Below, piece by piece: positions 1-64,000 of a stretch of DNA of 64,000 nt (the first letter of the stretch is position 1; each line of letters starts with the position of its first letter). Below the pieces are notes generated by a model. It did no database searches, was not told the DNA's origin, and was given only the letters and a program-made list of their open reading frames with translations. Location of the stretch: assembly GCF_003185895.1 (NCBI RefSeq), contig NZ_QHLY01000005.1, forward strand, positions 496,001-560,000, in the 5' to 3' direction. Source of the stretch: Cryobacterium arcticum. Its GTDB lineage: Bacteria > Actinomycetota > Actinomycetes > Actinomycetales > Microbacteriaceae. The position numbers were made by a program, and so were the translations under genes.

Positions 1-2357
1 GGCAGGCAGTGCCGGGCGTCGGCGGCCCGGGCGTCCTGCCGGGCGGCGGCGGCCTCGGCGGTGCGGCCGGCCGCGTCGAGCAGCCGGGCGCGGTGGTAGT
101 GCGCGAGCGGGGCTACCTGTACCTGGCCGAGTGCGGTGTCGGTGGAGGCGGTCGCGGCGGCGGTGAGCAGCTCGAGGGCGGTGTTGGTGTGCCCGGTCTC
201 GGCGTATTCGAGCGCCACATCGAGCAGGGTCGGGGCGTCGGTGGAGAGCTCGAGGCCGGCGAGGTGCCGGGTCCACTGGTCGAGCGGGTCGCGGGCCAGC
301 TGGTCGGCGAGCACCCTGTTGGCGTCGGCGACGGCACCGCTGCCACGCAGGGTGAGCGCGAGTAGCGCGTTGGCCTGCAGGTGTTCGGGGTTGTGGCGCA
401 GCAGTTCGAGCAGTGCGTCGCGGCTGGCGGTGAGGTCGCCGGCGCGGGCGTGCAGCCGGGCCAGGGCGTGGCCGGCGGGCACCCGCCAGGCGTCGTTCCA
501 GGTGGCCTTGGCCAGGTAGTCCTTCGCCTCGGCGTCACGCCCCTGGTGCACGAGCGAGATGCCCAGCCGGTAGTGCGCCTCGCCGTCGGCGGGGTTGGGC
601 ACCCGGGCGAGCAGCCGGTCGATGGCGGTGCGCAGGTGCGCCTCGGCGTCGGTGTGCCGGCCGGCGCGTTCCCGCCGGGCGGCCAGGGCCACGTTGCAGC
701 GCACGTCGCCGGGGTCGCGGCGCAGGGCCTCCTCCCAGTACGGCTCGGGCGCGCGGGTGGCGTGCCGGTACTGGTCGAGGTACTGCCCGGTGTAGAAGAG
801 TTCGTCGATCGACGCGATGCTGGCCGGGTCGGCCGGTTCGGTGGCCGGGGCGGGGGCCACGGCGTCCTCGGCGGGGTCGCGCGGGGTCCAGGTGACGAGC
901 ACGGTGTCGCCGTCGCGCACGATGAGGGTCAGTTCGCTGGGCCGGTAACCGCCGTCGAGGGGCAGCTCGTGCCGGTAGGCCTGGCTGGGGGCGAGATCGG
1001 CGGTGGCGGTGAAGACGACGCGGCCGCCGGCATCCGTCAACTCGATGGTGGCGCCGGCGACGACCCGGGTGGCGGCCACGCCGATCACCACGGTGGTCGT
1101 TGTGTCGTCGGCGGCGATGACGTCGAGGCGCACGGCCGCGTCCCGGGAGGCCTGGTGGGCGGCGCCGATGCGGGTGATCGGGTACCAGAACTGGCTGAAG
1201 GTCTTGGTCTCGCCGGGGGCGATGAAGCTGAAGTCGGGCTGGTTGTCGGTGAACGCGCCGGCCATCAGCTCCACATAGGGGCCGTCGCCGTCGGTGAGGT
1301 TGCGGTCCCAGGCCCAGCCGAATTCGGCGTTGCCCCAGGTCCACTGCTTCTTGCCCGGCGCCACCGTGTGGTCGGCCCAGTAGACGAAGCCGGCTTCGAG
1401 GCCGTGGTCGTAGCCGCCGAAGAAGTCGTCCTGGGTGGCGACGACCATATAGGAGGTGGGCACCGGGATGTTGCGGTACCAGTCGAGCCGGTCGCCGTCG
1501 GGGCGGTCGGCGGTCACCTGGGCGGGGTAGTCGACACCGTAGTAGTGGCCGTCGACGGCGGGGAAGGTGGCGACGGCGCGCTTGGCGTGGTCGGCGACGA
1601 ACTCTACGTCGGTGGGAAAGAACGACTGATAGTCGTCGTTCACGGCGGCGGCCACGTTGGCCCACCAGAGGAAGGTCTGGGTGGCGTCGGTGCGGTTGTA
1701 GAGCCGCACGCGGGCCTCAACCACCGAGCTGTCGGGGCGCAGGCGGATGCCGTGCATGCCCTTCATCCGGTTCATCGGGTCGTGGTCGCTGCACCACACG
1801 GTGATGGCACCATCGGCTTCGCGTTCGATCTCCCAGTCGGTGGGCAGGAACGTGCCGGGCCGGTGGTGCTGCGGCCAGTTGAACTCGACGCCGCCCGAGA
1901 TCCACGGGCCGGCCAGGCCCACCAGGGCGGGCTTGATCACGTTGTTGCGGTAGAAGAAGTCGTAGTCGGCCACCTTGTCGTAGCCGATGTGGATGCGGCC
2001 GCCGAGCTGCGGCAGGATCACCAGGCGCACCCACTCGTTCTCGAGGTGGATGGCGTCCCAGGCATAGGGGCGCTTCTCCTGCTCGATGCGTTCGTGGAAC
2101 GGCAGCGGGTAGACCTTGCCGGAGGAGCCCTGGTAGACGCGGTTCTCCAGGAAGGCCGGGTAGTCCTCCGGCTCCACCGGGAGGTAGGTATCGATGATCA
2201 GGGGCTCGGACCAGGCCGCGACTCTGTCGCCGGCGAACTCGGCCGGAATGGGCGGAAGCTCAATCGTCGACTCCCCATCGGTGACCGTGGTCTCGCCGTC
2301 GATCGGCGGAATCACGCGGTCAGGCGTTGCGGGGAAGTCGTTCTCGGCGTTGAGCAT
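1..2357 (-). CDS. DUF5107 / tetratricopeptide-repeat protein, C-terminus cut by window edge
   Basis: The frame stays open from the ATG at 2357 to the left edge (785 codons), so the end is missing. It begins MLNAENDFPATPDRVIPPID; the first part (about residues 1-420) resembles DUF5107 proteins, a beta-sandwich fold found in carbohydrate-related loci, with motifs such as GGRIHIGYDKV and WISGGVEFNWPQHH. From about residue 520 it turns helical and Ala/Leu-rich with TPR spacing (DPGDVRCNVALAARRERAGR; HYRLGISLVHQGRDAEAKDY). It is divergent from the AraC gene at 2448, which probably controls it. DUF5107 proteins often sit in sugar-utilisation loci, but the reaction is unknown. Long ORFs in other frames here are shadows. 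Confidence 0.85.
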   Translation of the reverse strand, partial: MLNAENDFPATPDRVIPPIDGETTVTDGESTIELPPIPAEFAGDRVAAWSEPLIIDTYLPVEPEDYPAFLENRVYQGSSGKVYPLPFHERIEQEKRPYAWDAIHLENEWVRLVILPQLGGRIHIGYDKVADYDFFYRNNVIKPALVGLAGPWISGGVEFNWPQHHRPGTFLPTDWEIEREADGAITVWCSDHDPMNRMKGMHGIRLRPDSSVVEARVRLYNRTDATQTFLWWANVAAAVNDDYQSFFPTDVEFVADHAKRAVATFPAVDGHYYGVDYPAQVTADRPDGDRLDWYRNIPVPTSYMVVATQDDFFGGYDHGLEAGFVYWADHTVAPGKKQWTWGNAEFGWAWDRNLTDGDGPYVELMAGAFTDNQPDFSFIAPGETKTFSQFWYPITRIGAAHQASRDAAVRLDVIAADDTTTTVVIGVAATRVVAGATIELTDAGGRVVFTATADLAPSQAYRHELPLDGGYRPSELTLIVRDGDTVLVTWTPRDPAEDAVAPAPATEPADPASIASIDELFYTGQYLDQYRHATRAPEPYWEEALRRDPGDVRCNVALAARRERAGRHTDAEAHLRTAIDRLLARVPNPADGEAHYRLGISLVHQGRDAEAKDYLAKATWNDAWRVPAGHALARLHARAGDLTASRDALLELLRHNPEHLQANALLALTLRGSGAVADANRVLADQLARDPLDQWTRHLAGLELSTDAPTLLDVALEYAETGHTNTALELLTAAATASTDTALGQVQVAPLAHYHRARLLDAAGRTAEAAAARQDARAADARHCL

Positions 2358-2447
2358 GTTGCAAGATTATGAGGAGCTTTCGCGGATGCGTAGGAGATTT
2401 CTCCGGGCTTTCTGGACGAAACGCTGATTTACCGTCACACTGGGCGG

Positions 2448-3314
2448 ATGACGATCGCCGACGGTTTCCCAGGCCAGCGCATGCTCGTGCTCCCCCGCCC
2501 CCGGGTACGGGAGGCGCTGCAGCAGCCCGGCACCTCGCACCTGGTGGTGACCGACTGCGGCTACTTCCCCGAGGCGCACTCGCACGGCCGGGTGCGCACC
2601 ACCCCGATCTCGCAGGCGGTGATCATCGTCTGCGCCAAGGGAGGCGGCTGGTGCGAAACTCCGGCCGGCCGGTTCCCGGTCACCGCCGGCCAGGTGATCA
2701 TCCTGCCGCCGGGGCATCCGCACTCGTACGGCTCGAACGAAGACACCCCGTGGACGCTGTGGTGGCTGCACGTGACCGGCCGCGACCTGCCCGAGTTTCT
2801 CACCGCGGCCGGCATGACCCCTGACGCCCCGATCCGCACCCCGTCAGACGTGTACCGGGTAGTGGCGCTGATCGCCGAGGTGTTGCAGTCGATGGAGCGC
2901 GACACCACCACCGCGAGCCTGCTCGCTGCCGCCGGCGCCGCCTGGCACCTGATGGCCCTGCTCGCCTCGGACCGCTCCACCGGCGACGGCCGCTACGCCG
3001 CCATCGACCGCGCCGCCGAATACCTGCGCACCCACATCGACGACCACGTGAGCGTGGCCGAGCTCGCCGCCATGTCGCGGCTGAGCGGCTCCCACTTCGC
3101 CGCCCTCTTCAAGAGCCGCATCGGCTACCCCGCCCTGCAATACCAAACCCAGCTCCGGATGGCCCGGGCCCGCGAACTCCTAGACACCACCGACCAGCCC
3201 ATAGCCGCGGTCGCTGCCGCCACCGGCTACCCCGACAGCTTCTACTTCGCCCGCCAGTTCAAGAAGGTGCACGGCGTGACGCCGTTCGGGTACCGGGGGC
3301 AGCGGAAAGGGTGA
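2448..3314 (+). CDS. AraC family transcriptional regulator
   Basis: A 288-residue protein with the two-part AraC plan. The N-terminal cupin-like sensor (about 15-140) contains HSHGRVRTTPISQAVIIVCAKG-type strands and the PPGHPHSYG segment. The C-terminal double helix-turn-helix (about 190-285) has DHVSVAELAAMSRLSGSHFA and ends with the family signature GYPDSFYFARQFKKVHGVTPFGYR. It is divergent from the DUF5107 gene with 90 bp between starts, so it probably activates that gene in response to a sugar. The ligand cannot be read from the sequence. It is the last GC-rich gene before the AT-richer defence block. Confidence 0.9.
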   Translation: MTIADGFPGQRMLVLPRPRVREALQQPGTSHLVVTDCGYFPEAHSHGRVRTTPISQAVIIVCAKGGGWCETPAGRFPVTAGQVIILPPGHPHSYGSNEDTPWTLWWLHVTGRDLPEFLTAAGMTPDAPIRTPSDVYRVVALIAEVLQSMERDTTTASLLAAAGAAWHLMALLASDRSTGDGRYAAIDRAAEYLRTHIDDHVSVAELAAMSRLSGSHFAALFKSRIGYPALQYQTQLRMARARELLDTTDQPIAAVAAATGYPDSFYFARQFKKVHGVTPFGYRGQRKG

Positions 3315-3464
3315 GCGACCCTACGCTAATCCGATCATCCTCATTTGCACGGCACGTTCAGGATGAATGGTTGCTGGTTCTGGATCCACGACGGGAGTAT
3401 CGAGAGGTGAAAGCCTCCGTGGGTCATTGCTGCGAGGGCCAGTCTCCAATCGTACGCAACCTGC

Positions 3465-5600
3465 TCAGACGGTAATCTCTCTGTAAATTGGCTCTAGGAG
3501 ATCCCTGAGTTCTGTTTCGACATCATCGGCGTCCGACCCGTGCCGCTCGCGGTACGCAATAAGGGAAGGTGTTTCCGAGCAGAACGCCACCGCACCTCGA
3601 ACCTTGTCCCCGACTCGGTGTTCTCCTCCGTAATACGACTCGAGATCTCCCCGACGCAAGACATGGACTCTCTCTTCATGGAGGCCTCTCAGGACACTGT
3701 CCAAGTGAGCATCGACGCCAGCGTCGCCACTCTGCAGAACGATGAGCTTTTCACCCCCTCGCGGCCAGTCGAACAACCGAGTCATTTTCTCCTCGACGAC
3801 GGCTGCCATGTCAGCGGTGGGGCACGCACGCCATTCTGTGAACGAGTCTTGCGCCCCCTGCCAGAGGCCTCGCACATCGCCTCGACTAACTGCATCTCGA
3901 ATCTTCCGACCCGGGACGCTCTCCGAGGTGGCAGAAACTATGTGCCGGTCGACTTCGGCCATTAGAGCATCCCGTTTGGAAGTAAGAATCCCATCCTCAG
4001 TGAGATTCCTGAAGCCGTCGACGAGGGAATCCAGATCAGCAATTGCATGCACTGAAATGTCAAAGTGTGCGAAGAAGTCTCTGTAACGGCCGATGCTGGT
4101 CTTACCACCTGTCCGAATGAACACGATGTTCTGCTCGACACTGTCCCAATTGGAATTCAGCAGCTTGGCGAGATGAGGGAAGACTACAACGTCGCTATCG
4201 CCCTCCACTAGGACAACCGTGCGAGCGAATAGTGCCGCTTCATTGTTCTCATGGCACACGAGCTGAAATGCGTCTCTGGCAGAGAGCTGGCCCCGGAAGT
4301 CGACTGGAAAGGGTCGAACGCTTGACGGACAGGTTGCTGACTTTGGCGACTTGACCAGCTTAATGAACGTCGAGGTGGACTCGGCGCTGAAGAAGACCGG
4401 CGAGTGGGTAGTCACCATCACAGGGTGCTCGAGAGCAAAAATGGAAAGAGCGTCAAAAAGCTGTCGTTGTGCACGAGGGTGGAGATACAGTTCTGGCTCT
4501 TCGAAGAGCAGCAGGTAGCTTTGACGCGACTTGCTTGACTGGCTCCCTGTGGCCAATCCGCCCTCGCGAAGCGACGTGTACGCCCTTAAAATCGCGAAAG
4601 CAACAGTTCTCTTGAGCCCGTCGCCTTTGCTCCCGATGGGCCCCATATGGCCATCGTCAATCATCAGCTCCGCTCCTCCAAGAATGGTGCGCAGCTCAGG
4701 GGCAGGCACATCCATCCGGAGTTTTACGCCCGGAAAGCTTTCTTGAACGAACCGCTCAATAGTCGACTCGATCAACTTGACCTCTTCCAGCCTGAGGTCT
4801 TTCGTCTCACCGTCCGGCGCCTGAAACCTGCTCAGTTTGCGCTGCACTTCGGCAAATGCCTGCTCGATATCGCCGAACTGATCCGTGACCTCATCGAGCA
4901 GGATCTTGAGAAGTTTTCCGAAAGTCGCTGAATCCGAAGTCTTCATTTCGCTCGCGGAGTCCTTGACTGCCTCGATGTAAATAACCTCTGGCAAGAGAGA
5001 TCGCATGGCGGCCTCGATACCAGTCGGTGGTGGCCCATCCCGGAGCTCCAGTGCTTCCTCGGGCAAGGCACCGACGAGTTTTTCGCGCTCGTCGCGGATC
5101 GAAATTTGAGTCGGCCTGTCCGCGAGAACTTTATCCAGCTCGGGAATCAGTGAGACCGCCGCCATACGCAGAGCGGCACCGGACTTCCCTTTCATTGCAT
5201 CATTCAGGTCAGCCAACGACCATCCCGGGGCTTTCGGAACTTGCTGCATTATCTGCAGTATCGACTTGCTCCCCAACACCGCTGTCCTGACTAGAGTCAA
5301 GCGCCCGCTTATCAGCACGTTTGAAACACTCGCGCGGTTGCCCTCGTCGGCAATGCGCTCGAGGTCATCCTGTCCGATTTCTTTGAGCGTCACCTCGACG
5401 CGGATCGGTTTCGCTATGTCGCTAAAATCCGCGGATTCCAGCTTGCTTGGTGGAGTTCCCTTGAGAGCAAAATGCAGAGCGTGAAGCACCGAGGACTTCC
5501 CTGCATTGTTCTCACCGATCAGGCAGCCAAAATCTGAGAGCGGAATTTCAGTATCGAAGTGGGCGCGAAAATTCTGGATATGTAGAGCTTCAAATTTCAA
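3465..5600 (-). CDS. OLD-family ATPase with C-terminal TOPRIM nuclease domain
   Basis: A 711-residue protein starting at a TTG (5600), preceded by GGGGAAG as ribosome site. Domains in order: ABC/SMC-like ATPase with Walker A GENNAGKS (29-36), a signature-like segment GSKGDGLKR (322-330), Walker B LLLFEEPE (363-370) and the switch histidine in TTHSP (399). The TOPRIM domain follows, with the acidic site VEGDSD (465-470) and the DxD pair in ADLDS (522-524). Known OLD proteins, such as P2 Old and GajA of Gabija, are ATP-regulated nucleases used in phage defence; some retrons also use ATPase-TOPRIM partners. No UvrD-like GajB neighbour is present, so this is not a standard Gabija pair. It is divergent from the retron genes and shares their lower GC. 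Confidence 0.88.
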   Translation of the reverse strand: MKFEALHIQNFRAHFDTEIPLSDFGCLIGENNAGKSSVLHALHFALKGTPPSKLESADFSDIAKPIRVEVTLKEIGQDDLERIADEGNRASVSNVLISGRLTLVRTAVLGSKSILQIMQQVPKAPGWSLADLNDAMKGKSGAALRMAAVSLIPELDKVLADRPTQISIRDEREKLVGALPEEALELRDGPPPTGIEAAMRSLLPEVIYIEAVKDSASEMKTSDSATFGKLLKILLDEVTDQFGDIEQAFAEVQRKLSRFQAPDGETKDLRLEEVKLIESTIERFVQESFPGVKLRMDVPAPELRTILGGAELMIDDGHMGPIGSKGDGLKRTVAFAILRAYTSLREGGLATGSQSSKSRQSYLLLFEEPELYLHPRAQRQLFDALSIFALEHPVMVTTHSPVFFSAESTSTFIKLVKSPKSATCPSSVRPFPVDFRGQLSARDAFQLVCHENNEAALFARTVVLVEGDSDVVVFPHLAKLLNSNWDSVEQNIVFIRTGGKTSIGRYRDFFAHFDISVHAIADLDSLVDGFRNLTEDGILTSKRDALMAEVDRHIVSATSESVPGRKIRDAVSRGDVRGLWQGAQDSFTEWRACPTADMAAVVEEKMTRLFDWPRGGEKLIVLQSGDAGVDAHLDSVLRGLHEERVHVLRRGDLESYYGGEHRVGDKVRGAVAFCSETPSLIAYRERHGSDADDVETELRDLLEPIYREITV

Positions 5601-5927
5601 TTAACTTCCCCAATTGTTGAACACAACCATCATCTCGACAACGAGACTGTCCAGTCAGCCCCTCTTCGGGAGTCAGCGAGGCGGCCAATTGGCGGTGAGG
5701 GGCCAATCTGCTCAGTCCATCGCACCAAAGCCCCACACCTGAGTTGCATGGGCGGGGCGAGGGGGAACAAACCGTGGTGCGAAAGATACAACCTGGCATC
5801 AAGGGATAACGCTGGCTACAGCGTTGCCTCTTCAAGTCCGAATTCGCATATCGAAATTACCCGAGAACTGCCGTCCGCCCCGTGACCCCTATGGTGATCT
5901 TGAGCACTATGGGAAGGCGGCTCGACT
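5601..5927. other. Divergent intergenic region between OLD gene and retron operon
   Basis: This 327-bp stretch separates the starts of the OLD gene (minus) and the PRTase gene (plus) and must hold both promoters. An 81-codon minus ORF lies in it (5590-5835), but it has Cys/Pro/Arg-rich composition, no clear ribosome site and no recognisable domain, so I do not call it. GGGAAGG near 5911-5917 is the ribosome site for the PRTase gene. I could not pick a convincing -35/-10 pair. Confidence 0.5.
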
Positions 5928-7136
5928 ATGAAGCCCTCAGAGACCTCGGCCGGCAGAGTTTGGGTCCGTGGCTTTGCGGAGTCGGACAGAAGGATCGCGG
6001 TGCTCTTGCTCGACAGCCTTGAGATCCATGATCACGTCGAAGTCATGGCATCAATTGGTCAGCAAATACGTGCACTGGCCGAAAATGGGACCTCGGAAGC
6101 GCCAATTCTCCTGATTCCAATTCGATCCGGAGAGGACCTGCCGAGTCTGCCGGCAGGGCAGACGCAGCACGTTGCATACGAGACGTTTGATCCGGGGTCC
6201 CCCCTACCTGCCCTCCCCGGGAGCGAGGCCGAAGTTGGCTCCATGTTCCGCGGCCTGATCGACGCAGCGCCCAAAATATTCATTTCACCAGAGACTCCTC
6301 TCAACAGATTGCGAGAGTTGAAACCGAGGACCATTTGCCTAGCTACCGATTACAGCGGAAGCGGCAAACAAGCTTTGAAATTCACCGAGGCTTTTCGCGC
6401 TAACCGAACGATCGCAAGCTGGATTTCTTACGGACTAATCAAGCTTCAGGTCGTGACGTATGCCGCAAGCCTGGCGGCGTCCAATCGATTCAGGGCGTTG
6501 CAGAACACTAGCTTCTCGGCTGCCGAGTCCGCAAAATCAGCTAGGTCAGCCGACTGGAGCGATTCAGATCGAGCCCTCGTCGAGAAACTGTGCATCGATT
6601 ACGCCCACGACGCCGACCCCACTCCAGCACTGGGATACGGAAACAGCTTCGGCCTGTATATGACAAACATGCGGGTGCCGAACAACCTTCCACAGATACT
6701 GATCCGGGCAGGAGGCACTCACCCTGGACTCTTTCCCGGGCGGCTGGTTCCTCGCGACTTCGTCCTCGAGCTCCACACATATCGGCCGCCCCCGTCGCTC
6801 GAAAGGACACTTCGCAATCTGGGTGCTGAAGATCTTGCCGAGGCAATTCAAGACAAGACAAGACCAGTGAAAGGGCTGCGCGCTCTGGCTTCCCTTCATC
6901 TACTCAAGTACGGCATGTCCGAATCCGAGGTGAATGCGATGCTAGGGATGGATGCAGCGGAGGCGCGGAAGCTGAAGAGCACACTCATTGCCATGGGGTG
7001 CCTCACGCTCGACAGCGAACTCACCAAGCGAGGCCTGAGTGAGCTGCAACAAGTCTTTCACCGTGGCGTCACGAGACCACGGTACGACCACGTACCCCAC
7101 CCTCCTGTATGGTACGAACCAACCCAACTGAGGTGA
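5928..7136 (+). CDS. Retron accessory protein: PRTase-like domain plus C-terminal winged helix
   Basis: A 402-residue protein just upstream of the retron RNA and RT. Residues about 60-270 look like the phosphoribosyltransferase-like fold of conflict systems. A PRPP-loop-like motif follows a hydrophobic strand (ICLATDYSGSGKQA, D141-K147), and a later strand pair is marked GYGNSFG...VPNNLPQIL (236-258). Residues about 316-378 form a winged helix (LHLLKYGMSESEVNAML...LIAMGCLTL). In the published retron classification, PRTase-like plus winged-helix partners mark type III systems (recalled, not searched). It probably acts as the toxin or effector held in check by the RT-msDNA complex. Its TGA stop (7134-7136) lies inside the a1 arm of the retron RNA, so mRNA and ncRNA overlap. 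Codon use is AT-richer than in the sugar operons. Confidence 0.8.
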   Translation: MKPSETSAGRVWVRGFAESDRRIAVLLLDSLEIHDHVEVMASIGQQIRALAENGTSEAPILLIPIRSGEDLPSLPAGQTQHVAYETFDPGSPLPALPGSEAEVGSMFRGLIDAAPKIFISPETPLNRLRELKPRTICLATDYSGSGKQALKFTEAFRANRTIASWISYGLIKLQVVTYAASLAASNRFRALQNTSFSAAESAKSARSADWSDSDRALVEKLCIDYAHDADPTPALGYGNSFGLYMTNMRVPNNLPQILIRAGGTHPGLFPGRLVPRDFVLELHTYRPPPSLERTLRNLGAEDLAEAIQDKTRPVKGLRALASLHLLKYGMSESEVNAMLGMDAAEARKLKSTLIAMGCLTLDSELTKRGLSELQQVFHRGVTRPRYDHVPHPPVWYEPTQLR

Positions 7137-7349
7137 GATTCGTGCAATACCTAGGGATGAAGCCTGTCCATGCGACAGGCTCGGGCATGGAAGCATGTCA
7201 GGTTGCAGCACTCTGCGGTCGCCGGCCAAGCCAGCGATTCGGAGGCGACGGTGAGGCTTTCCTCCCCGAAGTCTCGATGAGAAAACCCTCACCGTCCCCC
7301 TCCGGGGGAGGTTCAAAGTAGGTGCGTAACGAAGCACACCTCAGTTGGG
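7123..7349 (+). ncRNA. Retron msr-msd RNA with a1/a2 inverted repeats
   Basis: The ends are fixed by long inverted arms. a1 is 7123-7153 and a2 is 7319-7349. CCCAACTGAGGTG pairs perfectly with CACCTCAGTTGGG (13 bp); after a 3-nt mismatch TTCGT pairs with ACGAA, then ACCTA pairs with TAGGT. Inside are the msr-type stem-loops GCCTGTC-CATGC-GACAGGC (7162-7180), GGCATG-GAAG-CATGTC (7184-7199, one G-U) and GCAG-CACT-CTGC (7205-7216). The msd-type long hairpin GACGGTGAGG (7247-7256) / CCTCACCGTC (7287-7296) encloses 30 nt, and CCTCC-GGG-GGAGG (7299-7311) follows. GTCGCC/GGCGAC (7218-7223/7244-7249) competes with the msd stem base. The order PRTase-a1-msr-msd-a2-RT is canonical. The exact msd boundary and branch G (perhaps in GAAGC, 7159-7163) are inferred. 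Confidence 0.85.
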
Positions 7350-7360
7350 CAATAACCTCG

Positions 7361-8464
7361 ATGTCAGGCGAGCGGCCCGCGCTGGCAGACGCGATGATGA
7401 GGCAATCCGAAACTCTTCGCCGCACAGGGGCCCCGGTCCTGTACTCCCTGAAACACCTGGCGCTCACTACAGGGGTGGAATACGGGTACTTGCGTCATGT
7501 GATTCAGCGCAACGCGCCTGCGTACAAAGCAATCAGGATCCCAAAGAATACGGGTGGCTATCGGGATCTTCTTTCGCCGACAGACTCTCTGAAACACGTT
7601 CAACGCTGGATTCTCCACGAAATTCTCGATACGGTCCCTCGGCACATCAACAACTTCGCGTATTTTCGAGATGTGACGGCGCGGGAATGCGCCATTCGAC
7701 ACGCTGGCGCGACCTGGATGATCAAGACTGATCTCCATCAGTACTTTCCATCAATTTCGGAGAAATTGGTCTACGAGGTGTTTCAAGGGCTTGGCTATTC
7801 AAGGCTCCTCTCGTTCGAATTGGCCCGGCTTTGCACCTGGAACAAGCTTGGGCGCTTGGCACCAACCGGAGCAGTGCCGCGAAGCCATGGGAGCGTGCGC
7901 TCACTGCCGTATCCGCCAGCTCCACTTGGGTTCTTGCCGCAGGGCGCCCCGACTAGTGGAGCGCTGGCCAATGCGGCGACAAGGCGACTCGATGACGCGC
8001 TTTCAGATTTTGCGATCGCGAACCATCTGATCTACACGAGGTACTCGGACGACATGACTTTCTCCAGCCCAAGTGCATTTAGCCGGACCGTCGCGAGTGA
8101 GTTTGTAGTCCAGATCCGCAAGATTGTCACCGCCTCCGGTCTTGCTTTGCACTCACAGAAAACGAAAGTAATACCTCCCGGCGCTCGCAAGATAGTCCTA
8201 GGCATGCTGATCACGCCGGGCGGAGTTGGAATCCTCCCGGAACAACGCCGCACGATCGACCTCTACGTTCACGCTGTTTCCACATACGGACCAGTCGACT
8301 ATGCGGCACGAAGAGGCTTTGATTCTGTTTTTTCATTCATCAATCACGTTGAGGGCTGGCTTGCCTATCTCTCCCACATCGACGCATTGTGGACGGCGGG
8401 ACGAAGCAGATCCTGGAACGACGCGCTCCGCAAACACCTGATTGAAGTGAGCTCGCTCGGCTGA
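7361..8464 (+). CDS. ret: Retron reverse transcriptase
   Basis: I place the start at ATG 7361, because the upstream GTG at 7322 lies within the a2 repeat; this gives 367 residues, normal for retron RTs. Visible motifs: RT1-like IPKNTGGYRDLLSPTDSLKHV (split: IPKNTGG / YRDLL, 60-70), catalytic D124 in IKTDLHQYFPSI, FLPQGAPTSGALANAA (191-206), the YSDD catalytic box (228-231, YADD in most retrons), SQKTKV (265-270) and VLG (279-281, VTG in many retrons). The NAxxH element appears as CAIRH (110-114). It would prime from the msr branch G and copy msd to msDNA. The ribosome site is weak, so translation may depend on the upstream RNA. Confidence 0.9.
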   Translation: MSGERPALADAMMRQSETLRRTGAPVLYSLKHLALTTGVEYGYLRHVIQRNAPAYKAIRIPKNTGGYRDLLSPTDSLKHVQRWILHEILDTVPRHINNFAYFRDVTARECAIRHAGATWMIKTDLHQYFPSISEKLVYEVFQGLGYSRLLSFELARLCTWNKLGRLAPTGAVPRSHGSVRSLPYPPAPLGFLPQGAPTSGALANAATRRLDDALSDFAIANHLIYTRYSDDMTFSSPSAFSRTVASEFVVQIRKIVTASGLALHSQKTKVIPPGARKIVLGMLITPGGVGILPEQRRTIDLYVHAVSTYGPVDYAARRGFDSVFSFINHVEGWLAYLSHIDALWTAGRSRSWNDALRKHLIEVSSLG

Positions 8465-8520
8465 GCCGGAATCCAAGTCTCCCCAAATGTCTAGCGCCCC
8501 ACCAGAATTCGCCCGCTTGC

Positions 8521-8578
8521 TTGACATCCACAAAAACGTTTATGTAAGCTCTCACCCACATCAACAAAAACGTTTTTG
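8521..8578 (+). promoter_or_regulatory. Promoter of the lacI gene with two LacI-type operators
   Basis: A perfect -35 TTGACA (8521-8526) is followed after 16 bp by TGTAAG (8543-8548) as -10. Operator 1, CAAAAACGTTTATG (8531-8544), lies between them. Operator 2, CAAAAACGTTTTTG (8565-8578), is a perfect 14-bp palindrome just before the ATG at 8594. The central CG with A/T flanks is typical of LacI-family sites, so the regulator probably represses itself. Confidence 0.75.
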
Positions 8579-8593
8579 GGATTGGGTTCAACG

Positions 8594-9613
8594 ATGAGCA
8601 AGCGTGTGGGTATTCGAGAGGTCGCGGCCGCGGCCGGCGTCTCCGTGACGACCGTGTCGCACTCACTCAGCGGCGGCGGACAGATCAGCGACGCTACCCG
8701 GGAACGGGTGCGGTCGGTGGCCGAAGGCCTCAACTACGCACCCAACCGGCTCGCCAGCGGACTCCGCAGCAAGCGCTCGCAGATCATCGGCTTCGTCAGC
8801 GACGAGATCTCCACCACGCCCTACGCCGGCAACGTGCTGCTCGGCGCACAGGAGGCCGCCGCCGCGAACGACCAGGTGCTCATGGTCGTCAACTCCAACC
8901 GCAACTCCCGCATCGAAGACCGCGGCATCGATGCGCTGCTGCAGCACAGCGTCGACGGCATCATCTACGCCCGCATGTACCACCAGGCCGTTAAACTGCC
9001 CGCCGCGCTGAGTGGCGTTCCCACGGTTCTGCTTGACGCCTCCAGCGACCGCACCGACCTCTCCTCGGTGGTGCCCGACGAAGAGGGTGCCGCCCTCACC
9101 GCGATGGAGCACCTGCTCGCCGCCGGCCACCGCCGCATCGGCTATCTGGGCAACATCGACGAGATCCCCGCCACCCGCGGCCGCCTGGCCGGGTACCGTG
9201 CGGCTCTGGCCGCACACGGCATTCCGTTCGACGAGTCCCTCGTCACCGTGGGCGAGTCCATGACCGCGCCGGGCCGTGACGCGGCCAGCCGGGTGCTCGC
9301 CCTGGCCGACCGGCCCACGGCGCTGTTCTGCTTCAACGACCGGATGGCCATGGGCGCCTACCAGGCCGCGCACCTGGCCGGCCTGGAGATCCCCCGCGAC
9401 CTGAGCATCGTGAGCATCGACAACTTCGAGGTGCTGGCCGACGCGCTGCTGCCCGGGCTCACCTCGATCGCCTTGCCGCACTACGAGATGGGCCGCTGGG
9501 CTATCGAGCGGCTCGCCGCTGAACTGGCCGGTGAGGCCGATTCGGCGCCGCAACAGATTCAGATGCCCTGCCCGCTCGTGCTGCGGCAGTCAGTTGGCCC
9601 GCCTCCGCGCTAA
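8594..9613 (+). CDS. LacI family regulator of the fructoside operon
   Basis: A 339-residue repressor. The HTH and hinge are at the N-terminus (VGIREVAAAAGVSVTTVSHS; LNYAPNRLASGLRSKRS), followed by a periplasmic-binding-protein-like sensor (about 65-335) with FCFNDRMAMGAYQAA and the SIDNFEVL strand. I chose ATG 8594 because the upstream TTG sits in the operator palindrome. It leads the ABC transporter/GH32/kinase genes in the same direction, separated by a hairpin at 9640-9663. The inducer is presumably a fructoside or fructose-containing sugar, inferred from the operon. Confidence 0.92.
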   Translation: MSKRVGIREVAAAAGVSVTTVSHSLSGGGQISDATRERVRSVAEGLNYAPNRLASGLRSKRSQIIGFVSDEISTTPYAGNVLLGAQEAAAANDQVLMVVNSNRNSRIEDRGIDALLQHSVDGIIYARMYHQAVKLPAALSGVPTVLLDASSDRTDLSSVVPDEEGAALTAMEHLLAAGHRRIGYLGNIDEIPATRGRLAGYRAALAAHGIPFDESLVTVGESMTAPGRDAASRVLALADRPTALFCFNDRMAMGAYQAAHLAGLEIPRDLSIVSIDNFEVLADALLPGLTSIALPHYEMGRWAIERLAAELAGEADSAPQQIQMPCPLVLRQSVGPPPR

Positions 9614-9639
9614 CGCGGCGACGAGCCAACCTCCACACT

Positions 9640-9663
9640 TCGCGACCGCTGGAACGGTCGCGA
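9640..9663 (+). terminator. Hairpin between lacI and binding-protein gene
   Basis: The arms TCGCGACCG (9640-9648) and CGGTCGCGA (9655-9663) pair over 9 bp with a 6-nt loop. There is no U-tract, so it may be a partial terminator or mRNA stabiliser, letting lacI and the transporter be expressed at different levels. Confidence 0.5.
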
Positions 9664-9717
9664 CGATCGGCGCCACTCGCCGAGACACCCCACCCAACCG
9701 ATAAAGAAGGAATGAAG

Positions 9718-11013
9718 ATGAGACACGCAAAGAAGCGCCTGATCGTTGCGAGTTTACTTGCCACGAGTCTCGTTGCCACCATGGCCGGCTGCGCGAGCGG
9801 CGGTGCCAGCGGCTCCGACGGCAAGAACGGCGAACTGACCATTTGGACCCACAACGGCGGCAACACCGAAGAGCTGGCCGCCGTGCAGGCCATCGTGGAC
9901 GGCTACAACAAGAGCCAGAGCGAGACCACGGTGAAGCTGCAGGCTTTTCCACAGGCCTCCTACAACGACTCGGTGATCGCGGCCGCCGCATCCGGCAAGC
10001 TGCCTTGCATCGTCGACATCGACGGCCCGAACGTGCCCAACTGGGCCTGGGCCAAGTACCTCACCCCGCTCGACCTCAGCGTGGACCTGGACGAGAACCT
10101 GCCCAGCACGCTGGGCATCTGGAACGGCGAGACTTACTCGGTGGGTTACTACGACGTGGCGCTGGCGATGTTCGCCCGCAAGTCGGTGCTGGCCGAGCAC
10201 GGCATCCGTGTGGCCACGATCGACGAGCCCTGGACCCAGGAGGAGTTCGGCGACGCGCTGAAAGCCCTCAAGGCCGACGGCACCTGGAAGAACCCACTCG
10301 ACATCGGCACCGGCGACGTGGGCGAGTGGTACCCCTACGCGTACTCCCCGCTGCTGCAGTCCTTCGGCGGGGACCTGATCAACCGCGACGACTTCCAGTC
10401 GGCCGACGGCGTGCTCAACGGGCCCGAAGCGCTCGAGTGGGCCGAGTGGATGCAGTCCCTCGCCACCGAGGGATACATCGCCACCAAGAGCGGCGCCGAC
10501 TCCGCCCTCGACTTCCAGAACAACGTCACCGCCATCCAGTACGGCGGCAGCTGGGCCGCGGCCAACAACGCCGCCGCGCTCGGCGACGACCTGGCCGTGA
10601 TGCCCTCCGTCGACCTCGGCGAAGGCACCAAGATCGGCGGCGGCTCCTGGCAGTGGGGCGTGACCACCGGCTGCGCCAACCCCGAGGCGGCCATGGACTA
10701 CCTCTCCTACTCGCTCTCCCCCGAGAACATCGCCGCGGTCGCGGTGGCCACCGCCACCATCCCCGCCACGGATGCCGCCGCCGCCCTGGTGCCCGGCTTC
10801 GAAGAGGGCGGCAACCTCGCCATCTTCCGCGAGTTCTCCGCCAACAGCGCGGTGCTGCGCCCCGAGACCCCGGCGTACCCGTTCATCGCGACGGAGTTCA
10901 CCAAGGCCACGCAGGACATCATCAACGGCGGCGACCCGCAAGACACCCTCGACGCGGCGGTCGCGGCCATCGACGCGAACATCAAGTCCAACGGCGGTTA
11001 CACGCAGAAGTAG
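9718..11013 (+). CDS. ABC sugar transporter, extracellular binding lipoprotein
   Basis: About 431 residues from ATG 9718, chosen over 9712 because the GAAGGA ribosome site (9705-9710) is correctly spaced only from 9718. The signal peptide runs to a lipobox (LVATMAGC), so it is a membrane-anchored lipoprotein. The mature part has the family-1 binding-protein pattern: GELTIWTHNGGNTEEL start, YYDVALAMFARKSVL hinge strand, YGGSWAAANNAAALG and a C-terminal helical region. It delivers an oligosaccharide to the two permeases downstream. A strong hairpin (11020-11063) follows, probably keeping its mRNA more abundant than that of the permeases. Confidence 0.92.
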   Translation: MRHAKKRLIVASLLATSLVATMAGCASGGASGSDGKNGELTIWTHNGGNTEELAAVQAIVDGYNKSQSETTVKLQAFPQASYNDSVIAAAASGKLPCIVDIDGPNVPNWAWAKYLTPLDLSVDLDENLPSTLGIWNGETYSVGYYDVALAMFARKSVLAEHGIRVATIDEPWTQEEFGDALKALKADGTWKNPLDIGTGDVGEWYPYAYSPLLQSFGGDLINRDDFQSADGVLNGPEALEWAEWMQSLATEGYIATKSGADSALDFQNNVTAIQYGGSWAAANNAAALGDDLAVMPSVDLGEGTKIGGGSWQWGVTTGCANPEAAMDYLSYSLSPENIAAVAVATATIPATDAAAALVPGFEEGGNLAIFREFSANSAVLRPETPAYPFIATEFTKATQDIINGGDPQDTLDAAVAAIDANIKSNGGYTQK

Positions 11014-11019
11014 TCGACC

Positions 11020-11063
11020 GCGGGGGTGCGGCTCAATGCCTCAATTGACAGCCGCACCCCCGC
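11020..11063 (+). terminator. Intercistronic hairpin, binding protein / permease
   Basis: GCGGGGGTGCGGCT (11020-11033) pairs perfectly with AGCCGCACCCCCGC (11050-11063), a 14-bp stem with a 16-nt loop. There is no U-tract. Hairpins at this position are known to stabilise the upstream binding-protein mRNA and attenuate downstream genes. Confidence 0.65.
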
Positions 11064-11083
11064 CCTCGCTCAGGGAGACTCTC

Positions 11084-12037
11084 ATGACCACCACGATCGA
11101 ACGACCCCCGGCGGTTCCTGCCGCCGGCGGCCCGGCCCGGCCCATCCGCCGCAAACGGGACCGCACCAGCAAGACCGAAAACCTGGCCGGGCTGGCCATG
11201 CTCACGCCCGCCGTGCTGCTGCTGGCCCTGTTCATCTTCGTCCCGGCGATCCTCGCGTTCGGGCTCGCCTTCACCAACGCCCGGCTCATCTCGCCCTACC
11301 CGGCGGTGTTCGTGGGCCTCGACAACTTCGTGCGGCTGTTCGCGGATGCCGCGTTCTTCCGCGCACTGCTCAACGTCGCCTACTTCGCCGTGGTCGTTGT
11401 GCCGCTGCAGGCCGGCCTCGCCCTGGTGATGGCCATCCTGGTGAACAAGAAGGTGCGCGGCACCACGTTCTTCCGCACCGTCTACTTCCTGCCGGTCGTC
11501 ACCTCCATGGTGGTCGTCTCGCTGCTCTGGCTGTTCATGTACCGGCAGGACGGCTTGATCAACGTCATCATCGACCGGGTCACCTTCGGCCTGGTCACCG
11601 GGCCGGACTGGCTCAACGACACCGCCACCTCGATGCCGGCGATCATCCTGATGTCGGTCTGGCAGGGCGTGGGCTTCCACATGATCATCTGGCTCTCCGG
11701 GCTGCAGACGATTCCCGCCGACCTCTACGAAGCGGCCGACCTCGACGGCGTCACTGCCTGGCAGCGGTTCCGCTACATCACCTGGCCGGGCCTCTCGGCC
11801 ACGCGCAGCCTGATCCTGGTGACCATCACCATCCAGGCGCTCAGCCTGTTCACCCAGATCAGCGTGATGACCCAGGGCGGTCCGCTCAACTCCACCACCA
11901 CGGTGGTCTACGAAGCCGTCGAGTCCGGCTTCGCCCAGCAGGAGACCGGCTACGCCTCGGCGATCTCCCTCGTGTTCTTCGTCATCGTGCTGCTGATCTC
12001 GGTCGTGCAGCGCTTCCTCAGCAGAGAGAAGGCCTGA
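11084..12037 (+). CDS. ABC sugar transporter permease (MalF-type)
   Basis: 317 residues from ATG 11084 (ribosome site GGGAGA); a larger upstream extension of the frame overlaps the binding-protein gene and is not used. Six or so membrane helices begin at MLTPAVLLLALFIFVPAILA. The cytoplasmic EAA loop that contacts the ATPase reads EAADLDGVTAWQRFRYITWPG. It pairs with the permease at 12040. No ATPase gene is in the operon, as is common for CUT1 systems served by a shared MsmK-like ATPase. Confidence 0.93.
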   Translation: MTTTIERPPAVPAAGGPARPIRRKRDRTSKTENLAGLAMLTPAVLLLALFIFVPAILAFGLAFTNARLISPYPAVFVGLDNFVRLFADAAFFRALLNVAYFAVVVVPLQAGLALVMAILVNKKVRGTTFFRTVYFLPVVTSMVVVSLLWLFMYRQDGLINVIIDRVTFGLVTGPDWLNDTATSMPAIILMSVWQGVGFHMIIWLSGLQTIPADLYEAADLDGVTAWQRFRYITWPGLSATRSLILVTITIQALSLFTQISVMTQGGPLNSTTTVVYEAVESGFAQQETGYASAISLVFFVIVLLISVVQRFLSREKA

Positions 12038-12039
12038 TC

Positions 12040-12990
12040 ATGGCGATCTCCAATGTGGCCATCGCCGAAGTGGCCCCGGCATCCGCCCCGCACGTGGTGC
12101 TGGGCCGCAAGACGGCCAAGAAGAAGCGCGTGATCGGCGTCGGCGGCTGGATCCTCCGCATCGGCCTGACCGTGCTGTTCCTCTTCCCGATCCTGTTCAT
12201 GTTCGTGTCGTCGCTCAAGCCCGACCAGCAGATCTTCGGTGACCTGTCGTCGATCGCGGCGTTCCTGCCCATCGGCAACATCTCGATGGACAACTACGCT
12301 GCCGTGTTCGACCGGGTGCCCGCCGCCCGGTTCCTGGTCAACTCGATCGGCATCTCGGCGATCACCGTGGCCGCCGGCATCCTGGTGAACAGCCTGGCCG
12401 CGTTCGCGCTCAGCCGGATGCGGGTGCGCGGCAAGACCATCATCCTCACCCTGATCATCGCCACCCTGATCGTGCCGTTCGAGACCCTCGCGCTGCCCCT
12501 GGTGTGGTGGGTGAACCAGCTGCCCTCGTTCGAGCTGACCGAGTTCGGCTTCATGTTCACCAAGGGCTGGATCGACACCTACCAGGTGCAAATCATCCCG
12601 TTCGTGGCCAACGCCTTCTCGATCTACCTGTTCCACCAGTACTTCGAGTCGATCCCCAAGGAACTCGACGAGGCCGCCCGCATGGACGGCGCCGGCTGGT
12701 TCCGCATCTACCGGCAGGTGGTGATGCCGCTCTCCGGCCCCGCCATCGCCACCGTCGCCATCCTCACCTTCCTGCCCGCCTGGAACTCCTACCTCTGGCC
12801 ACTCATGGTGGTGCAAACCGAGGAGCTGCGCCCGGTGATGGTGGGCGTGCAGTACTTCTTCCAGCTCAACGTCTCCTGGGGCGAGGTGATGGCGTACTCC
12901 ACGCTGATCACCCTGCCCGTGGTGGCCCTGTTCATCGCGTTCCAACGCTCATTCGTCAACAGCATCGCGTCCAGCGGTGTGAAAGGTTAG
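12040..12990 (+). CDS. ABC sugar transporter permease (MalG-type)
   Basis: 316 residues starting two bases after the previous stop, so translation is probably coupled. It has a long N-terminal tail, then helices starting at ILRIGLTVLFLFPILFMFVS. The EAA loop is EAARMDGAGWFRIYRQVVMPL. The C-terminus ends SIASSGVKG, the usual GxxKG ending of MalG-type permeases. It forms the inner-membrane channel together with the 11084 product. Confidence 0.93.
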   Translation: MAISNVAIAEVAPASAPHVVLGRKTAKKKRVIGVGGWILRIGLTVLFLFPILFMFVSSLKPDQQIFGDLSSIAAFLPIGNISMDNYAAVFDRVPAARFLVNSIGISAITVAAGILVNSLAAFALSRMRVRGKTIILTLIIATLIVPFETLALPLVWWVNQLPSFELTEFGFMFTKGWIDTYQVQIIPFVANAFSIYLFHQYFESIPKELDEAARMDGAGWFRIYRQVVMPLSGPAIATVAILTFLPAWNSYLWPLMVVQTEELRPVMVGVQYFFQLNVSWGEVMAYSTLITLPVVALFIAFQRSFVNSIASSGVKG

Positions 12991-12998
12991 GCCCGGTT

Positions 12999-13997
12999 AT
13001 GTCGCTCCAACTGCCCGATAAGTGGATCTGGGACTCCTGGTACGTGCAGGTCGACGGCGTCACACACGCCTTCTACCTGCACGCCAGCAAGGCCCTGGGT
13101 GACCCCGACCGTCGGCACCGGCATCCCATCGTGGGCCACGCCGTCAGCACCGACCTGGTGTCGTGGACGGTCGTGCAAGACGCGATCATCATCTCGGATG
13201 CGCCCGCCTTCGATGACGGCACCACCTGGACCGGCTCGGTGGTGCGGGACGACGACGGCCTCTGGTGGATGTTCTACACCGGCACCTCCCGCGCCGAGAA
13301 CACGATGGTGCAGCGGGTGGGCGCGGCCACCTCGGCCGACCTGCTCACCTGGACCAAGGTGTCGACCGAGCCGCTCGTGGAGGCTGACCCCGCGTACTAC
13401 GAGAAGCTCGACCTGTCGATCTGGCACGACGAGGCCTGGCGCGACCCGTGGGTGTTCCGGTTCCCCGGCGAGAGCACCTGGCACATGCTGATCACGGCCC
13501 GCGCTGCCACCGGCGACCCGCTCGTGCGCGGCGTGCTCGGCCACGCCACCAGCGACAACCTGCGTGAGTGGACCGTGCAACCGCCGCTCAGCCAACCCGG
13601 CCAGGGCTTCGGCCAGCTCGAGGTCTTCCAGTTCGAGATCGTGGACGGCGTGCCGGTGTTGTTGTTCTGCTGCGGCGTCTCCGAGCTCTCCCCCGAACGC
13701 AAGGCGGCCGGCGAGGCGGGCGGCGTGTACAGCGTGCCGGTGGATGCGCGGCTTGAGCAGGTGGACTTCACCGGTGCGGTGCTGTTCGACCGCACCGACC
13801 TCTACGCCTCCCGGTTGTTGCGGGATGCGGACGGCGGCTGGGTGCTGCTCGGGTTCATCAACATCGTCGACGGCGAGTTCGTCGGCACGCTGAGCGACCC
13901 GATCCCGGTCACGGCCGATCCGGTGCGGGGGCTGGTGCACCGGGTGGGTGCCTCCGGGGTGGCGGCCGACGACGCTTTCGCCGCAGCGGCGCTGTGA
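12999..13997 (+). CDS. GH32-like (clan GH-J) fructosidase
   Basis: 332 residues of five-blade beta-propeller type. The N-terminal nucleophile region reads WIWDSWYVQ, with D in the place of the WMNDPN motif of GH32. The RDP transition-state motif is present (AWRDPWVF), and the acid/base region is QLEVFQFEIVDG, where the usual EC is EV. The C-terminal beta-sandwich of classical GH32 enzymes is missing. There is no signal peptide, so it should hydrolyse the imported sugar in the cytoplasm. The overlapping PfkB kinase gene supports release of fructose. GH43 or GH68 relationship cannot be excluded. Confidence 0.78.
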   Translation: MSLQLPDKWIWDSWYVQVDGVTHAFYLHASKALGDPDRRHRHPIVGHAVSTDLVSWTVVQDAIIISDAPAFDDGTTWTGSVVRDDDGLWWMFYTGTSRAENTMVQRVGAATSADLLTWTKVSTEPLVEADPAYYEKLDLSIWHDEAWRDPWVFRFPGESTWHMLITARAATGDPLVRGVLGHATSDNLREWTVQPPLSQPGQGFGQLEVFQFEIVDGVPVLLFCCGVSELSPERKAAGEAGGVYSVPVDARLEQVDFTGAVLFDRTDLYASRLLRDADGGWVLLGFINIVDGEFVGTLSDPIPVTADPVRGLVHRVGASGVAADDAFAAAAL

Positions 13998-14932
13998 CCG
14001 GGGTCGACCGGGCCGCGCGCCAGGTGCTCGTAGTGGGCGAAGCCCTGGTTGACCTCGTGCAGCGGGCCGACGGCTCCCGGCACGAGGCGCCCGGCGGCAG
14101 CCCGGCCAACGTGGCGCTGACGCTGGGGCGGCTGGGCCGGCATCCGCAGCTGCTCACCAGCCTGGGCGACGACGACCGCGGCCGTGCGGTGCTCGGTTGG
14201 CTGGAGGGGTCGGGCGTGCGCGTCACCGGCGTGGGTGCTGACCGCACCTCCACGGCCATGGCGGTGCTCGATGCGACCGGCGCCGCCACTTACGAGTTCG
14301 ACCTGGCCTGGGAGGTGGACGTAACGCTGGCCGGCCCGGCCGATGTGCTGCACGTCGGGTCGATCGCCGCGGTCATCGAGCCAGGGGCATCGGCCGTGCT
14401 TCGCCTGGTCGAAGAGCGACGCGACAACGCCACCATCACCTTCGACCCCAACATCCGCCCCGCCCTGATCGACGATGCCGGCGCCGCTCGGGCCCGGGTG
14501 GAGCAGCTGGTGGGCCTCGCCGATGTGGTGAAGGTGAGCGATGAAGATCTGCGCTGGGTGCGGCCCGACCAGAGCCTGAGCGAGGCCGCGGCCGACTGGT
14601 TGGCACTGGGCCCGGCCGCAGTGGTGGTCACCCTCGGCGGGGAGGGCGCGTTCGCGCTCACGGCTGCGGGCCGGGTCTCGATCCTGGCCCCGCTGGTGAC
14701 CGTGGTCGACACCGTCGGCGCCGGCGACACCTTCATGGGTGCGCTGATCGACGGGCTGATCGACGCGGATGTCGTCGGTGCCGATCGCCGAGCGGCCTTG
14801 CGCGAGTTGCCCCTCGGTGTGCTCGAGCGCATCATGCGCCGAAGCGCCGACGCGGCGGCGATCACGGTCTCCCGCCCAGGCGCCGACCCGCCCACGCGAG
14901 CCGAGCTCGCCGCGGCTGCCGCCGCCGCCTAG
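13994..14932 (+). CDS. PfkB family carbohydrate kinase, probable fructokinase
   Basis: 312 residues from GTG 13994, overlapping the GH32 stop (GTGA). Family signatures are PGGSPANVALTLGRLG near residues 36-51 and the catalytic/anion-hole motif DTVGAGDTFMGAL near 238-250, with the base Asp of GAGD. It would phosphorylate fructose released by the upstream hydrolase. Ribokinase or 2-keto-3-deoxygluconate kinase cannot be excluded by sequence alone; the operon favours fructokinase. The tail is Ala-rich. Confidence 0.85.
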   Translation: MTGVDRAARQVLVVGEALVDLVQRADGSRHEAPGGSPANVALTLGRLGRHPQLLTSLGDDDRGRAVLGWLEGSGVRVTGVGADRTSTAMAVLDATGAATYEFDLAWEVDVTLAGPADVLHVGSIAAVIEPGASAVLRLVEERRDNATITFDPNIRPALIDDAGAARARVEQLVGLADVVKVSDEDLRWVRPDQSLSEAAADWLALGPAAVVVTLGGEGAFALTAAGRVSILAPLVTVVDTVGAGDTFMGALIDGLIDADVVGADRRAALRELPLGVLERIMRRSADAAAITVSRPGADPPTRAELAAAAAAA

Positions 14933-14944
14933 AACACGCACTCG

Positions 14945-15006
14945 CCGCACCTCGTATGGCCGAATGAGCCCGCTATAGCGGGCTCATTCGACCGCACGGG
15001 GTGCGG
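14945..15006. repeat. Palindromic element with CCCGCTATAGCGGG core, copy 1
   Basis: Inner arms CGAATGAGCCCGC (14961-14973) and GCGGGCTCATTCG (14978-14990) flank TATA, making a 30-bp perfect palindrome. Outer arms CCGCACCTCGT (14945-14955) and ACGGGGTGCGG (14996-15006) pair with one mismatch. A second copy with the same core and outer arms lies at 16146-16206. It probably also works as terminator of the fructoside operon. Confidence 0.75.
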
Positions 15007-15042
15007 TGACGAGGCAGGAAGCGGCTTTAGATCACCGAGAAG

Positions 15043-15158
15043 CCAGTTGAGGCCAGTTGCGAGCGACCCAACTGCCCCGAATTGTCCTCTCGCGGTTGGG
15101 CGCCATCGCGAGAAGTCAGTTGGTGCCCAGCACGGCCCCGGGAGCGGGCCTCAACTGG
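15043..15158. repeat. Structured 116-bp intergenic element with 12-bp terminal inverted repeats
   Basis: CCAGTTGAGGCC (15043-15054) and GGCCTCAACTGG (15147-15158) are perfect inverted repeats. Between them are further complementary pieces, such as CCCAACTGC against CGGTTGGGC and CTCTCGCG against CGCGAGAAG. It has no ORF that looks real. It could be a small non-autonomous element or a structured leader; the rest of the 14933-15342 gap contains only the copy-1 palindrome and the carbonic anhydrase leader. Confidence 0.45.
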
Positions 15159-15342
15159 CCACTCGCCACGCGACAGCGCGCATCCGCGGTCGCGCACAGT
15201 GGCCGCGGCCGGACCGAAGGTCCTACTCCAGCGGCGGTAGGCGCATCGCGCCCAGAGGATGATTCGGGAAGGCGGCCCTCGTTGGAGGGTGGTCACGCCG
15301 CATGTTCGGTGCGGCGTCGTCTAGGCAGTTCTAGGAGTTCCC

Positions 15343-16131
15343 ATGTCCGCACGTACCTGGCTCATCACCTCAGCTCTCACGGTGGCCGCCGTCACCCTTG
15401 TCGGCTGCGCACAGGCCGCCCCCGAGCCGAGCGCGACCCCGGCGGCGGAGCCGGCGCACTGGTCGTACGACGGCGACACCGGGCCGGCGTCGTGGGGCGA
15501 CGTGGACGCCAGCTTCGAGACCTGCGCCGCGGGAACCGACCAGTCCCCGATCGACTTGCCGGCCACCGTGCGCGCGCCGAGCACCGGCATCCAGTTGAGC
15601 GCGGAGGACGCGGAGGGTGACGTGTTCGACACCGGGCACGCGGTGGAGTTCGAGTCCGACGGGGAGGGTGAGACCCTCACCTTCGGCGATGACGAGTACA
15701 GCCTGCAGCAGATGCACGCGCACGTGCCGTCGGAGCACACCGTGAACGGCCAGCCGGCCGCCGCCGAGCTGCACCTGGTGAACGCGGATGCCGACGGCAA
15801 GCTGCTGGTAGTCGGCATCCTGGTTGCGGAGGGCGAAGCATCCGAGGCGATGGCACCGTTCATCGAGGAGGCCACACATGTGACCGACGAAGAAGACGTG
15901 ACGCTGGATGTCTCGGCTGTGCTGCCGGCATCACTGGAGAACTACGAGTACTCGGGGAGCCTGACCACGCCGCCGTGCACCGAGGACGTGCAGTGGGTGG
16001 TGCTGAGCACGCCGATCACGATGTCGGCGGAGCAGATCGGCACGTTGGAAGGAGCACACAGCCACAATGCCCGGCCGACGCAGCCGCTCGGGGATCGGGT
16101 GGTTGTGGGCGGGACCGGGGAGCTGGGATAG
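15343..16131 (+). CDS. Alpha-carbonic anhydrase, lipoprotein
   Basis: 262 residues from ATG 15343 (ribosome site TAGGAG). A signal peptide ends in the lipobox LVGC (Cys22), so the enzyme is exported and membrane-anchored. The alpha-CA fold is clear: HWSYDGDTGPASWG at the start, QSPIDLP (67-73), zinc ligands H125 and H127 in QMHAHVPSEH, H144 in AELHLVN, gatekeeper E131 and the SLTTPPCTEDVQW motif. Cys61 and the Cys of TTPPC probably form the family disulfide. It interconverts CO2 and bicarbonate outside the membrane. It stands alone, flanked by two palindromic elements, next to the rhodopsin gene. Confidence 0.93.
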   Translation: MSARTWLITSALTVAAVTLVGCAQAAPEPSATPAAEPAHWSYDGDTGPASWGDVDASFETCAAGTDQSPIDLPATVRAPSTGIQLSAEDAEGDVFDTGHAVEFESDGEGETLTFGDDEYSLQQMHAHVPSEHTVNGQPAAAELHLVNADADGKLLVVGILVAEGEASEAMAPFIEEATHVTDEEDVTLDVSAVLPASLENYEYSGSLTTPPCTEDVQWVVLSTPITMSAEQIGTLEGAHSHNARPTQPLGDRVVVGGTGELG

Positions 16132-16145
16132 CGAACCCGCTTGAG

Positions 16146-16206
16146 CGCACCCCCTGTAGCTGGCCGCGCCCGCTATAGCGGGCGCGGCCAGCTGTACGGG
16201 GTGCGG
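16146..16206. repeat. Palindromic element with CCCGCTATAGCGGG core, copy 2
   Basis: The arms AGCTGGCCGCGCCCGC (16158-16173) and GCGGGCGCGGCCAGCT (16178-16193) around TATA form a 36-bp perfect palindrome. Outer GCGCACCCC (16146-16154) pairs with GGGGTGCGG (16198-16206) apart from the end base. It has the same plan as 14945-15006 with different inner arms, and probably terminates the carbonic anhydrase gene. Confidence 0.75.
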
Positions 16207-16298
16207 CCAACCGTTGGGGGGGGTGCGGTCGCGGCGGGTCTCGGAAGACCCGACCACGAACCGAGGAACCTCGCGTACCCACCGCTGCCAGCGATGAC

Positions 16299-17114
16299 TC
16301 AGACTCGAACCGGCTTTTCGTCGACGGAGCCCTCGATCTCGGCGAACGCGGGGTCGTCGTCGAAGGACTTGATGCGGGCAACCCTGAAGATGATCAACGC
16401 GTAGACGGCCTTGGCCAGAATGTCGGCGATCGAGTAGCCGACCTGCTTGGCGACCCAGGCATCCGCACCTTCGATGTTCAGCAGCGGCAGCAGGTAGGCA
16501 ATCGGGTACACACCCCAGCTGAGCAGCAGCAACCATCGCAGCTGGCTGAGGATTTTGCGCACGCCCACGGGCTGCTTGTTCAGCGACTTGGTCAGCTGCA
16601 CGAACAGAACGTAGAGGATGTACGCGAACGGGATGGTGGAGAGCAGCCCGAACAGCCCACGGATGCCGTTGTCGCCGCTGATCTCACCGGGGTAGCCGAG
16701 GAGGATCATGAGCGCCGCCGCGGGAACGAGTCGCACCAGCAGGCCACGCTGCACCGACCGGGCCAGAGCGAGCACCGCGATGAGCTCCACGAGCAGCAGC
16801 GGCACGGTGAGCAGCCAATCGACGTAGCGGTAGCCCTCGTTGAACCCGGCCCCCGCCGCCTGCGCGTAGTCACCTCGGCCGCCGACGGCATCGGTCACAA
16901 AGGCTTCCCTGAACGAGTCGAAGATGCGGAAGTAGTGGTACGCGGCGATACCGCACACCACGATCGCCACGGTGATTGCCTGCCGGTACCGCGGCAGGAT
17001 GCGCGGCAGCGCGATGAGCAGAAAGACCGCCGTGAACAGTTGCGCGGCGATGACCAGTGAGAGGGAATTGTAAACAGTGTCGTACTGACCGTGCGACAGG
17101 ATGTCGGGAATCAT
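16299..17114 (-). CDS. Light-driven proton-pump rhodopsin (xanthorhodopsin-like)
   Basis: 271 residues, seven helices, ATG 17114 with GGAG ribosome site. The helix C motif RYVDWLLTVPLLLVE gives D99-T103-E110, the DTE set of proton pumps (acceptor D99, donor E110). The retinal Schiff-base lysine is K235 in ADILAKAVYA, with counterion D231. H60 matches the His that pairs with the acceptor in proteorhodopsin. L107 at the spectral-tuning site predicts green absorption. G156 in GLFGLLSTIPF matches the glycine that opens the carotenoid-antenna pocket of xanthorhodopsin. It pumps H+ outward for ATP synthesis. No retinal or carotenoid synthesis genes are in the window. Confidence 0.95.
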   Translation of the reverse strand: MIPDILSHGQYDTVYNSLSLVIAAQLFTAVFLLIALPRILPRYRQAITVAIVVCGIAAYHYFRIFDSFREAFVTDAVGGRGDYAQAAGAGFNEGYRYVDWLLTVPLLLVELIAVLALARSVQRGLLVRLVPAAALMILLGYPGEISGDNGIRGLFGLLSTIPFAYILYVLFVQLTKSLNKQPVGVRKILSQLRWLLLLSWGVYPIAYLLPLLNIEGADAWVAKQVGYSIADILAKAVYALIIFRVARIKSFDDDPAFAEIEGSVDEKPVRV

Positions 17115-17147
17115 GAGCTACTCCATCGGGGTTGACGGTGCCTGATT

Positions 17148-17178
17148 TAACTTAGTTGGTAAGTTACTGAATCAGTAA
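17148..17178. promoter_or_regulatory. Two overlapping operator palindromes between rhodopsin and marR
   Basis: TAACTTA (17148-17154) and TAAGTTA (17160-17166) are inverted around GTTGG. TTACTGA (17164-17170) and TCAGTAA (17172-17178) are inverted around one A. They share three bases and lie in the only AT-rich stretch of the divergent region, about 35-65 bp upstream of the rhodopsin ATG. They look like MarR dimer sites covering the rhodopsin promoter. Confidence 0.7.
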
Positions 17179-17270
17179 ACTACATTCTCAGCTAGTTTGG
17201 GAGGAATTCGCTAGAATTATTTGCATCCATTGCGAGTGGCTCACCCCACTCCGCCCCGGCCGGAGAAGCC

Positions 17271-17729
17271 ATGACCGAACCCGCACCGCTCGCGCACACT
17301 CTTACCGGTTTTCCGGCCGCAGCTACGGCCTTCGTGAGTGCCCTCGACGCCAATCGACAGCGCATTGCCGAGGATGCCGGCGTGAGCGCCACCGAACTAC
17401 GCGCGCTCTTCCGGGTGGCCAGGTCGGTGAGCATCATGCCCAAGGAACTGGCGGACTATCTGGGCCTGACCACCGGTGCGGTCACGGCCATCGCCCGCCG
17501 GCTGGTGGGGGCCGACCTGCTGCACCGGGTGGACCACCCCGGCGACCGCCGCAGTCTCTACCTGGAGCTGACCCCGCACGGGCACGACGTGATGGGCGGC
17601 ATCCACCACGACTTCTCCGAGATGCTCGCCGCCTCCACCACCAGCCTGGATGCCGAACAACTTGCCGCGTTCACCGACGCACTGACCTCGGTCGCCGCCG
17701 AGGTGCGCACCAGGCTGGCCCGAGCCTGA
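17271..17729 (+). CDS. MarR family transcriptional regulator
   Basis: 152 residues from ATG 17271 (GGAGAAG ribosome site). The winged helix spans about 40-115: a recognition region SIMPKELADYLGLTTGAVTAIARRLVGADLL and the wing HRVDHPGDRRSLYLELTPHG with the MarR D-x-R-(S/R) signature. It is divergent from the rhodopsin gene across 156 bp containing two palindromes, so it is the likely regulator of the pump and of itself. TAGAAT at 17212-17217 is a possible -10 for this gene. The ligand is unknown. Confidence 0.9.
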   Translation: MTEPAPLAHTLTGFPAAATAFVSALDANRQRIAEDAGVSATELRALFRVARSVSIMPKELADYLGLTTGAVTAIARRLVGADLLHRVDHPGDRRSLYLELTPHGHDVMGGIHHDFSEMLAASTTSLDAEQLAAFTDALTSVAAEVRTRLARA

Positions 17730-17829
17730 CCAGACGCGGTGCGAGCCGCCGGCATTCGTGGGGTCGGTCGGCTGCTCCATACTTGGATGCATGGGCATCC
17801 GCCCGCCACGATCCACGGAGATGAGACCG

Positions 17830-18588
17830 GTGTCAGACCCCAGCCTTCGCCTGCCCAATACGCAGTTCTGCGCCGTTCTCAACCTCGGCCTGCTGCCGCT
17901 GGAGGCCCCGCCGCTGCCCCCGCAGTTCGCCCAGCCCGTTCTGGACGCCCAGTGGATGGACGAGGGCGCCGCGATCTACATCGGTTTCGAGGGCGGCGAG
18001 CTGCACTTCGACGTCTCCCCCACCAACATTCAGCACCACTATCACGACCCCGACGGCACCGACAGCGACAACAGCCCATGGCCGGCCGCCGACACCGCGG
18101 GCCTGTTGGCCTGGGCCGTGCCGTTCGTCAAGCACGTCGCCGAGATCCTCGAAGAGCTCACCATGGATGCCGCGGAGGCCGCCGAATGGAGTGCCCTGGG
18201 CCTCACCGTCTACGCCACCAGCCCGGCCGAACCGGTGCAGCTGGAGGTTGTGGACCTCGAACTCGAGGGCGAACAGCTGATGCTGCCCTGGTTGGGCGCC
18301 GGCCACGTGGGCCACGACCACATCGACGGGCCGAACCACCCGATCGCGCTGCTCTGGAACCCGCAGCACGACGAGCCCAACGAACAGCTGGCCACCGCCT
18401 GGACCGATCCGGCCAGCGGCCAGCCCGCCGTGCTGGCCCGCCCCTTCGTGAACTGGGATGCCGTGGGCCTGCCCGAAGCCGAGGTGCTCGAATGGCTGGA
18501 GGGGCTCTACCTCAACCACCACCTGCTCGCCGACCCGGAAGAACTGATCCTCCGCGCGGGCCTCGAGCGCATCGCGGGCCTGCGCTAA
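17830..18588 (+). CDS. Conserved hypothetical protein
   Basis: 252 residues from GTG 17830, chosen because CGGAG (17817-17821) is well spaced from it; ATGs at 17791 and 17821 are alternatives. The protein is acidic and Trp/His-rich with no membrane helix or signal peptide. Segments such as NTQFCAVLNLGLLPLEAPP and HHYHDPDGTDSDN and a C-terminal helix (ALPEAEVLEWLEGLYL-like) are noticeable. I recognise no family. It follows marR on the same strand 100 bp away and may be independent. Confidence 0.7.
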   Translation: MSDPSLRLPNTQFCAVLNLGLLPLEAPPLPPQFAQPVLDAQWMDEGAAIYIGFEGGELHFDVSPTNIQHHYHDPDGTDSDNSPWPAADTAGLLAWAVPFVKHVAEILEELTMDAAEAAEWSALGLTVYATSPAEPVQLEVVDLELEGEQLMLPWLGAGHVGHDHIDGPNHPIALLWNPQHDEPNEQLATAWTDPASGQPAVLARPFVNWDAVGLPEAEVLEWLEGLYLNHHLLADPEELILRAGLERIAGLR

Positions 18589-18700
18589 TTCCCACCCCGG
18601 GCGGATGCCGCTGCCGAGCGCTTTGTTCGGGATGGAGCGTTGATCGGGAGTTACGCTAGATCGTCCACGGAGCATTCCTGACCCAGAGAGGCATCTGCCC

Positions 18701-19105
18701 ATGTCGAAACTGCGCACGGCCGGCCGGATCGCGCTCGGCGCGATCCTCGTACTGGCGGGCACGAGTCACCTCACCTTCGCGCGGGATGATTTTCGCGCCC
18801 AGGTGCCGGAGTTCGTGCCGCTGAAGGAAGACACGACGGTGCTGCTGTCGGGCATCGCGGAGATCTCGCTGGGCAGTGCGCTGTTGTTCGCGCCGAAGGG
18901 ATTGCGCGGCACGGTCGGGTGGGTCGCCGGCACGTTCTTCACCGCAATCTTCCCGGGCAACATCGCGCAGGCGGTGCACCACCGGGATGCGTTCGGGTTG
19001 GATACCGACGAAAAGCGCATCGGGCGGTTGTTCGGGCAGCCGGTGCTGGTGGCATGGGCGCTGTGGAGCACGGGCGCGTTGGTGCGGGGCAAGAGCGGAC
19101 GCTGA
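18701..19105 (+). CDS. DoxX family membrane protein
   Basis: 134 residues with four predicted helices: AGRIALGAILVLAGTSHLTF, VLLSGIAEISLGSALLFAP, VGWVAGTFFTAIFPGNIAQA and VLVAWALWSTGALV. The pattern and the SHLTF(A)R segment fit DoxX-like proteins, whose role in redox or resistance is poorly defined. Ribosome site GAGAGG precedes ATG 18701. The gene is monocistronic and is followed by the dispersed repeat at 19122. Confidence 0.78.
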   Translation: MSKLRTAGRIALGAILVLAGTSHLTFARDDFRAQVPEFVPLKEDTTVLLSGIAEISLGSALLFAPKGLRGTVGWVAGTFFTAIFPGNIAQAVHHRDAFGLDTDEKRIGRLFGQPVLVAWALWSTGALVRGKSGR

Positions 19106-19121
19106 TCGAGCTTTATACCCC

Positions 19122-19245
19122 GCTGATCGAGCTTGTCGAGATCCGGTGAGCCGACCTCGGCACGTAGGCATGTCACGGGGTCTCGACAAGCTCGACCAAC
19201 GGACAGGGTGGGCGGGCCTCGACAAGGTCGACCAGCGGACGGGGG
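19122..19245. repeat. Dispersed TCTCGACAAGCTCGACCA repeat cluster
   Basis: Three related units occur here: CTGATCGAGCTTGTCGAGAT (19122-19141, inverted), GTCTCGACAAGCTCGACCAA (19180-19199) followed by CGGACAGGG, and CCTCGACAAGGTCGACCAGC (19218-19237) followed by GGACGGGG. The same unit recurs at 31391, 46709 and 62345. It is intergenic, partly palindromic and non-coding. Confidence 0.8.
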
Positions 19246-19590
19246 CTAGCGGCTTTTGGCGGCCTGGTGGGCGTGGCTCCAGGTGACCAGGGGGTGCAGC
19301 AGCGAGATCAGCTCGCGACCCGACGGCGTGAGCTGGTAGCTGATCGACACCGGAGTCGTGGGCTGCACGTCCCGCTCGATCAGGCCCTCCTCCTCGAGCT
19401 CTTTGAGCCGGGCGGCGAGCACCCGGTCGGAGATGCCCTCCACCAGGGTGCGGTACTCCGAGAACCGGCGAGCGCCGCGCGCCCCGGCCATCAGGATCGC
19501 GGCGCTCCACTTGCGGCCGGCCAGCTCCACCGAGCCCTGGAACCGTCGGCACTCTTCCTCGTCGATGTGGGCAAACTCGAGATCACTCAT
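19246..19590 (-). CDS. HxlR family transcriptional regulator
   Basis: 114 residues, a single winged helix of HxlR type: a Cys near the N-terminus (IDEEECRRFQ), then GRKWSAAILMAGARGARRFSEYR, ISDRVLAARLKELEEEGLIERD and the wing YQLTPSGRELI. The N-terminal Cys is the redox- or electrophile-sensing position in several relatives. It is divergent from the F420-reductase-like gene across 123 bp with AT-rich CTAATAAATAGTTAG (about 19600-19614), an imperfect palindrome. It probably controls that gene and perhaps the fusion oxidoreductase beyond it. Confidence 0.9.
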   Translation of the reverse strand: MSDLEFAHIDEEECRRFQGSVELAGRKWSAAILMAGARGARRFSEYRTLVEGISDRVLAARLKELEEEGLIERDVQPTTPVSISYQLTPSGRELISLLHPLVTWSHAHQAAKSR

Positions 19591-19713
19591 GACACCTCAC
19601 TAACTATTTATTAGCAGCTTACCTCGTGGTGGCACATTTGTGTCGAAGTGTGCATAGTAGAGACTCGGCGGGCCGCACTCGGGCGCCGTCGGCATGACTG
19701 CAGAAGGGACCTC

Positions 19714-20352
19714 ATGGTCAGAACGATCGGCATCCTCGGAGCGGGCCGCGTGGGCTCCGCCATCGCCCGCACCGCCCTCAAGGCGGGCTACGCCGTGCAC
19801 ATCTCCGGCTCCGGACCGGCCGCGGGCATCCAGCTGATCGTCGATATCGTCACGCCGGGCGCCGTGGCGATGGCGGCCGCAGAGGTGGCCGCATCCGCCG
19901 ACCTGGTGATTCTGGCCGTGCCCCTGCACAAGTACCGCACCGTGGAACCGGCCACCCTGGCGGGCAAGATCGTGATCGACACCATGAACTACTGGCAGCC
20001 GATCGACGGTGACCAGCACGAATTCACCGCGGATGCCCGCAGCAGCAGCGAGGTCGTTGGCGACTTCTTCGTGGGCGCCCGACTGGTGAAGACGCTCAAC
20101 CACATCGGCTACCACGACCTCGAAACCGATGCTCGGCCCGCGGGCGACCCCGGGCGGCACGGCCTGGCCCTCGCCGGCGACGCCGAGAGTGCCGCCGTGG
20201 TGGCCGAGGTGATCAACCGGTTCGGCTTCGACCCGGTCTACGCCGGGCCGCTCGAGGCCGGCGCCGACTTCGAGCCCGGCTCCCCCATCTTCGGCGGCCG
20301 GCACACCGCCGCCGAGCTGGTGACCGAGCTCGGGCTGGCCGAAGCCGCCTAA
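19714..20352 (+). CDS. NADPH-dependent F420 reductase-like oxidoreductase
   Basis: 212 residues from ATG 19714 (AGAAGGG site). The Rossmann motif GAGRVGSAIARTALKAGY is at residues 8-25, and the rest follows the F420-reductase family (IVIDTMNYWQPIDGD; LVKTLNHIGYHDLE). Relatives move hydride between NADPH and coenzyme F420, or act as other NADP-linked reductases. The downstream gene encodes an LLM-type enzyme of the group that can use F420 or flavin, so a shared cofactor is plausible. HxlR is the likely regulator. The stop codon forms the first bases of the 66-bp hairpin element at 20351. Confidence 0.82.
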   Translation: MVRTIGILGAGRVGSAIARTALKAGYAVHISGSGPAAGIQLIVDIVTPGAVAMAAAEVAASADLVILAVPLHKYRTVEPATLAGKIVIDTMNYWQPIDGDQHEFTADARSSSEVVGDFFVGARLVKTLNHIGYHDLETDARPAGDPGRHGLALAGDAESAAVVAEVINRFGFDPVYAGPLEAGADFEPGSPIFGGRHTAAELVTELGLAEAA

Positions 20353-20416
20353 CTGTTTCCCGTGCGGACATTTGCGGCCGGTGCGCCGGACGCACATGTC
20401 CGTTTCGGGAACAGTT
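20351..20416. repeat. 66-bp palindromic element, family AACTGTT/AACAGTT, copy 1
   Basis: It starts AACTGTTTCCC and ends GGGAACAGTT. Inside are GCGGACAT / ATGTCCG and TGCGGCCGG-TG-CGCCGGACGCA arms, so the whole folds into one long hairpin. A near-identical 66-bp copy lies at 60938-61003, over 40 kb away. Both start at the TAA stop of a gene. It probably serves as terminator. Confidence 0.8.
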
Positions 20417-20519
20417 CCGCCGCCGGTCGCACTCGCGACACCCTGGCTCCACCCACGCCACGGCTCCACACCCCGGCTCCACCCCACGCCACACCCCGCA
20501 CGACCAGGAATGGACTCCC

Positions 20520-22811
20520 ATGTACCACGGTCACCCGCTGCAGTTCGGCACCTTCATCACGCCGGCCAACACCAACCCGCAGACCCCGGTGCGGCTGGCC
20601 CAGCTGAGCGAAGAACTCGGTTACGACCTGGTCACCTTCCAGGACCACCCCTACCAGCCCGGCTTCCTCGACACCTGGACGCTGCTGAGCTGGGTGGCCG
20701 CCCGCACCGACCGCATCCAGGTGTCGGGCAATGTGCTCAACCTGCCGTTGCGCCCGCCCGCGGTGCTCGCGCGTGCCGCCGCGAGCCTCGACCTGCTCTC
20801 CGGCGGCCGGTTCCAGCTCGGCCTGGGCGCCGGCGGATTCTGGGATGCGATCGGTGCGATGGGCGGCCGCAAACTCACCGCCGGGCAGGGTGTCGACGCG
20901 CTCAGCGAGGCGATCGACGTCATCCGCGCCATCTGGGACGTCAGCGAACGCTCGCCACTGCGCCTCGACGGCGACTACTACTCGCTGCACGGTGCCAAGC
21001 GCGGCCCCGCTCCGGCGCACAACATCCCGATTCTGCTCGGCGCCTACAAACCGCGGATGCTGCGCCTCACCGGCCGCAAGGCTGACGGTTGGCTGCCGTC
21101 GCTGGCCTACATGGAGCCGGGCGACTTCCAGCGGGCCAGTGTCATCATCGACGACGCCGCCGTCGACGCCGGCCGCGACCCCCGGGAGATCCGCCGGGTG
21201 GTGAACATCGGCGGGCGCTTCACCGCGGCCGGCGGCGGGTTCCTCACCGGGCCGAGCGCGCAGTGGGTCGACGACCTGCTGCCCTACGTGCTCAACGACG
21301 GCGTGGGCACCTTCATCGTGGTGGGCGACGACCCCGGCACGCTCGAGCGGTTTGCCGCCGAGGTCATGCCGGCCCTGCGCGAGGCCGTGGAGCATGAACA
21401 CCCGGCGCTCGACGGGGCGCCGGCCGTCACCCGCAACAGCATCACCCTGGCCAAACGACGCGCCGGCATCGACTACGACGCGGTGCCCGCGTCGCTGGTC
21501 GCCGCCGCGGTCGAGCCCGGCGATGCCGGCTACGCCCGGGTGCGTTCCACCTATATGCGCCGCGGTGCGCCCGGGCTGGTGCTCAAGGCGCACACGGTCG
21601 CCGAGGTGGAAGACGCCCTCGGCTTCGTGCGCGCCCACCCCGGCACGCCGTTCGGTGTGCGCAGCGGCGGGCACGGCATTTCGGGCCGGTCCACCAACGA
21701 CGGCGGCATCATCCTCGACCTCTCGGCCATGAACCGCATCGAAGTGCTTGACGAGGCCACCCGGCGGGTGCGCATCGAACCGGGCGCCCGTTGGACCGAC
21801 GTGGCCGACGCCCTCGCGCCCTTCGGCTGGGCGCTCAGCTCGGGCGACTACGGCGGAGTCGGCGTGGGTGGGCTGGCCACGGCCGGCGGCATCGGCTGGC
21901 TGAACCGCAAGCACGGCCTCACCATCGACCACGTGCGCGCGGTGGAGATGGTGCTCGCCGACGGCACGGTGGTGCGCGCCGACGCCACCGAGAACGCCGA
22001 CCTGTTCTGGGCCGTGCGCGGGGCGGGCGGCAACTTCGGCATCGTCACCGCCTTCGAATTCGAGGTCGACGAGGTGGGCAGCATCGGCTTCGCCCAGCTC
22101 AGCTTCGACGCCACCGACACCGCCGGGTTCCTGCAGCGGTGGGGCGCTGCGGTGGAGGCCGCACCCCGGGATCTCACCAGCTTCGTGATCATCGGGCAAT
22201 CCCGGCCCGGGCAGCCGCCCATCGCCCAGGTGATGGCGGCGGTCGACTCCGACGACCCCGACACGATCATCGCCCAGCTGCAGCCGCTCGCCGAGATCGC
22301 CCCGCTGGTGGCGCAGAACGTGAGCATCATGCCCTACGCGAGCGTGATGGCCAATGCGCAAGACGGCAGCCACGACGGACAGGGCGAACCGTTGGCCCGC
22401 TCCGGCCTGGTCGAGCACATCACGCCCGAGTTCGCGGCCGCGGCCGCGGAGTTCATCGGCAGCGGCTCCACCTACTTCTTCCAGATCCGCGCGGTCGGCG
22501 GCGCCGTGCACGACATCGACCCGGATGCGACGGCGTACGCCAACCGGTCGGCGAACTTCTCGGTGGTGGCGTTCGGCTCGGCCCGGCACCAGACCAGCGA
22601 AACCTGGGACGCCCTGCTGCGCCCGCACCTGAGCGGGCTGTACCTCAGCTTCGAGACCGAGCTGCACTCCGAGCGCATCACGGATGCGTTCCCGCCGCGC
22701 ACCCTGGCTCGGTTGCGGGAGCTGAAGCGGCGCTACGACCCCGACAACCTGTTCCGCGACAACTTCAACATCCAGCCCGGGCACCCGCAGATCGAGCCCG
22801 GCGCCGCGTGA
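20520..22811 (+). CDS. Fusion protein: LLM-class oxidoreductase plus FAD-binding berberine-bridge-type oxidase
   Basis: 763 residues without a frameshift. Residues 1 to about 290 are a luciferase-like monooxygenase (LQFGTFITPANTNPQTPVRLAQ, SGGRFQLGLGAGGFWDA, KADGWLPS). Residues about 345-763 are an FAD_binding_4/BBE oxidase: HTVAEVEDALGFVRAH, RSGGHGISG with the His for covalent FAD, VGGLATAGGIGWL, WAVRGAGGNFGIVT and the C-terminal YDPDNLFRDNFNI. The second covalent Cys of bicovalent BBE enzymes is absent. Two flavin/F420-type catalytic units on one chain suggest consecutive oxidations of one substrate. The substrate is unknown. The neighbouring F420-reductase-like gene may supply cofactor. 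Confidence 0.88.
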   Translation: MYHGHPLQFGTFITPANTNPQTPVRLAQLSEELGYDLVTFQDHPYQPGFLDTWTLLSWVAARTDRIQVSGNVLNLPLRPPAVLARAAASLDLLSGGRFQLGLGAGGFWDAIGAMGGRKLTAGQGVDALSEAIDVIRAIWDVSERSPLRLDGDYYSLHGAKRGPAPAHNIPILLGAYKPRMLRLTGRKADGWLPSLAYMEPGDFQRASVIIDDAAVDAGRDPREIRRVVNIGGRFTAAGGGFLTGPSAQWVDDLLPYVLNDGVGTFIVVGDDPGTLERFAAEVMPALREAVEHEHPALDGAPAVTRNSITLAKRRAGIDYDAVPASLVAAAVEPGDAGYARVRSTYMRRGAPGLVLKAHTVAEVEDALGFVRAHPGTPFGVRSGGHGISGRSTNDGGIILDLSAMNRIEVLDEATRRVRIEPGARWTDVADALAPFGWALSSGDYGGVGVGGLATAGGIGWLNRKHGLTIDHVRAVEMVLADGTVVRADATENADLFWAVRGAGGNFGIVTAFEFEVDEVGSIGFAQLSFDATDTAGFLQRWGAAVEAAPRDLTSFVIIGQSRPGQPPIAQVMAAVDSDDPDTIIAQLQPLAEIAPLVAQNVSIMPYASVMANAQDGSHDGQGEPLARSGLVEHITPEFAAAAAEFIGSGSTYFFQIRAVGGAVHDIDPDATAYANRSANFSVVAFGSARHQTSETWDALLRPHLSGLYLSFETELHSERITDAFPPRTLARLRELKRRYDPDNLFRDNFNIQPGHPQIEPGAA

Positions 22812-22824
22812 CGCGCGGGTACGG

Positions 22825-22862
22825 CGCCGTTTCGCGGGTGGCGCGCCACCCGCGAAACGGCG
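22825..22862. terminator. Perfect 38-bp palindrome between convergent genes
   Basis: CGCCGTTTCGCGGGTGGCG (22825-22843) is followed directly by its reverse complement to 22862. It sits 14 bp after the fusion oxidoreductase stop and before the convergent lacI stop at 22906, so it can terminate both directions. GTAACCCGCGAAACGG repeats one arm again at 22864-22879. Confidence 0.75.
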
Positions 22863-22905
22863 TGTAACCCGCGAAACGGATGCCCGTCCTTACTCGGCGC
22901 GCGGG

Positions 22906-23955
22906 TCAGATGGACGCCCGCGGAACCGGGGGGCAGGCCACGAGCAGCGGACCCGCAGTGGGGGCACTGTCGATGCCGAGGAGCACCCGTACCCCCGCGG
23001 CACCCAGCTCGTAGTGCGGAAGGGCGACGGTGGACAACGGCGGGCGAAGGTGGGCGGCAATGACCTCTTGGTTGTCGAACCCGGCGATCGCGATGTCCCG
23101 CGGAATCGTGAGTCCGTGTTCTCGCAGGCCGTCGTAGAGCCCCATCGCAACCCGGTCGTTGTGGCAGAACACGCCCGCGACGTTCAACTGGAGCAACTGC
23201 GCGGTCACGGCGTACCCACCCTCCTGGTCGGGATGCGCCTCCAATACCAATGCCGGGTCGAACTCGATACCGGCTTCGACCAGGGCCCGGTGATAGCCCT
23301 CCAGCCGGCCGGTCTGGGCGGGAGACGACGACGTGGTGTTGATGAAGGCGATTCGACGATGCCCGGCATCCAGGAGGAGCTTGGTTGCCGTGTAGCCGCC
23401 CTGCACCTCGTCTGGCACCACAGCCGGGGCCACAGAGTTGGCTTCGAAACAGTCCACCAGCACAAAGTCGGTTTCCCGCAGGGCTTCTGGTGGCACCACT
23501 GCCCGGTGGAACCAGGTGGAGTAGAGAACACCACGCACCTTGTGCTCCAGCATCATCGCGATGGCCGCTTCTTCAGCGGCCGGGTCCCCCTCGGTGTTGG
23601 CCACCAGCAGCACGAAACCGTGTTTCCAGGCTTCGTCCTGGGCGCCGTGAATGATCTGGCCGGCGAAGGGGGTCGTGGCGATGGCGTCGGCGACCAGCCC
23701 GATGAACTTCGAGCTGCCGCTGGACAGCGTCTTCGCGAGCGCGTTCGGCCGGTAGCCCAGATCGCTCACGGCGTCGTGCACGCGTTGGCGCGCATCCGCC
23801 CCGATCCTTGCGCTCTTCTTGTCGTTGACCACGTTCGACACCGTCGCGACCGACACCCCGGCCGCCTCCGCGACATCGCGCATCGTCACCGGATGCCCGG
23901 AGTGACCGGACTCGGCCCCGTCGGCGGATCCAGCACGCTTTCGCTTCGTCGTCAT
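22906..23955 (-). CDS. LacI family regulator, last gene of second sugar operon
   Basis: 349 residues from ATG 23955, set by the GGAGG ribosome site 7 bases upstream. A longer frame to 23988 overlaps the permease region and lacks such a site. The N-terminal tail is basic (MTTKRKRAGS), then HTH VTMRDVAEAAGVSVATVSNVV, hinge YRPNALAKTLSSGSS, and a sugar-sensor domain with FCHNDRVAMGLYDGL and IAGFDNQEVIAAHL. It lies downstream of the permeases it should control, and operator-like repeats occur before the first gene of the operon (28732-28786). Confidence 0.9.
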   Translation of the reverse strand: MTTKRKRAGSADGAESGHSGHPVTMRDVAEAAGVSVATVSNVVNDKKSARIGADARQRVHDAVSDLGYRPNALAKTLSSGSSKFIGLVADAIATTPFAGQIIHGAQDEAWKHGFVLLVANTEGDPAAEEAAIAMMLEHKVRGVLYSTWFHRAVVPPEALRETDFVLVDCFEANSVAPAVVPDEVQGGYTATKLLLDAGHRRIAFINTTSSSPAQTGRLEGYHRALVEAGIEFDPALVLEAHPDQEGGYAVTAQLLQLNVAGVFCHNDRVAMGLYDGLREHGLTIPRDIAIAGFDNQEVIAAHLRPPLSTVALPHYELGAAGVRVLLGIDSAPTAGPLLVACPPVPRASI

Positions 23956-23984
23956 GGTGCCCTCCTGCACGGACTCGTCATACG

Positions 23985-24884
23985 TCATCCCTTCGATCCC
24001 CCGCTCGAGAGGCCGTAGATCATGGCCTTGTTCAGTACCAGGAATGCGAGCAGCAGAGGGGTGATGCTCACACAGACGGCCGCGAATGTCGCGGTCCAGT
24101 CGACCTTGCCCATGGCGCCGATGTAATTCTGCAGCCCCAGCGGGATCGTCTTCAGGCCATCCGACAGCACGAACGTGTTGGCGAAGATGAAGTCGTTCCA
24201 AATGAAGATGCTGTTCACCATGACCACGGTCACGATCGTGTTGAGCGACAGTGGAAAAGTGATCTGGGCGAAGATCCGGTAGGGGCCCGCGCCATCAAGC
24301 GATGCAGCCTCATAAGTCTCTCGCGGGATGTACTCGTAGAACGACGAAAACAGGAAGATCGACATCGGCAGCGAGAAGCCGGCCAGCGGGATGATGATCG
24401 ACTGGTAGGTGTCGAGCAGGTTCACGGCCGCGTAGTCGATGAAGAGTGGCACCAAGGCGATCTGCACCGGTACGACGATGCCGATGAGGAACAGCCCGCG
24501 CACGAACTTGCTGCCGCGGAAGCCCAACACCTGGAGCGCATACGCCGCCATCATGCCCAGGACGACGATGAGCACGATCGCGCCCGACGTGACGATGAAG
24601 CTGTTCAGGATGTTGAGGGCCAGGTTGCCGGTGGAGAACGCGCGGGAGTAGTTCTCCAGCGTGAATCCGGTAGGCAGACCGAACGGGTCGCCGTTGGCGA
24701 AGTCCTGCTCGGTGCGCACGCTGGTGAGGAAGAGCCAGGCCAGCGGGTACACCTGCACCACGACGATGAGCGCGACGACGATGCTGGTGAGGGTGCGGTG
24801 CACGTTCAGCCGGCGGTGCTGGCGCAGCGGGGGCTGCGGCGACAGGCGTGGGGCCGAACGCCGGGGCGCCATAGTGGTGGTCAT
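23985..24884 (-). CDS. ABC sugar transporter permease (MalG-type)
   Basis: 299 residues from ATG 24884, which overlaps the upstream permease stop (ATGA). A basic Pro-rich tail precedes six helices (TLTSIVVALIVVVQVYPLAW first). The EAA loop is YEAASLDGAGPYRIFAQITFPL, and the C-terminus YGLSSGGSKG fits the MalG type. It forms the channel with the 25762 product for a sugar delivered by the 27179 lipoprotein. Confidence 0.93.
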   Translation of the reverse strand: MTTTMAPRRSAPRLSPQPPLRQHRRLNVHRTLTSIVVALIVVVQVYPLAWLFLTSVRTEQDFANGDPFGLPTGFTLENYSRAFSTGNLALNILNSFIVTSGAIVLIVVLGMMAAYALQVLGFRGSKFVRGLFLIGIVVPVQIALVPLFIDYAAVNLLDTYQSIIIPLAGFSLPMSIFLFSSFYEYIPRETYEAASLDGAGPYRIFAQITFPLSLNTIVTVVMVNSIFIWNDFIFANTFVLSDGLKTIPLGLQNYIGAMGKVDWTATFAAVCVSITPLLLAFLVLNKAMIYGLSSGGSKG

Positions 24885-25762
24885 GCGTCGGCCTTCCGTC
24901 GGAGGAGGAGAAGAATGAGGCCCACTGCCACGAGGCACTCGATGACCACGAAGACGGCGATGGTGCTCGCGTATCCGTAATCAGTGCTCGTGAAGGCCGT
25001 CTTGTACATGTAGGTGGTCAGCAGCTCGGAGGCCTGGCCCGGCCCGCCGTTGGTCAGCAGGTACGGGATGTCGAACCCGCGCAGCGCATAGGTCGTGGCG
25101 ATGATGGTCGTGGTGATCCAGACCGGGCGGATGTGCGGAAACTTGATCCGCCAGAACGTCTGCCACCACGAGGCGCCGTCGAGCTTGGCCGCTTCCTCGA
25201 GTTCCTGCGGCACGGCCAGGAGCGCGGCGTAGATGATGAGCATGTAGAGCCCGGTGAACCGCCACCCCTCAGGCACTGACACGGCCGCGAGCACGGTGCC
25301 CACATCGGAGAGCCAGGCGGTCTGCAGGCCTCCCAGACCGATCAGTTCGAGCCCCCGGTTGAGCAGGCCCGCCGGCTCCAACGAGTAGATGCGCTGGAAC
25401 AGGAACGCAATCGCGACCGTGGAGATGACCGCCGGCAGCAGGTAGAGCGTCTTCACGAGCTCCCGGCCGCGGCGCAGCATGGTCAGCAGGCTCGCCACGA
25501 GCAGTGCGCCGCCCAACTGCAGGATCAGGCAGATCACGAGGTAACCGAGCGTGTTGAGGAATGCCGTCCAGAAGACCGTGTCGCCGGTGAGCATGTAGAT
25601 GTAGTTGCCCAGGCCCACGAACTGCATGTCCGTGACACCGTCCCACTGGAAGAAGCTGAGGAACAGGGACTGCAGGATGGGGAGCAGCACGGCCACCGCG
25701 TAGAGCAGCAGCGGCGGCACGAGGAAGATCAAGACCGAGAGTCGTGACCGGTTGGGGAGCAT
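24881..25762 (-). CDS. ABC sugar transporter permease (MalF-type)
   Basis: 293 residues from ATG 25762 (GGAAGG ribosome site); the frame upstream runs through a hairpin and is not used. Helices start at LSVLIFLVPPLLLYAVAVLL. The EAA loop reads LEEAAKLDGASWWQTFWRIKFP, and FDIPYLLTNGGPG is the usual MalF-like segment. The gene is separated from the binding-protein gene by the strong hairpin at 25776-25799. Confidence 0.93.
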   Translation of the reverse strand: MLPNRSRLSVLIFLVPPLLLYAVAVLLPILQSLFLSFFQWDGVTDMQFVGLGNYIYMLTGDTVFWTAFLNTLGYLVICLILQLGGALLVASLLTMLRRGRELVKTLYLLPAVISTVAIAFLFQRIYSLEPAGLLNRGLELIGLGGLQTAWLSDVGTVLAAVSVPEGWRFTGLYMLIIYAALLAVPQELEEAAKLDGASWWQTFWRIKFPHIRPVWITTTIIATTYALRGFDIPYLLTNGGPGQASELLTTYMYKTAFTSTDYGYASTIAVFVVIECLVAVGLILLLLRRKADA

Positions 25763-25775
25763 CAGTGCGCCTTCC

Positions 25776-25799
25776 CGTGGGGGCCCTCGGGCCCCCACG
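25776..25799 (-). terminator. Intercistronic hairpin, binding protein / permease
   Basis: CGTGGGGGCCC (25776-25786) and GGGCCCCCACG (25789-25799) pair over 11 bp with a TC loop. There is no U-tract. The position is the same as in the fructoside operon (11020) and the rhamnoside operon (43007). Confidence 0.7.
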
Positions 25800-25823
25800 T
25801 GCGGATGTGTGAAAAGAAGCGGG

Positions 25824-27179
25824 TTATTTGAACGCGGCGGGGCCGTTTTGGGCGATGACGCCATCCATCGTCGAGATGAATTCGTCTGGCGTGACCTCGC
25901 CCTGCACGAGCAGCGTCAGCTCCTGCTGCAGCCGGGTGTTCGAGGTGGGGTCAAGCTGGGTGTCCCACGGCATGGCGGTGGTCTCGCCGACGTCGTTCGC
26001 CTGCTGCACGGCCCGCTCATAGAGGGGGGTGGCGTTGGCGGGGATGGTGGTTTCGACGTTCGTGGTGGGTGAGAGGGCACCGGTGGCCGCGTAGACCTCG
26101 GGGTATCGCTTCAGGGCGAAGGCGAGGAAGTCGCGCACCAGCGGGTCGAAGGTCTTGGTGTTGACCGCCATTCCGATGCCGGACGGTGAGACGTACTCGT
26201 TGGCCGCCGTGGCCGAGCCGGATGTGACGGGCAGGGTGAAGTAGTCGACGTCGTCGCGCACACCGGCATCAAGGGCGTCGGTGGCGAGGCTGCCGAGTTC
26301 CCAGGTGCCGATGTTGTACACCGCGGCCTTACCCGAGGTGAACAGGTTCTGCGCATCCGAGTAGCCGGTCGACGAGAAGCCCTCCTGGAAGCAGCCGGAC
26401 GAACCGAGCTGGCTCATCCAGTCGACGGCCGCCGCCCCGTCGGCGTCGCTGAGCTTCGCGTCGCCCTTCTTGAGGTCCTGCACGAAGCTGGGACCTGCCG
26501 TGCGGAACGGGTGGTAAGCCATGTACCGCTCCAGGGGCCACTGATCCTGACCGTCCAGGGCGATCGGGGTGATGCCCGCCTCGCGGAGCTGCGTGCACAT
26601 CGCCGGGATGTCATCGAGCGTCGCCGGGATCTGCACTCCGGCCTGCTCGAACAGGGCCTTGTTGTACCAGAAGAATTCGAGCTGGAACTCGAACGGCACC
26701 ATGTAGAGCGACCCGTCGTCGAAGCGCTGGTAGTTCAGCGCGGCCGGGCGGTAGTCGTCGTACAGGTCCAGGCTCTTAAGCAGCGCCTCGGCATCCATCA
26801 TCCGACCCTGCTTGGCGAGTTTCTGCGCATAGGGGGTGGCGTCGGTGTCGAAGAGTTCGGGCAGCTTGTTCGCCGCCGCGAGGGTCTGGTACTTCTGGAT
26901 GTACGAGGGGCGGTCGGGCGTGGTGATCAGGTTGAGCGCGAAACCGGGGTGATCCGTCGCGTACTCCTTGGCGATCTGTTCCATGGCGGTGATGACACCA
27001 CCGTCGGCCGGCCGGGAGAGCAGCCAGGAGATCTCGCGGGGCGTGATCTCGCCGGCCGGGTCGACGTTGGTGGAGTCGGCGTTGCCGACGGCCCCTCCGC
27101 TACCGCCACACGCCGTGAGCCCCAGGGCCAGAGCGGTGGCGGCAGCGGCGACGGCGAGCCGTGATCGGGTTGTTTTCAT
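25824..27179 (-). CDS. ABC sugar transporter, extracellular binding lipoprotein
   Basis: 451 residues from ATG 27179; an ATG at 27188 is too close to the GGAG site. The signal peptide ends in the lipobox LGLTAC. The mature protein has ITPREISWLLSRPADGGVITAMEQIAKEY, a YMVPFEFQLEFFWYNKALFEQ hinge region and AAVYNIGTWELGSL. Family-1 binding proteins of this type bind oligosaccharides such as fructans, sucrose or maltose. The upstream GH32 gene favours a fructoside. Confidence 0.92.
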   Translation of the reverse strand: MKTTRSRLAVAAAATALALGLTACGGSGGAVGNADSTNVDPAGEITPREISWLLSRPADGGVITAMEQIAKEYATDHPGFALNLITTPDRPSYIQKYQTLAAANKLPELFDTDATPYAQKLAKQGRMMDAEALLKSLDLYDDYRPAALNYQRFDDGSLYMVPFEFQLEFFWYNKALFEQAGVQIPATLDDIPAMCTQLREAGITPIALDGQDQWPLERYMAYHPFRTAGPSFVQDLKKGDAKLSDADGAAAVDWMSQLGSSGCFQEGFSSTGYSDAQNLFTSGKAAVYNIGTWELGSLATDALDAGVRDDVDYFTLPVTSGSATAANEYVSPSGIGMAVNTKTFDPLVRDFLAFALKRYPEVYAATGALSPTTNVETTIPANATPLYERAVQQANDVGETTAMPWDTQLDPTSNTRLQQELTLLVQGEVTPDEFISTMDGVIAQNGPAAFK

Positions 27180-27220
27180 TGTTTCCATCTCCGTTGATCG
27201 AATGTGAATTATGGGGTTGT

Positions 27221-28714
27221 TCAGGTGAGTGCGTGCTGCCGGTCGGGCAGGGTCTGGGTGGTTTCCGTGGTGGTGCCCACGGTGCTCAAGCGCAGGTCGC
27301 CCACGACGAGGCTGCCCTCTCCGACGAAGACGCCCACCCGGCCGACCGGGCGGTCGTAGATGCGGGTGCTGAGCGTGGTGCGGCCGTCGAGGTTGGCGAC
27401 GCAGAGGTCGCCGTCCACAATCACCTCGAGCGTGTGTTCGCCGGGCGAGAGGTCGCAGGGGCGTTCGAGCTCGATCACATAGGGCGAATCGCCGGAGATC
27501 TCCCACTGGCCGTCTCCCGTGCGTCGGCGCGGCCAGCGGTCGAACACCATCCGCCCCCGTTTGGGTTCGAGGCGGAGGATGTAGGCGGAGTCTCCGTCGT
27601 CGCTCGCCCGCAGGAGTACCCCGCATTCGGTCGTGCCGGCCGCGATGTCGAGGGTCACGGAGAGGCGAAACCGGCGCGGGGTCTCGGTGTCGGAGAGCCG
27701 CACGGAGTAGCCGTCCGGCGCATCGAGCCGCAACGCAGCGTCGGCGTTCGCGGTGTCGGTGAATCCGAGCGGCACGTCGTCGGTGAAGCTCGCCAGGGTC
27801 TCGGGTGCGAAGGCGAAGGCGAGCGTGCCGTCGTCGTTCTGGGTCGCCTCGAGAACGGACATCGTTCCGGCCCACTGCCAGGCTCCGTCATCGCGGTCGC
27901 CTTCCCGGCTGGCGATCCAACCGAAGAAGAACCGGCGACCGTGCAGCTCGGCGGTCTTGGCCGCGTAGAAGGCGCGTCCGTCGATGCTGTCGTGTTCGGG
28001 TACCAGCCAGGGGCCGGCGAGGCTTCGGGCCATGCGGTACCGGGTGGTGAAGTTCTCCGAGAACTCGGAGTAGACGAGGTACCACCAGTCACCCCAGCGG
28101 AAGACGTCGGGGCACTCGTGGGCCACGTAGCGGCGCGGATCCCAGAAGGGTTCGGCGGGCTCCCAGTGCACGAGGTCGGTGGAGACGCACTGGGCGATGG
28201 TTCCCCGGCGGCGCTGGGGCCCGTCGGTGTGGCGGGCGGCGATGAGCATCCGCCACAGACCGGCCTCGTCGTCGCGGAAGACGAAGGGGTCGCGCCAGTC
28301 GCCGGTCTCGTATCCGGCCGACGCCCCGAAGGTGTGCTCGGGGAACCGCTGCCAGCTCGCCAGACCATCGGTGCTGGTGGCGTGCATGACGAGCTGGAGC
28401 GGCAGGCCGTCCTGACCCAGGATCGTGGGATTCTGGCCCGTGTAGAACAGGTGGTGCGTTCCAGCGCCGTCGTCGACGATGCTGCCGGTGTAGACGTTGA
28501 AGTCCGCGGCCGTGGGCGATCCGTGCTCGAACGCCAAGCCCTGGTCTTCGAAGTCCACAAGATTCGAGGTCGTGACGAGGTGCCACGGAGTGCCGGGCTT
28601 GGGCGAGCTGCGCTCCTCGTGCAGATAGAAGAGCTGGAACTCATCGTTCGCTACGAAGGGGATGATGTCTCCCACCCACGCGTGTGGTGGCTGGAAGAAT
28701 ACGTGCTGTGGCAT
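27221..28714 (-). CDS. GH32 family glycosidase (fructan or sucrose hydrolase)
   Basis: 497 residues from ATG 28714 (AAAGGA site). N-terminal five-blade propeller: HVFFQPPHAWVGDIIPF, where D sits in the nucleophile region, WRDPFVF (RDP motif) and AHECPDVF with the acid/base Glu of the EC motif. The C-terminal beta-sandwich (about 335-490) has AGTTECGVLLRASDDGDSAYIL and HTLEVIVDGDLCVANL. There is no signal peptide, so it acts on imported sugar. It is the first gene of the minus-strand operon, with operator-like repeats just upstream. The start motif deviates from WMNDPNG, so levan, inulin or sucrose cannot be told apart. Confidence 0.87.
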   Translation of the reverse strand: MPQHVFFQPPHAWVGDIIPFVANDEFQLFYLHEERSSPKPGTPWHLVTTSNLVDFEDQGLAFEHGSPTAADFNVYTGSIVDDGAGTHHLFYTGQNPTILGQDGLPLQLVMHATSTDGLASWQRFPEHTFGASAGYETGDWRDPFVFRDDEAGLWRMLIAARHTDGPQRRRGTIAQCVSTDLVHWEPAEPFWDPRRYVAHECPDVFRWGDWWYLVYSEFSENFTTRYRMARSLAGPWLVPEHDSIDGRAFYAAKTAELHGRRFFFGWIASREGDRDDGAWQWAGTMSVLEATQNDDGTLAFAFAPETLASFTDDVPLGFTDTANADAALRLDAPDGYSVRLSDTETPRRFRLSVTLDIAAGTTECGVLLRASDDGDSAYILRLEPKRGRMVFDRWPRRRTGDGQWEISGDSPYVIELERPCDLSPGEHTLEVIVDGDLCVANLDGRTTLSTRIYDRPVGRVGVFVGEGSLVVGDLRLSTVGTTTETTQTLPDRQHALT

Positions 28715-28731
28715 CGGCGCTGATCCTTTGG

Positions 28732-28786
28732 TTAATCGCTTAATCAGAACCATAAGTGGTTAACAAATGAAAGATCAAGCGGTTAA
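28732..28786. promoter_or_regulatory. Three LacI-type operator repeats AAGYGRTTAA
   Basis: Copies are TTAAGCGATTAA on the minus strand (28732-28743), AAGTGGTTAA (28754-28763) and AAGCGGTTAA (28777-28786) on the plus strand. The central CG/TG and A/T arms resemble LacI-family sites. They lie between the GH32 gene and the divergent HAD gene and are probably bound by the 22906 regulator. Confidence 0.65.
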
Positions 28787-28951
28787 TCAAAATTGGATCG
28801 AACTGTCTCTTTCTGATGCAGCGTGGGTGCACCAACCCGCCCGGGGCTGCGGGGATCATCACCCGAAGGGGACGAGGCGGAGGCACCGATTCGGGGGGAT
28901 CGTCTCAACCGGGCGAGCCACACCTCGCGGGTCGCCGGGAGGAGACGCGCG

Positions 28952-29860
28952 ATGACTGCCAGCGAACTACCGAGCTGGAACGCTGGGCCAGCGAAACGGG
29001 CCGTACTGGATTTCGTGGCCACGGCGACCACGCCAGGGGCCGGCTTCATCGACGTCGCCGACCGCATCGCCGCGTTCGACAACGACGGCACGCTTTGGTC
29101 GGAGCAGCCGCTGCCGCCGCAGTTCGACTTCGTCTTTCGGCGCTGGGGCAAGGAGGTAGCGGCCGACCCGTTGCTGGCGAGCATCCAGCCCTACAAAGCC
29201 CTGGCAGAGAAGGACATGTCGTTTTTCGCCCGGGTCGCGGCGCAAGATCCGGAGACGATCACGCCGCTGCTGGAGGCCTTCGGCCGGTCGTGGGCGGGCA
29301 CGACGCCGCAGGACTTCGACGCCGAGGTGCGGGTCTGGCTGGAGACGGTGAAGCAGCCGAAATTCGACGTGCCATACATCGACCTGGTTTACCGGCCCAT
29401 GCTGGAACTGATCGAATATTTGAAGGCCAATGACTTTCGGGTGTTCGTCTGCTCCGGCGGCGGCCGCGACTTCATGCGCACCTTCGCCGAGGAGACCTGG
29501 GGCATCTATAAGGAGAATGTGATCGGTTCCGCGGCCGACTACCGGTACGTCGACGGCCAGATCGTGCGCACCGAGAGTGGCCTCGGCGGTCTCGACATCG
29601 GCCCCGGCAAACCGGAACACATCTTCGCGCAAACCGGCCGGCTGCCGGTGTTCGCCGGCGGCAATGCGGATGTCGATATCGAGATGCTCGAATCGGCCCG
29701 GTTCGCGCTCCTGCTCAACCATGACGACGGCCAGCGCGAGTTCGCCTATTCAACCGGCGCCGAACGCGCCGTGGCCCGGGCGGCCGCGCTCGACTGGACC
29801 GTCGTGAGTATGCGGAACGACTGGAACACGGTCTTCGGTACGGTCGAGCGGGTGCGCTGA
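28952..29860 (+). CDS. HAD-superfamily hydrolase
   Basis: 302 residues from ATG 28952 (GGGAGGAG site). Motif I is AAFDNDGTLW (nucleophile D43, acid D45), motif II is VFVCSGGGRDF, a Lys follows in GPGKPEHI, and motif III is AGGNADVDIEML, where the usual GD is GN before the catalytic Asp. A cap region lies between motifs I and II. Such enzymes are phosphatases with varied substrates; a sugar phosphate would fit the divergent GH32 operon, but this is only inference. Confidence 0.85.
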   Translation: MTASELPSWNAGPAKRAVLDFVATATTPGAGFIDVADRIAAFDNDGTLWSEQPLPPQFDFVFRRWGKEVAADPLLASIQPYKALAEKDMSFFARVAAQDPETITPLLEAFGRSWAGTTPQDFDAEVRVWLETVKQPKFDVPYIDLVYRPMLELIEYLKANDFRVFVCSGGGRDFMRTFAEETWGIYKENVIGSAADYRYVDGQIVRTESGLGGLDIGPGKPEHIFAQTGRLPVFAGGNADVDIEMLESARFALLLNHDDGQREFAYSTGAERAVARAAALDWTVVSMRNDWNTVFGTVERVR

Positions 29861-29874
29861 CGCGCCCTCGCCGG

Positions 29875-30471
29875 TCACCGGGCGGCGACACCCTCGTGCG
29901 GCGACGGATGCCCGGCCAGATACCGCATGCCGCACCCCGCGAGCAGGGCGCCGAGACCGCCCCAGACCAGGTCGCCGATCGTGTCGGTGTAACCCACGAA
30001 GATGCCCTCGTCGATGAAGGTATGCCCGATCCACTCGAAGATCTCCCACAGCACCCCCAGGGTCAGCCCGACCGCCGTCGTCACGACCACGGTCGACAGC
30101 ACCGGCCGTGGCAACGTCGCCGCGTCGGCCACGACCGCCAGCCGCACCAGCAGAATATAGGCCACGGCCGCGCACAGTCCGTTGGCGAGGAAGTGCACCG
30201 GCAGGTCCCACCAGCGGGTGCTGACGTAGATGTCCAGCACGCTGCTCCACACCGCGACCAGCACCACCACACCGAAGGCGATGTCGACACTCGGCCGCAC
30301 GCCGAGCAGCCGCGGCACGACCATGCCGCCGGCCACGAGGGCGAGGCTCCAGCCCGCCACCGCGCCCCAGCCGATCGACGCGATCACGATGCCGAGCAGG
30401 GCCAGCACCCGCAGCGCATCGGCGGCCAACTCCGCCGGCCCCGCAGGCGCCCGCACGAGTGTGTGCATCAT
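29875..30471 (-). CDS. Membrane protein, YjdF/DUF2238-like
   Basis: 198 residues with five or six helices. Conserved polar features typical of the DUF2238/YjdF group are visible: DIYVSTRWWDLPVHFLAN, LWEIFEWIGHTF and DTIGDLVWGGLGALL. Function is unknown. The stop lies 14 bp from the convergent HAD gene stop, and the start is 10 bp from the EEP gene's stop, so the two minus-strand genes are probably cotranscribed. Confidence 0.72.
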   Translation of the reverse strand: MMHTLVRAPAGPAELAADALRVLALLGIVIASIGWGAVAGWSLALVAGGMVVPRLLGVRPSVDIAFGVVVLVAVWSSVLDIYVSTRWWDLPVHFLANGLCAAVAYILLVRLAVVADAATLPRPVLSTVVVTTAVGLTLGVLWEIFEWIGHTFIDEGIFVGYTDTIGDLVWGGLGALLAGCGMRYLAGHPSPHEGVAAR

Positions 30472-30480
30472 GGCAGCACC

Positions 30481-31338
30481 CTAGCCGGGTTGCTCCCCGC
30501 CCGAGTGGCTGCGCAGCACCGCCTGCACGGGTTCGTGATCGGAGGCGGCCCGGCCGGTGAACCGCACCGCGTTGATTCCGGTTGAGACCACATCCGTTGC
30601 GGCGCCGACCAGAATCAGATCGATGCGTTTGCCGCCCGGCCGGCGGCGCCGGTAGTTGGAGAAGGTGCCCCACTGCGGCGTCAGCTGTACGGCAGCGGCG
30701 TCCCAGGTGTCGCGCAGCGTGCCGCCGGCCGTGAGCCGGCGATATGCGGCCGAGCCCACCCCGGTGTTGAAATCACCGGTGACCACCGTGAGCGCGGTGG
30801 GGTCGGCGGCCGTCACGGCCTGCACCAGAGTGAGGATGTACGCCGCCGACTCCAGCCGTGACCGGCGGGAAAGATGGTCGAAGTGGGTGTTGAACGCCAC
30901 CAACCGGCCGCCGGTGGCGCGGTCGGTGAACTCCGCCGACACCACCACCCGGCGCACCACATTGCCCCAGGACCGCGACCCCGGAACATCCGGGGTCGAC
31001 GACAGTGCGCGCTGCCGCCAGTCGGTGAGGTGCAGCCGCCGCGTGTCGTAGTAGATCGGGCAGCGCTCGCCCTCGCCGCCGGGATTGCGGCCGTAGCCCA
31101 CCGAGCGGTAGTGCGGCCCGAGGCCGCTCGCCACCACCTCGGCCTGATCGGCGAGGGCCTCCTGCACGCCCAGCAGGGTGGGCTGTTCGGCCGCGAGAAT
31201 GCGGCGCACCAGCGGCCGGCGGGTCTCCCACCGGTCGGGGCTGTCGGGACGCAGATGCAGAAACCGGCGGCGGATGTTGAAGGTCATCACGTGCAGGTCG
31301 GGTTCAGTCACCGGGCCGATCAGCGGCACATCCGTCAT
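30481..31338 (-). CDS. Endonuclease/exonuclease/phosphatase (EEP) family hydrolase
   Basis: 285 residues from ATG 31338. EEP fold motifs are in order: VMTFNIRR (metal Asn), LLGVQEAL (metal Glu), FNTHFDH, VVTGDFNTG (catalytic DxN) and the ending RIDLILV...ASDHEPVQAVL with the SDH catalytic His. There is no signal peptide. Substrates of EEP proteins range from DNA to inositol phosphates and lipids, and this one cannot be assigned. Confidence 0.88.
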   Translation of the reverse strand: MTDVPLIGPVTEPDLHVMTFNIRRRFLHLRPDSPDRWETRRPLVRRILAAEQPTLLGVQEALADQAEVVASGLGPHYRSVGYGRNPGGEGERCPIYYDTRRLHLTDWRQRALSSTPDVPGSRSWGNVVRRVVVSAEFTDRATGGRLVAFNTHFDHLSRRSRLESAAYILTLVQAVTAADPTALTVVTGDFNTGVGSAAYRRLTAGGTLRDTWDAAAVQLTPQWGTFSNYRRRRPGGKRIDLILVGAATDVVSTGINAVRFTGRAASDHEPVQAVLRSHSGGEQPG

Positions 31339-31390
31339 GCGCTCAGCGTACGCGGGCGCCCCGGTTGAACCGGCCAACATGGGCTCGGCG

Positions 31391-31432
31391 GGTCTCGACC
31401 AGCTCTCGCTGGTTGAGTTTGTCGAAACCCGG
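31391..31432. repeat. Dispersed TCTCGAC repeat, hairpin form
   Basis: GGTCTCGACCAGC (31391-31403) faces GCTGGTTGAG...GTCGAAACC, giving an imperfect hairpin of the same family as 19122-19245. It lies between two minus-strand genes and may act as terminator of the DUF6544-like gene. Confidence 0.6.
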
Positions 31433-31444
31433 TGCGACGATCCG

Positions 31445-32656
31445 TCAGGCGTGGGAGACCTCGGTAATGGTGGCCCGGAAGAACTCGCCCTCGGCCCACC
31501 GGTCAGTGCCCCACCACCAGCCCGCGCTCACCGCGGCGGGGATGATGACCCCGTTGAAAGCGGCCTCGCTGTGCATCGTGCACCCGAACGGGTACCGGCC
31601 GAATGGCTCGCCGCCCGGATTGCCCCAGCGGGACACCAACACCGACCGTACCTCTCCGGCCGGCCCGATCTGCAGCTCGACGCTCTCTTCCTGGCCATCG
31701 AGCAGCCAGGTGCCCACCACGTGATCGGCCGACCGGCCCGGGGCCCAGGTTGCGGCCCGGAAGCCGGCGGGGGCGAGCACGATCTCGCTCACCAGCCGGC
31801 CGGCCGCGCTGCGGCTCACGTCGGCACCCACGGCGGTGACTACCGGGATCAGGCCGAGCATCCGCCACTGCATTTCGCCGGTGCCGGAGCTGAACCGGTC
31901 GAAGCCGCGCACGGGCAGCGCGCCCAGCCAGGCCGTGGCAGCCCAGATGTAGCCGGCGCTGGGTGCGACGACCTGGTGCGCGGTGAACCGGCGCCAGGAA
32001 CCGAGCTTGATCTGACCGTGCATGGTGACCCGCGCCGAGTTCCAGAGCGGCGTGCCGGCGGGGATGGCGTGGGTGAGCCAGCGCCTGGCGGGCTCGGGCA
32101 GCGCCGCCACCAGTTCAGCGCTGAAGACCTCGGTCGGGGCGGGGCGGGTGGCAAGCGTGCGCCAGGCCGCGCGCACCCGTCGCGCTTCTCTCGGCACCCG
32201 AACCGGGTCGGTCTTTTCGGCTCTCGCCGTGCAGAAGCCGAACAACACGATACCGAGCAGGGCTACGTCCACACCCAGTCCCGCGCCGGTGGCGGCGGCC
32301 ATGGGCAGCAGTACGGCCGCCGAGACCAACGCCGCCAGAGCGCCCACGGGCCGCCACATCACCGAGGGGCGCAGCAACAGCACGGCGGCGACCAGGAAGA
32401 GCACGGTCACGAGCAGCCAGACCGCGCCGACCACGAACCCCCAGCCGGTACCCGCCGCGGGACGGGCATCCGCGAATCGCAGTTCGGCGGTCTCGCCGAG
32501 CCGCCAGAACAGCGCAACCCCCATCAGGTGGATCGAGCCATGGCCGATCACGACCACAGCGCCAAGCACGGCCATGGTGTGATCGATGCGGCGCCGCCGA
32601 ATGCGCGAGGCTCGCGCGGAGATCGCCCCGCCGGCGGCATCGAGGGTCGCGCTCAT
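31445..32656 (-). CDS. Membrane protein with DUF6544-like domain
   Basis: 403 residues. Four helices occupy about 25-150 (MAVLGAVVVIGHGSIHLMGVALF first). A globular part follows: LPEPARRWLTHAIPAGTPLW, TMHGQIKLGSWRRFTAHQVV, GYIWAATAWL and AAGRLVSEIVLAPAGF. This layout matches proteins annotated DUF6544/DUF6920, which have no known reaction (recalled, not searched). Its ATG overlaps the TetR gene stop (ATGA), so both are one operon and TetR probably controls it. Confidence 0.7.
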   Translation of the reverse strand: MSATLDAAGGAISARASRIRRRRIDHTMAVLGAVVVIGHGSIHLMGVALFWRLGETAELRFADARPAAGTGWGFVVGAVWLLVTVLFLVAAVLLLRPSVMWRPVGALAALVSAAVLLPMAAATGAGLGVDVALLGIVLFGFCTARAEKTDPVRVPREARRVRAAWRTLATRPAPTEVFSAELVAALPEPARRWLTHAIPAGTPLWNSARVTMHGQIKLGSWRRFTAHQVVAPSAGYIWAATAWLGALPVRGFDRFSSGTGEMQWRMLGLIPVVTAVGADVSRSAAGRLVSEIVLAPAGFRAATWAPGRSADHVVGTWLLDGQEESVELQIGPAGEVRSVLVSRWGNPGGEPFGRYPFGCTMHSEAAFNGVIIPAAVSAGWWWGTDRWAEGEFFRATITEVSHA

Positions 32657-33327
32657 GGTTCCGCCGGCGCATCCTGAGTGCGGAACGGATGCCGCGGATC
32701 GCCCTGGACCGGCGCCACGCCGTAGCGCGCGAGCACGAGTTGCACCGCCAACCTCGGCGCCTCGGGGTCGGCGGGCGCACCGGTGATCAGCACCCGCAGA
32801 TAGAGCGGGCCGGCGAGGGCGTCGAGCACGAATTCAACGTCGGTGTCGGCGATCAGCTCGCCGGATGCGATGCCTCGCTCCACGGCCTCCCGCCAGAGCT
32901 GTCGAGTGGGCTCGATGATCAAAGTGCGGTAACTGGCGGCCAGCTGCGGGTCGGTGGCCATCTCGGCGACCAGGCCGGGCAGCACCCGGCCAAGCGGAGT
33001 GCGGGTGAGCGTGACCGACAGCCGGGTGGCGTAGTCGAGCAGCTGCCCGGCGACGCTGCCGATGCGCACGCCGGTCTGCCCGGGCATCTGGGTGCTCATC
33101 GCCTCGACCACAAGCTGAGACTTCTGCGCCCAGCGCCGGTATACCGTGGGCTTGCCCACCCCGGCACGGCGGGCCACCTCGGCGATGGTGAAAGCCGGGT
33201 AGCCGACGTCGCCGAGCAGCTCGAGGGTCGCGGCGAGAATGGCGGCGTCCACGTCGGGATGCCGCGGACGGCCGCGCTCCTGACCATGTCCATCGGGCCT
33301 TCGTGTAGCCACTCTGTCGGTTGACAT
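32653..33327 (-). CDS. TetR family transcriptional regulator
   Basis: 224 residues from ATG 33327. N-terminal HTH: AAILAATLELLGDVGYPAFTIAEVARRAGVGKPTVYRRW, followed by a helical ligand-binding domain (TetR_C pattern, RTPLGRVLPGLVAEMATDP). It is translated just before the DUF6544-like gene with a 4-bp overlap. A direct repeat ACGTTA (33342-33347 and 33357-33362) around CCTAGG upstream may be its operator. The ligand is unknown. Confidence 0.9.
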   Translation of the reverse strand: MSTDRVATRRPDGHGQERGRPRHPDVDAAILAATLELLGDVGYPAFTIAEVARRAGVGKPTVYRRWAQKSQLVVEAMSTQMPGQTGVRIGSVAGQLLDYATRLSVTLTRTPLGRVLPGLVAEMATDPQLAASYRTLIIEPTRQLWREAVERGIASGELIADTDVEFVLDALAGPLYLRVLITGAPADPEAPRLAVQLVLARYGVAPVQGDPRHPFRTQDAPAEP

Positions 33328-33341
33328 CTCAGATCTCCAAT

Positions 33342-33362
33342 ACGTTACGCCTAGGAACGTTA
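33342..33362. promoter_or_regulatory. Candidate TetR operator
   Basis: ACGTTA occurs twice, 15 bp apart, around the palindrome CCTAGG, directly upstream of the tetR ATG at 33327. Symmetry is only partial, so it is a tentative site. Confidence 0.4.
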
Positions 33363-33473
33363 TAGCAGAGATGGCAGCGCATTCGGGCACATTGATGAGG
33401 GTACGGGCGACGAATTGCCCAAGTGGGGGCACAATGTGTGCTCTGAACTCATCGCTTTCAGGAGGAGATGACA

Positions 33474-33719
33474 ATGCCCAGCAAGGACCTGAACGACACC
33501 GATCAAACCCGCAAAGACACCAGCTACAGTCCGGCCAGCGAAGCCGAAACCGCGGCCAAGCAGGCCGGTGACGCGCCGGCGGCGATCGAGCCGGAGGCCG
33601 AGGAGAAGGTCAAGGTGGCGCCGGGAACCGGCGGCCCGGACGACTCCGGTGAGGTCGCCGTGAACGACGAAGACATCAACCTGCCGCCGTTCGGTGAGAA
33701 CGTCGAGCCACCAGACTGA
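33474..33719 (+). CDS. Small acidic hypothetical protein
   Basis: 81 residues from ATG 33474; GGAGGAG (33461-33467) is well spaced from it and too close to the ATG at 33468. The protein is very hydrophilic, rich in Glu, Asp, Ala and Pro (EPEAEEKVKVAPGTGG), with no hydrophobic core, so it is probably disordered. The strong ribosome site supports expression. Many actinobacteria carry such short stress-type proteins, but no family can be named. Confidence 0.65.
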   Translation: MPSKDLNDTDQTRKDTSYSPASEAETAAKQAGDAPAAIEPEAEEKVKVAPGTGGPDDSGEVAVNDEDINLPPFGENVEPPD

Positions 33720-33763
33720 ACGGTGATCCCGACCACGCCGCCGAAGACCGCGAGGTGACCATG

Positions 33764-34309
33764 ATGACAACGGCATTTGTGGCTCTGCTCCGCGGAATCA
33801 ACGTGGGCGGCAAGAACCTGATCGCCATGCCGGATCTCGTCGCCTGCTTCCACGACGGCGGCTACCCTGACGCCCGTTCCGTCGTGCAGAGCGGCAACGT
33901 GCTGTTCAACGCAGCAGCCCCATCGCAGCCGGAGTTGGAAGGCGCCCTCGAGCGGATGCTGGAAGCTCGATTCGGTCTTCCGCTCGTGGTCGTGGTGCGC
34001 TCCCGCGATGAGCTGGCCGCCACCATCGCCGCGGCACCGGCCGACCATGGCTCGGCCGAGCTGCGCAGCGAGGTGTTCTTCCTCAAGCATCCGCTCACCG
34101 TCGACGAGGCGTGGGCGCAACTCCCGGAACTGCGGGAGGGGGTGGACGCGGTGGCGCCGGGGCCCGACGCGATCTACTTCTCACGGGTGGCGGCGCGGGC
34201 CACGAAGACCCGGATCACCAGGTTCATGAGCCTGCCGGTGTTCCAACGGGTGACGGTGCGCAGCTGGCGCACCGTCACCCGGTTGCTCGAGGCCCTCGAC
34301 GCCGGCTGA
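33764..34309 (+). CDS. DUF1697 family protein
   Basis: 181 residues. The start MTTAFVALLRGINVGGKNLIAM is the family hallmark (LLRGINVGG), followed by VVQSGNVLFN and a C-terminal ATKTRITRF...TVRSWRTVTRLLEL-like segment. I chose ATG 33764 by spacing from GAGG (33752-33755). The function of DUF1697 is unknown. It converges with the thiD-tenA gene, their stops touching. Confidence 0.9.
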   Translation: MTTAFVALLRGINVGGKNLIAMPDLVACFHDGGYPDARSVVQSGNVLFNAAAPSQPELEGALERMLEARFGLPLVVVVRSRDELAATIAAAPADHGSAELRSEVFFLKHPLTVDEAWAQLPELREGVDAVAPGPDAIYFSRVAARATKTRITRFMSLPVFQRVTVRSWRTVTRLLEALDAG

Positions 34310-35809
34310 TCAACCCCGCAGCGGTGCGGCGAAGAACTCCCGCTCGTGCCCGGCCGACGCCCGGAAGGCCCGCGCCATCCGGTCGCGAGTCGGTTCGTCC
34401 GCCGCGGCGGCGACCGTGGTGACGATCTTGATCGCCCGATCGGTCGCGGCGGCAAACGCCTCATCCGCGTAGGTGTCCAGCCAGCTACGGTATGGATGCG
34501 CGTCGTGCGAGAGCGGATGCAGCCGGGTGCCGACGTCCTGATACATCCAGAAGCACGGCAGCAGCGCGGCGATGAGCACCGGGTAGTCACCGCCGGCCCC
34601 GGCGGCGACCAGGTGGTTGAGGTAGGCCGTGGTGGTGCCGCTCGGGAGCACCCCGGCCAGGACTCCGTCGGCGATCCAGCTCGTGTGCAGCTCGAGTTCG
34701 GTGTCGATCGCGCCCTGCGCACTCGCCGCCCAGAAGGTCTGTTCCGCGGCGGAGGGGGCAAGCCGGCTGGCCAGGGCCAGCATGCGGGAGTACTCACTGA
34801 GGTAGAGCGCATCCTGGGCGAGGTACCAGACGAAGGCCTCCCGCGGCAGCGAGCCGTCGCCTAAGCCGCGCACGAACGGCAGGTCGTCGGTCGCGGTGCG
34901 GATGTCGCGGATCTCCTCCCACCACCGCTCGGCCACCCGGGCTGGAGTGGGCCGGGTGCTGACGCCGCCCCGCTGCCACAGGCCGGCGAAGTGGTGGATC
35001 GGGCCGTGGCCCGATCCGACTGCGAGGTCGTCGGCGTGGGTGATGCTCTCGGTCAGCCACAGTTTGGCCTCGGCGATCGCGTCGGCCCAGTCCGCAAGGC
35101 TCGGCGCGCCCGTGGACGTGCGGGCGGCCACCCGGGTGGCCACGGCGGAGGAGAAGGAGCAGCCGGTGCCGTGCGTGTTCGGGGTGTCGATGCGCATCCC
35201 GGGGAATTCCCGCACGGTGTACGCGTCGACCAGGGCGTCGGGCACCAGGCTGCCGGCCAGATGCCCGCCCTTGGCCAGCACGAGCACGCCGTGCTCCCCG
35301 GCGACCTGCTGCGCCTGACGCAGCACCTCGGCCCAGGTCGTCGCGACCGGGGCGCCGGCGAGGATGGCGAGCTCCGGCACGTTGGGCGTGACCAGGTGCA
35401 CCTGCTGGAGCAGCTCGCGCAGCGCCTGCTCGGCATCCTGGGTTAGCAGCCGGTCACCGCTGGTGGCGACCATCACCGGGTCGAGCACGACGATCGGCGG
35501 GTTCACCTGGGTGAGCCAGTCGCGCACCGTCCGGGTGACGTGCACGTCGGCGAGCATGCCGATCTTCACCGCGTCGATCCGCACGTCGTCGCTCACGGCG
35601 TGCAGTTGTTCGGCCAGGAACGCCACCGGTGGCACGTGCACCGACCGCACCCCGTGGGTGTTCTGCGCGACGAGCGCGGTCACCACGGCCATGCCGTAGC
35701 CGCCGGTCGCGGCGATGCTTTTGAGGTCGGCCTGGATGCCCGCGCCGCCGGTCGGGTCGGTGCCGGCGATGCTCAGCACCCGGGCGATGCCGGTGGCTGC
35801 GACGCTCAT
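34310..35809 (-). CDS. thiD: Bifunctional HMP/HMP-P kinase (ThiD) fused to TenA
   Basis: 499 residues from ATG 35809, overlapping the thiE stop (ATGA). Residues about 8-265 are ThiD: RVLSIAGTDPTGGAGIQADLKS, AVKIGMLADVHVTRTV, VLDPVMVATSGDRLL and the anion hole NTHGTGCSFSSAVAT. Residues about 295-499 are TenA: FVRGLGDGSLPREAFVWYLAQDALYL, ALLPCFWMYQDVG with the catalytic Cys, and SWLDTYADEAF. ThiD phosphorylates hydroxymethylpyrimidine twice and TenA salvages HMP from degraded thiamin, so the fusion joins recovery to activation. It is last in the riboswitch-controlled operon. Confidence 0.94.
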   Translation of the reverse strand: MSVAATGIARVLSIAGTDPTGGAGIQADLKSIAATGGYGMAVVTALVAQNTHGVRSVHVPPVAFLAEQLHAVSDDVRIDAVKIGMLADVHVTRTVRDWLTQVNPPIVVLDPVMVATSGDRLLTQDAEQALRELLQQVHLVTPNVPELAILAGAPVATTWAEVLRQAQQVAGEHGVLVLAKGGHLAGSLVPDALVDAYTVREFPGMRIDTPNTHGTGCSFSSAVATRVAARTSTGAPSLADWADAIAEAKLWLTESITHADDLAVGSGHGPIHHFAGLWQRGGVSTRPTPARVAERWWEEIRDIRTATDDLPFVRGLGDGSLPREAFVWYLAQDALYLSEYSRMLALASRLAPSAAEQTFWAASAQGAIDTELELHTSWIADGVLAGVLPSGTTTAYLNHLVAAGAGGDYPVLIAALLPCFWMYQDVGTRLHPLSHDAHPYRSWLDTYADEAFAAATDRAIKIVTTVAAAADEPTRDRMARAFRASAGHEREFFAAPLRG

Positions 35810-36459
35810 GCGCCCACTCCCCAGGCCGCGCGCAGCTCGCGGGCGGCGTGCTCCGGGTCTGGTGCCGCGCAGATCGCCGACACCACGGCCGCGCCAGCCG
35901 CGCCGCACCTCCGCAACGCGGCCAGGTCGGCCACGCCGACCCCGCCGATCGCCACCGCCGGCAGCGCGCTCAGCCCGACCAGCCGGGCGAATTCGGCCAG
36001 GCCCAGGGCCGGTGGGGCGTCGCGTTTGGTGCGGGTGGCGTGCAGGGCGCCGATGCCGACGTAGTCCACCCGGGCGGGGTCGGCGGCGGCGATCCGCAGT
36101 TGTTCGACGGTGGAGGCGCTAAGCCCGAGCACGGCATCCTCGCCGATGAGTTCGCGCACCGCACCGACGGGCAGGTCGGACTGGCCCACGTGCACGCCGG
36201 TCACCCGGCGGCCGGCCGCGCTGGCGGCGAGGAACACGTCGACCCGGTCGTTCACGATCAGCGCGACCGTCTCGGGCAGCTCGTCAGCTAGGCGCAGCAC
36301 GGTGTCGAGGAAGTGGCGCCCGGCTGCGTCCTTCTCCCGCACCTGCACGGCGCTCACTCCCCCAGCGACCGCGCGGCGCACCACATCGACAAGGCTGTGC
36401 CCGGCCGCGGTGGCCTGCGCCGAGTCGGTCACGAGATACAGCGACAGGTCCAGGCTCAT
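35806..36459 (-). CDS. thiE: Thiamin-phosphate synthase
   Basis: 217 residues with the TIM-barrel landmarks of Thi[75 protein letters not shown] and [27 protein letters not shown]. It couples HMP-PP and thiazole phosphate to thiamin monophosphate. Its ATG overlaps the thiM stop and its stop overlaps the thiD start, so the three are tightly coupled. Confidence 0.95.
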
Positions 36460-37262
36460 CGGAGCACCGCCAACCGAGCCACATCGTCGGCGGTGACGCC
36501 GGCCAACGCGTCCAGGAAAGCGACGGCGAAGCTGCCCGGGCCGGTGGCGTTCTCCGCGGCGATCTCGGCCGCGATCGTGTAGACCGTGGCGGCGGCCACG
36601 GTGGTGGCGAAGCTGTCGCCGTCGACCGCGGCGAAGGCGGCCATCACCGCGCCGAGGGCGCAGCCACCGCCGGTGACCCGGGTGAGCAGCGGATGCCCGT
36701 TGGCGATCCGCACCAGCTCGCGACCGTCGGTGAGGAGGTCGACCGGGCCGGAGACGGCGATCACGCCGCCGGTCTTCCCGGCGAGCGCCGACGCCGCCTC
36801 GAGCGCGGCATCCACCTGGTCGGCAGAATCGACACCCCGGCCGCCGGATCCGCCGCCCGCGAGGGCGATGATCTCCGACGCGTTGCCGCGAACCACGCTG
36901 GGCCGCAGGTCACGGAGAGCGAAGGCGAGCGGGGTGCGCACCGGCAGGAACCCGATCGCGACGGGGTCGAGCACCCACGGGGTGGCCGCGTCGTTCGCGG
37001 CGACGACCGCCTCGAGCATGGCGTCCCGTTGCTCGGCCGTCGGGGTGCCGAGGTTGACGAGCAGGCCGGAGGCGACCCGGCCGAACGGACCGGCCTCCCC
37101 CGGAATGTCGACCATCGCGGGGGCCGCCCCGAGCGCGAGGAGCACGTTCGCGGTGAAGTTCACCACGACGCTATTGGTGATGCACTGCACCAGGGGCGAC
37201 TGGGATCGCACCTCGTCGAGCGCTGAACAGGTGAATGAAATCAGGTCTTTTGGCGTGCGCAT
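36456..37262 (-). CDS. thiM: Hydroxyethylthiazole kinase
   Basis: 268 residues from ATG 37262; an in-frame ATG at 37274 lies within the riboswitch end. Family signatures are [59 protein letters not shown] and the active-site [16 protein letters not shown] with the catalytic Cys. It phosphorylates salvaged thiazole. First gene of the TPP-riboswitch operon; no de novo genes (thiC, thiG) are nearby, so the locus is for salvage. Confidence 0.95.
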
Positions 37263-37272
37263 TGAGCGCGAC

Positions 37273-37345
37273 ATCCCTTCGCTAGTACTAACTAGATCAG
37301 GTTCAACGGGTGTTATCTCAGCTCCCAGTTGGGAGCACCCCGTGT
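37273..37345 (-). promoter_or_regulatory. TPP riboswitch (THI element)
   Basis: On the minus strand, reading from 37344, the order is CACGGGGTGC, hairpin CTCCCAACTGGGAG, the conserved GCTGAGAT, AACACCCGTTGAACCTGATC and TAGTTAGTACTAGCGAAGGGA. These are the P2/P3 and P4/P5 core blocks of TPP riboswitches. The final AAGGGA is probably the thiM ribosome site, so bound TPP would hide it and block translation. Confidence 0.96.
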
Positions 37346-37378
37346 CACATGGCTTTGTTGCAGCGTAGTGCAGCCGGG

Positions 37379-38419
37379 TCAGTCGTAGTCCTCGATCCGC
37401 CATTCGTCGTGCCAGTCGATGAGCACGTTTTCGCCGTCGAAGCGGATGGGCAGCCAGACGTAGTCGGCGATGGAGGTGTCGGGGTCGGGCAAGGTCACGG
37501 CGCCCCACTGGCTCTGATCCGTGCCGGGGGCGAAGACTTTTTCGAACAGGGCGGGGATGTCGGGCAGGTCAGCCGGCGGGTTCACGACCCAGCGGTCGCC
37601 GAGGGCGATGTACAGGTCTTTCTTGAGCGGATGCTTGAAGATCGACGACAGTTGTGATCGGTACGAAGTGCGAGTGTGGTCACCGGGGTGCGGGTCACCG
37701 ATCACGGTCCAGGGGCCGTGGTAGCTGTCGGCGACGGCAGCCTCTGACTGGTTCGGGAAGTACCCGGTGGTGCCGGAGGTGATCAGGTAATGGCGGCGGT
37801 CGCGGAGGAAGTACGCCGGTGCCTCGCGCACGAATGGGGGCTGCTTGAGGGGGAAATGGGTGGAGTAGTTGCCGGTGACATCCGTGTAGTCGTCGGTGAG
37901 GTCGGCGCAGATCAGCTCGCTGTGCACGCGCTCGAAGTAGTAGTAGGCCTTGCCGTCCGACGGGTCGACGACGAGGTCGAAGTCGCCGGCGTTCATGCCG
38001 AGGGGCCGGAGGCCCGTGCGCACGAGCTCGTACGGGCCGAGGATGTCGTCGGCCGTGAAGACGCTCGACATCTGGTCGTTGTTGCGTTGCATCACCTTGA
38101 CCCAGCACACGTATTTGCGGGTGCGGGCGTTATAGATGATGTGCGGACGGTCGGCGAGCTGCGCCGGGTGCATGGGGTTCTCTGGGTCGTCGAGCACGGG
38201 TGGGATGATCAGCCCCTTGTCTTCCCAGTTGTACAGGTCGGTCGACGCGTAGCAGCGCACGCCCCAGTGCCAGATGCCGTTACCGGGAGCAGTGCGCTCC
38301 TTGTTCTCGCCGTACCAGTAGAAGACACCGTCGACGAAGAGGATAGATCCGCCGTGGGCCTGGATCCGCTCACCTGTCGTGTCGAGCCAGGGCTGGCCGG
38401 GGAGGATGGACTGCTGCAT
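37379..38419 (-). CDS. GH43 family glycoside hydrolase
   Basis: 346 residues from ATG 38419 (AAAGGAA site). Start motif [19 protein letters not shown] is typical of GH43 subgroups acting on galactans or arabinans, followed by [30 protein letters not shown] (split: [10 protein letters not shown] / GKAYYYFE) and [21 protein letters not shown] containing the probable acid Glu. [13 protein letters not shown] resembles the exo-beta-1,3-galactanase-like subgroup. There is no signal peptide. It is the last gene of the rhamnoside operon, so it may remove a sugar next to rhamnose. Linkage cannot be assigned. Confidence 0.83.
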
Positions 38420-38499
38420 TGCTGTTCCTTTCACGGATGAACGAGTTCGGGAGTCGAAAGCCGGGTGCGACGCGGGCGCCGGCTGCGGCGTCCCCGCCG

Positions 38500-41160
38500 C
38501 TACCACCGGCTGAACGGCGGCTTGGCCGGGTCGTCGGACGGGTCGCGGAACCCGCTGGTGAACGAGTGCGCACCGGCACCCACCTCGTGTACCCCGCCCT
38601 CGTTGGGAAGTACAACCGTGGCCGTGGTACCCGGTGGCACTTCGACGTCCAGGAAGAAGCGTCCGCCGTCCCGGCGCCATCGGGACGATGCCAGGCCGAA
38701 TGGAGTGAGGTGACTGGCCGACGCGTGCGTCAGCCCGCCACCAGGTTGCGGCGCGATCCGCAGGCGGGCGAATCCCGGCTCTGCGGAGTCGAGGCCCGCG
38801 ACAACGCGGTGCATGAAGTCGGCGACCGCACCCAGGGCGTAGTGGTTGAACGAGGTCATGTCGCCCGGGTTCACGGAGCCGTCGGGGAGCATGCTGTCCC
38901 AGCGCTCCCAGATGGTGGTGGCCCCCATGGTCACGGGGTACAGCCACGAGGGCAACTCGTCCTGCAGAAGCAGGTGGTAGGCGGCGTCGAGCCCGCCGGC
39001 TCGCACCAGGGCGTCACAAATGATCGGCGTGCCCACGAACCCCGTGCTGATGTGAAAGTCACTGGCCGCAACGAGGTGCAGCAGTCGCTGCCCCGCCCGG
39101 GCCACCTGCTCCTCGGTGGCGAACAGTTCGAACACAATGGCAACGGCGATCGCCGTGACGGTGTCACTGACCACCCGCCCGTTGGGCGCAATGTACTCGG
39201 CCTGGAAGGCCGTCGTGGCGCGTTCGGCGACCGTGCGATAGTGCGCCGCGTCGGCGTCCTTTCCGAGGATCGTCGCGGTCTCGGCCAGAAGACGCGCGGT
39301 GCGCACGTGGTAGGCGGTGGCCACGAGGTACTTGTCGGTGCGGGAGTCGCCGGGGCTCTCGGGCGGCGCGGTCGGGTCGAGCCAGTCGCCGAGCTGGAAG
39401 CCCGTGTTCCACAGGCCGGTGTTGCCGGTCAGGTTGTCGACAAGATCCACCCAGGCGCGCATGCTGGCGTACTGGTCGGCGAGGACGCGGGTGTCGCCGT
39501 CGTGCCGGTACATCTCCCACGGCACGATGACCGCGGCATCGCCCCAGGCTGCGGTGGGGTGATTGGGGAATCCGCATTCGATCCAGGGCACGAAATTGGG
39601 TACGTGGCCCTGGTCGGCCTGCTCGTAGGCGACATCCCGAAGCCAGCCGCTAAGGGTCCCGTGCACGCCGAACAGCCGCACGGCCGTGGGCGCGAAGACC
39701 TGGATGTCGCCCGTCCAGCCGAGGCGTTCGTCGCGCTGAGGGCAGTCGGTGGGCAGGTCGACGAAGTTGTCGCGCATGCTCCAGACGACGTTCTCGTGCA
39801 GGCGGTTGAGGCCCGGGTGGGAGCTGTCGAACCAGCCGGTCCGCTCCATGTCGGTGTGCACGACCAGGGCTTCGACGTCTACCGTTTCGATGCCGCCGGG
39901 CCAGTTTTCCAGCTCGGCGTAGCGGAAGCCGTGCAGCGTGAACCGCGGGGTCCATTCCTCGATCCCCGCACCGGCCAGGGTGTACCGGTCGACCGACACC
40001 GCGGAGCGGAGCGGCCGCACCCCGAGCAGGCCGTCCTCGATGACCTCGGCGTGATGCAGGGTCACAACGTGCCCGGCGGGGCCGGCGACACGGATGCGCA
40101 GCTTGCCGGCGATGTTCTGGCCGAAGTCCAGCCGGATGCGATTGCCCGCGACCAGTTCGACACTGACCGGTGGCAGAACCTCGGTCACTCGCACGGCCGG
40201 ACCGGTCGGCGGTTCCAGCTCGGCGGGGAACGAGGCCAGGTCGAGCTGGGTGGGGGTCTTCCACCCGGTCGCATCGAACCCGACCTCGCTCCAACCGGCC
40301 GGCAACAGCCGGGCGTCGTAACTTTCACCCTCGTAGAGACCGGCCTCCGTGACGGGTGACTCGCTCCATCGCCAGGCGTCGGTCAGGGGAACCAGCACGA
40401 CGGTCCCGTCCGAACGGGTCAGCTCCAACTGCACCAGCACCGACGCATCCTGCCCGTAGACGTCCCACAGCCCGCCCTCGAATCCGATGCGCCCGCGGTA
40501 CCAGCCGTCGGCAACCCAGACCCCGACGGCGTTGCGGCCGGATCGCACGGCTTCGGTCACGTCGTACGTCTGATAGCGCAGGCGGTGGCTGTAGCTGGTC
40601 CAACCGGGTGAGAGCAGGTCGTCGGAGACCGGCCGGCCATTGAGCTCGAGTTCGTAGATCCCGTGGGCACTCGAGTAGATCCGCGCTCGCTGCACGGTGC
40701 CGGGCTCAAGGCCGAGGGCGGTGCTGTCCCACTCGGCTCGGAGCAGGTAGCCCGGGCGGAGGGTCCCCTGTGGTTCCGAGACTGAGGCGGCGACAAACGG
40801 TACTGCCCAGTCGCTGCGCTCGAGTAGCCCCGCTTCGACCTGCAGGGGAGCGCTCCACTCCGCATCCGGTGGCACGGAGTCCCCTCCCGGACGCACGCGC
40901 AGAATGACTGATTCACGCGAGCTGAGCGGGGGAAACGGCCAGGCGATGAGCCGGCTCTGGGCGCCCGCTTCGGTGTGCCGCTGAACGCTTCCATCGCCAC
41001 GAAGGAGTTCCAGGTCGAGTGATTCGATCGACACTTCGGCTGCGGTGGTCCAGGAGATGCGCGGGCGACGCTCGGCGATTCCGAGGGTCGAGCCACCCCG
41101 GCGATTCTCCAGCCAGATGTCGGCGATTGCGGCGACCTGTGCGGTGGTGGTGGTACTCAT
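38500..41160 (-). CDS. Alpha-L-rhamnosidase, GH78
   Basis: 886 residues, the usual length of bacterial GH78 enzymes. N-terminal Fn3-like and beta-sandwich domains (carbohydrate-binding, RPGYLLRAEWD, ARIYSSAHGIYELELNG) precede an (alpha/alpha)6 barrel. The catalytic-acid motif DCPQRDERLGWTGDIQVF lies near residues 468-485, and TTIWERWDSM near 748-757 holds the base Glu. A C-terminal beta-domain closes the protein. No signal peptide, so it cleaves imported rhamnosides. Start is 4 bp after the permease stop (AAGGGA site). Confidence 0.95.
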   Translation of the reverse strand: MSTTTTAQVAAIADIWLENRRGGSTLGIAERRPRISWTTAAEVSIESLDLELLRGDGSVQRHTEAGAQSRLIAWPFPPLSSRESVILRVRPGGDSVPPDAEWSAPLQVEAGLLERSDWAVPFVAASVSEPQGTLRPGYLLRAEWDSTALGLEPGTVQRARIYSSAHGIYELELNGRPVSDDLLSPGWTSYSHRLRYQTYDVTEAVRSGRNAVGVWVADGWYRGRIGFEGGLWDVYGQDASVLVQLELTRSDGTVVLVPLTDAWRWSESPVTEAGLYEGESYDARLLPAGWSEVGFDATGWKTPTQLDLASFPAELEPPTGPAVRVTEVLPPVSVELVAGNRIRLDFGQNIAGKLRIRVAGPAGHVVTLHHAEVIEDGLLGVRPLRSAVSVDRYTLAGAGIEEWTPRFTLHGFRYAELENWPGGIETVDVEALVVHTDMERTGWFDSSHPGLNRLHENVVWSMRDNFVDLPTDCPQRDERLGWTGDIQVFAPTAVRLFGVHGTLSGWLRDVAYEQADQGHVPNFVPWIECGFPNHPTAAWGDAAVIVPWEMYRHDGDTRVLADQYASMRAWVDLVDNLTGNTGLWNTGFQLGDWLDPTAPPESPGDSRTDKYLVATAYHVRTARLLAETATILGKDADAAHYRTVAERATTAFQAEYIAPNGRVVSDTVTAIAVAIVFELFATEEQVARAGQRLLHLVAASDFHISTGFVGTPIICDALVRAGGLDAAYHLLLQDELPSWLYPVTMGATTIWERWDSMLPDGSVNPGDMTSFNHYALGAVADFMHRVVAGLDSAEPGFARLRIAPQPGGGLTHASASHLTPFGLASSRWRRDGGRFFLDVEVPPGTTATVVLPNEGGVHEVGAGAHSFTSGFRDPSDDPAKPPFSRW

Positions 41161-41164
41161 GTCG

Positions 41165-42076
41165 CTATCCCTTGACCGATCCGGCGGTGAGGCCCTTCAT
41201 GACCTGTTGGTTCAGGAAGAGGTAGATGAACAGTGTTCCGAGAACGTTGACGGCGATCGCGGCAAAAGTCGGCCCGTACTGCACGGCGCCGTATTGGCCG
41301 GTGAAGTTCAGCAGGCCGACTTGGATGGTGCGCAGCGCATCACTGTTGGTGAAGGTGAGGGCGATGAGCAGGTCGTTCCAGAGGAAGAAGAACTGCACCA
41401 GGCCCACGGTGAAGATGGCGTTCTTCACCAAGGGCAGCCCCACCGCCCAGAATGAGCGCAGGATGCTGGCGCCGTCCAGGGTGGAGGCCTCGAAGATCTC
41501 GCGGGGCACCGACCGGAAGAAGGTCGCCATCATGAAGACGGTCAGCGGCAGCCCGGTGGCGATGTAGGTGAGGATCATCGGCCAGTAGCTACCGGTGAGG
41601 CCGGTGCGGAAGTAGATCGTGAACAGCGGCAGGATGATCATCTGGGTGGGCACCATGATGCCGGCCAGGAAGAGCAGCAGAACGGTTCCGCGGCCCTTCC
41701 AGACCATGACCTCGAGCGCAAAGCCCGCGGCAACACCCACGATCAGGATGACCGCGAGCGAGGGGAAGACCACGATGATGCTGTTCACGATGTAGGTGCC
41801 GAAGCCGCTGTCGAAAACGGACACGTAGTTGTCGAGCGACCAGCTCTGCGGGAGGGCCCAGAACGGCTCGTTGAGGAACTCGCTCTGCGTCTTGAACGAG
41901 CCCAGGAACATCCAGAGCATCGGATAAATCACGATGACGAGAAGCACTGCCAGGAATACCCGAATCGGCAGGCGCGAGAAGAACTGCCGTGCGGTGACTT
42001 TCCGCTTGCGCGGCACGGCACTCCGAGGGTTCTGTCGCGGGGTGACGCGGGGGATGGTGGTGGTCTGAGTGGTCAT
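41165..42076 (-). CDS. ABC sugar transporter permease (MalG-type)
   Basis: 303 residues from ATG 42076. The basic N-terminal tail (TPRQNPRSAVPRKRKV) precedes six helices. EAA loop: IFEASTLDGASILRSFWAVGLPL. The C-terminus is MKGLTAGSVKG. It starts 3 bp after the upstream permease stop and forms the channel with it for a rhamnose-containing sugar. Confidence 0.93.
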   Translation of the reverse strand: MTTQTTTIPRVTPRQNPRSAVPRKRKVTARQFFSRLPIRVFLAVLLVIVIYPMLWMFLGSFKTQSEFLNEPFWALPQSWSLDNYVSVFDSGFGTYIVNSIIVVFPSLAVILIVGVAAGFALEVMVWKGRGTVLLLFLAGIMVPTQMIILPLFTIYFRTGLTGSYWPMILTYIATGLPLTVFMMATFFRSVPREIFEASTLDGASILRSFWAVGLPLVKNAIFTVGLVQFFFLWNDLLIALTFTNSDALRTIQVGLLNFTGQYGAVQYGPTFAAIAVNVLGTLFIYLFLNQQVMKGLTAGSVKG

Positions 42077-42079
42077 TGG

Positions 42080-42964
42080 TCAGCTTTTCGTGACGTCGCG
42101 GCGGGTGGACCGGAAGATGAAGATGGTGAAGATCAGACAGAGGATCGTCAACATGAGGGCGATCGTGCTGCCGTATCCGTACTGTCCGTAGGTGAACGAG
42201 GTCTGGAACATGTACACCGTCAGCGGGGTCGTGGCGTTTCCCGGGCCCCCGTTGGTCAGGGCGACGACGCTGTCGAAGACCTTGAGGGTGCCGTTGATGC
42301 TGAAGATGAGTGACGACAGCAGCACCGGAAGGGAGAGCGGAAGCACGATCGTGCGGATGAGTTTCCAGCCGCCTGCTCCGTCGAGCCGTGCGGACTCGAG
42401 CATTTCTTCGGGGATGTCGAGCAGGCCGGCGTACAGCAGAACGCCATAGAAGCCCATCGACTGCCAGAGCCCCATCAGCAGCAGGATCCAGAACGACGCG
42501 GCCGGCGTGCCGAACCAGTCGACCGAGTCGATGCCGAGCAGGTTGAGGAATGAGTTGACCGGGCCGGTCGTGGGCGCCGCCTCGAACAGACGCTGGAACA
42601 GCAGCGCGACGGCCACGGTCGGAAGCACGATCGGGAAGAAGATGATGGTGCGGATCGCCGACGACGACCTCTTCAGCCAGAAGACGTAGAGCAGAGACAG
42701 CCCGAAGCCGGCCCCGACCTGGAGCACGGTCATCACGACCGCGAATCGCACGGTGAACCAGATGGCGCTCCAGGCCGCCGGATCCTGGAAGAACTTGATG
42801 AAGTTGTCGAAGCCGTTGAAGGTGAACCCGACGATCGGGTTGCCGTCGAGGACCGTATAGCCGAGGGACCAGATGATCGGCACGAGCATGATGAGCGAGT
42901 AGACCAGGAGGGCCGGCCCGAGAAGGATCAGGATGGCGCGCTTGTCGCCGAGGACTCTTTCCAT
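42080..42964 (-). CDS. ABC sugar transporter permease (MalF-type)
   Basis: 294 residues from ATG 42964. Helices begin at AILILLGPALLVYSLIMLVPIIW. EAA loop: LESARLDGAGGWKLIRTIVLPL, with A-S instead of the usual EA pair at the start. FDSVVALTNGGPGNAT is the standard MalF segment. The hairpin at 43007-43036 separates it from the binding-protein gene. Confidence 0.93.
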   Translation of the reverse strand: MERVLGDKRAILILLGPALLVYSLIMLVPIIWSLGYTVLDGNPIVGFTFNGFDNFIKFFQDPAAWSAIWFTVRFAVVMTVLQVGAGFGLSLLYVFWLKRSSSAIRTIIFFPIVLPTVAVALLFQRLFEAAPTTGPVNSFLNLLGIDSVDWFGTPAASFWILLLMGLWQSMGFYGVLLYAGLLDIPEEMLESARLDGAGGWKLIRTIVLPLSLPVLLSSLIFSINGTLKVFDSVVALTNGGPGNATTPLTVYMFQTSFTYGQYGYGSTIALMLTILCLIFTIFIFRSTRRDVTKS

Positions 42965-43006
42965 GGTTCTTTCCGTCTATGGGCTGCCGGAGCAGCGGGT
43001 GATGAG

Positions 43007-43036
43007 CGGGGGCGCAGCGCGTGCGCCACGCCCCCG
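43007..43036 (-). terminator. Intercistronic hairpin, binding protein / permease
   Basis: CGGGGGCG (43007-43014) pairs with CGCCCCCG (43029-43036) over 8 bp with a 14-nt loop. The third sugar ABC operon in the window with a G/C-block hairpin at this junction. Confidence 0.55.
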
Positions 43037-43054
43037 TACTACTGGGGCGAGGAG

Positions 43055-44371
43055 TTACCCCTCGTCGTTGGCTGCCTGCACGAGCTTCATGAAGTCAGCT
43101 CCGCTGATGCTGCCGCTGGCGAGGCCACCGCCATTGGTCTGGCTGACGCTGGTGCCCTTGGAGGTGAACAGCGCCTCGAACCACAGGATGCTCGACGGGG
43201 CATCCTGGATCTGCTGCTGCACGATCTGCGTCGTTTCGGGCAGGTCGGCGGGCGGGTTGTCGAGCGCGAACCCCGACACGACGCCGCTCTCGTTGAGTAC
43301 GGCATCGCCGTAGTTGGAGACGATGCACTTCAGCCAGGCCGCCTGGTCGTCGCCGAAGTCCTTCTGCGCGAACATGACGGGCACACCGACGTTTGCCGGC
43401 ACCTGGTCGATCGATCCCTTGCCGCCCTCGACGTCGGGGAATGGCGCGAAGCCGATGTTGTCGGCACCGATGGTGTTCTGCGCCTCGTCGTTGAAGTTGG
43501 CCAGCGCCCAGCTGCCCATGTAGAAGAAGGCGGACTTGCCGGTGAGGAACTCGTTGATGGCGGCGTTGTAGTCAATCGAGCCGATGGCCTCGCCGAAGTA
43601 GCCGGCCTCGCCGAGGGCAGCGACAGCATCCGCTGCCTTCACGTACTCGGGGTCGGTCAGTTTGGCGTCGCCGTCGGCGACGGCCCTGAGGGCGTCCGGT
43701 CCGAGGTCGCGGGCGATGTAGTCGCCGACGAGTCGCGTGATGGGCCAGCCATCCTTGCCGGCCGCGGAGAAGGGTTGCACGCCGGCTCCGTCCAGCGTCG
43801 CGGCGGCTTCGACGAGGTCATCCCAGGTTGCGGGCGCCTCGATGCCGTTGTCGGCCAGGATCGCCTTGTTGTACCAGAACCCCTCGATGTTGAACTCGGT
43901 CGGCAGCGAATACAGCGTGTCTTCGCCGTAGAGCGCCTTGATCGTGGATTCCGCCGCGGGCAGGATCTTGTCGGCGACCCCGAGCTTGTCGAGTTCCGCC
44001 GAGAGGTCGACCACCTGGTCGGCATCGATGAACTGCTGCATCAGCGACGGCGTTCCTGCGGCCATCGACATGTTCGACAAGGCGTCCTGGCCGGCCAGAA
44101 GCTGGAGCTTCTGATCGAACTGTGGTCCCGCCGACTTGTCCGCGGTGAGGGGTGCCGCCTTCTCTTCGGCCGCGCACTGATCTTTGGCCAGCGCGTTGAG
44201 CGTGCCGATGATGGTGGTGTTCTCGGTCTGGCCGAGATAGGTGAATGTGCCGCTGGCGGCGCCGCTGCCACCTCCGGCTGGGCCGCAGGCGGTGAGCAGA
44301 AGCGCTCCCGCTCCGAAAACGGCCACGAGGGGCACAAAACGCCTCCGTCGTGATTTCACTGCTGTGATCAC
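43055..44371 (-). CDS. ABC sugar transporter, extracellular binding lipoprotein
   Basis: 438 residues from GTG 44371, chosen by the strong AAGGAGGA site just upstream. The signal peptide (RRRRFVPLVAVFGAGALLL) ends in lipobox LLTAC. The mature domain has GTFTYLGQTENTTIIGTLNALA, YSLPTEFNIEGFWYNKAILADNG and SAFFYMGSWALANFND, the family-1 pattern. The GH78 gene downstream suggests a rhamnosyl oligosaccharide as cargo. First gene of the minus-strand operon, divergent from its lacI. Confidence 0.92.
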   Translation of the reverse strand: MITAVKSRRRRFVPLVAVFGAGALLLTACGPAGGGSGAASGTFTYLGQTENTTIIGTLNALAKDQCAAEEKAAPLTADKSAGPQFDQKLQLLAGQDALSNMSMAAGTPSLMQQFIDADQVVDLSAELDKLGVADKILPAAESTIKALYGEDTLYSLPTEFNIEGFWYNKAILADNGIEAPATWDDLVEAAATLDGAGVQPFSAAGKDGWPITRLVGDYIARDLGPDALRAVADGDAKLTDPEYVKAADAVAALGEAGYFGEAIGSIDYNAAINEFLTGKSAFFYMGSWALANFNDEAQNTIGADNIGFAPFPDVEGGKGSIDQVPANVGVPVMFAQKDFGDDQAAWLKCIVSNYGDAVLNESGVVSGFALDNPPADLPETTQIVQQQIQDAPSSILWFEALFTSKGTSVSQTNGGGLASGSISGADFMKLVQAANDEG

Positions 44372-44401
44372 AATTCCTCCTTGAATGCGAAGCCTCACAA
44401 T

Positions 44402-44478
44402 TGAAGCGTTTCACAGAAGGTATCCGTGCGGTCGCAGATCTGTCAACCCTTGTTGGGTTACTATTTTGGAACGCTTCA
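44402..44478. promoter_or_regulatory. Pair of LacI-type operators in divergent promoter
   Basis: TGAAGCGTTTCA (44402-44413) and TGGAACGCTTCA (44467-44478) are the same site in opposite orientation (consensus TGAAGCGTTYCA), 65 bp between centres. Each is a near-perfect palindrome around CG. They lie between the binding-protein gene and lacI, and could support looping repression of both. Confidence 0.78.
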
Positions 44479-44567
44479 TTTCTCGTACGGCTGTCGCGCG
44501 GCGACCCGCGCGAGTGCGGGCATGATGTGGGAACATTCGATCAGCGACGGCGCCGTCGCTACACACA

Positions 44568-45635
44568 GTGGGAACGGAAAATCCTTTGGCACAGCCGCGG
44601 AGAGAGGCCGGAAAGTCGGCACCGAGCATGGCTGATGTGGCCCTGCATGCCGGTGTAGCGCTCGGCACCGTCTCCAACGTGCTCAACAAGCCAGAGAAGG
44701 TGAAGGAACTCACCCGCCGCAAGGTCATGGCGTCGATCGCCGAACTCGGCTTCGTGCGCAACGATGCCGCCCGCTCTCTCGCCGCGGGAACCAGCAACAC
44801 GATTGGCATCGTGTTGGCCGACCTCAGCAATTCGCTCTTCGTCGACATCGCCCGCGGGGCCGAGGCCACGGTGCGACAGCACGGCATGAATCTTCTCATC
44901 GCGAATTCCGATGTGGATCTCACCAAGCAATCGCTGAACATCAGCCTCTTTGAACAATCCAGGGTCGCGGGCGTGTTGCTCGCCCCGCTCGACACCGCGT
45001 TTGCGCGCACGAACTCCGTTCTCAGCACGACTCCCCTGGTGCTGGTGAACTATGCATCCGAATCGGGTACCTATTCCGGCGTGGTCGCCGACGAAGTGCA
45101 TGGCGGCTATGAGGCTGCCCGGCACCTCATCGGCCTCGGCCGGACTCGGCTGGTGTTCCTCGGCGGGCCACTGATGCTCATGGCGGTTGCCCAACGTCTC
45201 GCCGGTGCACGAGCAGCGGTGGCCGAGAGCCCGGGCGTGACGCTGGAACACATCGAGACCCGTGGCCTCAACATGGCTCACGGGCGCCAAGCCGGTCAGG
45301 AGATCCTGACCCGGCCGGCCGGAACATTCGACGGCGCCGTCGCGGCGTCGGACTTGCTTGCCGTTGGCGCCATCCAGGTGCTGGACGAGAACGCGGGGTA
45401 CGAGGTGCCAACAGATCTGGCCTTCATCGGCTATGACGACAATCACTTCGCGTCGGAGAGCGCCATCCCGGTGTCCACGATCAGTCAACACGGCGAGGAG
45501 ATGGGCAGAGCGGCCGCGCAACTCCTGATCAACGAAATCCATGGCGGCCCATTGACCCTGAAGAGAACCGTGGTCATCAAGCCGGATTTGGTTCCGCGGC
45601 GCAGCACGCTGGGCGACGACTGGCGCCGCGACTGA
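44568..45635 (+). CDS. LacI family regulator of the rhamnoside operon
   Basis: 355 residues from GTG 44568; ATG 44628 (MADVALHAGVA) is a possible shorter start, giving the usual LacI beginning. HTH: SMADVALHAGVALGTVSNVLNK, hinge GFVRNDAARSLAAGTSN, and a sensor with VAASDLLAVGAIQVL and AFIGYDDNHFASESAIP. Divergent from the operon it should control, with two matching operators between. Confidence 0.9.
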   Translation: MGTENPLAQPRREAGKSAPSMADVALHAGVALGTVSNVLNKPEKVKELTRRKVMASIAELGFVRNDAARSLAAGTSNTIGIVLADLSNSLFVDIARGAEATVRQHGMNLLIANSDVDLTKQSLNISLFEQSRVAGVLLAPLDTAFARTNSVLSTTPLVLVNYASESGTYSGVVADEVHGGYEAARHLIGLGRTRLVFLGGPLMLMAVAQRLAGARAAVAESPGVTLEHIETRGLNMAHGRQAGQEILTRPAGTFDGAVAASDLLAVGAIQVLDENAGYEVPTDLAFIGYDDNHFASESAIPVSTISQHGEEMGRAAAQLLINEIHGGPLTLKRTVVIKPDLVPRRSTLGDDWRRD

Positions 45636-45646
45636 CCAGCCACTGG

Positions 45647-46537
45647 TTATATGCGCGACGTTGCCCCGCTATTTCCCGCGAGGTAAAGCCTCTCGCCGGT
45701 GCGCCAGAACTGCAGGGCGAGGATGACCGCCGCGCCGATCAGCGCTGCCCCGAACACCGCGAGCAGCCCGGCGACCTCGAGATCGCCGGTGCTCAGCGGC
45801 ATGGCCGCAAAGCCCAGGACCACGCCGCCGATGGCACCGAGAGTCAGATCGGCACGCTGGGCGAACAGTAGCGTGCGGATCAGGCTGGGGGCCGCCTTCG
45901 CACGGGTGAGCGGATGCCGGCGGAGCTGGCCGGGGTAGCTGAGCTTTTTGATCAGCGAGACCAGGGTTGCTGCTGCGGCGGCCGCCATGGTGAGACCCGG
46001 CATCAGCACCAGCATCTGCAGCTCGATCGGGTTCTGCACCCGGGCGAGCACCTCGGGCGTGAGCAGCCCGCGGGAGAGTTGAAACGGGTAGCTGAGGTAA
46101 TACAGGGCCGCGAACCCGGCGGCCCAGAGGGTGTGCACCTGCGCGCCGAGCGGGCGCACCCGGTAACGCAGCACGTTCGTGAAGATGGACTTGGCGGTAT
46201 CGACCGGGGCACGGCGGCTCAGCTGGCGCCGCACGATGTCGAGCACGACGAGTAGCCAGGCCCCGAGCAGGAAGAGCGCACCGAGCAACACTGCCAGTGC
46301 GACCGCGATGGTCATTCCTCCCCAGCCGCCCCCGCCGGTCGGCACCAGCACCCGGGTCATCAGCCAGGCGGCGACGGGCGCATCCGTCGCCACGCCCGCG
46401 ACGATGAGCGTGTAGAGCGACGCCGAGCCGATGAGGAGCACGAGCGCGGTGGTCCGGAGCTGGTTTCGGAGGAAACGGGCGGTGGCCTCACGGCGGGCGG
46501 CGAGTGGTGAGCTCGTGCGTTCTGGCGTAGCTGTCAT
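45647..46537 (-). CDS. Hypothetical membrane protein
   Basis: 296 residues, with six or seven helices, for example TTALVLLIGSASLYTLIVAGV, MTIAVALAVLLGALFLLGAWLLVV, TMAAAAAATLVSLI and AVFGAALIGAAVILALQFW. The loops are basic (RREATARFLRNQLR). No family recognised. It converges with lacI (11 bp apart), and its upstream region contains the dispersed repeat at 46709. Confidence 0.7.
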   Translation of the reverse strand: MTATPERTSSPLAARREATARFLRNQLRTTALVLLIGSASLYTLIVAGVATDAPVAAWLMTRVLVPTGGGGWGGMTIAVALAVLLGALFLLGAWLLVVLDIVRRQLSRRAPVDTAKSIFTNVLRYRVRPLGAQVHTLWAAGFAALYYLSYPFQLSRGLLTPEVLARVQNPIELQMLVLMPGLTMAAAAAATLVSLIKKLSYPGQLRRHPLTRAKAAPSLIRTLLFAQRADLTLGAIGGVVLGFAAMPLSTGDLEVAGLLAVFGAALIGAAVILALQFWRTGERLYLAGNSGATSRI

Positions 46538-46708
46538 ATGTCTGTTCCCCCGTGGTTGACGGCCAGTCTAGAAGCCGCGAATGTGGCCGGGCGCACAGCA
46601 ACCCCGACCACCCTGCACTCAGCACGCGGGGGCTTGGGCAGCACCACGAACACCGCGGTCACACCCAGCGCCAGCGCCACACCACCGACCTCGAAGCCCC
46701 GCAGGCCG

Positions 46709-46738
46709 ATCTCGACAAGCTCGACCAGCGGACGGGGG
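46709..46738. repeat. Dispersed TCTCGACAAGCTCGACCAGC repeat
   Basis: One full unit, ATCTCGACAAGCTCGACCAG followed by CGGACGGGGG. It lies in the 333-bp gap 46538-46870, which otherwise contains only short Pro/Arg-rich spurious ORFs and the promoter of the alpha/beta-hydrolase gene. Confidence 0.75.
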
Positions 46739-46870
46739 CAGCTCGACCGAGGCGCGGGGCGGCGTAATGGAGCGTTACCGCGGGGGTCATGGGGGCGAAA
46801 TAAGCCGCCCTTCTAATGAGAGTGTCGGCCCGCGGACGGGCCGAATCCCGGGCAAGTGACTGGAGTTCCC

Positions 46871-47671
46871 ATGACCGTTCAACGAAGCTATCTCGCCGTC
46901 GGGGATGCCCAGGTGCACCTGCGTAGCACCGGGCCCGTCGACGGCGTGCCCGTGCTGCTGCTGCACCAGGTGCCCAGCTCCGGCGCGATGTTCGAGGCGA
47001 TCATGGCGCCGCTGGCCGCCCTGGGATACCGGGCCACCGCGCTCGACCTGCCCGGCTACGGCATGAGCGACCCGATCGGCGACCTGCCCAGCCTCGACGA
47101 CTACGCCGCGCTCGTGACCGCTGTGCTCGACCAGCTCGACATCCCCGCCACCCACGTGATCGGCCACCACACCGGCGCCGGCGTTGCCCTGGCCCTGGCC
47201 CGCGCACTGCCCGATCGGGTGGGAGCCCTGGCGCTGTGGGGCGTGCCGCTGATCGAAGGCGACCTCTCGGTGGAGCTGGCTACCGAAGCCGCACCAGACT
47301 TCACCGCCGACTACGCCACGGCACTCGCCGCATCCTGGACCACCTGGTGGGGACTATGCGACGCCAGCACCGCGCCACACGTGGTGCCGCGCAACATCGC
47401 CGAAGTGCTGCTCTCCGACCTGCACCGGCCCGACGGCCACCGTGCCGTGGGCCGGGAAGACACCGTCGCCCTGGTGAGCGCGGTGACCAACCCGGTGCTC
47501 GCGATGTGCGGCTCCAACGAGATGCTGCACGACGAGACCGTCGCGAGTATCGAGGTGTTCCCCAACGCCACCCTCGCCGACATCCGTGACCTCGGGATCG
47601 ACGCCTTCGATGTGGCCCCCGACGAACTCACCGCCCTGATGCACGACTTCTTCACCACGAGCACGAACTGA
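46871..47671 (+). CDS. Alpha/beta-hydrolase fold protein with His in place of nucleophile
   Basis: 266 residues from ATG 46871 (GGAG site; GTG 46856 is less likely). The fold is clear: oxyanion segment LLLHQVPSSGAMF, LDLPGYGMSD and the nucleophile elbow HVIGHHTGAGVALALA. The elbow pattern GxSxG here reads GHHTG, so the central serine is His. A late acid strand (VLAMCGSNEMLHDE) is present, but the usual catalytic His at the end is not obvious. It starts an operon with the LLM gene 8 bp downstream. It may be a non-hydrolytic relative (cofactor-independent oxygenase or lyase). Confidence 0.85.
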   Translation: MTVQRSYLAVGDAQVHLRSTGPVDGVPVLLLHQVPSSGAMFEAIMAPLAALGYRATALDLPGYGMSDPIGDLPSLDDYAALVTAVLDQLDIPATHVIGHHTGAGVALALARALPDRVGALALWGVPLIEGDLSVELATEAAPDFTADYATALAASWTTWWGLCDASTAPHVVPRNIAEVLLSDLHRPDGHRAVGREDTVALVSAVTNPVLAMCGSNEMLHDETVASIEVFPNATLADIRDLGIDAFDVAPDELTALMHDFFTTSTN

Positions 47672-47679
47672 GGCTCACC

Positions 47680-48690
47680 ATGACTGACCTGAAAATCGGA
47701 CTCTCCCTCGGCAGCGTCGGCGGCGACTTCCGCACCATGATCGACCTCGCCCGGCAGGCCGAGGAGCACGGCTTCGACCTGGTGACCGGCGGCGATAGCG
47801 GCTCCGAGTCGTTCGCGTTGATGGGAGCGCTGGCGGTGAGCACCGAACGCGTGCAACTGATCACGAGCATCGCCGGCTGGACGCGCACCCCGGCCACGAT
47901 GGCGCACGCCGCCGCCACGGTCGCCAACCTCAGCGGCGGCCGGTTCAGCCTGGGCATCGGCCCCACCCCCAAGGCCTGGGTGACCGGCTGGCACGGCCTG
48001 GAGTTCGACCCGGTGATCCCGCGCATGCGGGAGTACCTGACCGCGGTGCGGGCCTGCCTCGATGCTTCCGCCGACGCCCCCACGGATGTCGACGGCGAGT
48101 TCTTCCCCAGCCACGGCTTCGCCAACTGGGATATCGAACTGGCCGAGCCGGTTCCCCTGGTACTCGGGGTGTCGCAGCGGCACATGACCGAGCTCTCGGG
48201 CGAGCTCTGCGACGGGGTGATGCTCAACTCGATCCACCCGATCGAGTGGATCGAGAAGAACGCCACCGACTACCTGGCCGCCGGTCGGGCCCGCGGCCCG
48301 CTGGCCGGGCAGCCCATCGACCGCGGCATCGGTCGGTTCGTTGGCATCCACGAGGATCGCGCCACCGCCTACGACCTCTGCCGGGCGCAGCTGGCGTTCT
48401 ACTTCGCCATCCCGTACTTCCGCACCCTGATCGAACCCTTCGGGTTCGAGGCCGAACTGGCCGCGGGCGAGAAGGCGCTGCGGGAGGGCGACAAGGCCGC
48501 CCAGATCGCGGCGGTCAGCGACCGGATGGTCGACGAGATCGCGCTGGCCGGCAGCCCCGACGAGGTGCTCGAGAAGCTCGGTCGCTACGAGGGCTTGGTC
48601 GACTGGGTCTCGTTCGGCGGCGGGTTCAACCTCGACCCGGATGCGGCGAACGCGAACTACCGCCGTCTGATCGAGGTGTTCGGCCGCTGA
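47680..48690 (+). CDS. LLM class (F420 or flavin-dependent) oxidoreductase
   Basis: 336 residues, TIM-barrel of the luciferase-like family: LKIGLSLGSVGGDFRTMIDLARQAEEHGFD, STERVQLITSIAGWTRTPATMAHAAATV, NLSGGRFSLGIGP and CDGVMLNSIHP. Members with this pattern use F420 or FMN for oxidations of varied organic compounds. It is coupled to the alpha/beta-hydrolase gene, suggesting a two-step degradation or modification. Substrate unknown. Confidence 0.88.
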   Translation: MTDLKIGLSLGSVGGDFRTMIDLARQAEEHGFDLVTGGDSGSESFALMGALAVSTERVQLITSIAGWTRTPATMAHAAATVANLSGGRFSLGIGPTPKAWVTGWHGLEFDPVIPRMREYLTAVRACLDASADAPTDVDGEFFPSHGFANWDIELAEPVPLVLGVSQRHMTELSGELCDGVMLNSIHPIEWIEKNATDYLAAGRARGPLAGQPIDRGIGRFVGIHEDRATAYDLCRAQLAFYFAIPYFRTLIEPFGFEAELAAGEKALREGDKAAQIAAVSDRMVDEIALAGSPDEVLEKLGRYEGLVDWVSFGGGFNLDPDAANANYRRLIEVFGR

Positions 48691-48766
48691 TCGGCCGACT
48701 GCCTCGCATGTCGCTTGCGCGACCTCCCGCGCACTGGTAGTTCTTGGACCAGATAGGCGGGAGGCC

Positions 48767-49171
48767 ATGCTGGCCATCATCATCGCAGAACTGGCGCCGG
48801 CGGCCGCCATCCTGTTCACCGTGCTCATGGCGGGTTTGATCGTCTTCCAGGCGGCGCTGATCGCGGGCGCACCGCTCGGGCATCTCGCCTGGGGCGGACA
48901 GGACCGCGTGCTGCCGGTGCAGAAGCGGCTCGGCAGCGCCATCTCGATCGGGCTCTACCTGATCTTCGCGGTGCTCGTGTTGCAGCGTGCCGGCCTGGCG
49001 AACGTGCTGCCCTGGCCGGGGGTCGTCGTCGTGGCCACCTGGGTGCTGGCCGGCTACTTCGCGCTCGGCATCGTGCTGAACGCGGTGTCGAGGTCGAAAC
49101 CCGAGCGGTTGACCATGGCGCCGCTCAGCGCTGTGCTGATGGTGCTGACCGTGATCGTCGCGCTGAGCTGA
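48767..49171 (+). CDS. Hypothetical membrane protein
   Basis: 134 residues with four helices: LAIIIAELAPAAAILFTVLMAGLIVF, LGSAISIGLYLIFAVLVLQ, WPGVVVVATWVLAGYFALGIVLNA and LSAVLMVLTVIVALS. The loop GHLAWGGQDRVLPVQKRLGS is conserved-looking in actinobacterial proteins of this size. No function known. The strong hairpin at 49186-49242 ends the transcript. Confidence 0.72.
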   Translation: MLAIIIAELAPAAAILFTVLMAGLIVFQAALIAGAPLGHLAWGGQDRVLPVQKRLGSAISIGLYLIFAVLVLQRAGLANVLPWPGVVVVATWVLAGYFALGIVLNAVSRSKPERLTMAPLSAVLMVLTVIVALS

Positions 49172-49185
49172 CCCGACGCGGGCCA

Positions 49186-49242
49186 CGAGAGCGGCCGAAT
49201 GGTTGTTTCCGGGGGTCCGAGGCAGCCATTCGGCCGCTCTCG
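49186..49242 (+). terminator. 17-bp stem hairpin terminator
   Basis: CGAGAGCGGCCGAATGG (49186-49202) pairs perfectly with CCATTCGGCCGCTCTCG (49226-49242), with a 23-nt loop. It lies 15 bp after the stop at 49171. No U-tract, as is common in this GC-rich genome. Confidence 0.75.
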
Positions 49243-49337
49243 CGGAACCTATCGCATCTCGGCGAACGCGCATGGCACGATGGTCGAAGCAATACTGTTC
49301 GTCCCCTCGCTCCCCTCACCCAACGAGAGGTGACCGC

Positions 49338-50438
49338 ATGACCGGGTCCGCCGTTGTCACCCCGGTCGCGCCGCGCCTGCAGCGAGACCGCTACGTGGTG
49401 CCGGATGTGGCGCGTGGACTGGCCATCCTGGCGATGCTGGTGGCCCATGCCGGCCCGATCATGGCCGAGCAACCGGCCGCCACCCTGTTTCTGCAGAGCC
49501 AGCTGAACGACCTCGCTTCGCCGCTGTTCGCCCTCACGATGGGCGCGGCGGCCGCGATCGTGCTGGCCAAGGCCGGCCGTGGGCCCGGCGCCGTGCGCTC
49601 GGTGATTCTGCAGAACCTCATTCGCGGCGCGATCCTGGTGGCGCTCGGGCTGCTCCTGGAGACCTGGGGCAGTTGGATCGCGATCGTGCTGTCGTTCCTG
49701 GGTATCGTGCTCGCGGTTGGCACCCCACTGGTGCTGCTGGGCACCCGCGCGCTCGTGGCCGTGCTGGCCGTGGTGCTCGTGGTGGGTGCGCCGTTGAACG
49801 ACGCCGTGCTGGTGGCCACCGGTCCCTTGATCACCGCCGGCGAGCGCACCCCGGCCAGCTTTTTGCTCGAGTGGATCTTCCTCAGCCCGCACTACCGCGT
49901 GACCAATCTGCTGCCCTGGTTCCTGCTCGGGGCGCTGCTGTTCCGCATCCACTTCGGCGGTCGCCGCACCGGCCTGGTGCTCGTGGCGATCGCGGTGCCG
50001 GCCTGGTGGCTCGGCCCGCTCTGGCGCGGCGCCACCGGCGAGCAATTCAGCGCGTCGGGCAGCTATCTCGACACCCTGCACGACGCCGGGCTGGTGCTCT
50101 TGGCGCTCGGGATCATCATGCTGTTGGCGTCGCTCCGCGGCCGGCGGTCGTCAGCGGTGGTGCACGCCGTGTTCCTGCCGTTCCGGGCGATCGGCTCGGT
50201 GTCGCTGTCGCTCTACGTCTTCCAGGTGGCGGTGGTGGGACTGATGAGCGAGAACGGCATCCGGTTCGGCACCACCGATCCGGTGGCGTGGCTCGTGTTG
50301 GTGCTCGGGGTGCCGCTCGTGGGCATCCTGTGGTGGCGGTTCGTGGGCAAGGGCCCGCTCGAGTGGCTGATCGGGGTGGTCTCCGGTCGCTACCGGCCCC
50401 GCCGTGCCGCGCCCGTCGACGCCCGTTCCGGGCCGTAG
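49338..50438 (+). CDS. Acyltransferase-like membrane protein (DUF1624/DUF418 type)
   Basis: 366 residues from ATG 49338 (GAGAGG site), with about ten helices. It begins PDVARGLAILAMLVAHAGPIM, and the SPLFALTMGAAAAIVL and IGSVSLSLYVFQVAVVGLM segments match the DUF1624/DUF418 group of heparan-acetyltransferase-like proteins. RGLAILAMLVAHAG carries the conserved Arg and His. Probably transfers an acyl group across the membrane, but the substrate is unknown. It converges with the tetR gene at 50458. Confidence 0.8.
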   Translation: MTGSAVVTPVAPRLQRDRYVVPDVARGLAILAMLVAHAGPIMAEQPAATLFLQSQLNDLASPLFALTMGAAAAIVLAKAGRGPGAVRSVILQNLIRGAILVALGLLLETWGSWIAIVLSFLGIVLAVGTPLVLLGTRALVAVLAVVLVVGAPLNDAVLVATGPLITAGERTPASFLLEWIFLSPHYRVTNLLPWFLLGALLFRIHFGGRRTGLVLVAIAVPAWWLGPLWRGATGEQFSASGSYLDTLHDAGLVLLALGIIMLLASLRGRRSSAVVHAVFLPFRAIGSVSLSLYVFQVAVVGLMSENGIRFGTTDPVAWLVLVLGVPLVGILWWRFVGKGPLEWLIGVVSGRYRPRRAAPVDARSGP

Positions 50439-50457
50439 GGGCCGGCGACCGAGCGCG

Positions 50458-51063
50458 TCAGGCGGCTGCCTGATGGAGCGGTTCCAGGGCCGAGTCGAGC
50501 GCCGCTTCGAGCGGCCAGGCCGACCGCATCGGCTGACTGAGCACAAGCCCGCCTTGGATCGCGGCGAGGATGACGACGGCGATGCGCTGCGGGTCCGCCG
50601 TGCGGTCGATGTGGCCGCCGGCCTGCATCTTCGTGACGCCCTCGGCCAGTGTGTCCCTCCACGTCGCCATGCTCGCGTTGAAGAATGCTTCGAGGTCGGG
50701 GTCGGTCAGGGCGGCCTGCGTTGCCAGCGAACCGATCGGGCAGGCCCACCGGCCCAAACCCAAGTAGTACTCCACTAGAGCTGCACGCCACTGGATCCAG
50801 GAATCCCAGGTGCTGAGGTCGTGGATGAAAGGTTCCTGGGCCGCGAGGAGCTGTTGCCCCTCCCAGGTGGCGACTTCGCGCACGAGTTCGGATTTGCCGC
50901 CCGGAAAGTAGTGGAAGAGCTGGCTCTTGCTGGTAAGCGTGGCCGCACGCACGGTGTCGAGGGTCGTGCCGCCGATGCCGGCGGCGAGGATCTGCTCTCC
51001 GGTGGCCTCGATGATCCGCTGCCGGGTGGCCCGACCGCGGGCGGTGATTTTCGTCTCCTCCAT
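50458..51063 (-). CDS. TetR family transcriptional regulator
   Basis: 201 residues from ATG 51063. HTH: RQRIIEATGEQILAAGIGGTTLDTVRAATLTSKSQLFHYFPGGK (split at the helix 2-3 turn), typical of regulators that sense small aromatic or lipophilic compounds. The C-terminal domain has a conserved WACPIGSLATQAALTD segment of the YxaF/LmrA-like group. Divergent from the SDR gene; two nested palindromes lie in between (51071-51110). Confidence 0.9.
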   Translation of the reverse strand: MEETKITARGRATRQRIIEATGEQILAAGIGGTTLDTVRAATLTSKSQLFHYFPGGKSELVREVATWEGQQLLAAQEPFIHDLSTWDSWIQWRAALVEYYLGLGRWACPIGSLATQAALTDPDLEAFFNASMATWRDTLAEGVTKMQAGGHIDRTADPQRIAVVILAAIQGGLVLSQPMRSAWPLEAALDSALEPLHQAAA

Positions 51064-51070
51064 CCCTCGA

Positions 51071-51110
51071 TCGTATCGTAGTGGACCACAGGGTCCAGAC
51101 TGTGATACGA
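51071..51110. promoter_or_regulatory. Nested operator palindromes for TetR
   Basis: Outer arms TCGTATC (51071-51077) and GATACGA (51104-51110) enclose TGGACC-ACAG-GGTCCA (51082-51097). TGGACC occurs again at 51112-51117. The placement directly before the tetR ATG (51063) and upstream of the SDR gene fits a self-regulated divergent switch. Confidence 0.75.
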
Positions 51111-51147
51111 ATGGACCGTGAAGTCCCCTACTGATGAAACGCGGTCC

Positions 51148-51228
51148 ATGTTCCCCGAGCCCCGTGTCGCCGGCCGCACCGACGTGCGCGCTGTCGTCAG
51201 CGGCATCCTCGACGACCGGGTCGGCTGA
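51148..51228 (+). CDS. Possible short leader ORF coupled to SDR gene
   Basis: An ATG at 51148 opens 26 codons (MFPEPRVAGRTDVRAVVSGI...) ending in TGA, which overlaps the SDR ATG (TGATG). The codon composition is like a real gene. It could be a translational leader or the remnant of a lost gene; there is no clear ribosome site. Confidence 0.35.
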   Translation: MFPEPRVAGRTDVRAVVSGILDDRVG

Positions 51229-52163
51229 TGCTCGAGACGACCGCGGCAGCGCCGTTCGGGGCGGAGTCCACCGCGCTCGAGGTGGTCGACGGCCTCGACC
51301 TGGCCGGACGATCCGCCCTCGTCACCGGCGCAAGCTCCGGAATCGGAGTGGAGACCGCCCGCGCGCTGGCCGCGGCCGGCGCGCGTGTCACGCTCGCCGT
51401 TCGGGATCTGGCGGCCGGCGAGCGAACAGCCGAGGACATCCGCTCTAGCACCGACGCCGGCACAGTGCGGGTGGCCCACCTCAACCTGGCCGACCTGGCC
51501 ACGGTGCGAGCACTGGCCGCGTCGTGGACGGGACCGCTCCACATCCTGGTCAACAATGCCGGCATCATGCACACCCCGGAATTGCGCACCCCGGCGGGCT
51601 GGGAGATGCAGTTCGCCGTCAATCACCTGGGGCACTTCGCGCTCGCGACCGCGCTGCATCCCGCGCTGGCCGCCGCCGGCGGGGCTCGCATCGTGGCGGT
51701 GAGCTCGAGCGGGCACGGCTCAAGCGGCATCCGGTTCGACGACCTGTTCTTCGAACGGGATGCCTACGATTCCGGGCTCGCCTACGGGCAGTCGAAAACG
51801 GCGAACGTGCTGTTTGCGCTCGAGGCCACCCGCCGGTGGGCGGACGACGGCATCACCGCCGCCGCCCTGATGCCGGGTGGAATCTGGACCAACCTGCAGC
51901 GACACTGGGACCCTGAGGTGTTGGCCGGGATGAAGCGCCGCTACCCGGGGAAGAGCCCCGCGCAGGGAGCGGCAACCTCGGTCTTCGTGGCCACCCGGGC
52001 CGCGCTCGGTGTCGGCACGCCGGGGTACTACGAGGATTGCCACCCGGCCAGAATGGTGCCGGAAATCGTCGATGGGATCTACGGAGTGCTCCCGCATGCG
52101 CTCGACCCGGCCGCAGCACGCCGGCTCTGGGACGTCTCCGCCGACGTGATCGCGACGGCCTGA
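51228..52163 (+). CDS. Short-chain dehydrogenase/reductase (retinol-dehydrogenase-like)
   Basis: 311 residues. SDR core: cofactor motif TGASSGIG (33-40), NNAGIMHTPE, NHLGHFALA, catalytic Ser in VAVSSSGHGSS and the YGQSK Tyr-Lys pair (split as AYGQSKTANVLF). The pattern and length match actinobacterial SDRs annotated as retinol or chlorophyllide oxidoreductase-like; the true substrate is unknown. Divergent from tetR, its probable repressor. Confidence 0.9.
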   Translation: MLETTAAAPFGAESTALEVVDGLDLAGRSALVTGASSGIGVETARALAAAGARVTLAVRDLAAGERTAEDIRSSTDAGTVRVAHLNLADLATVRALAASWTGPLHILVNNAGIMHTPELRTPAGWEMQFAVNHLGHFALATALHPALAAAGGARIVAVSSSGHGSSGIRFDDLFFERDAYDSGLAYGQSKTANVLFALEATRRWADDGITAAALMPGGIWTNLQRHWDPEVLAGMKRRYPGKSPAQGAATSVFVATRAALGVGTPGYYEDCHPARMVPEIVDGIYGVLPHALDPAAARRLWDVSADVIATA

Positions 52164-52201
52164 CCGCCGCCGCACTCGCGGCGCCCGTCTGCCCTCGTTT
52201 G

Positions 52202-52245
52202 CGGACTTCGCACAGTCCCGAGGGCTCAGAACTGTGCGAAGTCCG
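52202..52245. terminator. Bidirectional terminator hairpin
   Basis: CGGACTTCGCACAGT (52202-52216) pairs perfectly with ACTGTGCGAAGTCCG (52231-52245), with a 14-nt loop, between the convergent SDR genes (stops at 52163 and 52262). Confidence 0.8.
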
Positions 52246-52261
52246 AAAATGAACGCTCCGC

Positions 52262-53341
52262 TTAGGCGACCGACCAGCCGCCGTCGCTGGCGAGCACCTG
52301 CCCGTTCACGTTCACACCGTCGTCGCTGAGCAGGAAGGTGATCGACGCGGCGAGCGCATCCGCCTCGACGGCGTCGGGCAGCAGCGCCATGCCGGCGCGC
52401 ACCCGCTCGGCTCCGAGCGGTGAGGCAAAGGTCGCCTCGATGTTGGTGATCGTGGGGCCCGGCGCCACCGCGTTCACCCGGATGCCGCTGGGCCCGTACA
52501 TGTAGGCGCTGCTCTTGGTCAGCCCCACCACCGCGTGCTTCGACGCGGTGTAGGCCACCCCGGCCGCCGAGCCGCGGAGCGCCGCCTCGGAGGCCACGTT
52601 CACGATCGCCCCGTACTGCCGGGCGAGCATGCCGGGCACCACGGCGCGCATGAGTTTCATGGTGCCGTCCACATTGATCGCGAAGACCCGCTTCCACACG
52701 GCGTCGCTCACCTCGTGCACCGGGGTCATGTCGTCCATGATGCCGGCCACGTTGGCGAGGGCATCGATCTGATCGCCCGCCGCCGCGAGGATGCCGGCGA
52801 TGGCGTCGTCGTCGGTGATGTTCGCCACCACCGGCACGATGTCGGCGCCGGCGTGCTCGGCCGCGAACTCGTCGAGCCGTTCCTGGGAGATGTCGACCGC
52901 GATCACCCGGCCGCCCTCCCGTGCAACCCGGGAGGCGGTGGCCCGGCCGATGCCGGAACCCGCTCCGGTGACGATCACGGTCTTGCCGGTGAACCGGCCG
53001 GTGCTCACCCGTTCCACCCACTCCGGGCGCTCGACGGCGTCGGGCCGGGTGGCGACAGGTTCGGCGGTCGTTTCGGCCGCCGCGGCAGCCGTCGCATCCG
53101 CCGCACCGGTGGCGACGGGCACCTCGCCGGCCGCGACACGGCGCACCAGCTCGTCGATCAGCTCGGGCGGGAACTGGCCCTTGCTGAGCTTGACCAGGCG
53201 CTTGATCGCCAGCTTGCGCACCGGGCGTAGCACGTCGGCGCTCTGGCCGGCCTGCGCGAGCAGGTCGCGCAGAATCGGTCCGCCGGTGGGGTCGTCGAGC
53301 CAGGCGCCGACGGAGGAGTCGGCCGAGAGTGTCTGTGTCAT
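52262..53341 (-). CDS. SDR oxidoreductase with N-terminal helical extension
   Basis: 359 residues from ATG 53341, overlapping the KstD-like stop (ATGA). Residues 1 to about 115 are an extra domain: helical ILRDLLAQAGQSADVLRPVRKLAIKRL and an Ala/Thr-rich linker. The SDR core follows: VTGAGSGIGRATAS, VIAVDIS, NVAGIMDDMTPV, NVASEAALRG, catalytic YTASK and the VNAVAPGPTITNI segment. It ends QVLASDGGWSVA. Coupling to a KstD-like flavoenzyme suggests steroid-type ketone/alcohol chemistry. Confidence 0.9.
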   Translation of the reverse strand: MTQTLSADSSVGAWLDDPTGGPILRDLLAQAGQSADVLRPVRKLAIKRLVKLSKGQFPPELIDELVRRVAAGEVPVATGAADATAAAAAETTAEPVATRPDAVERPEWVERVSTGRFTGKTVIVTGAGSGIGRATASRVAREGGRVIAVDISQERLDEFAAEHAGADIVPVVANITDDDAIAGILAAAGDQIDALANVAGIMDDMTPVHEVSDAVWKRVFAINVDGTMKLMRAVVPGMLARQYGAIVNVASEAALRGSAAGVAYTASKHAVVGLTKSSAYMYGPSGIRVNAVAPGPTITNIEATFASPLGAERVRAGMALLPDAVEADALAASITFLLSDDGVNVNGQVLASDGGWSVA

Positions 53342-55032
53342 GCGAGAGGTTCCTTTTCTTTCTGGAGATCCGCCTCCGATGGGGTCACTGGGGCGGAGTA
53401 GCTGGCCGCGTGCAGCGCGGCGAGGTAGCCGAATACCACCGCGGGGGCGATGGTCGAGCCGGGGCCGGGGTAGGTGCGGCCCATCACGGATGCGGTGGTG
53501 TTGCCGGCCGCATACAGCCCGGCGATCGGGGTGCCGCCTTCGTCGAGTACCCGGGCGTGCTCGTCGGTGAGCAGCCCGCCCTTGGTACCGAGGTCGCCGG
53601 GCACCACCTTGACCGCGGTGAACGGTCCCTTCTCCAGCGCGCCGAGGTTGGGGTTGGGCTTCACGCTCGGGTCGCCGTAGTAGTTGTCGTAAACCGTGCG
53701 GCCACGGCCGAAGTCCTCGTCGACGCCACTCTTGGCGAAGCCGTTGAACCTGTCCACGGTGGCGCGCAGCGCGGCCGGGTCGATGTGCAGCCGGGCGGCG
53801 AGCTCCTCGATGGTGTTCGCCGAGACGACGGTGCCGTTGGCGCGCAGGCTCTTGCCGCCGGCCAGCAGCGAGGAGGACAGGTAGCGGCGGCGGTGCCGGA
53901 TGTCGAGGATCAACCAGGATGGAATCGTCGGCGTCTGCCGGTGGTGCTCGATCATCTCGTGGCCGAAGTCGATGTAGCTCTCCGACTCGTTGAGATACCG
54001 GTTTCCCGCCTGATCGACGATGATGCCGTACGGCATCGACCGTTCGGAGAGCATGAATGAGGCGGTGCCATCGGCCATCGGCACCGCAGAGCCCCACCAG
54101 GCGTCGTCCATCAGGGCGAGCGCGCCGCCGGCCGCCGCACCCACGTTGATGGCGGTGCCCTGGTCGCCGGCCGCGGCCGAGCTGTTGCCGGGCATGCCGT
54201 GGTACTTCTGGCGCAATTCCTTGTTCTGGGCGAACCCGCCGGCGCCCAGGATGACCCCGGCGCGGGCGCGGATGCGCACCGGTCCGTTTTCGGTGGTGAC
54301 GATCGCGCCGACCACCCGGCCGTCTTCGAGTACCAGTTCGCTCACCGGGGAGTTCAGCAGCACTTCGGTGCCCTGCCGCTGGACGATCTCCATCAGGGTC
54401 ATCACCAGGGCCGCGCCCAGGCCATAGAGCTTCTTGCCGCTGGCCAGGCCGCCCACGGTGCGGAAGACGAAGCGGGCGCCGCGCACAAAACCGGTCGGGG
54501 TGGACCAGGCGCGGGAGAGCAGCCAGACGTCGTCGGTCTTCAGCGGCGCCGGCAGGCCCTCGTCGGCGCGGGAGAGCTTGACGTATTCGCCCAGCCGCTT
54601 GGCGTCAAACGACTCCACCTCGATGCCGCGGCCCACCCGGCCGCCGGGCCGGTCGGGGTAGTAGTCGGGGTAGTCCTTGGCCGCGCACCAGCGCACACCG
54701 AGCCGGGCGAGCAGTGAGAACACCCGGGGCACCGAGTCGACGAAGGCCTCCCGGCGCGCGATAGAGCTGGCCGGGCCGGCATCCCCGATCGCCGCCTCCA
54801 TGTAGGTGAGGGCATCGGCGCGGGAGTCCTGGATGCCGAGCTTGCGCATTAGCGGATTGTTCGGCATCCACAGGCCGCCGCCGCTGAGCATGGTGGTGCC
54901 GCCCCAGCGGCCGGTGCTTTCCACGATGAGGGCGGTGAGGCCCGCATCTGCGGCGGTGATGGCGGCGGTCAATCCCGCGGCCCCCGAACCTGCCACGAGT
55001 ACATCTACTTCGCGATCCCATTGGGCGGCCAT
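53338..55032 (-). CDS. FAD-dependent 3-ketosteroid dehydrogenase-like flavoprotein
   Basis: 564 residues from ATG 55032 (GGAGGAG site). FAD-binding motif VDVLVAGSGAAGLTAAITAADAG (split: VLVAGSGAAGLTAA), then STGRWGGTTMLSGGGLWMPNN, RVGRGIEVESFDA, GVILGAGGFAQNKELRQKYH (split: GVILGAGGF) and the C-terminal GLYAAGNTTASVMGRTYPGPGSTI (split: GLYAAGNTTASVMGR). This is the KstD/fumarate-reductase group. Known KstD enzymes introduce a 1,2 double bond in 3-ketosteroids. Substrate is inferred from family only. First gene of a two-gene operon, divergent from tetR. Confidence 0.9.
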   Translation of the reverse strand: MAAQWDREVDVLVAGSGAAGLTAAITAADAGLTALIVESTGRWGGTTMLSGGGLWMPNNPLMRKLGIQDSRADALTYMEAAIGDAGPASSIARREAFVDSVPRVFSLLARLGVRWCAAKDYPDYYPDRPGGRVGRGIEVESFDAKRLGEYVKLSRADEGLPAPLKTDDVWLLSRAWSTPTGFVRGARFVFRTVGGLASGKKLYGLGAALVMTLMEIVQRQGTEVLLNSPVSELVLEDGRVVGAIVTTENGPVRIRARAGVILGAGGFAQNKELRQKYHGMPGNSSAAAGDQGTAINVGAAAGGALALMDDAWWGSAVPMADGTASFMLSERSMPYGIIVDQAGNRYLNESESYIDFGHEMIEHHRQTPTIPSWLILDIRHRRRYLSSSLLAGGKSLRANGTVVSANTIEELAARLHIDPAALRATVDRFNGFAKSGVDEDFGRGRTVYDNYYGDPSVKPNPNLGALEKGPFTAVKVVPGDLGTKGGLLTDEHARVLDEGGTPIAGLYAAGNTTASVMGRTYPGPGSTIAPAVVFGYLAALHAASYSAPVTPSEADLQKEKEPLA

Positions 55033-55045
55033 AAGCTCCTCCTCG

Positions 55046-55067
55046 ATCCGGACAACACTGTCCGGAT
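55046..55067. promoter_or_regulatory. 22-bp palindromic operator between flavoprotein and tetR
   Basis: ATCCGGACA (55046-55054), spacer ACAC, and TGTCCGGAT (55059-55067) form a perfect inverted repeat. It lies 14 bp upstream of the flavoprotein ATG (55032) and covers a possible tetR ATG at 55066, which argues for the GTG start at 55081. Confidence 0.82.
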
Positions 55068-55080
55068 GTACGCTACCCCG

Positions 55081-55638
55081 GTGGAGACAAAATCCAAAAA
55101 AAATCGCGGACCCAGTGCCGGGCCCGAGAACCGGCGCGCGATCCTCGCGGCGGCCCGGGAAGTCTTCGCGGCCGAGGGGTTCTCCGCACCGCTGAGCGCG
55201 GTCGCCCGCCGCGCCGGAGTGGGCCAGGGCAGCCTGTACCGGCATTTTCCCGACCGGATGGCACTGGCGGTCGAGATCTTCGACGAGAACATCACGGCGC
55301 TGCAGGTCTTCGTCGAGCGCCCGGAGACGACCCTCGACGACCTGCTCGACCGGGTGATCGAACAGGCCCTGGCCTCCACCGCCCTGATCGACCTGGTCAC
55401 CGCCGACCTGCACGACCCTCGCGCCGCGCACCTCTCCGAACGGCTCGACGTCATCGTGGCGCGGTTGCTCGCCCGCGAGCAGGCGGCCGGGCGCATCGGC
55501 GAGCACGTGAGCACAGCGGATGTGATCCTGGCCGTCTCGATGCTGGCCGGGATGCTCGCCCGTAGCGACGCATCCGACCGGCCCGAAGTGGCCCGCCGCG
55601 CCTGGGGACTCTTCCACGCGGCCTTCACCCCGCGCTGA
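55081..55638 (+). CDS. TetR family transcriptional regulator
   Basis: 185 residues from GTG 55081; ATG 55066 lies in the operator. TACGCT (55069-55074) could be the -10, making the mRNA nearly leaderless, as is frequent in actinobacteria. HTH: RRAILAAAREVFAAEGFSAPLSAVARRAGVGQGSLYRHF (split at the turn). The C-terminal domain has AVSMLAGMLARSD. Probably represses the KstD-like/SDR operon through the palindrome at 55046. Confidence 0.9.
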   Translation: METKSKKNRGPSAGPENRRAILAAAREVFAAEGFSAPLSAVARRAGVGQGSLYRHFPDRMALAVEIFDENITALQVFVERPETTLDDLLDRVIEQALASTALIDLVTADLHDPRAAHLSERLDVIVARLLAREQAAGRIGEHVSTADVILAVSMLAGMLARSDASDRPEVARRAWGLFHAAFTPR

Positions 55639-55649
55639 GCCTTCTGCGC

Positions 55650-55715
55650 GAGTTGCCCTCGCACGGACGAGCTGCCCCGGCACAACAGGGCAGGTCGTCC
55701 GCAGGCGGGCAACTC
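55650..55715. repeat. 66-bp palindromic element, family GAGTTGCCC/GGGCAACTC, copy 1
   Basis: Outer arms GAGTTGCCC (55650-55658) and GGGCAACTC (55707-55715); inner GGACGAGCTGCCC and GGGCAGGTCGTCC pair with one mismatch. The related copy at 56615-56680 has equal length. It follows the tetR stop. Confidence 0.75.
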
Positions 55716-55790
55716 GACCGGGCGGCCGTGCCGCCTGCCGCCCGCCGCGGCGCGGCATACTGGCGGCACACGCGAGTCGGGAGAGCCATC

Positions 55791-56606
55791 ATGAGCGTCT
55801 GGATCTGCGCCACCTGCGGGGTGGAGCACACCGTGAACACCGGTACCTGCGCCATCTGCGCCGACGAACGGCAGTGGGTGCCCGCGACCGGGCAGCACTG
55901 GACCACCCTCGCCGGGCTGTACGACACCGGCACCCGCGCCGAGCTCACCGCCCTGGAGCCCGACCTCTTCGGCATTCAGAGCACACCCGCGGTGGGCATC
56001 GGCCAGCAGGCGAAGCTCCTCTGCACCCCGCAGGGCAACGTGCTCTGGGACCCGATCGGGTTCGTCGACGACGAGATCGCCGGCCGGGTGCTCGCCGCCG
56101 GCCCGGTGCGCGCGATCGTGGCCAGCCATCCGCACATGTTCGGGGTGCAGGTGGAGTGGAGCCGGGCGCTGGGCGGGGCGCCGGTGCTGGTCGCCGAGGC
56201 CGACCTGGGCTGGCTCGCCCGGCCGGACCCGGTGATCCAGCCATGGGCCGGCGAGGTCTGCCTCGCCCGCGGCGTCACCCTGGCCCAGGTGGGCGGGCAC
56301 TTTCCCGGCAGTGCGGTGCTGCACTGGCAGGCCGGCGCCGAGGGTCGCGGCGTGCTGCTCTCCGGCGATACCGTCTACGCCAACCCCGACCGCGGCTCGG
56401 TGAGCTTCATGCGCAGCTTCCCCAACCGGCTGCCGCTGTCGGGGTCGGTGGCGGAGCGTCTCGCCGGCGCACTCGAGGCGTTCGACTTCGACCGGCTGTA
56501 CGGCAGCTTCGACAACGTGATCCAGGCGGATGCGCGCGCCATCGTGCGGCGCTCGGCCGACCGGCACGCGGCCTGGGCGCGCGGCGACTTCGACCACCTC
56601 ACCTGA
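55791..56606 (+). CDS. MBL-fold metallo-hydrolase-like protein with N-terminal zinc ribbon
   Basis: 271 residues from ATG 55791 (GGGAGAG site). Four cysteines at the start (ICATCGVEHTVNTGTCAICADE) form a likely zinc ribbon. The rest resembles a metallo-beta-lactamase fold: GNVLWDPIGFVDDE, IVASHPHMFG, VGGHFPGSAVLHW, GVLLSGDTVYANPD. The full HxHxDH metal motif is reduced to SHPHMF, so catalysis may be altered. Palindromic elements of one family flank the gene on both sides. Confidence 0.8.
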   Translation: MSVWICATCGVEHTVNTGTCAICADERQWVPATGQHWTTLAGLYDTGTRAELTALEPDLFGIQSTPAVGIGQQAKLLCTPQGNVLWDPIGFVDDEIAGRVLAAGPVRAIVASHPHMFGVQVEWSRALGGAPVLVAEADLGWLARPDPVIQPWAGEVCLARGVTLAQVGGHFPGSAVLHWQAGAEGRGVLLSGDTVYANPDRGSVSFMRSFPNRLPLSGSVAERLAGALEAFDFDRLYGSFDNVIQADARAIVRRSADRHAAWARGDFDHLT

Positions 56607-56614
56607 GCCGCGCC

Positions 56615-56680
56615 GAGTTGCCCCCGCGCGGACGAGTTGCCCCCGCGCACGGGAGCAGTTCGTCCGCAGCAGGGCAACTC
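56615..56680. repeat. 66-bp palindromic element, family GAGTTGCCC/GGGCAACTC, copy 2
   Basis: Arms GAGTTGCCC (56615-56623) and GGGCAACTC (56672-56680). Inner GCGGACGAGTTG faces CAGTTCGTCCGC with one mismatch. Same plan and length as 55650-55715. It lies between the convergent MBL-fold gene and the gene ending at 56698. Confidence 0.75.
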
Positions 56681-56697
56681 GCGGCGGCGGCGGGTTA

Positions 56698-57609
56698 CTA
56701 CCCCGCCAGCAGCCGCTCGGCCGCCGAACCGGCGGGCAGCACGGCCTCGTAGCGCAGGTCGCCCAGCGCGACGGTGACCACCGACGCATCCAGGTACTTC
56801 GGATGCGGGTGGAGGGTGATCGCGTCAATCGCGGCCAACGGAATGGTGGTGAGCGAGCGCGACAACTCCGGCGCCTTGCCGCGCACCAGCCAGTGCCGCC
56901 GGCCCACGATCTGCAGCTCCCGCTCGGTGCGGCAGAACACCGCACCGTGCAGCGTCATCGGATGCACCGCATGCACCAGCCGGCTGCACACGCCGCCCCG
57001 GGGAATCAGGGCGACCCGGCCGTGCGCGGCGAGCAGGTCGGCGTCGGGCTCGTGCCGCAGCAGGTCGAAGTACGAGGTGACGAGACCCACGTCGTGCTTG
57101 CCCAGGTCGAGCAGATCGAGCGCGGCGGGCGGCGCATCCGGTTGCGACAGGGCAAGGGTCGGGCCGGATCCGGCCGCGGCGGAGGCGAGTTGGCGGAGCA
57201 CGTCGGTGAGGCGCGTGATCACCTGCTGGGACGAGCCGTTGTAGGGCACGGTGAGGGTCGTTCGCGCGCGGGTGTGGATGCACAGGCGACCGTCGACCAG
57301 GTCGACCGAGTCCTCGATCACGGCGATGTCGCCGTAGCCGATGCTGCTCTCGGTGTAGCTATCGCCGGTGCGGCTGAGCACGGTGAAGGCATCCGGCGCC
57401 ACCACAATCAGGTGGTCGTAGAGGTGCATGCCGGGCAGGGCGTCGCGGCGGCTGATGTTGCGTGGCACCTTGAGCACGAGCTGACTGGCGGCGAAGTCCA
57501 CCGGGTGATTCCGGTAGAGCGCGGGCAGCTCGGTGGGGTCGTGCACCTCGTCGACCCAGGGGCCGAAGGCGTCGAATTCCGCCGTTCGCGTTGCATCCGT
57601 CGCGCTCAT
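56698..57609 (-). CDS. Conserved hypothetical protein
   Basis: 303 residues from ATG 57609. It is a soluble mixed alpha/beta protein without signal peptide. Repeated strand patterns HLYDHLIVVAPDAFTVLSR and RRHWLVRGKAPELSRSLTTIPLAAIDAITLHP (split: RRHWLVRGKAPEL) resemble PH-like or GRAM-like beta-barrels, with a LHPHPKYLDASVVTVALGD segment at the end. I cannot assign a family or function. Single gene. Confidence 0.65.
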   Translation of the reverse strand: MSATDATRTAEFDAFGPWVDEVHDPTELPALYRNHPVDFAASQLVLKVPRNISRRDALPGMHLYDHLIVVAPDAFTVLSRTGDSYTESSIGYGDIAVIEDSVDLVDGRLCIHTRARTTLTVPYNGSSQQVITRLTDVLRQLASAAAGSGPTLALSQPDAPPAALDLLDLGKHDVGLVTSYFDLLRHEPDADLLAAHGRVALIPRGGVCSRLVHAVHPMTLHGAVFCRTERELQIVGRRHWLVRGKAPELSRSLTTIPLAAIDAITLHPHPKYLDASVVTVALGDLRYEAVLPAGSAAERLLAG

Positions 57610-57834
57610 GGGCTGCTTTCTGAGGCCCGCTCCGGTGCGCGCTCTCCGCGGCCGTTGATACCGCTGAGGATCAGGCTAGACCGTGCGGGCAGCCGGCGGG
57701 AACCTGCCGCCCCGCTGCGGCCGGCGGGCACCGCTGGCACGTAGTCGTATTCGAGAGTGTTAGCACGAGTCGGTACCGGCCGCACACCGCCGCGCCGAGG
57801 GCCGGACGGCGAAGTGCACACCGTTCTCCCCAGG

Positions 57835-57910
57835 TTCTCCACAGCGTATTCCACAGCCTGTGGCCGGTGATCGCGCAGGTTTCCACACCCTGTGCACAGG
57901 GTTATCCACA
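57835..57910. promoter_or_regulatory. Cluster of DnaA-box-like sequences
   Basis: In the 388-bp gap 57610-57997, four sites end in CCACA: TTCTCCACA (57835-57843), TATTCCACA (57847-57855), GTTTCCACA (57879-57887) and TTATCCACA (57902-57910, a perfect consensus DnaA box). Inverted CTGTGG and CTGTGCACAG occur between them. No dnaA, dnaN or rpmH is near, so it is not the usual oriC position. The rest of the gap shows nothing recognisable. Confidence 0.5.
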
Positions 57911-57997
57911 GGCCTGTGAATGGATGTTAATTCGAATCTTTCCCCGCAGAGGGGTCGTGCCCTAGGTGCGCGATCTGCCCGGAGCTACACTCACGGG

Positions 57998-58486
57998 ATG
58001 GAGAGGCGGCAATTCTCGATCGAGGTAGCGGCGCCGGCGGCCGTCGTCTGGTCGACGATGTTCGACGAGTCCACCTACCGGCAGTGGACGAGCGTGTTCA
58101 CCCCGGATTCGTACTTCGAAGGCACCTGGCAACCGGGCACCGAGATCCGATTTCTCGGCAGCAGTCCGGAGGGAGCCGGGTCGGGCATGACGGGCGTCTT
58201 CGGAGTGATCACGGACCACCGGCCGTATGAGTTCGTGGCGATCGAATACCAGGGGCAAATCGTCAACGATGCCGACGACATCTCCAGCCCGGAGGCCCAG
58301 CAGTTGATCGGGGCGCGCGAGTCGTACACCTTCGTGCAGAACGACGGCTCCACCACCGTGACCATCGATGTGGACACCGCCGACAACTACGATCAGATAC
58401 TCAGCGAGCTCTGGCCGAAAGGCCTGGCCAAACTCAAGGAACTCGCCGAAGCCGCGGTCGCCCGGCGCCAACCCGATCAGCCCTGA
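57998..58486 (+). CDS. SRPBCC (START/Bet v1-like) domain protein
   Basis: 162 residues from ATG 57998. The AHSA1-like SRPBCC pattern starts FSIEVAAPAAVVWSTMFDESTYRQWTSVF, then YFEGTWQPGTEIRFLG, YEFVAIEYQG and a long C-terminal helix LWPKGLAKLKELAEAA. These small proteins bind hydrophobic ligands in a deep pocket; the ligand is unknown. A paralogue follows at 58530. Confidence 0.87.
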   Translation: MERRQFSIEVAAPAAVVWSTMFDESTYRQWTSVFTPDSYFEGTWQPGTEIRFLGSSPEGAGSGMTGVFGVITDHRPYEFVAIEYQGQIVNDADDISSPEAQQLIGARESYTFVQNDGSTTVTIDVDTADNYDQILSELWPKGLAKLKELAEAAVARRQPDQP

Positions 58487-58529
58487 GCATCCCCTGTCGA
58501 CGACTTTCGGGCGGCGCTACGCTCTCCGC

Positions 58530-59015
58530 ATGAAGACTCTGCATTTTTCAAGGAAGATTGATGCCCCCGCCGAGCTCGTGTGGGAGACGATGCTCGACGA
58601 CGCCACCTACCGGCAGTGGGCCAGCGTGTTCGGCGCCGGCTCCTACTTCGAAGGCTCCTGGTTGCCGGGCAGCGAGATCCTCTTTCTCGGCGACGGTGAG
58701 GGTGACCACGGGATCGGCGGCATGGTCGGTGTGATCGCCGAGCACCGGCCGCACGAGTTCGTGTCGATCGAGTACACCGGTGTGATTCTCCACGGTGACG
58801 TCGACACCGAGAGCGAGTATGCCCGGATGCTCAAGGGCGCGCACGAGAACTACACCTTCAGCGAAGCCGACGGCGTCACGACCGTCACGGTCGACCTTGA
58901 TACCGATGAGCAGGATGAAGACATGTTCGAGGAGATGTGGCCGAAGGCGCTCGACCGGCTCACCGCCCTCGCCGAGGCCGAGGCCGGCACCCGCGGCAAG
59001 CATCCGGCGCTCTGA
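58530..59015 (+). CDS. SRPBCC domain protein, paralogue of the preceding gene
   Basis: 161 residues from ATG 58530. It aligns along its length with the upstream gene: DAPAELVWETMLDDATYRQWASVF, YFEGSWLPGSEILFLGDGEG, HEFVSIEYTGVI and MWPKALDRLTALAEAE. The charged middle (DEQDEDMFEE) differs. A tandem duplication 43 bp apart, probably one operon. Confidence 0.87.
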   Translation: MKTLHFSRKIDAPAELVWETMLDDATYRQWASVFGAGSYFEGSWLPGSEILFLGDGEGDHGIGGMVGVIAEHRPHEFVSIEYTGVILHGDVDTESEYARMLKGAHENYTFSEADGVTTVTVDLDTDEQDEDMFEEMWPKALDRLTALAEAEAGTRGKHPAL

Positions 59016-59027
59016 TCCGGCCCCGCG

Positions 59028-59690
59028 TCAGATGAGGCCGGTCAGCGCCGCCCACTGCAGCAGGATGACGGTCTTGGCGTCGACGATCCGGCCGTCGGCC
59101 ACCGCGGCGAGCGCGTCGGCGAGCGACAGCTCGAGCACTTCGATGTCTTCGCCCTCTTCGGCCAGGCCGCCGCCGGCATCCACCCGGTCGGCCGGGCCGT
59201 ACGCGGCTACGTAGAAGTGCAGCCGCTCGGTCACCGAGCCCGGGCTCATATAGAGGTCGAACACGTGCCGAAGTTCGCCCACGGTCACGCCGAGTTCCTC
59301 GCTGGCCTCGCGGCGGATCGCCACGTCAGGGGCATCGTTGTCGAGCAGGCCCGCGGCGGTCTCGATGAGCAGCCCGTCGGGGTGACCGTTGACGTAGGCG
59401 GGATAGCGGAACTGGCGGGTGAGCAGCACCGTGCGCCGGGTCGGGTCGTAGAGCAGGATGGTGGCGCCGTTGCCGCGGTCGTAGGTCTCGCGCTGCTGGG
59501 TGTCGACGCGGCCATCGCGGCGGCGGTAGGCGAAGGTGGTGCGACGCAGCACGTGCCAGCCGTCGCTGGTCACCTCGACCCGCTCGACGCGCACATCGGG
59601 GTTGCCGGTCAGGTCTAGGCCCGCGCGATGGAGGCCGGTGCGGCCGCGGCTGTCGGGTCGGTCGGCGCCGCGGCCGGAGTGCGCGGTCAT
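59028..59690 (-). CDS. NudK-like Nudix hydrolase
   Basis: 220 residues. The region ETAAGLLDNDAPDVAIRREASEELGV (split: ETAAGLLDNDAP / REASEELGV) matches NudK/AdpP-type enzymes, and FDLYMSPGSVTERLHFYVA is diagnostic for them. These cleave GDP-mannose or ADP-ribose-type sugars. The first Glu of the Nudix box (NDEP in NudK) is Ala here; the catalytic REASEE part is intact. Its ATG overlaps the upstream gene's stop, so the two are cotranscribed. Confidence 0.87.
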   Translation of the reverse strand: MTAHSGRGADRPDSRGRTGLHRAGLDLTGNPDVRVERVEVTSDGWHVLRRTTFAYRRRDGRVDTQQRETYDRGNGATILLYDPTRRTVLLTRQFRYPAYVNGHPDGLLIETAAGLLDNDAPDVAIRREASEELGVTVGELRHVFDLYMSPGSVTERLHFYVAAYGPADRVDAGGGLAEEGEDIEVLELSLADALAAVADGRIVDAKTVILLQWAALTGLI

Positions 59691-60070
59691 ACCGGAGCAG
59701 CCACGGTCACGCCGGGCACCTCGGCCAGGCTGGTGTACACCGGCAGGCCGCGCTCGCGGGCGATGGCCACATCCTGGTCGGCGCCGCGGGAGTCCCCGGG
59801 CAGCCGCAGCACGGCATCACACCGGGCGAGCAGACGCTCGGCCGTGGGGTACATCACGTCGGCGGCCAACGGATGCGCCACATCCGTCACGCCCGCACTG
59901 GCCAGCACCGGCAGCGCCACCCATTCGCCGATCATCGGCAGGTGGCCGGCCCGGAAGAGCGGCCAGGCCGCGGCCTCGAGCCGATCGAGGTTCTGGCGCA
60001 GCAGGATCGGGTCGTCGCCGGTGCCGGAACGGTAGGGACCGGCGATCAGGATCATCAGGGAGGGGCTCAT
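59687..60070 (-). CDS. Nucleoside deoxyribosyltransferase-like (DUF4406-type) protein
   Basis: 127 residues. It begins SLMILIAGPYRSGTGDDP, then NLDRLEAAAWPLFRAGHLPMIGEW and CDAVLRLPGDSRGADQDVAIARERGLPVY (split: CDAVLRLPGDSRGAD). This is the compact Rossmann-like fold of NDT/DUF4406 proteins with the GADxE-like motif as GADQD. A role in nucleotide or phosphosugar metabolism with the NudK-like partner is plausible but unproven. Divergent from deoR. Confidence 0.8.
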   Translation of the reverse strand: MSPSLMILIAGPYRSGTGDDPILLRQNLDRLEAAAWPLFRAGHLPMIGEWVALPVLASAGVTDVAHPLAADVMYPTAERLLARCDAVLRLPGDSRGADQDVAIARERGLPVYTSLAEVPGVTVAAPV

Positions 60071-60091
60071 GTGAGCTAGAGTAGCTTAAAC

Positions 60092-60107
60092 GTGCAGAAA
60101 CATGCAC
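60092..60107. promoter_or_regulatory. Candidate DeoR operator
   Basis: GTGCA (60092-60096) and TGCAC (60103-60107) are inverted around GAAACA, in the 57-bp space between the NDT-like gene and deoR. Confidence 0.55.
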
Positions 60108-60127
60108 AACTCGGAAGGAACGTGAGA

Positions 60128-60889
60128 ATGCTCGCCGCCGAACGTCACGCCGTGCTGCTGGACCGCCTCGCCCGCGACGGCAAGATCATCGCCAAGGAGA
60201 TCGCCCTCGAACTCGGACTCTCCGACGACAGTGTGCGCCGGGACCTACGCGAACTGGCCGCGGCGGGCCTCTGCCAACGGGTCTACGGTGGCGCGCTGCC
60301 GGTCTCGCCCGCGCTGGTGCAGTACGCGGACCGCGCCCGGGTGCAGCCAGCGAGCAAGGACCGGGTGGCCGCGCGCGCTGCGCAGCTGATCCTGCCGGGC
60401 AGCACCGTGATCCTCGATGGCGGCACGACCACCCTCGCCGTGGTGGCCGCGCTGCCCGCCGACCTGGCCTGCACCGTGATCACGCACAGTCCCACCATCG
60501 CCGCCGCCCTGGTACCGAATGACCGCGTCGAGGTCTTCCTGCTGGGTGGGCGACTGTTCAAGCATTCCGCCGTCACCTGCGGAGCGGCCGCGGTCGAGGC
60601 CGCCCAGGCCGTCTCGGCCGACCTGTTCCTCCTCGGCGTCACCGGGGTGCACGGCACACACGGACTCACCACCGGCGACGTGGAGGAGGCCGCCATGAAG
60701 CGCGCCCTGGCCGGTCGGGCGGCCGACACCTACGTGCTGGCCAGCCTGGAGAAGATCGGCGTGGCCTCGCCGTACCGGGTGCTCCCGCTGGCCGAGATCG
60801 CCGGCATCGTCACCGACGCCCCGGACGACGACCCCACGGTGCTGGGCCTCCGCGACGCGGGCGTCAGCATCCTGCAGGCCCAGGGCTAG
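60128..60889 (+). CDS. DeoR family transcriptional regulator
   Basis: 253 residues from ATG 60128, well spaced from GGAAGG (60113-60118); GTG 60122 is an alternative. HTH: AERHAVLLDRLARDGKIIAKEIALELGLSDDSVRRDL (split at the turn), followed by GLCQRVYGGALPV. The DeoRC sensor has ILDGGTTTLAVVAAL, FLLGGRLFKHSAVTCG, LFLLGVTGVHGTHGLTTGD (split: LFLLGVTGVHG) and VLASLEKIGVASPYRVLPL. Ligands are usually phosphosugars. It may control the divergent NDT/NudK pair. Confidence 0.9.
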   Translation: MLAAERHAVLLDRLARDGKIIAKEIALELGLSDDSVRRDLRELAAAGLCQRVYGGALPVSPALVQYADRARVQPASKDRVAARAAQLILPGSTVILDGGTTTLAVVAALPADLACTVITHSPTIAAALVPNDRVEVFLLGGRLFKHSAVTCGAAAVEAAQAVSADLFLLGVTGVHGTHGLTTGDVEEAAMKRALAGRAADTYVLASLEKIGVASPYRVLPLAEIAGIVTDAPDDDPTVLGLRDAGVSILQAQG

Positions 60890-60937
60890 CCGCGCCGCGC
60901 GTTCTCCGCCCGCGTCCGCCCGCGCACTGTCCCCGCC

Positions 60938-61003
60938 AACTGTTCCCCGTGCGGACTTCTGCGGCCGGTGCGCCGGACGCAAAAGTCCGCTTCGGCAACA
61001 GTT
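60938..61003. repeat. 66-bp palindromic element, family AACTGTT/AACAGTT, copy 2
   Basis: Near-identical to 20351-20416: AACTGTTCCCCGTGCGGACT...TTCGGCAACAGTT, with the same centre TGCGGCCGG-TG-CGCCGGACGCA. It lies between convergent deoR and MFS genes and begins with bases of the MFS stop codon (minus strand TAA at 61004-61002). Confidence 0.8.
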
Positions 61004-62321
61004 AGGGGGCGGGGTAGGGCGGGGTGGGGTCGGTCGGGGTCGGCGGATGCGCCGCGTCCGGCCCGGGCACGCCCACGGTGAGTCTGCGCACGCTGCGGGT
61101 GCTGAGCGCGGCGAGGCTGGCGAGCACGATCACGGCGGCACAGCCGAGCAGCACCGGAGTCGTGCCGAAAGAATGCGCGAGCGGGCCGACCAGGATCTCC
61201 CCCACCGGGATGGCGATGAACGAGCCGACGGCGTCGTAGGAATACACCCGGGCGAGCTTGTCTTGCGGGATGTTCTGCTGCAGCGACTGGTCCCAGGCCA
61301 CGCCGAACTGTTCGATCGCCAGGCCGCCGATGAGGAACGCGACCACCAGCAGCGGTACCAGCGGCACCAGGGCGAGACCCACGATGGGCAGGGCGGTGAC
61401 GATCACCAGGCCCACCCCGATGCCGAGCGCATGCCGCGGGCGCCAGCGCAGCGCTAGCAGCCCGCCAAGTGCCAGGCCGACGGTCTCGGCGGCGATGATC
61501 AGGCCCCAACTGGCACGACCGAAGCTGTCGTCGGCCACGAGCGGGCCGAGCACCGCGATCGCTCCCACGAAGGCCGCGTTCACCAGGGCGAACTGGGCCA
61601 CCACCACCCATACCCAGGTGCGGCTGGAGAACTCCCGCCAGCCCTCGCGCAGCTCCCGCAGCACGCTGCGGGACGGGGCGGCGCCATCCGCCAGGTCGGC
61701 CGGCACGGCGAACGGCGTGCGCACGAATGCAAAGAAAATGCCGGCCAGGGCGAAGGATGCGGCGTTGAGCGCCAGGCCCCAGCCGGGGCCGACCGCGGCG
61801 ATGAGCACCGCGCCGAGGCTGGCGCCCAGGATGGCGCCGCCGTTCAGGCTCAGCCGCAGCAGCGCGTTGGCCGGCCGCAGTTGCGACACCGGCACCGTCT
61901 GCGGCACGACCGCCGCCGAGGCTGGAAAGCTGACCGCGGCGACGGCACCGTTGAGGATGCTGAGCAGCATCAGCAGCGGAATCGTGGCCGAGCCGGAGAG
62001 CACGAGCGCGGCAACCGCGGCCTGGGTCGCGGCGGCGGCGAGAGAGGTGCCCACGAGCAGCAGGTGCTTGGGCAGTCGGTCGGCGATCACTCCGCCGAAG
62101 AGCAGCACCGCCACATTGGCGATCGACCGGCTGGCCACCACCAGGCCGAGGTCGACAGCGGAGCCGGTGAGGTCGAGCACGGCGAAGGCCAGCGCAATGG
62201 GGGCGGCGGCGTTGCCGAGCGTGGCGATGGTGCGGGCGGTGAGCAGCCAGCGGAACGGCGCCGACGCGAACGGGCCGGGGGTGCGGGCGCGCTCCAGCGG
62301 GGTGCGTCCGGGGTCAGCCAT
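61002..62321 (-). CDS. MFS transporter (MFS_3, enterobactin-exporter-like)
   Basis: 439 residues with 12 helices, from ATG 62321 (62333 possible). The pattern FRWLLTARTIATLGNAAAPIALAFAVLDLTGSAVDLGLV (split: FRWLLTARTIATLGN) and ADRLPKHLLLVG fits the MFS_3 exporter group; VVPQTVPVSQLRPANALLRLS is the usual cytoplasmic helix. The central loop holds LREGWREFSSRTWV. Probably a drug or metabolite exporter; substrate unknown. Confidence 0.9.
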   Translation of the reverse strand: MADPGRTPLERARTPGPFASAPFRWLLTARTIATLGNAAAPIALAFAVLDLTGSAVDLGLVVASRSIANVAVLLFGGVIADRLPKHLLLVGTSLAAAATQAAVAALVLSGSATIPLLMLLSILNGAVAAVSFPASAAVVPQTVPVSQLRPANALLRLSLNGGAILGASLGAVLIAAVGPGWGLALNAASFALAGIFFAFVRTPFAVPADLADGAAPSRSVLRELREGWREFSSRTWVWVVVAQFALVNAAFVGAIAVLGPLVADDSFGRASWGLIIAAETVGLALGGLLALRWRPRHALGIGVGLVIVTALPIVGLALVPLVPLLVVAFLIGGLAIEQFGVAWDQSLQQNIPQDKLARVYSYDAVGSFIAIPVGEILVGPLAHSFGTTPVLLGCAAVIVLASLAALSTRSVRRLTVGVPGPDAAHPPTPTDPTPPYPAP

Positions 62322-62344
62322 GCGTCGAGTCAACCATGCCTACC

Positions 62345-62478
62345 CGCTGGTCGAGCCTGTCGAGACCTCACAGCCGAGTGGCTACTGACCGCAGACGCCT
62401 CACCGGGTCTCGACAAGCTCGACCAGCGGACGGGGCGACCCACAAGCGCGTCACCGGGTCTCGACCAGCGGACGGGGG
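62345..62478. repeat. Dispersed TCTCGACAAGCTCGACCAGC repeat cluster
   Basis: Three units: CGCTGGTCGAGCCTGTCGAG (62345-62364, inverted), GTCTCGACAAGCTCGACCAG (62407-62426) then CGGACGGGG, and a shortened GGTCTCGACCAGCGGACGGG (62457-62476). They fill most of the 62322-62549 gap. Confidence 0.8.
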
Positions 62479-62549
62479 CGGCTACTGGGCGACAACCGTT
62501 GCCCCACCGGACGACAATTAGCGGATGCCGCGCATCCGCCGGGCGGCAC

Positions 62550-63227
62550 TCACGGAGAGGTCGGGGCACCCGCTCCGGCGACCGGGGCGGCACCCACGCC
62601 GGCGTGCACGGCGAGGAACTCGCGCACGTCGGCGAGCTCGGCCGCATCGATGCCGTGCGCCAGGCCCGGGTAGACCCGCTCCACCAGAGCAGAGTGCTGT
62701 GGCAGGTAGGCACTGGTGCGGGTGATGGCGGATGCGGCGATCACACGATCCTCGGCGCCGCGGCCCCAGAAGACCGGTGGGCGGTTCGCGGCGAGGTCGG
62801 CGTCGCCGGGCTGTTCCGCGCCCAGCACGAACCCGCCGAGCACGACCGGGGCGAGCACCCGGTCGGGCCGGGTGCGCAGCAACTGGCTGGCCATGAGGCC
62901 GCCCTGGGAGAAGCCGATCGGGATGACGCGAGTGTCGGCGGTCAGGTTCTCGTCGACCCAGGCCCAGATCAGGTCGGTGGCCGCGGCGACCGGAGCCGCG
63001 TCGGGGTTGCCGGGCGTGGTGATCGTGAACCAGGCGGCACCGCCGTTGCCGAGTTCGATCGGTGCCCGCAGCGACGCCCAGGGCAGGGCGAGGCCGAGCG
63101 GGGGCATCAGACCGGTGAGGTCGTTCTCGTTCGAGCCGTAGCCGTGCAGCAGCAGGGCGACAAACGGTGCCGCACCGGTCTCGACCGGCCAGTCCGCTGA
63201 ACGCACGTCGCGCAGCAGCCCGCTCAT
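62550..63227 (-). CDS. Phospholipase/carboxylesterase family hydrolase
   Basis: 225 residues from ATG 63227, overlapping the VOC gene stop (ATGA). Alpha/beta hydrolase: VALLLHGYGSNENDL (oxyanion), nucleophile elbow IPIGFSQGGLMAS, acid Asp in WGRGAEDRVI and final His in YPGLAHGID. This is the YpfH/EstB carboxylesterase type. The partner VOC dioxygenase suggests breakdown of an aromatic or ester compound, a common pairing in actinobacteria. Confidence 0.9.
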   Translation of the reverse strand: MSGLLRDVRSADWPVETGAAPFVALLLHGYGSNENDLTGLMPPLGLALPWASLRAPIELGNGGAAWFTITTPGNPDAAPVAAATDLIWAWVDENLTADTRVIPIGFSQGGLMASQLLRTRPDRVLAPVVLGGFVLGAEQPGDADLAANRPPVFWGRGAEDRVIAASAITRTSAYLPQHSALVERVYPGLAHGIDAAELADVREFLAVHAGVGAAPVAGAGAPTSP

Positions 63228-64000
63228 CGGGCGATCAGCTCGTCGGTGGAGAGGTCGGGCAGCGCCACGGTGACCTGCGTTCCCCATGGGTCGTTCACCG
63301 ACACCGAGCGGCCGTCGCCGGCGAAGGGGATCGACCGGGACCGCAGCCGCGCGGTGAGCAACTCCAGGTCGGCAACGCCGGGCACGGTGATGGCCACGTC
63401 GCCGAGGCCGAGGCCGGCCGCGCGCGGGCCGGAGCCGCGGCTGTTCCAGGTGTTCATGGCGATGTGGTGGTGGTAGCCGCCGGCGGAAGCGAAAACCGCG
63501 CCAGGGTAGTTGGTGGCGGTCGCCTCAAACCCGAGGGCATCGACGTAGAAGGCGCGGGCCGCGGCGACGTCGCCGACCTGCAGGTGCACGTGGCCGACGA
63601 CGCCGGCCAGCGTGGGGGCGGCATCCAGCACCTCCTGGGAGAGGTGGCCCTGCAGGTAGGCGTTCGGGTCGAGGTACTCGGTGGCCATGCGGATCTGCTC
63701 GCCGTCGTGAATCCAGGTGTCCCGGCCCCGGTCGGTGTACAGCTCAACACCGTTGCCTTCCGGGTCGGTGAAGTAGAACGCCTCGCTCACCAGGTGGTCG
63801 CTCGAGCCGACGAATCGGCTGCGCGGGTCCTGCGCGGCGCGGTAGACCGTGGCCGCGAGGCTCGCGGGGGTCTCGAAGAGGAACGCCGTGTGGAACAGGC
63901 CGGCCTGGCGCGGGTCGACAGCGGGCAGGTCCGGCATGTGGATCAGGCGCACCAGCGGCGTCGTGCCACGGCCGAGCACCCGGTGCACCTCGCGCTCCCG
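63224..64000 (-). CDS. VOC-family ring-cleavage dioxygenase-like protein, start beyond window
   Basis: At least 258 codons; the frame stays open to the right edge, so the N-terminus is missing. Two VOC modules are visible: GLFHTAFLFETPASLAATVYRA with the metal Glu in GNGVELYTDR, and VGHVHLQVGDVAAARAFYVDALGF (split: VGHVHLQVGD) with HHHIAMNTW and the closing DPWGTQVTVAL. The pattern is CatE/YfiE-like catechol 2,3-dioxygenase. His and Glu ligands appear present. Cotranscribed with the esterase. Confidence 0.88.
   Translation of the reverse strand, partial: REREVHRVLGRGTTPLVRLIHMPDLPAVDPRQAGLFHTAFLFETPASLAATVYRAAQDPRSRFVGSSDHLVSEAFYFTDPEGNGVELYTDRGRDTWIHDGEQIRMATEYLDPNAYLQGHLSQEVLDAAPTLAGVVGHVHLQVGDVAAARAFYVDALGFEATATNYPGAVFASAGGYHHHIAMNTWNSRGSGPRAAGLGLGDVAITVPGVADLELLTARLRSRSIPFAGDGRSVSVNDPWGTQVTVALPDLSTDELIAR

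Follow-up and report, generated by a model that had tools for sequence, protein, structure and literature searches.

A Class 1-like OLD nuclease gene and a type III-A retron, probably independent modules, in a variable chromosomal slot of Cryobacterium arcticum

Introduction

In the window, as we call the whole 64,000-nucleotide stretch of Cryobacterium arcticum DNA that was analysed, a gene of the OLD family lies beside a retron operon. The question raised by this locus is whether the OLD gene belongs to the retron as an additional effector or constitutes a second system, and the original prediction had regarded both a four-part retron and a compact defence island as possible. As retrons of type I-B are described as using OLD effectors (PMC10568477), the idea of a four-part retron is a reasonable one. 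The features of the locus, in window coordinates, are as follows.

2448–3314, forward strand: AraC-family regulator gene, left flank (ORF; DNA match of congeners stops at 3312–3317 in four genomes)
3315–8520, no strand: low-GC island, the variable slot between AraC and LacI (GC; right edge in congeners)
3465–5600, reverse strand: OLD-family ABC ATPase and TOPRIM nuclease, 711 aa (ORF, Pfam, PADLOC, motif alignment, AlphaFold2 model)
5601–5927, no strand: divergent intergenic region from the OLD start to the PRTase start, 327 bp (promoter scan, blastn)
5928–7136, forward strand: PRTase-CE and winged-helix (wHTH) effector of a type III-A retron, 402 aa (Pfam PF24390 and PF24409; PADLOC PRTase_III-A, 1.9e-57)
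7123–7349 (approximate), forward strand: retron ncRNA, msr-msd (inverted repeats, fold z, alignment with four relatives)
7322–8464, forward strand: retron reverse transcriptase (RT), 380 aa, with a YSDD motif (PADLOC RT_III-A, 1.2e-122; Pfam RVT_1)
8576–9613, forward strand: LacI-family regulator gene, right flank, the beginning of a sugar ABC-transporter cluster (ORF; matches in congeners)

The OLD-family gene

The OLD reading frame contains no internal stop codon and begins with a TTG codon. Four bases 5′ of this codon, the sequence GGGGAAG provides its own ribosome-binding site, and in an alignment of 34 sequences methionine occupies the start column in at least 90%. The Pfam domains AAA_15 (7.1e-31) and OLD-like_TOPRIM (4.7e-16) both exceed their curated cut-offs. 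The leading PADLOC profile is Old (296 bits, 1.4e-88), followed at a distance by AriA (117 bits) and the best GajA profile (108 bits). The original description of a full OLD-like ATPase-TOPRIM was therefore accurate, as was the statement that it lacks a GajB-type helicase: no UvrD/GajB gene is adjacent, and the gene beyond the 3′ end of OLD is the AraC regulator on the opposite strand. The host genome contains a single copy of the OLD gene and a single copy of the retron RT.

With regard to the catalytic motifs, we aligned the window protein with 35 relatives (36 sequences in all). The ATPase exhibits a Walker A motif GENNAGKSS (29–37), a Walker B region LLLFEEPE (363–370) and an H-loop TTHS (397–400), in which the residues expected of an ABC ATPase, K35, E367/E368 and H399, are invariant. 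The TOPRIM domain exhibits E466, D470, D522, D524, E654 and K666, which cover the metal A and the metal B/basic positions; E466, D522 and D524 are invariant, and D470, E654 and K666 are nearly so. The residue at the first metal-B position, D652, is present in the window protein, but the position is unconserved in the wider subfamily, where the consensus is alanine. The matching of these TOPRIM residues to those of the Ts and P2 proteins is our reading of the catalytic residues of OLD nucleases given in PMC7049728.

Confidence in the AlphaFold2 model is high (mean pLDDT 85.8). In it, some 115 residues (527–642) form a helical insert that separates the metal-A DxD from the E654 region. Among the VIA-align rows that cover the whole protein, the OLD of T. 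scotoductus (6p74; Z 19.4, rmsd 6.3, 450 residues aligned) and GajA (8x5i and others; Z 18.6, rmsd 4.8, 423 residues aligned) are tied, and Foldseek places them level (5e-17 and 3e-17, respectively). As 19 of the first 20 VIA-align rows are SMC/Rad50 heads over residues 1–457, the fold rank has no power to separate the OLD classes, and the fold search does not tell Class 1 OLD and GajA apart. Chains of the retron Eco8 are present in the Foldseek list and absent among the 50 VIA-align rows shown.

The retron

The retron RT scores 409 bits against the III-A profile versus 101 bits against the I-B profile of PADLOC. It is accompanied by a PRTase-wHTH effector, and a structured ncRNA lies between effector and RT. 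The a1 and a2 segments of this ncRNA (7123–7143 and 7329–7349) form a 21-nt inverted repeat with 90% complementarity, and the arms of the msd hairpin (7244–7269 and 7274–7299) comprise 26 nt each and are 81% complementary. The stretch 7100–7340 folds 4.3 s.d. better than shuffled sequences (z −4.3), and the ncRNA aligns with the same interval in four relatives. In the consensus fold, one or more sequences differ on both sides yet still pair for 31 of the 66 predicted pairs, although the overall covariation term is unfavourable (+1.28). As the PRTase-wHTH effector and the ncRNA with its a1/a2 repeat are both present, the retron is complete, with an effector of its own and nothing missing. The nearest relative found, in genome G565, has an RT that is 65% and a PRTase that is 56% identical.

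The OLD gene is indeed head-to-head with this operon, as first described, with 327 bp between the divergent starts. A consensus promoter scan of 5601–5927 found no more sites than in shuffled sequences and no convincing sigma-70 sites, and blastn of the same region against G565 gave no match.

A variable slot between AraC and LacI

The two modules are located in an island of low GC content: 56.6% for 3331–8520, compared with 70.9% to its left and 67.6% to its right. The GC3 values of OLD (0.62), PRTase (0.63) and RT (0.63) are alike, as against 0.92 for AraC, 0.89 for LacI and 0.93 for the sugar-binding protein, and both modules therefore look foreign. The similar composition reported at the outset thus held for OLD and retron, whereas "AT-rich" applies in a relative sense only, the island still having a GC content of about 57%. 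As their GC3 values are alike and they share a 327-bp divergent region, OLD and retron may have arrived together and may be under shared regulation; no remnant of the AraC end was seen between them.

The edges of the island were located by comparison with congeners. A relative of the LacI gene (at 1e-80 or below) was found in 10 of 56 congeners, with 86–93% identity in nine and 65% in the tenth. In all ten, similarity to the window DNA starts at 8512–8520, just to the right of the RT stop codon. On the left, the AraC gene is present, whole or in part, on the same contig in four of them (G409, G397, G423 and G433), and similarity stops at 3312–3317, which is the AraC stop codon; AraC was not found at 1e-60 in the other six. 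Just inside the conserved right edge, the window carries two 21-nt direct repeats at 8524–8578 (about ACATCnACAAAAACGTTT), which are probably LacI operator sites. Elsewhere in the window, a TPP riboswitch is present at 37257–37352 on the reverse strand (74.4 bits).

Between these edges the congeners carry different cargo, mostly of 55–62% GC and at most 67% among the ORFs printed. G397 exhibits a TIR_2 protein and a HipA-like protein that falls below the Pfam cut-off; G409 exhibits AbiJ_NTD4, a CAP12-type TIR protein and an M78 peptidase; G423 exhibits a HATPase, an N6-methylase and a metallo-beta-lactamase-fold protein; and G433 exhibits transposases. As the same two edges enclose other cargo in congeners, OLD and retron are one filling of a variable slot, which, judging from its gene content, is a predicted defence hotspot in several species of the genus. 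In G409, a second, partial AraC 3′ end of about 310 bases (locus L306, 4065–4376, matching window 3004–3316) lies between two cargo blocks, which suggests that cargo was inserted repeatedly, one block after another, at the 3′ end of AraC. The matches listed by a literature search on actinobacterial defence hotspots contained nothing on the AraC/LacI slot. This would be a compact actinobacterial hotspot with sharp edges, whose cargo across congeners comprises TIR, AbiJ-like, methylase, OLD and retron genes, and the unexplained genes within it are good candidates for defence functions.

Neighbourhoods of type III-A retrons

In all, 26 candidate III-A loci were fetched, and the 21 with both RT and PRTase were kept, L047, L207, L208, L283 and L284 being dropped for want of one or the other. 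These 21 are not all independent, as L198 and L199 look like one plasmid backbone. None of the 21 contains a close relative of the window OLD, and no OLD gene is present within the 17 kb fetched around the retron of G565. Some OLD-family gene is found near four of them: L044, from the same genus as the window, L200 and L206, from Rhizobium plasmids, and L286, from Rhizobiales, in the family of genome G1195. These four genes score best as GajA (639, 707, 623 and 692 bits, respectively), and GajB helicases adjoin them (419, 736, 412 and 585 bits). The arrangement is divergent in L044 and L200 and co-directional in L206 and L286, with varying spacing. Since GajA and GajB are adjacent at all four loci and the orientation varies, the neighbour is a whole Gabija system and not a retron part. 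L206 carries another ATPase, which is cut off (56 bits) and was left out of the OLD count.

Two of the fetched retrons have peculiarities of their own. At L206 (6399–7699), in Rhizobium sp. L51/94, the PRTase is split over two overlapping frames and the effector is probably broken. L197 comes from a conjugative plasmid of Shigella sonnei; its type III-A retron adjoins IS26 and mph(A), and qnrS1 is located at a distance of about 8 kb.

Loci of other RTs served as controls. An OLD-family gene is present at 1 of 11 plasmid loci, which were hand-picked, with a preference for large records, from the 45 rows listed for 117 records; the case is the Gabija of a Haematobacter plasmid (L317). A Burkholderia locus (L101) was excluded because it came from the OLD side, and its inclusion gives 2/12; nor does the OLD count include the PtuA ATPase of L326 (80 bits). 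Among 60 actinobacterial RT loci, a weak control consisting mostly of one long-RT type and including some short loci, none has an OLD-family match above 50 bits and seven have matches of 16–34 bits. The count of 4/21 near III-A retrons, promising in itself, is weakened by these controls (1/11 and 0/60), and an excess of OLD-family neighbours at III-A retrons is not demonstrated by these sequence comparisons. In L317 (7887–13854), an RT of about 525 aa is followed after 108 bp by co-directional GajA (890 bits) and GajB (819 bits), which possibly form an RT-Gabija unit.

Relatives of the OLD protein

Within the host family (398 genomes), OLD matches occur in 64 genomes. The only other genome with a full-length close relative is G628 (50%), all remaining matches being partial and weak. 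The G628 gene adjoins a Hachiman system (HamA 294 bits, HamB 1012 bits). Scanning a collection of species genomes with the OLD alignment yielded 195 relatives, of which the best 80 (32–48% identical) were kept. In the flanks of these best 80 of 195, up to 10 kb each, shorter where contigs end, and 1.41 Mb in total, no III-A RT or PRTase was found; one locus, L144, has a weak RT-like match. For 45 of the 80 loci, the genome was compared with the III-A RT profile: eight genomes match at 1e-10 or below, and one has a strong III-A RT (G1195, 576 bits, the next scores being 257 and 226 bits). The retron of G1195 lies on another contig than the OLD relative, with no OLD gene within 18 kb. Of four further relatives on plasmids (L099–L102), the one from Burkholderia (L101) lies 6.4 kb from an RT that is classified as RT_other and has no PRTase.

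The neighbours of OLD relatives are diverse and include ParA/ParB on Streptomyces linear plasmids and a DNA methylase, among others. A three-sequence GajB model, whose low sensitivity (true GajB of other subtypes scored only 35–45 bits) makes misses possible, matches 5 of the 80 loci, all from Bacteroidota and at about 2 kb. SbcC-like and SbcD-like genes stand beside OLD relatives at 6 of 83 loci, five from Bacteroidota (L155, L161, L164, L166 and L169) and one from Polaromonas (L150). In the five Bacteroidota loci, a UvrD-type helicase gene additionally follows the OLD relative at about 2 kb, and the gene order suggests a conserved SbcD-SbcC-OLD-X-UvrD block. At L155, the one locus checked, Pfam confirmed SbcD_C, SbcC_Walker_B and UvrD-helicase domains. 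The OLD relative is accompanied at 5 of 83 loci (L173, L174, L176, L178 and L181) by a nearby protein of about 770 aa, which is encoded immediately downstream in the loci displayed; in L176 it exhibits an nSTAND3 NTPase domain (Pfam).

An origin as prophage or viral cargo was rejected on an RT alignment scan of viral contigs, which found no RT relative and had none of its 34 pattern matches confirmed, and on a comparison of OLD with phage records, which matched only P2 Old (two records, 22%).

Relationship between the OLD gene and the retron

The OLD nuclease could be a second effector of a four-part III-A retron, whose RT-msDNA complex would also restrain it. The head-to-head layout, the like GC3 values and the OLD effectors of type I-B retrons are in keeping with this, as are whole defence systems that retrons have reportedly captured as new effectors (PMC12548924). 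We nevertheless rejected it as very unlikely, although the two neighbours may still co-operate functionally in this strain. The retron already has a PRTase effector of its own; its RT is of type III-A, not of the OLD-using type I-B; the OLD protein is far below the cut-off for Eco8 effectors; and the two-sided co-occurrence is negative in the loci sampled (0/21 and 0/80). The comparative check proposed with the original prediction was thus carried out in both directions, and homologues of OLD and retron were not adjacent elsewhere in the sampled loci, which was the outcome named beforehand as speaking against an extra effector. In this way, the two-sided neighbourhood test answers a plausible reading.

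It is also quite unlikely that OLD-family nucleases recur as accessory neighbours beside III-A retrons, as Gabija elsewhere and as a helicase-less OLD here, with the two systems covering each other's escape routes, for example by both answering phage inhibition of DNA-end processing. GajA/GajB does occur near one actinobacterial and three Rhizobium-type III-A retrons, and according to PMC12407980, RecBCD antagonism has been suggested as what both retron Ec48 and OLD respond to, with RecBCD-antagonising phages as the proposed targets of Gabija. Against this, the orientation and spacing of Gabija vary, 1 of the 11 plasmid loci of other RTs has Gabija as well, the actinobacterial set (0/60) is a weak control, and the counts are too small to show an excess. 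In a further reading, which we consider very unlikely, the divergent retron and OLD would jointly guard DNA-end processing in two functional layers, with a shared regulatory region and overlapping phage triggers, namely inhibitors of the host end-processing nuclease, such that a phage escaping one module would trip the other. A link of the window OLD to DNA ends would fit the sbcD/sbcC neighbours of some OLD relatives. If true, such a guard would be a lineage-specific, nascent coupling of an OLD nuclease to a type of retron that had no such partner in the other loci sampled. Among the matches listed by a literature search, which did not include the founding retron surveys, the titles and the beginnings of the abstracts revealed no paper describing OLD beside a III-A retron.

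OLD and retron are very probably two independent anti-phage modules loaded into one chromosomal defence hotspot. The retron has its cognate effector and ncRNA, co-occurrence is negative from both sides in the sampled loci, OLD relatives sit with unrelated partners, and the AraC/LacI slot holds other cargo in congeners. Moreover, the ATPase and TOPRIM motifs of OLD are intact and the Old profile of PADLOC leads. The compact island with a second system is hence the part of the original prediction that gained support, from the effector of the retron itself, the independent distribution of the modules and the variable slot.

Proposed mode of action

The first module, transcribed leftward, would be a stand-alone, Class 1-like OLD in which an ABC ATPase head of the SMC/Rad50 type is fused to a TOPRIM nuclease; the second, transcribed rightward, would be the complete type III-A retron. 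We infer the defence function, triggers and targets of both from known relatives. By analogy with these, the OLD ATPase would restrain the nuclease until a state caused by the phage is sensed, which, on the model of P2 Old, could be interference with the processing of DNA ends in the host. The freed nuclease would cut nucleic acid and the infection would abort, so that the window OLD probably acts alone as an abortive-infection nuclease. P2 Old is described as activated on sensing RecBC inhibition and as cleaving a host tRNA (PMC13261556). The same source attributes to E. coli YbjD anti-phage phenotypes on induced expression for which the TOPRIM domain is dispensable, and the nuclease domain may therefore not be the acting part in the window OLD. 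In parallel, RT, ncRNA and msDNA would keep the PRTase-wHTH effector inactive until it is released by a phage trigger, as retrons are described as holding their effectors in check with RT-msDNA (PMC12548924).

Comparison with known systems

The window OLD shares with Class 1 OLDs (P2 Old, T. scotoductus OLD 6p74 and E. coli YbjD) the combination of ABC ATPase and TOPRIM, the lack of an adjacent UvrD/GajB helicase partner and the lack of an RT in the same operon, and 6p74 has the highest VIA-align Z among the whole-protein rows, tied with GajA. In contrast, it is longer than 6p74 (711 versus 528 aa), with its helical insert, and the first metal-B residue D652 is unconserved in its wider subfamily. 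Class 1 OLDs are described as single genes away from other candidate defence genes (PMC10568477), whereas a III-A retron lies 327 bp from the window OLD. As the nearest family relative, in G628, likewise stands beside Hachiman, we use the label "Class 1-like"; stand-alone (Class 1) OLD nucleases are the nearest class. The window OLD would thus be a long-form member of a stand-alone class, the role of which in anti-phage defence is, according to PMC13261556, still poorly understood.

GajA of Gabija (Class 2 OLD) has the same two domains and a fold score tied with that of Class 1 OLD, but no GajB adjoins the window OLD, and GajA profiles reach at most 108 bits versus 296 for Old. A Gabija that has lost its helicase is not favoured, as the Old profile far exceeds every GajA profile and 75 of 80 relatives have no GajB-type match in their flanks with the three-sequence model, which may have missed some. 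The effectors of retron Eco8 and type I-B (Class 3 OLD) are likewise OLD-like proteins beside a retron RT, and Foldseek matches Eco8 chains. However, the window OLD reaches 39.7 bits with the Eco8-effector model (retron_eff_Eco8), versus a cut-off of 250. There is also no type I-B RT and ncRNA in one cassette with it; instead, the RT is of type III-A with its own effector, and OLD is divergent from it.

The window retron resembles type III-A retrons in its order of PRTase, ncRNA and RT, its profile matches and its a1/a2 repeat, without essential difference, and represents an actinobacterial member. The locus is thus a Class 1-like OLD beside a normal type III-A retron.
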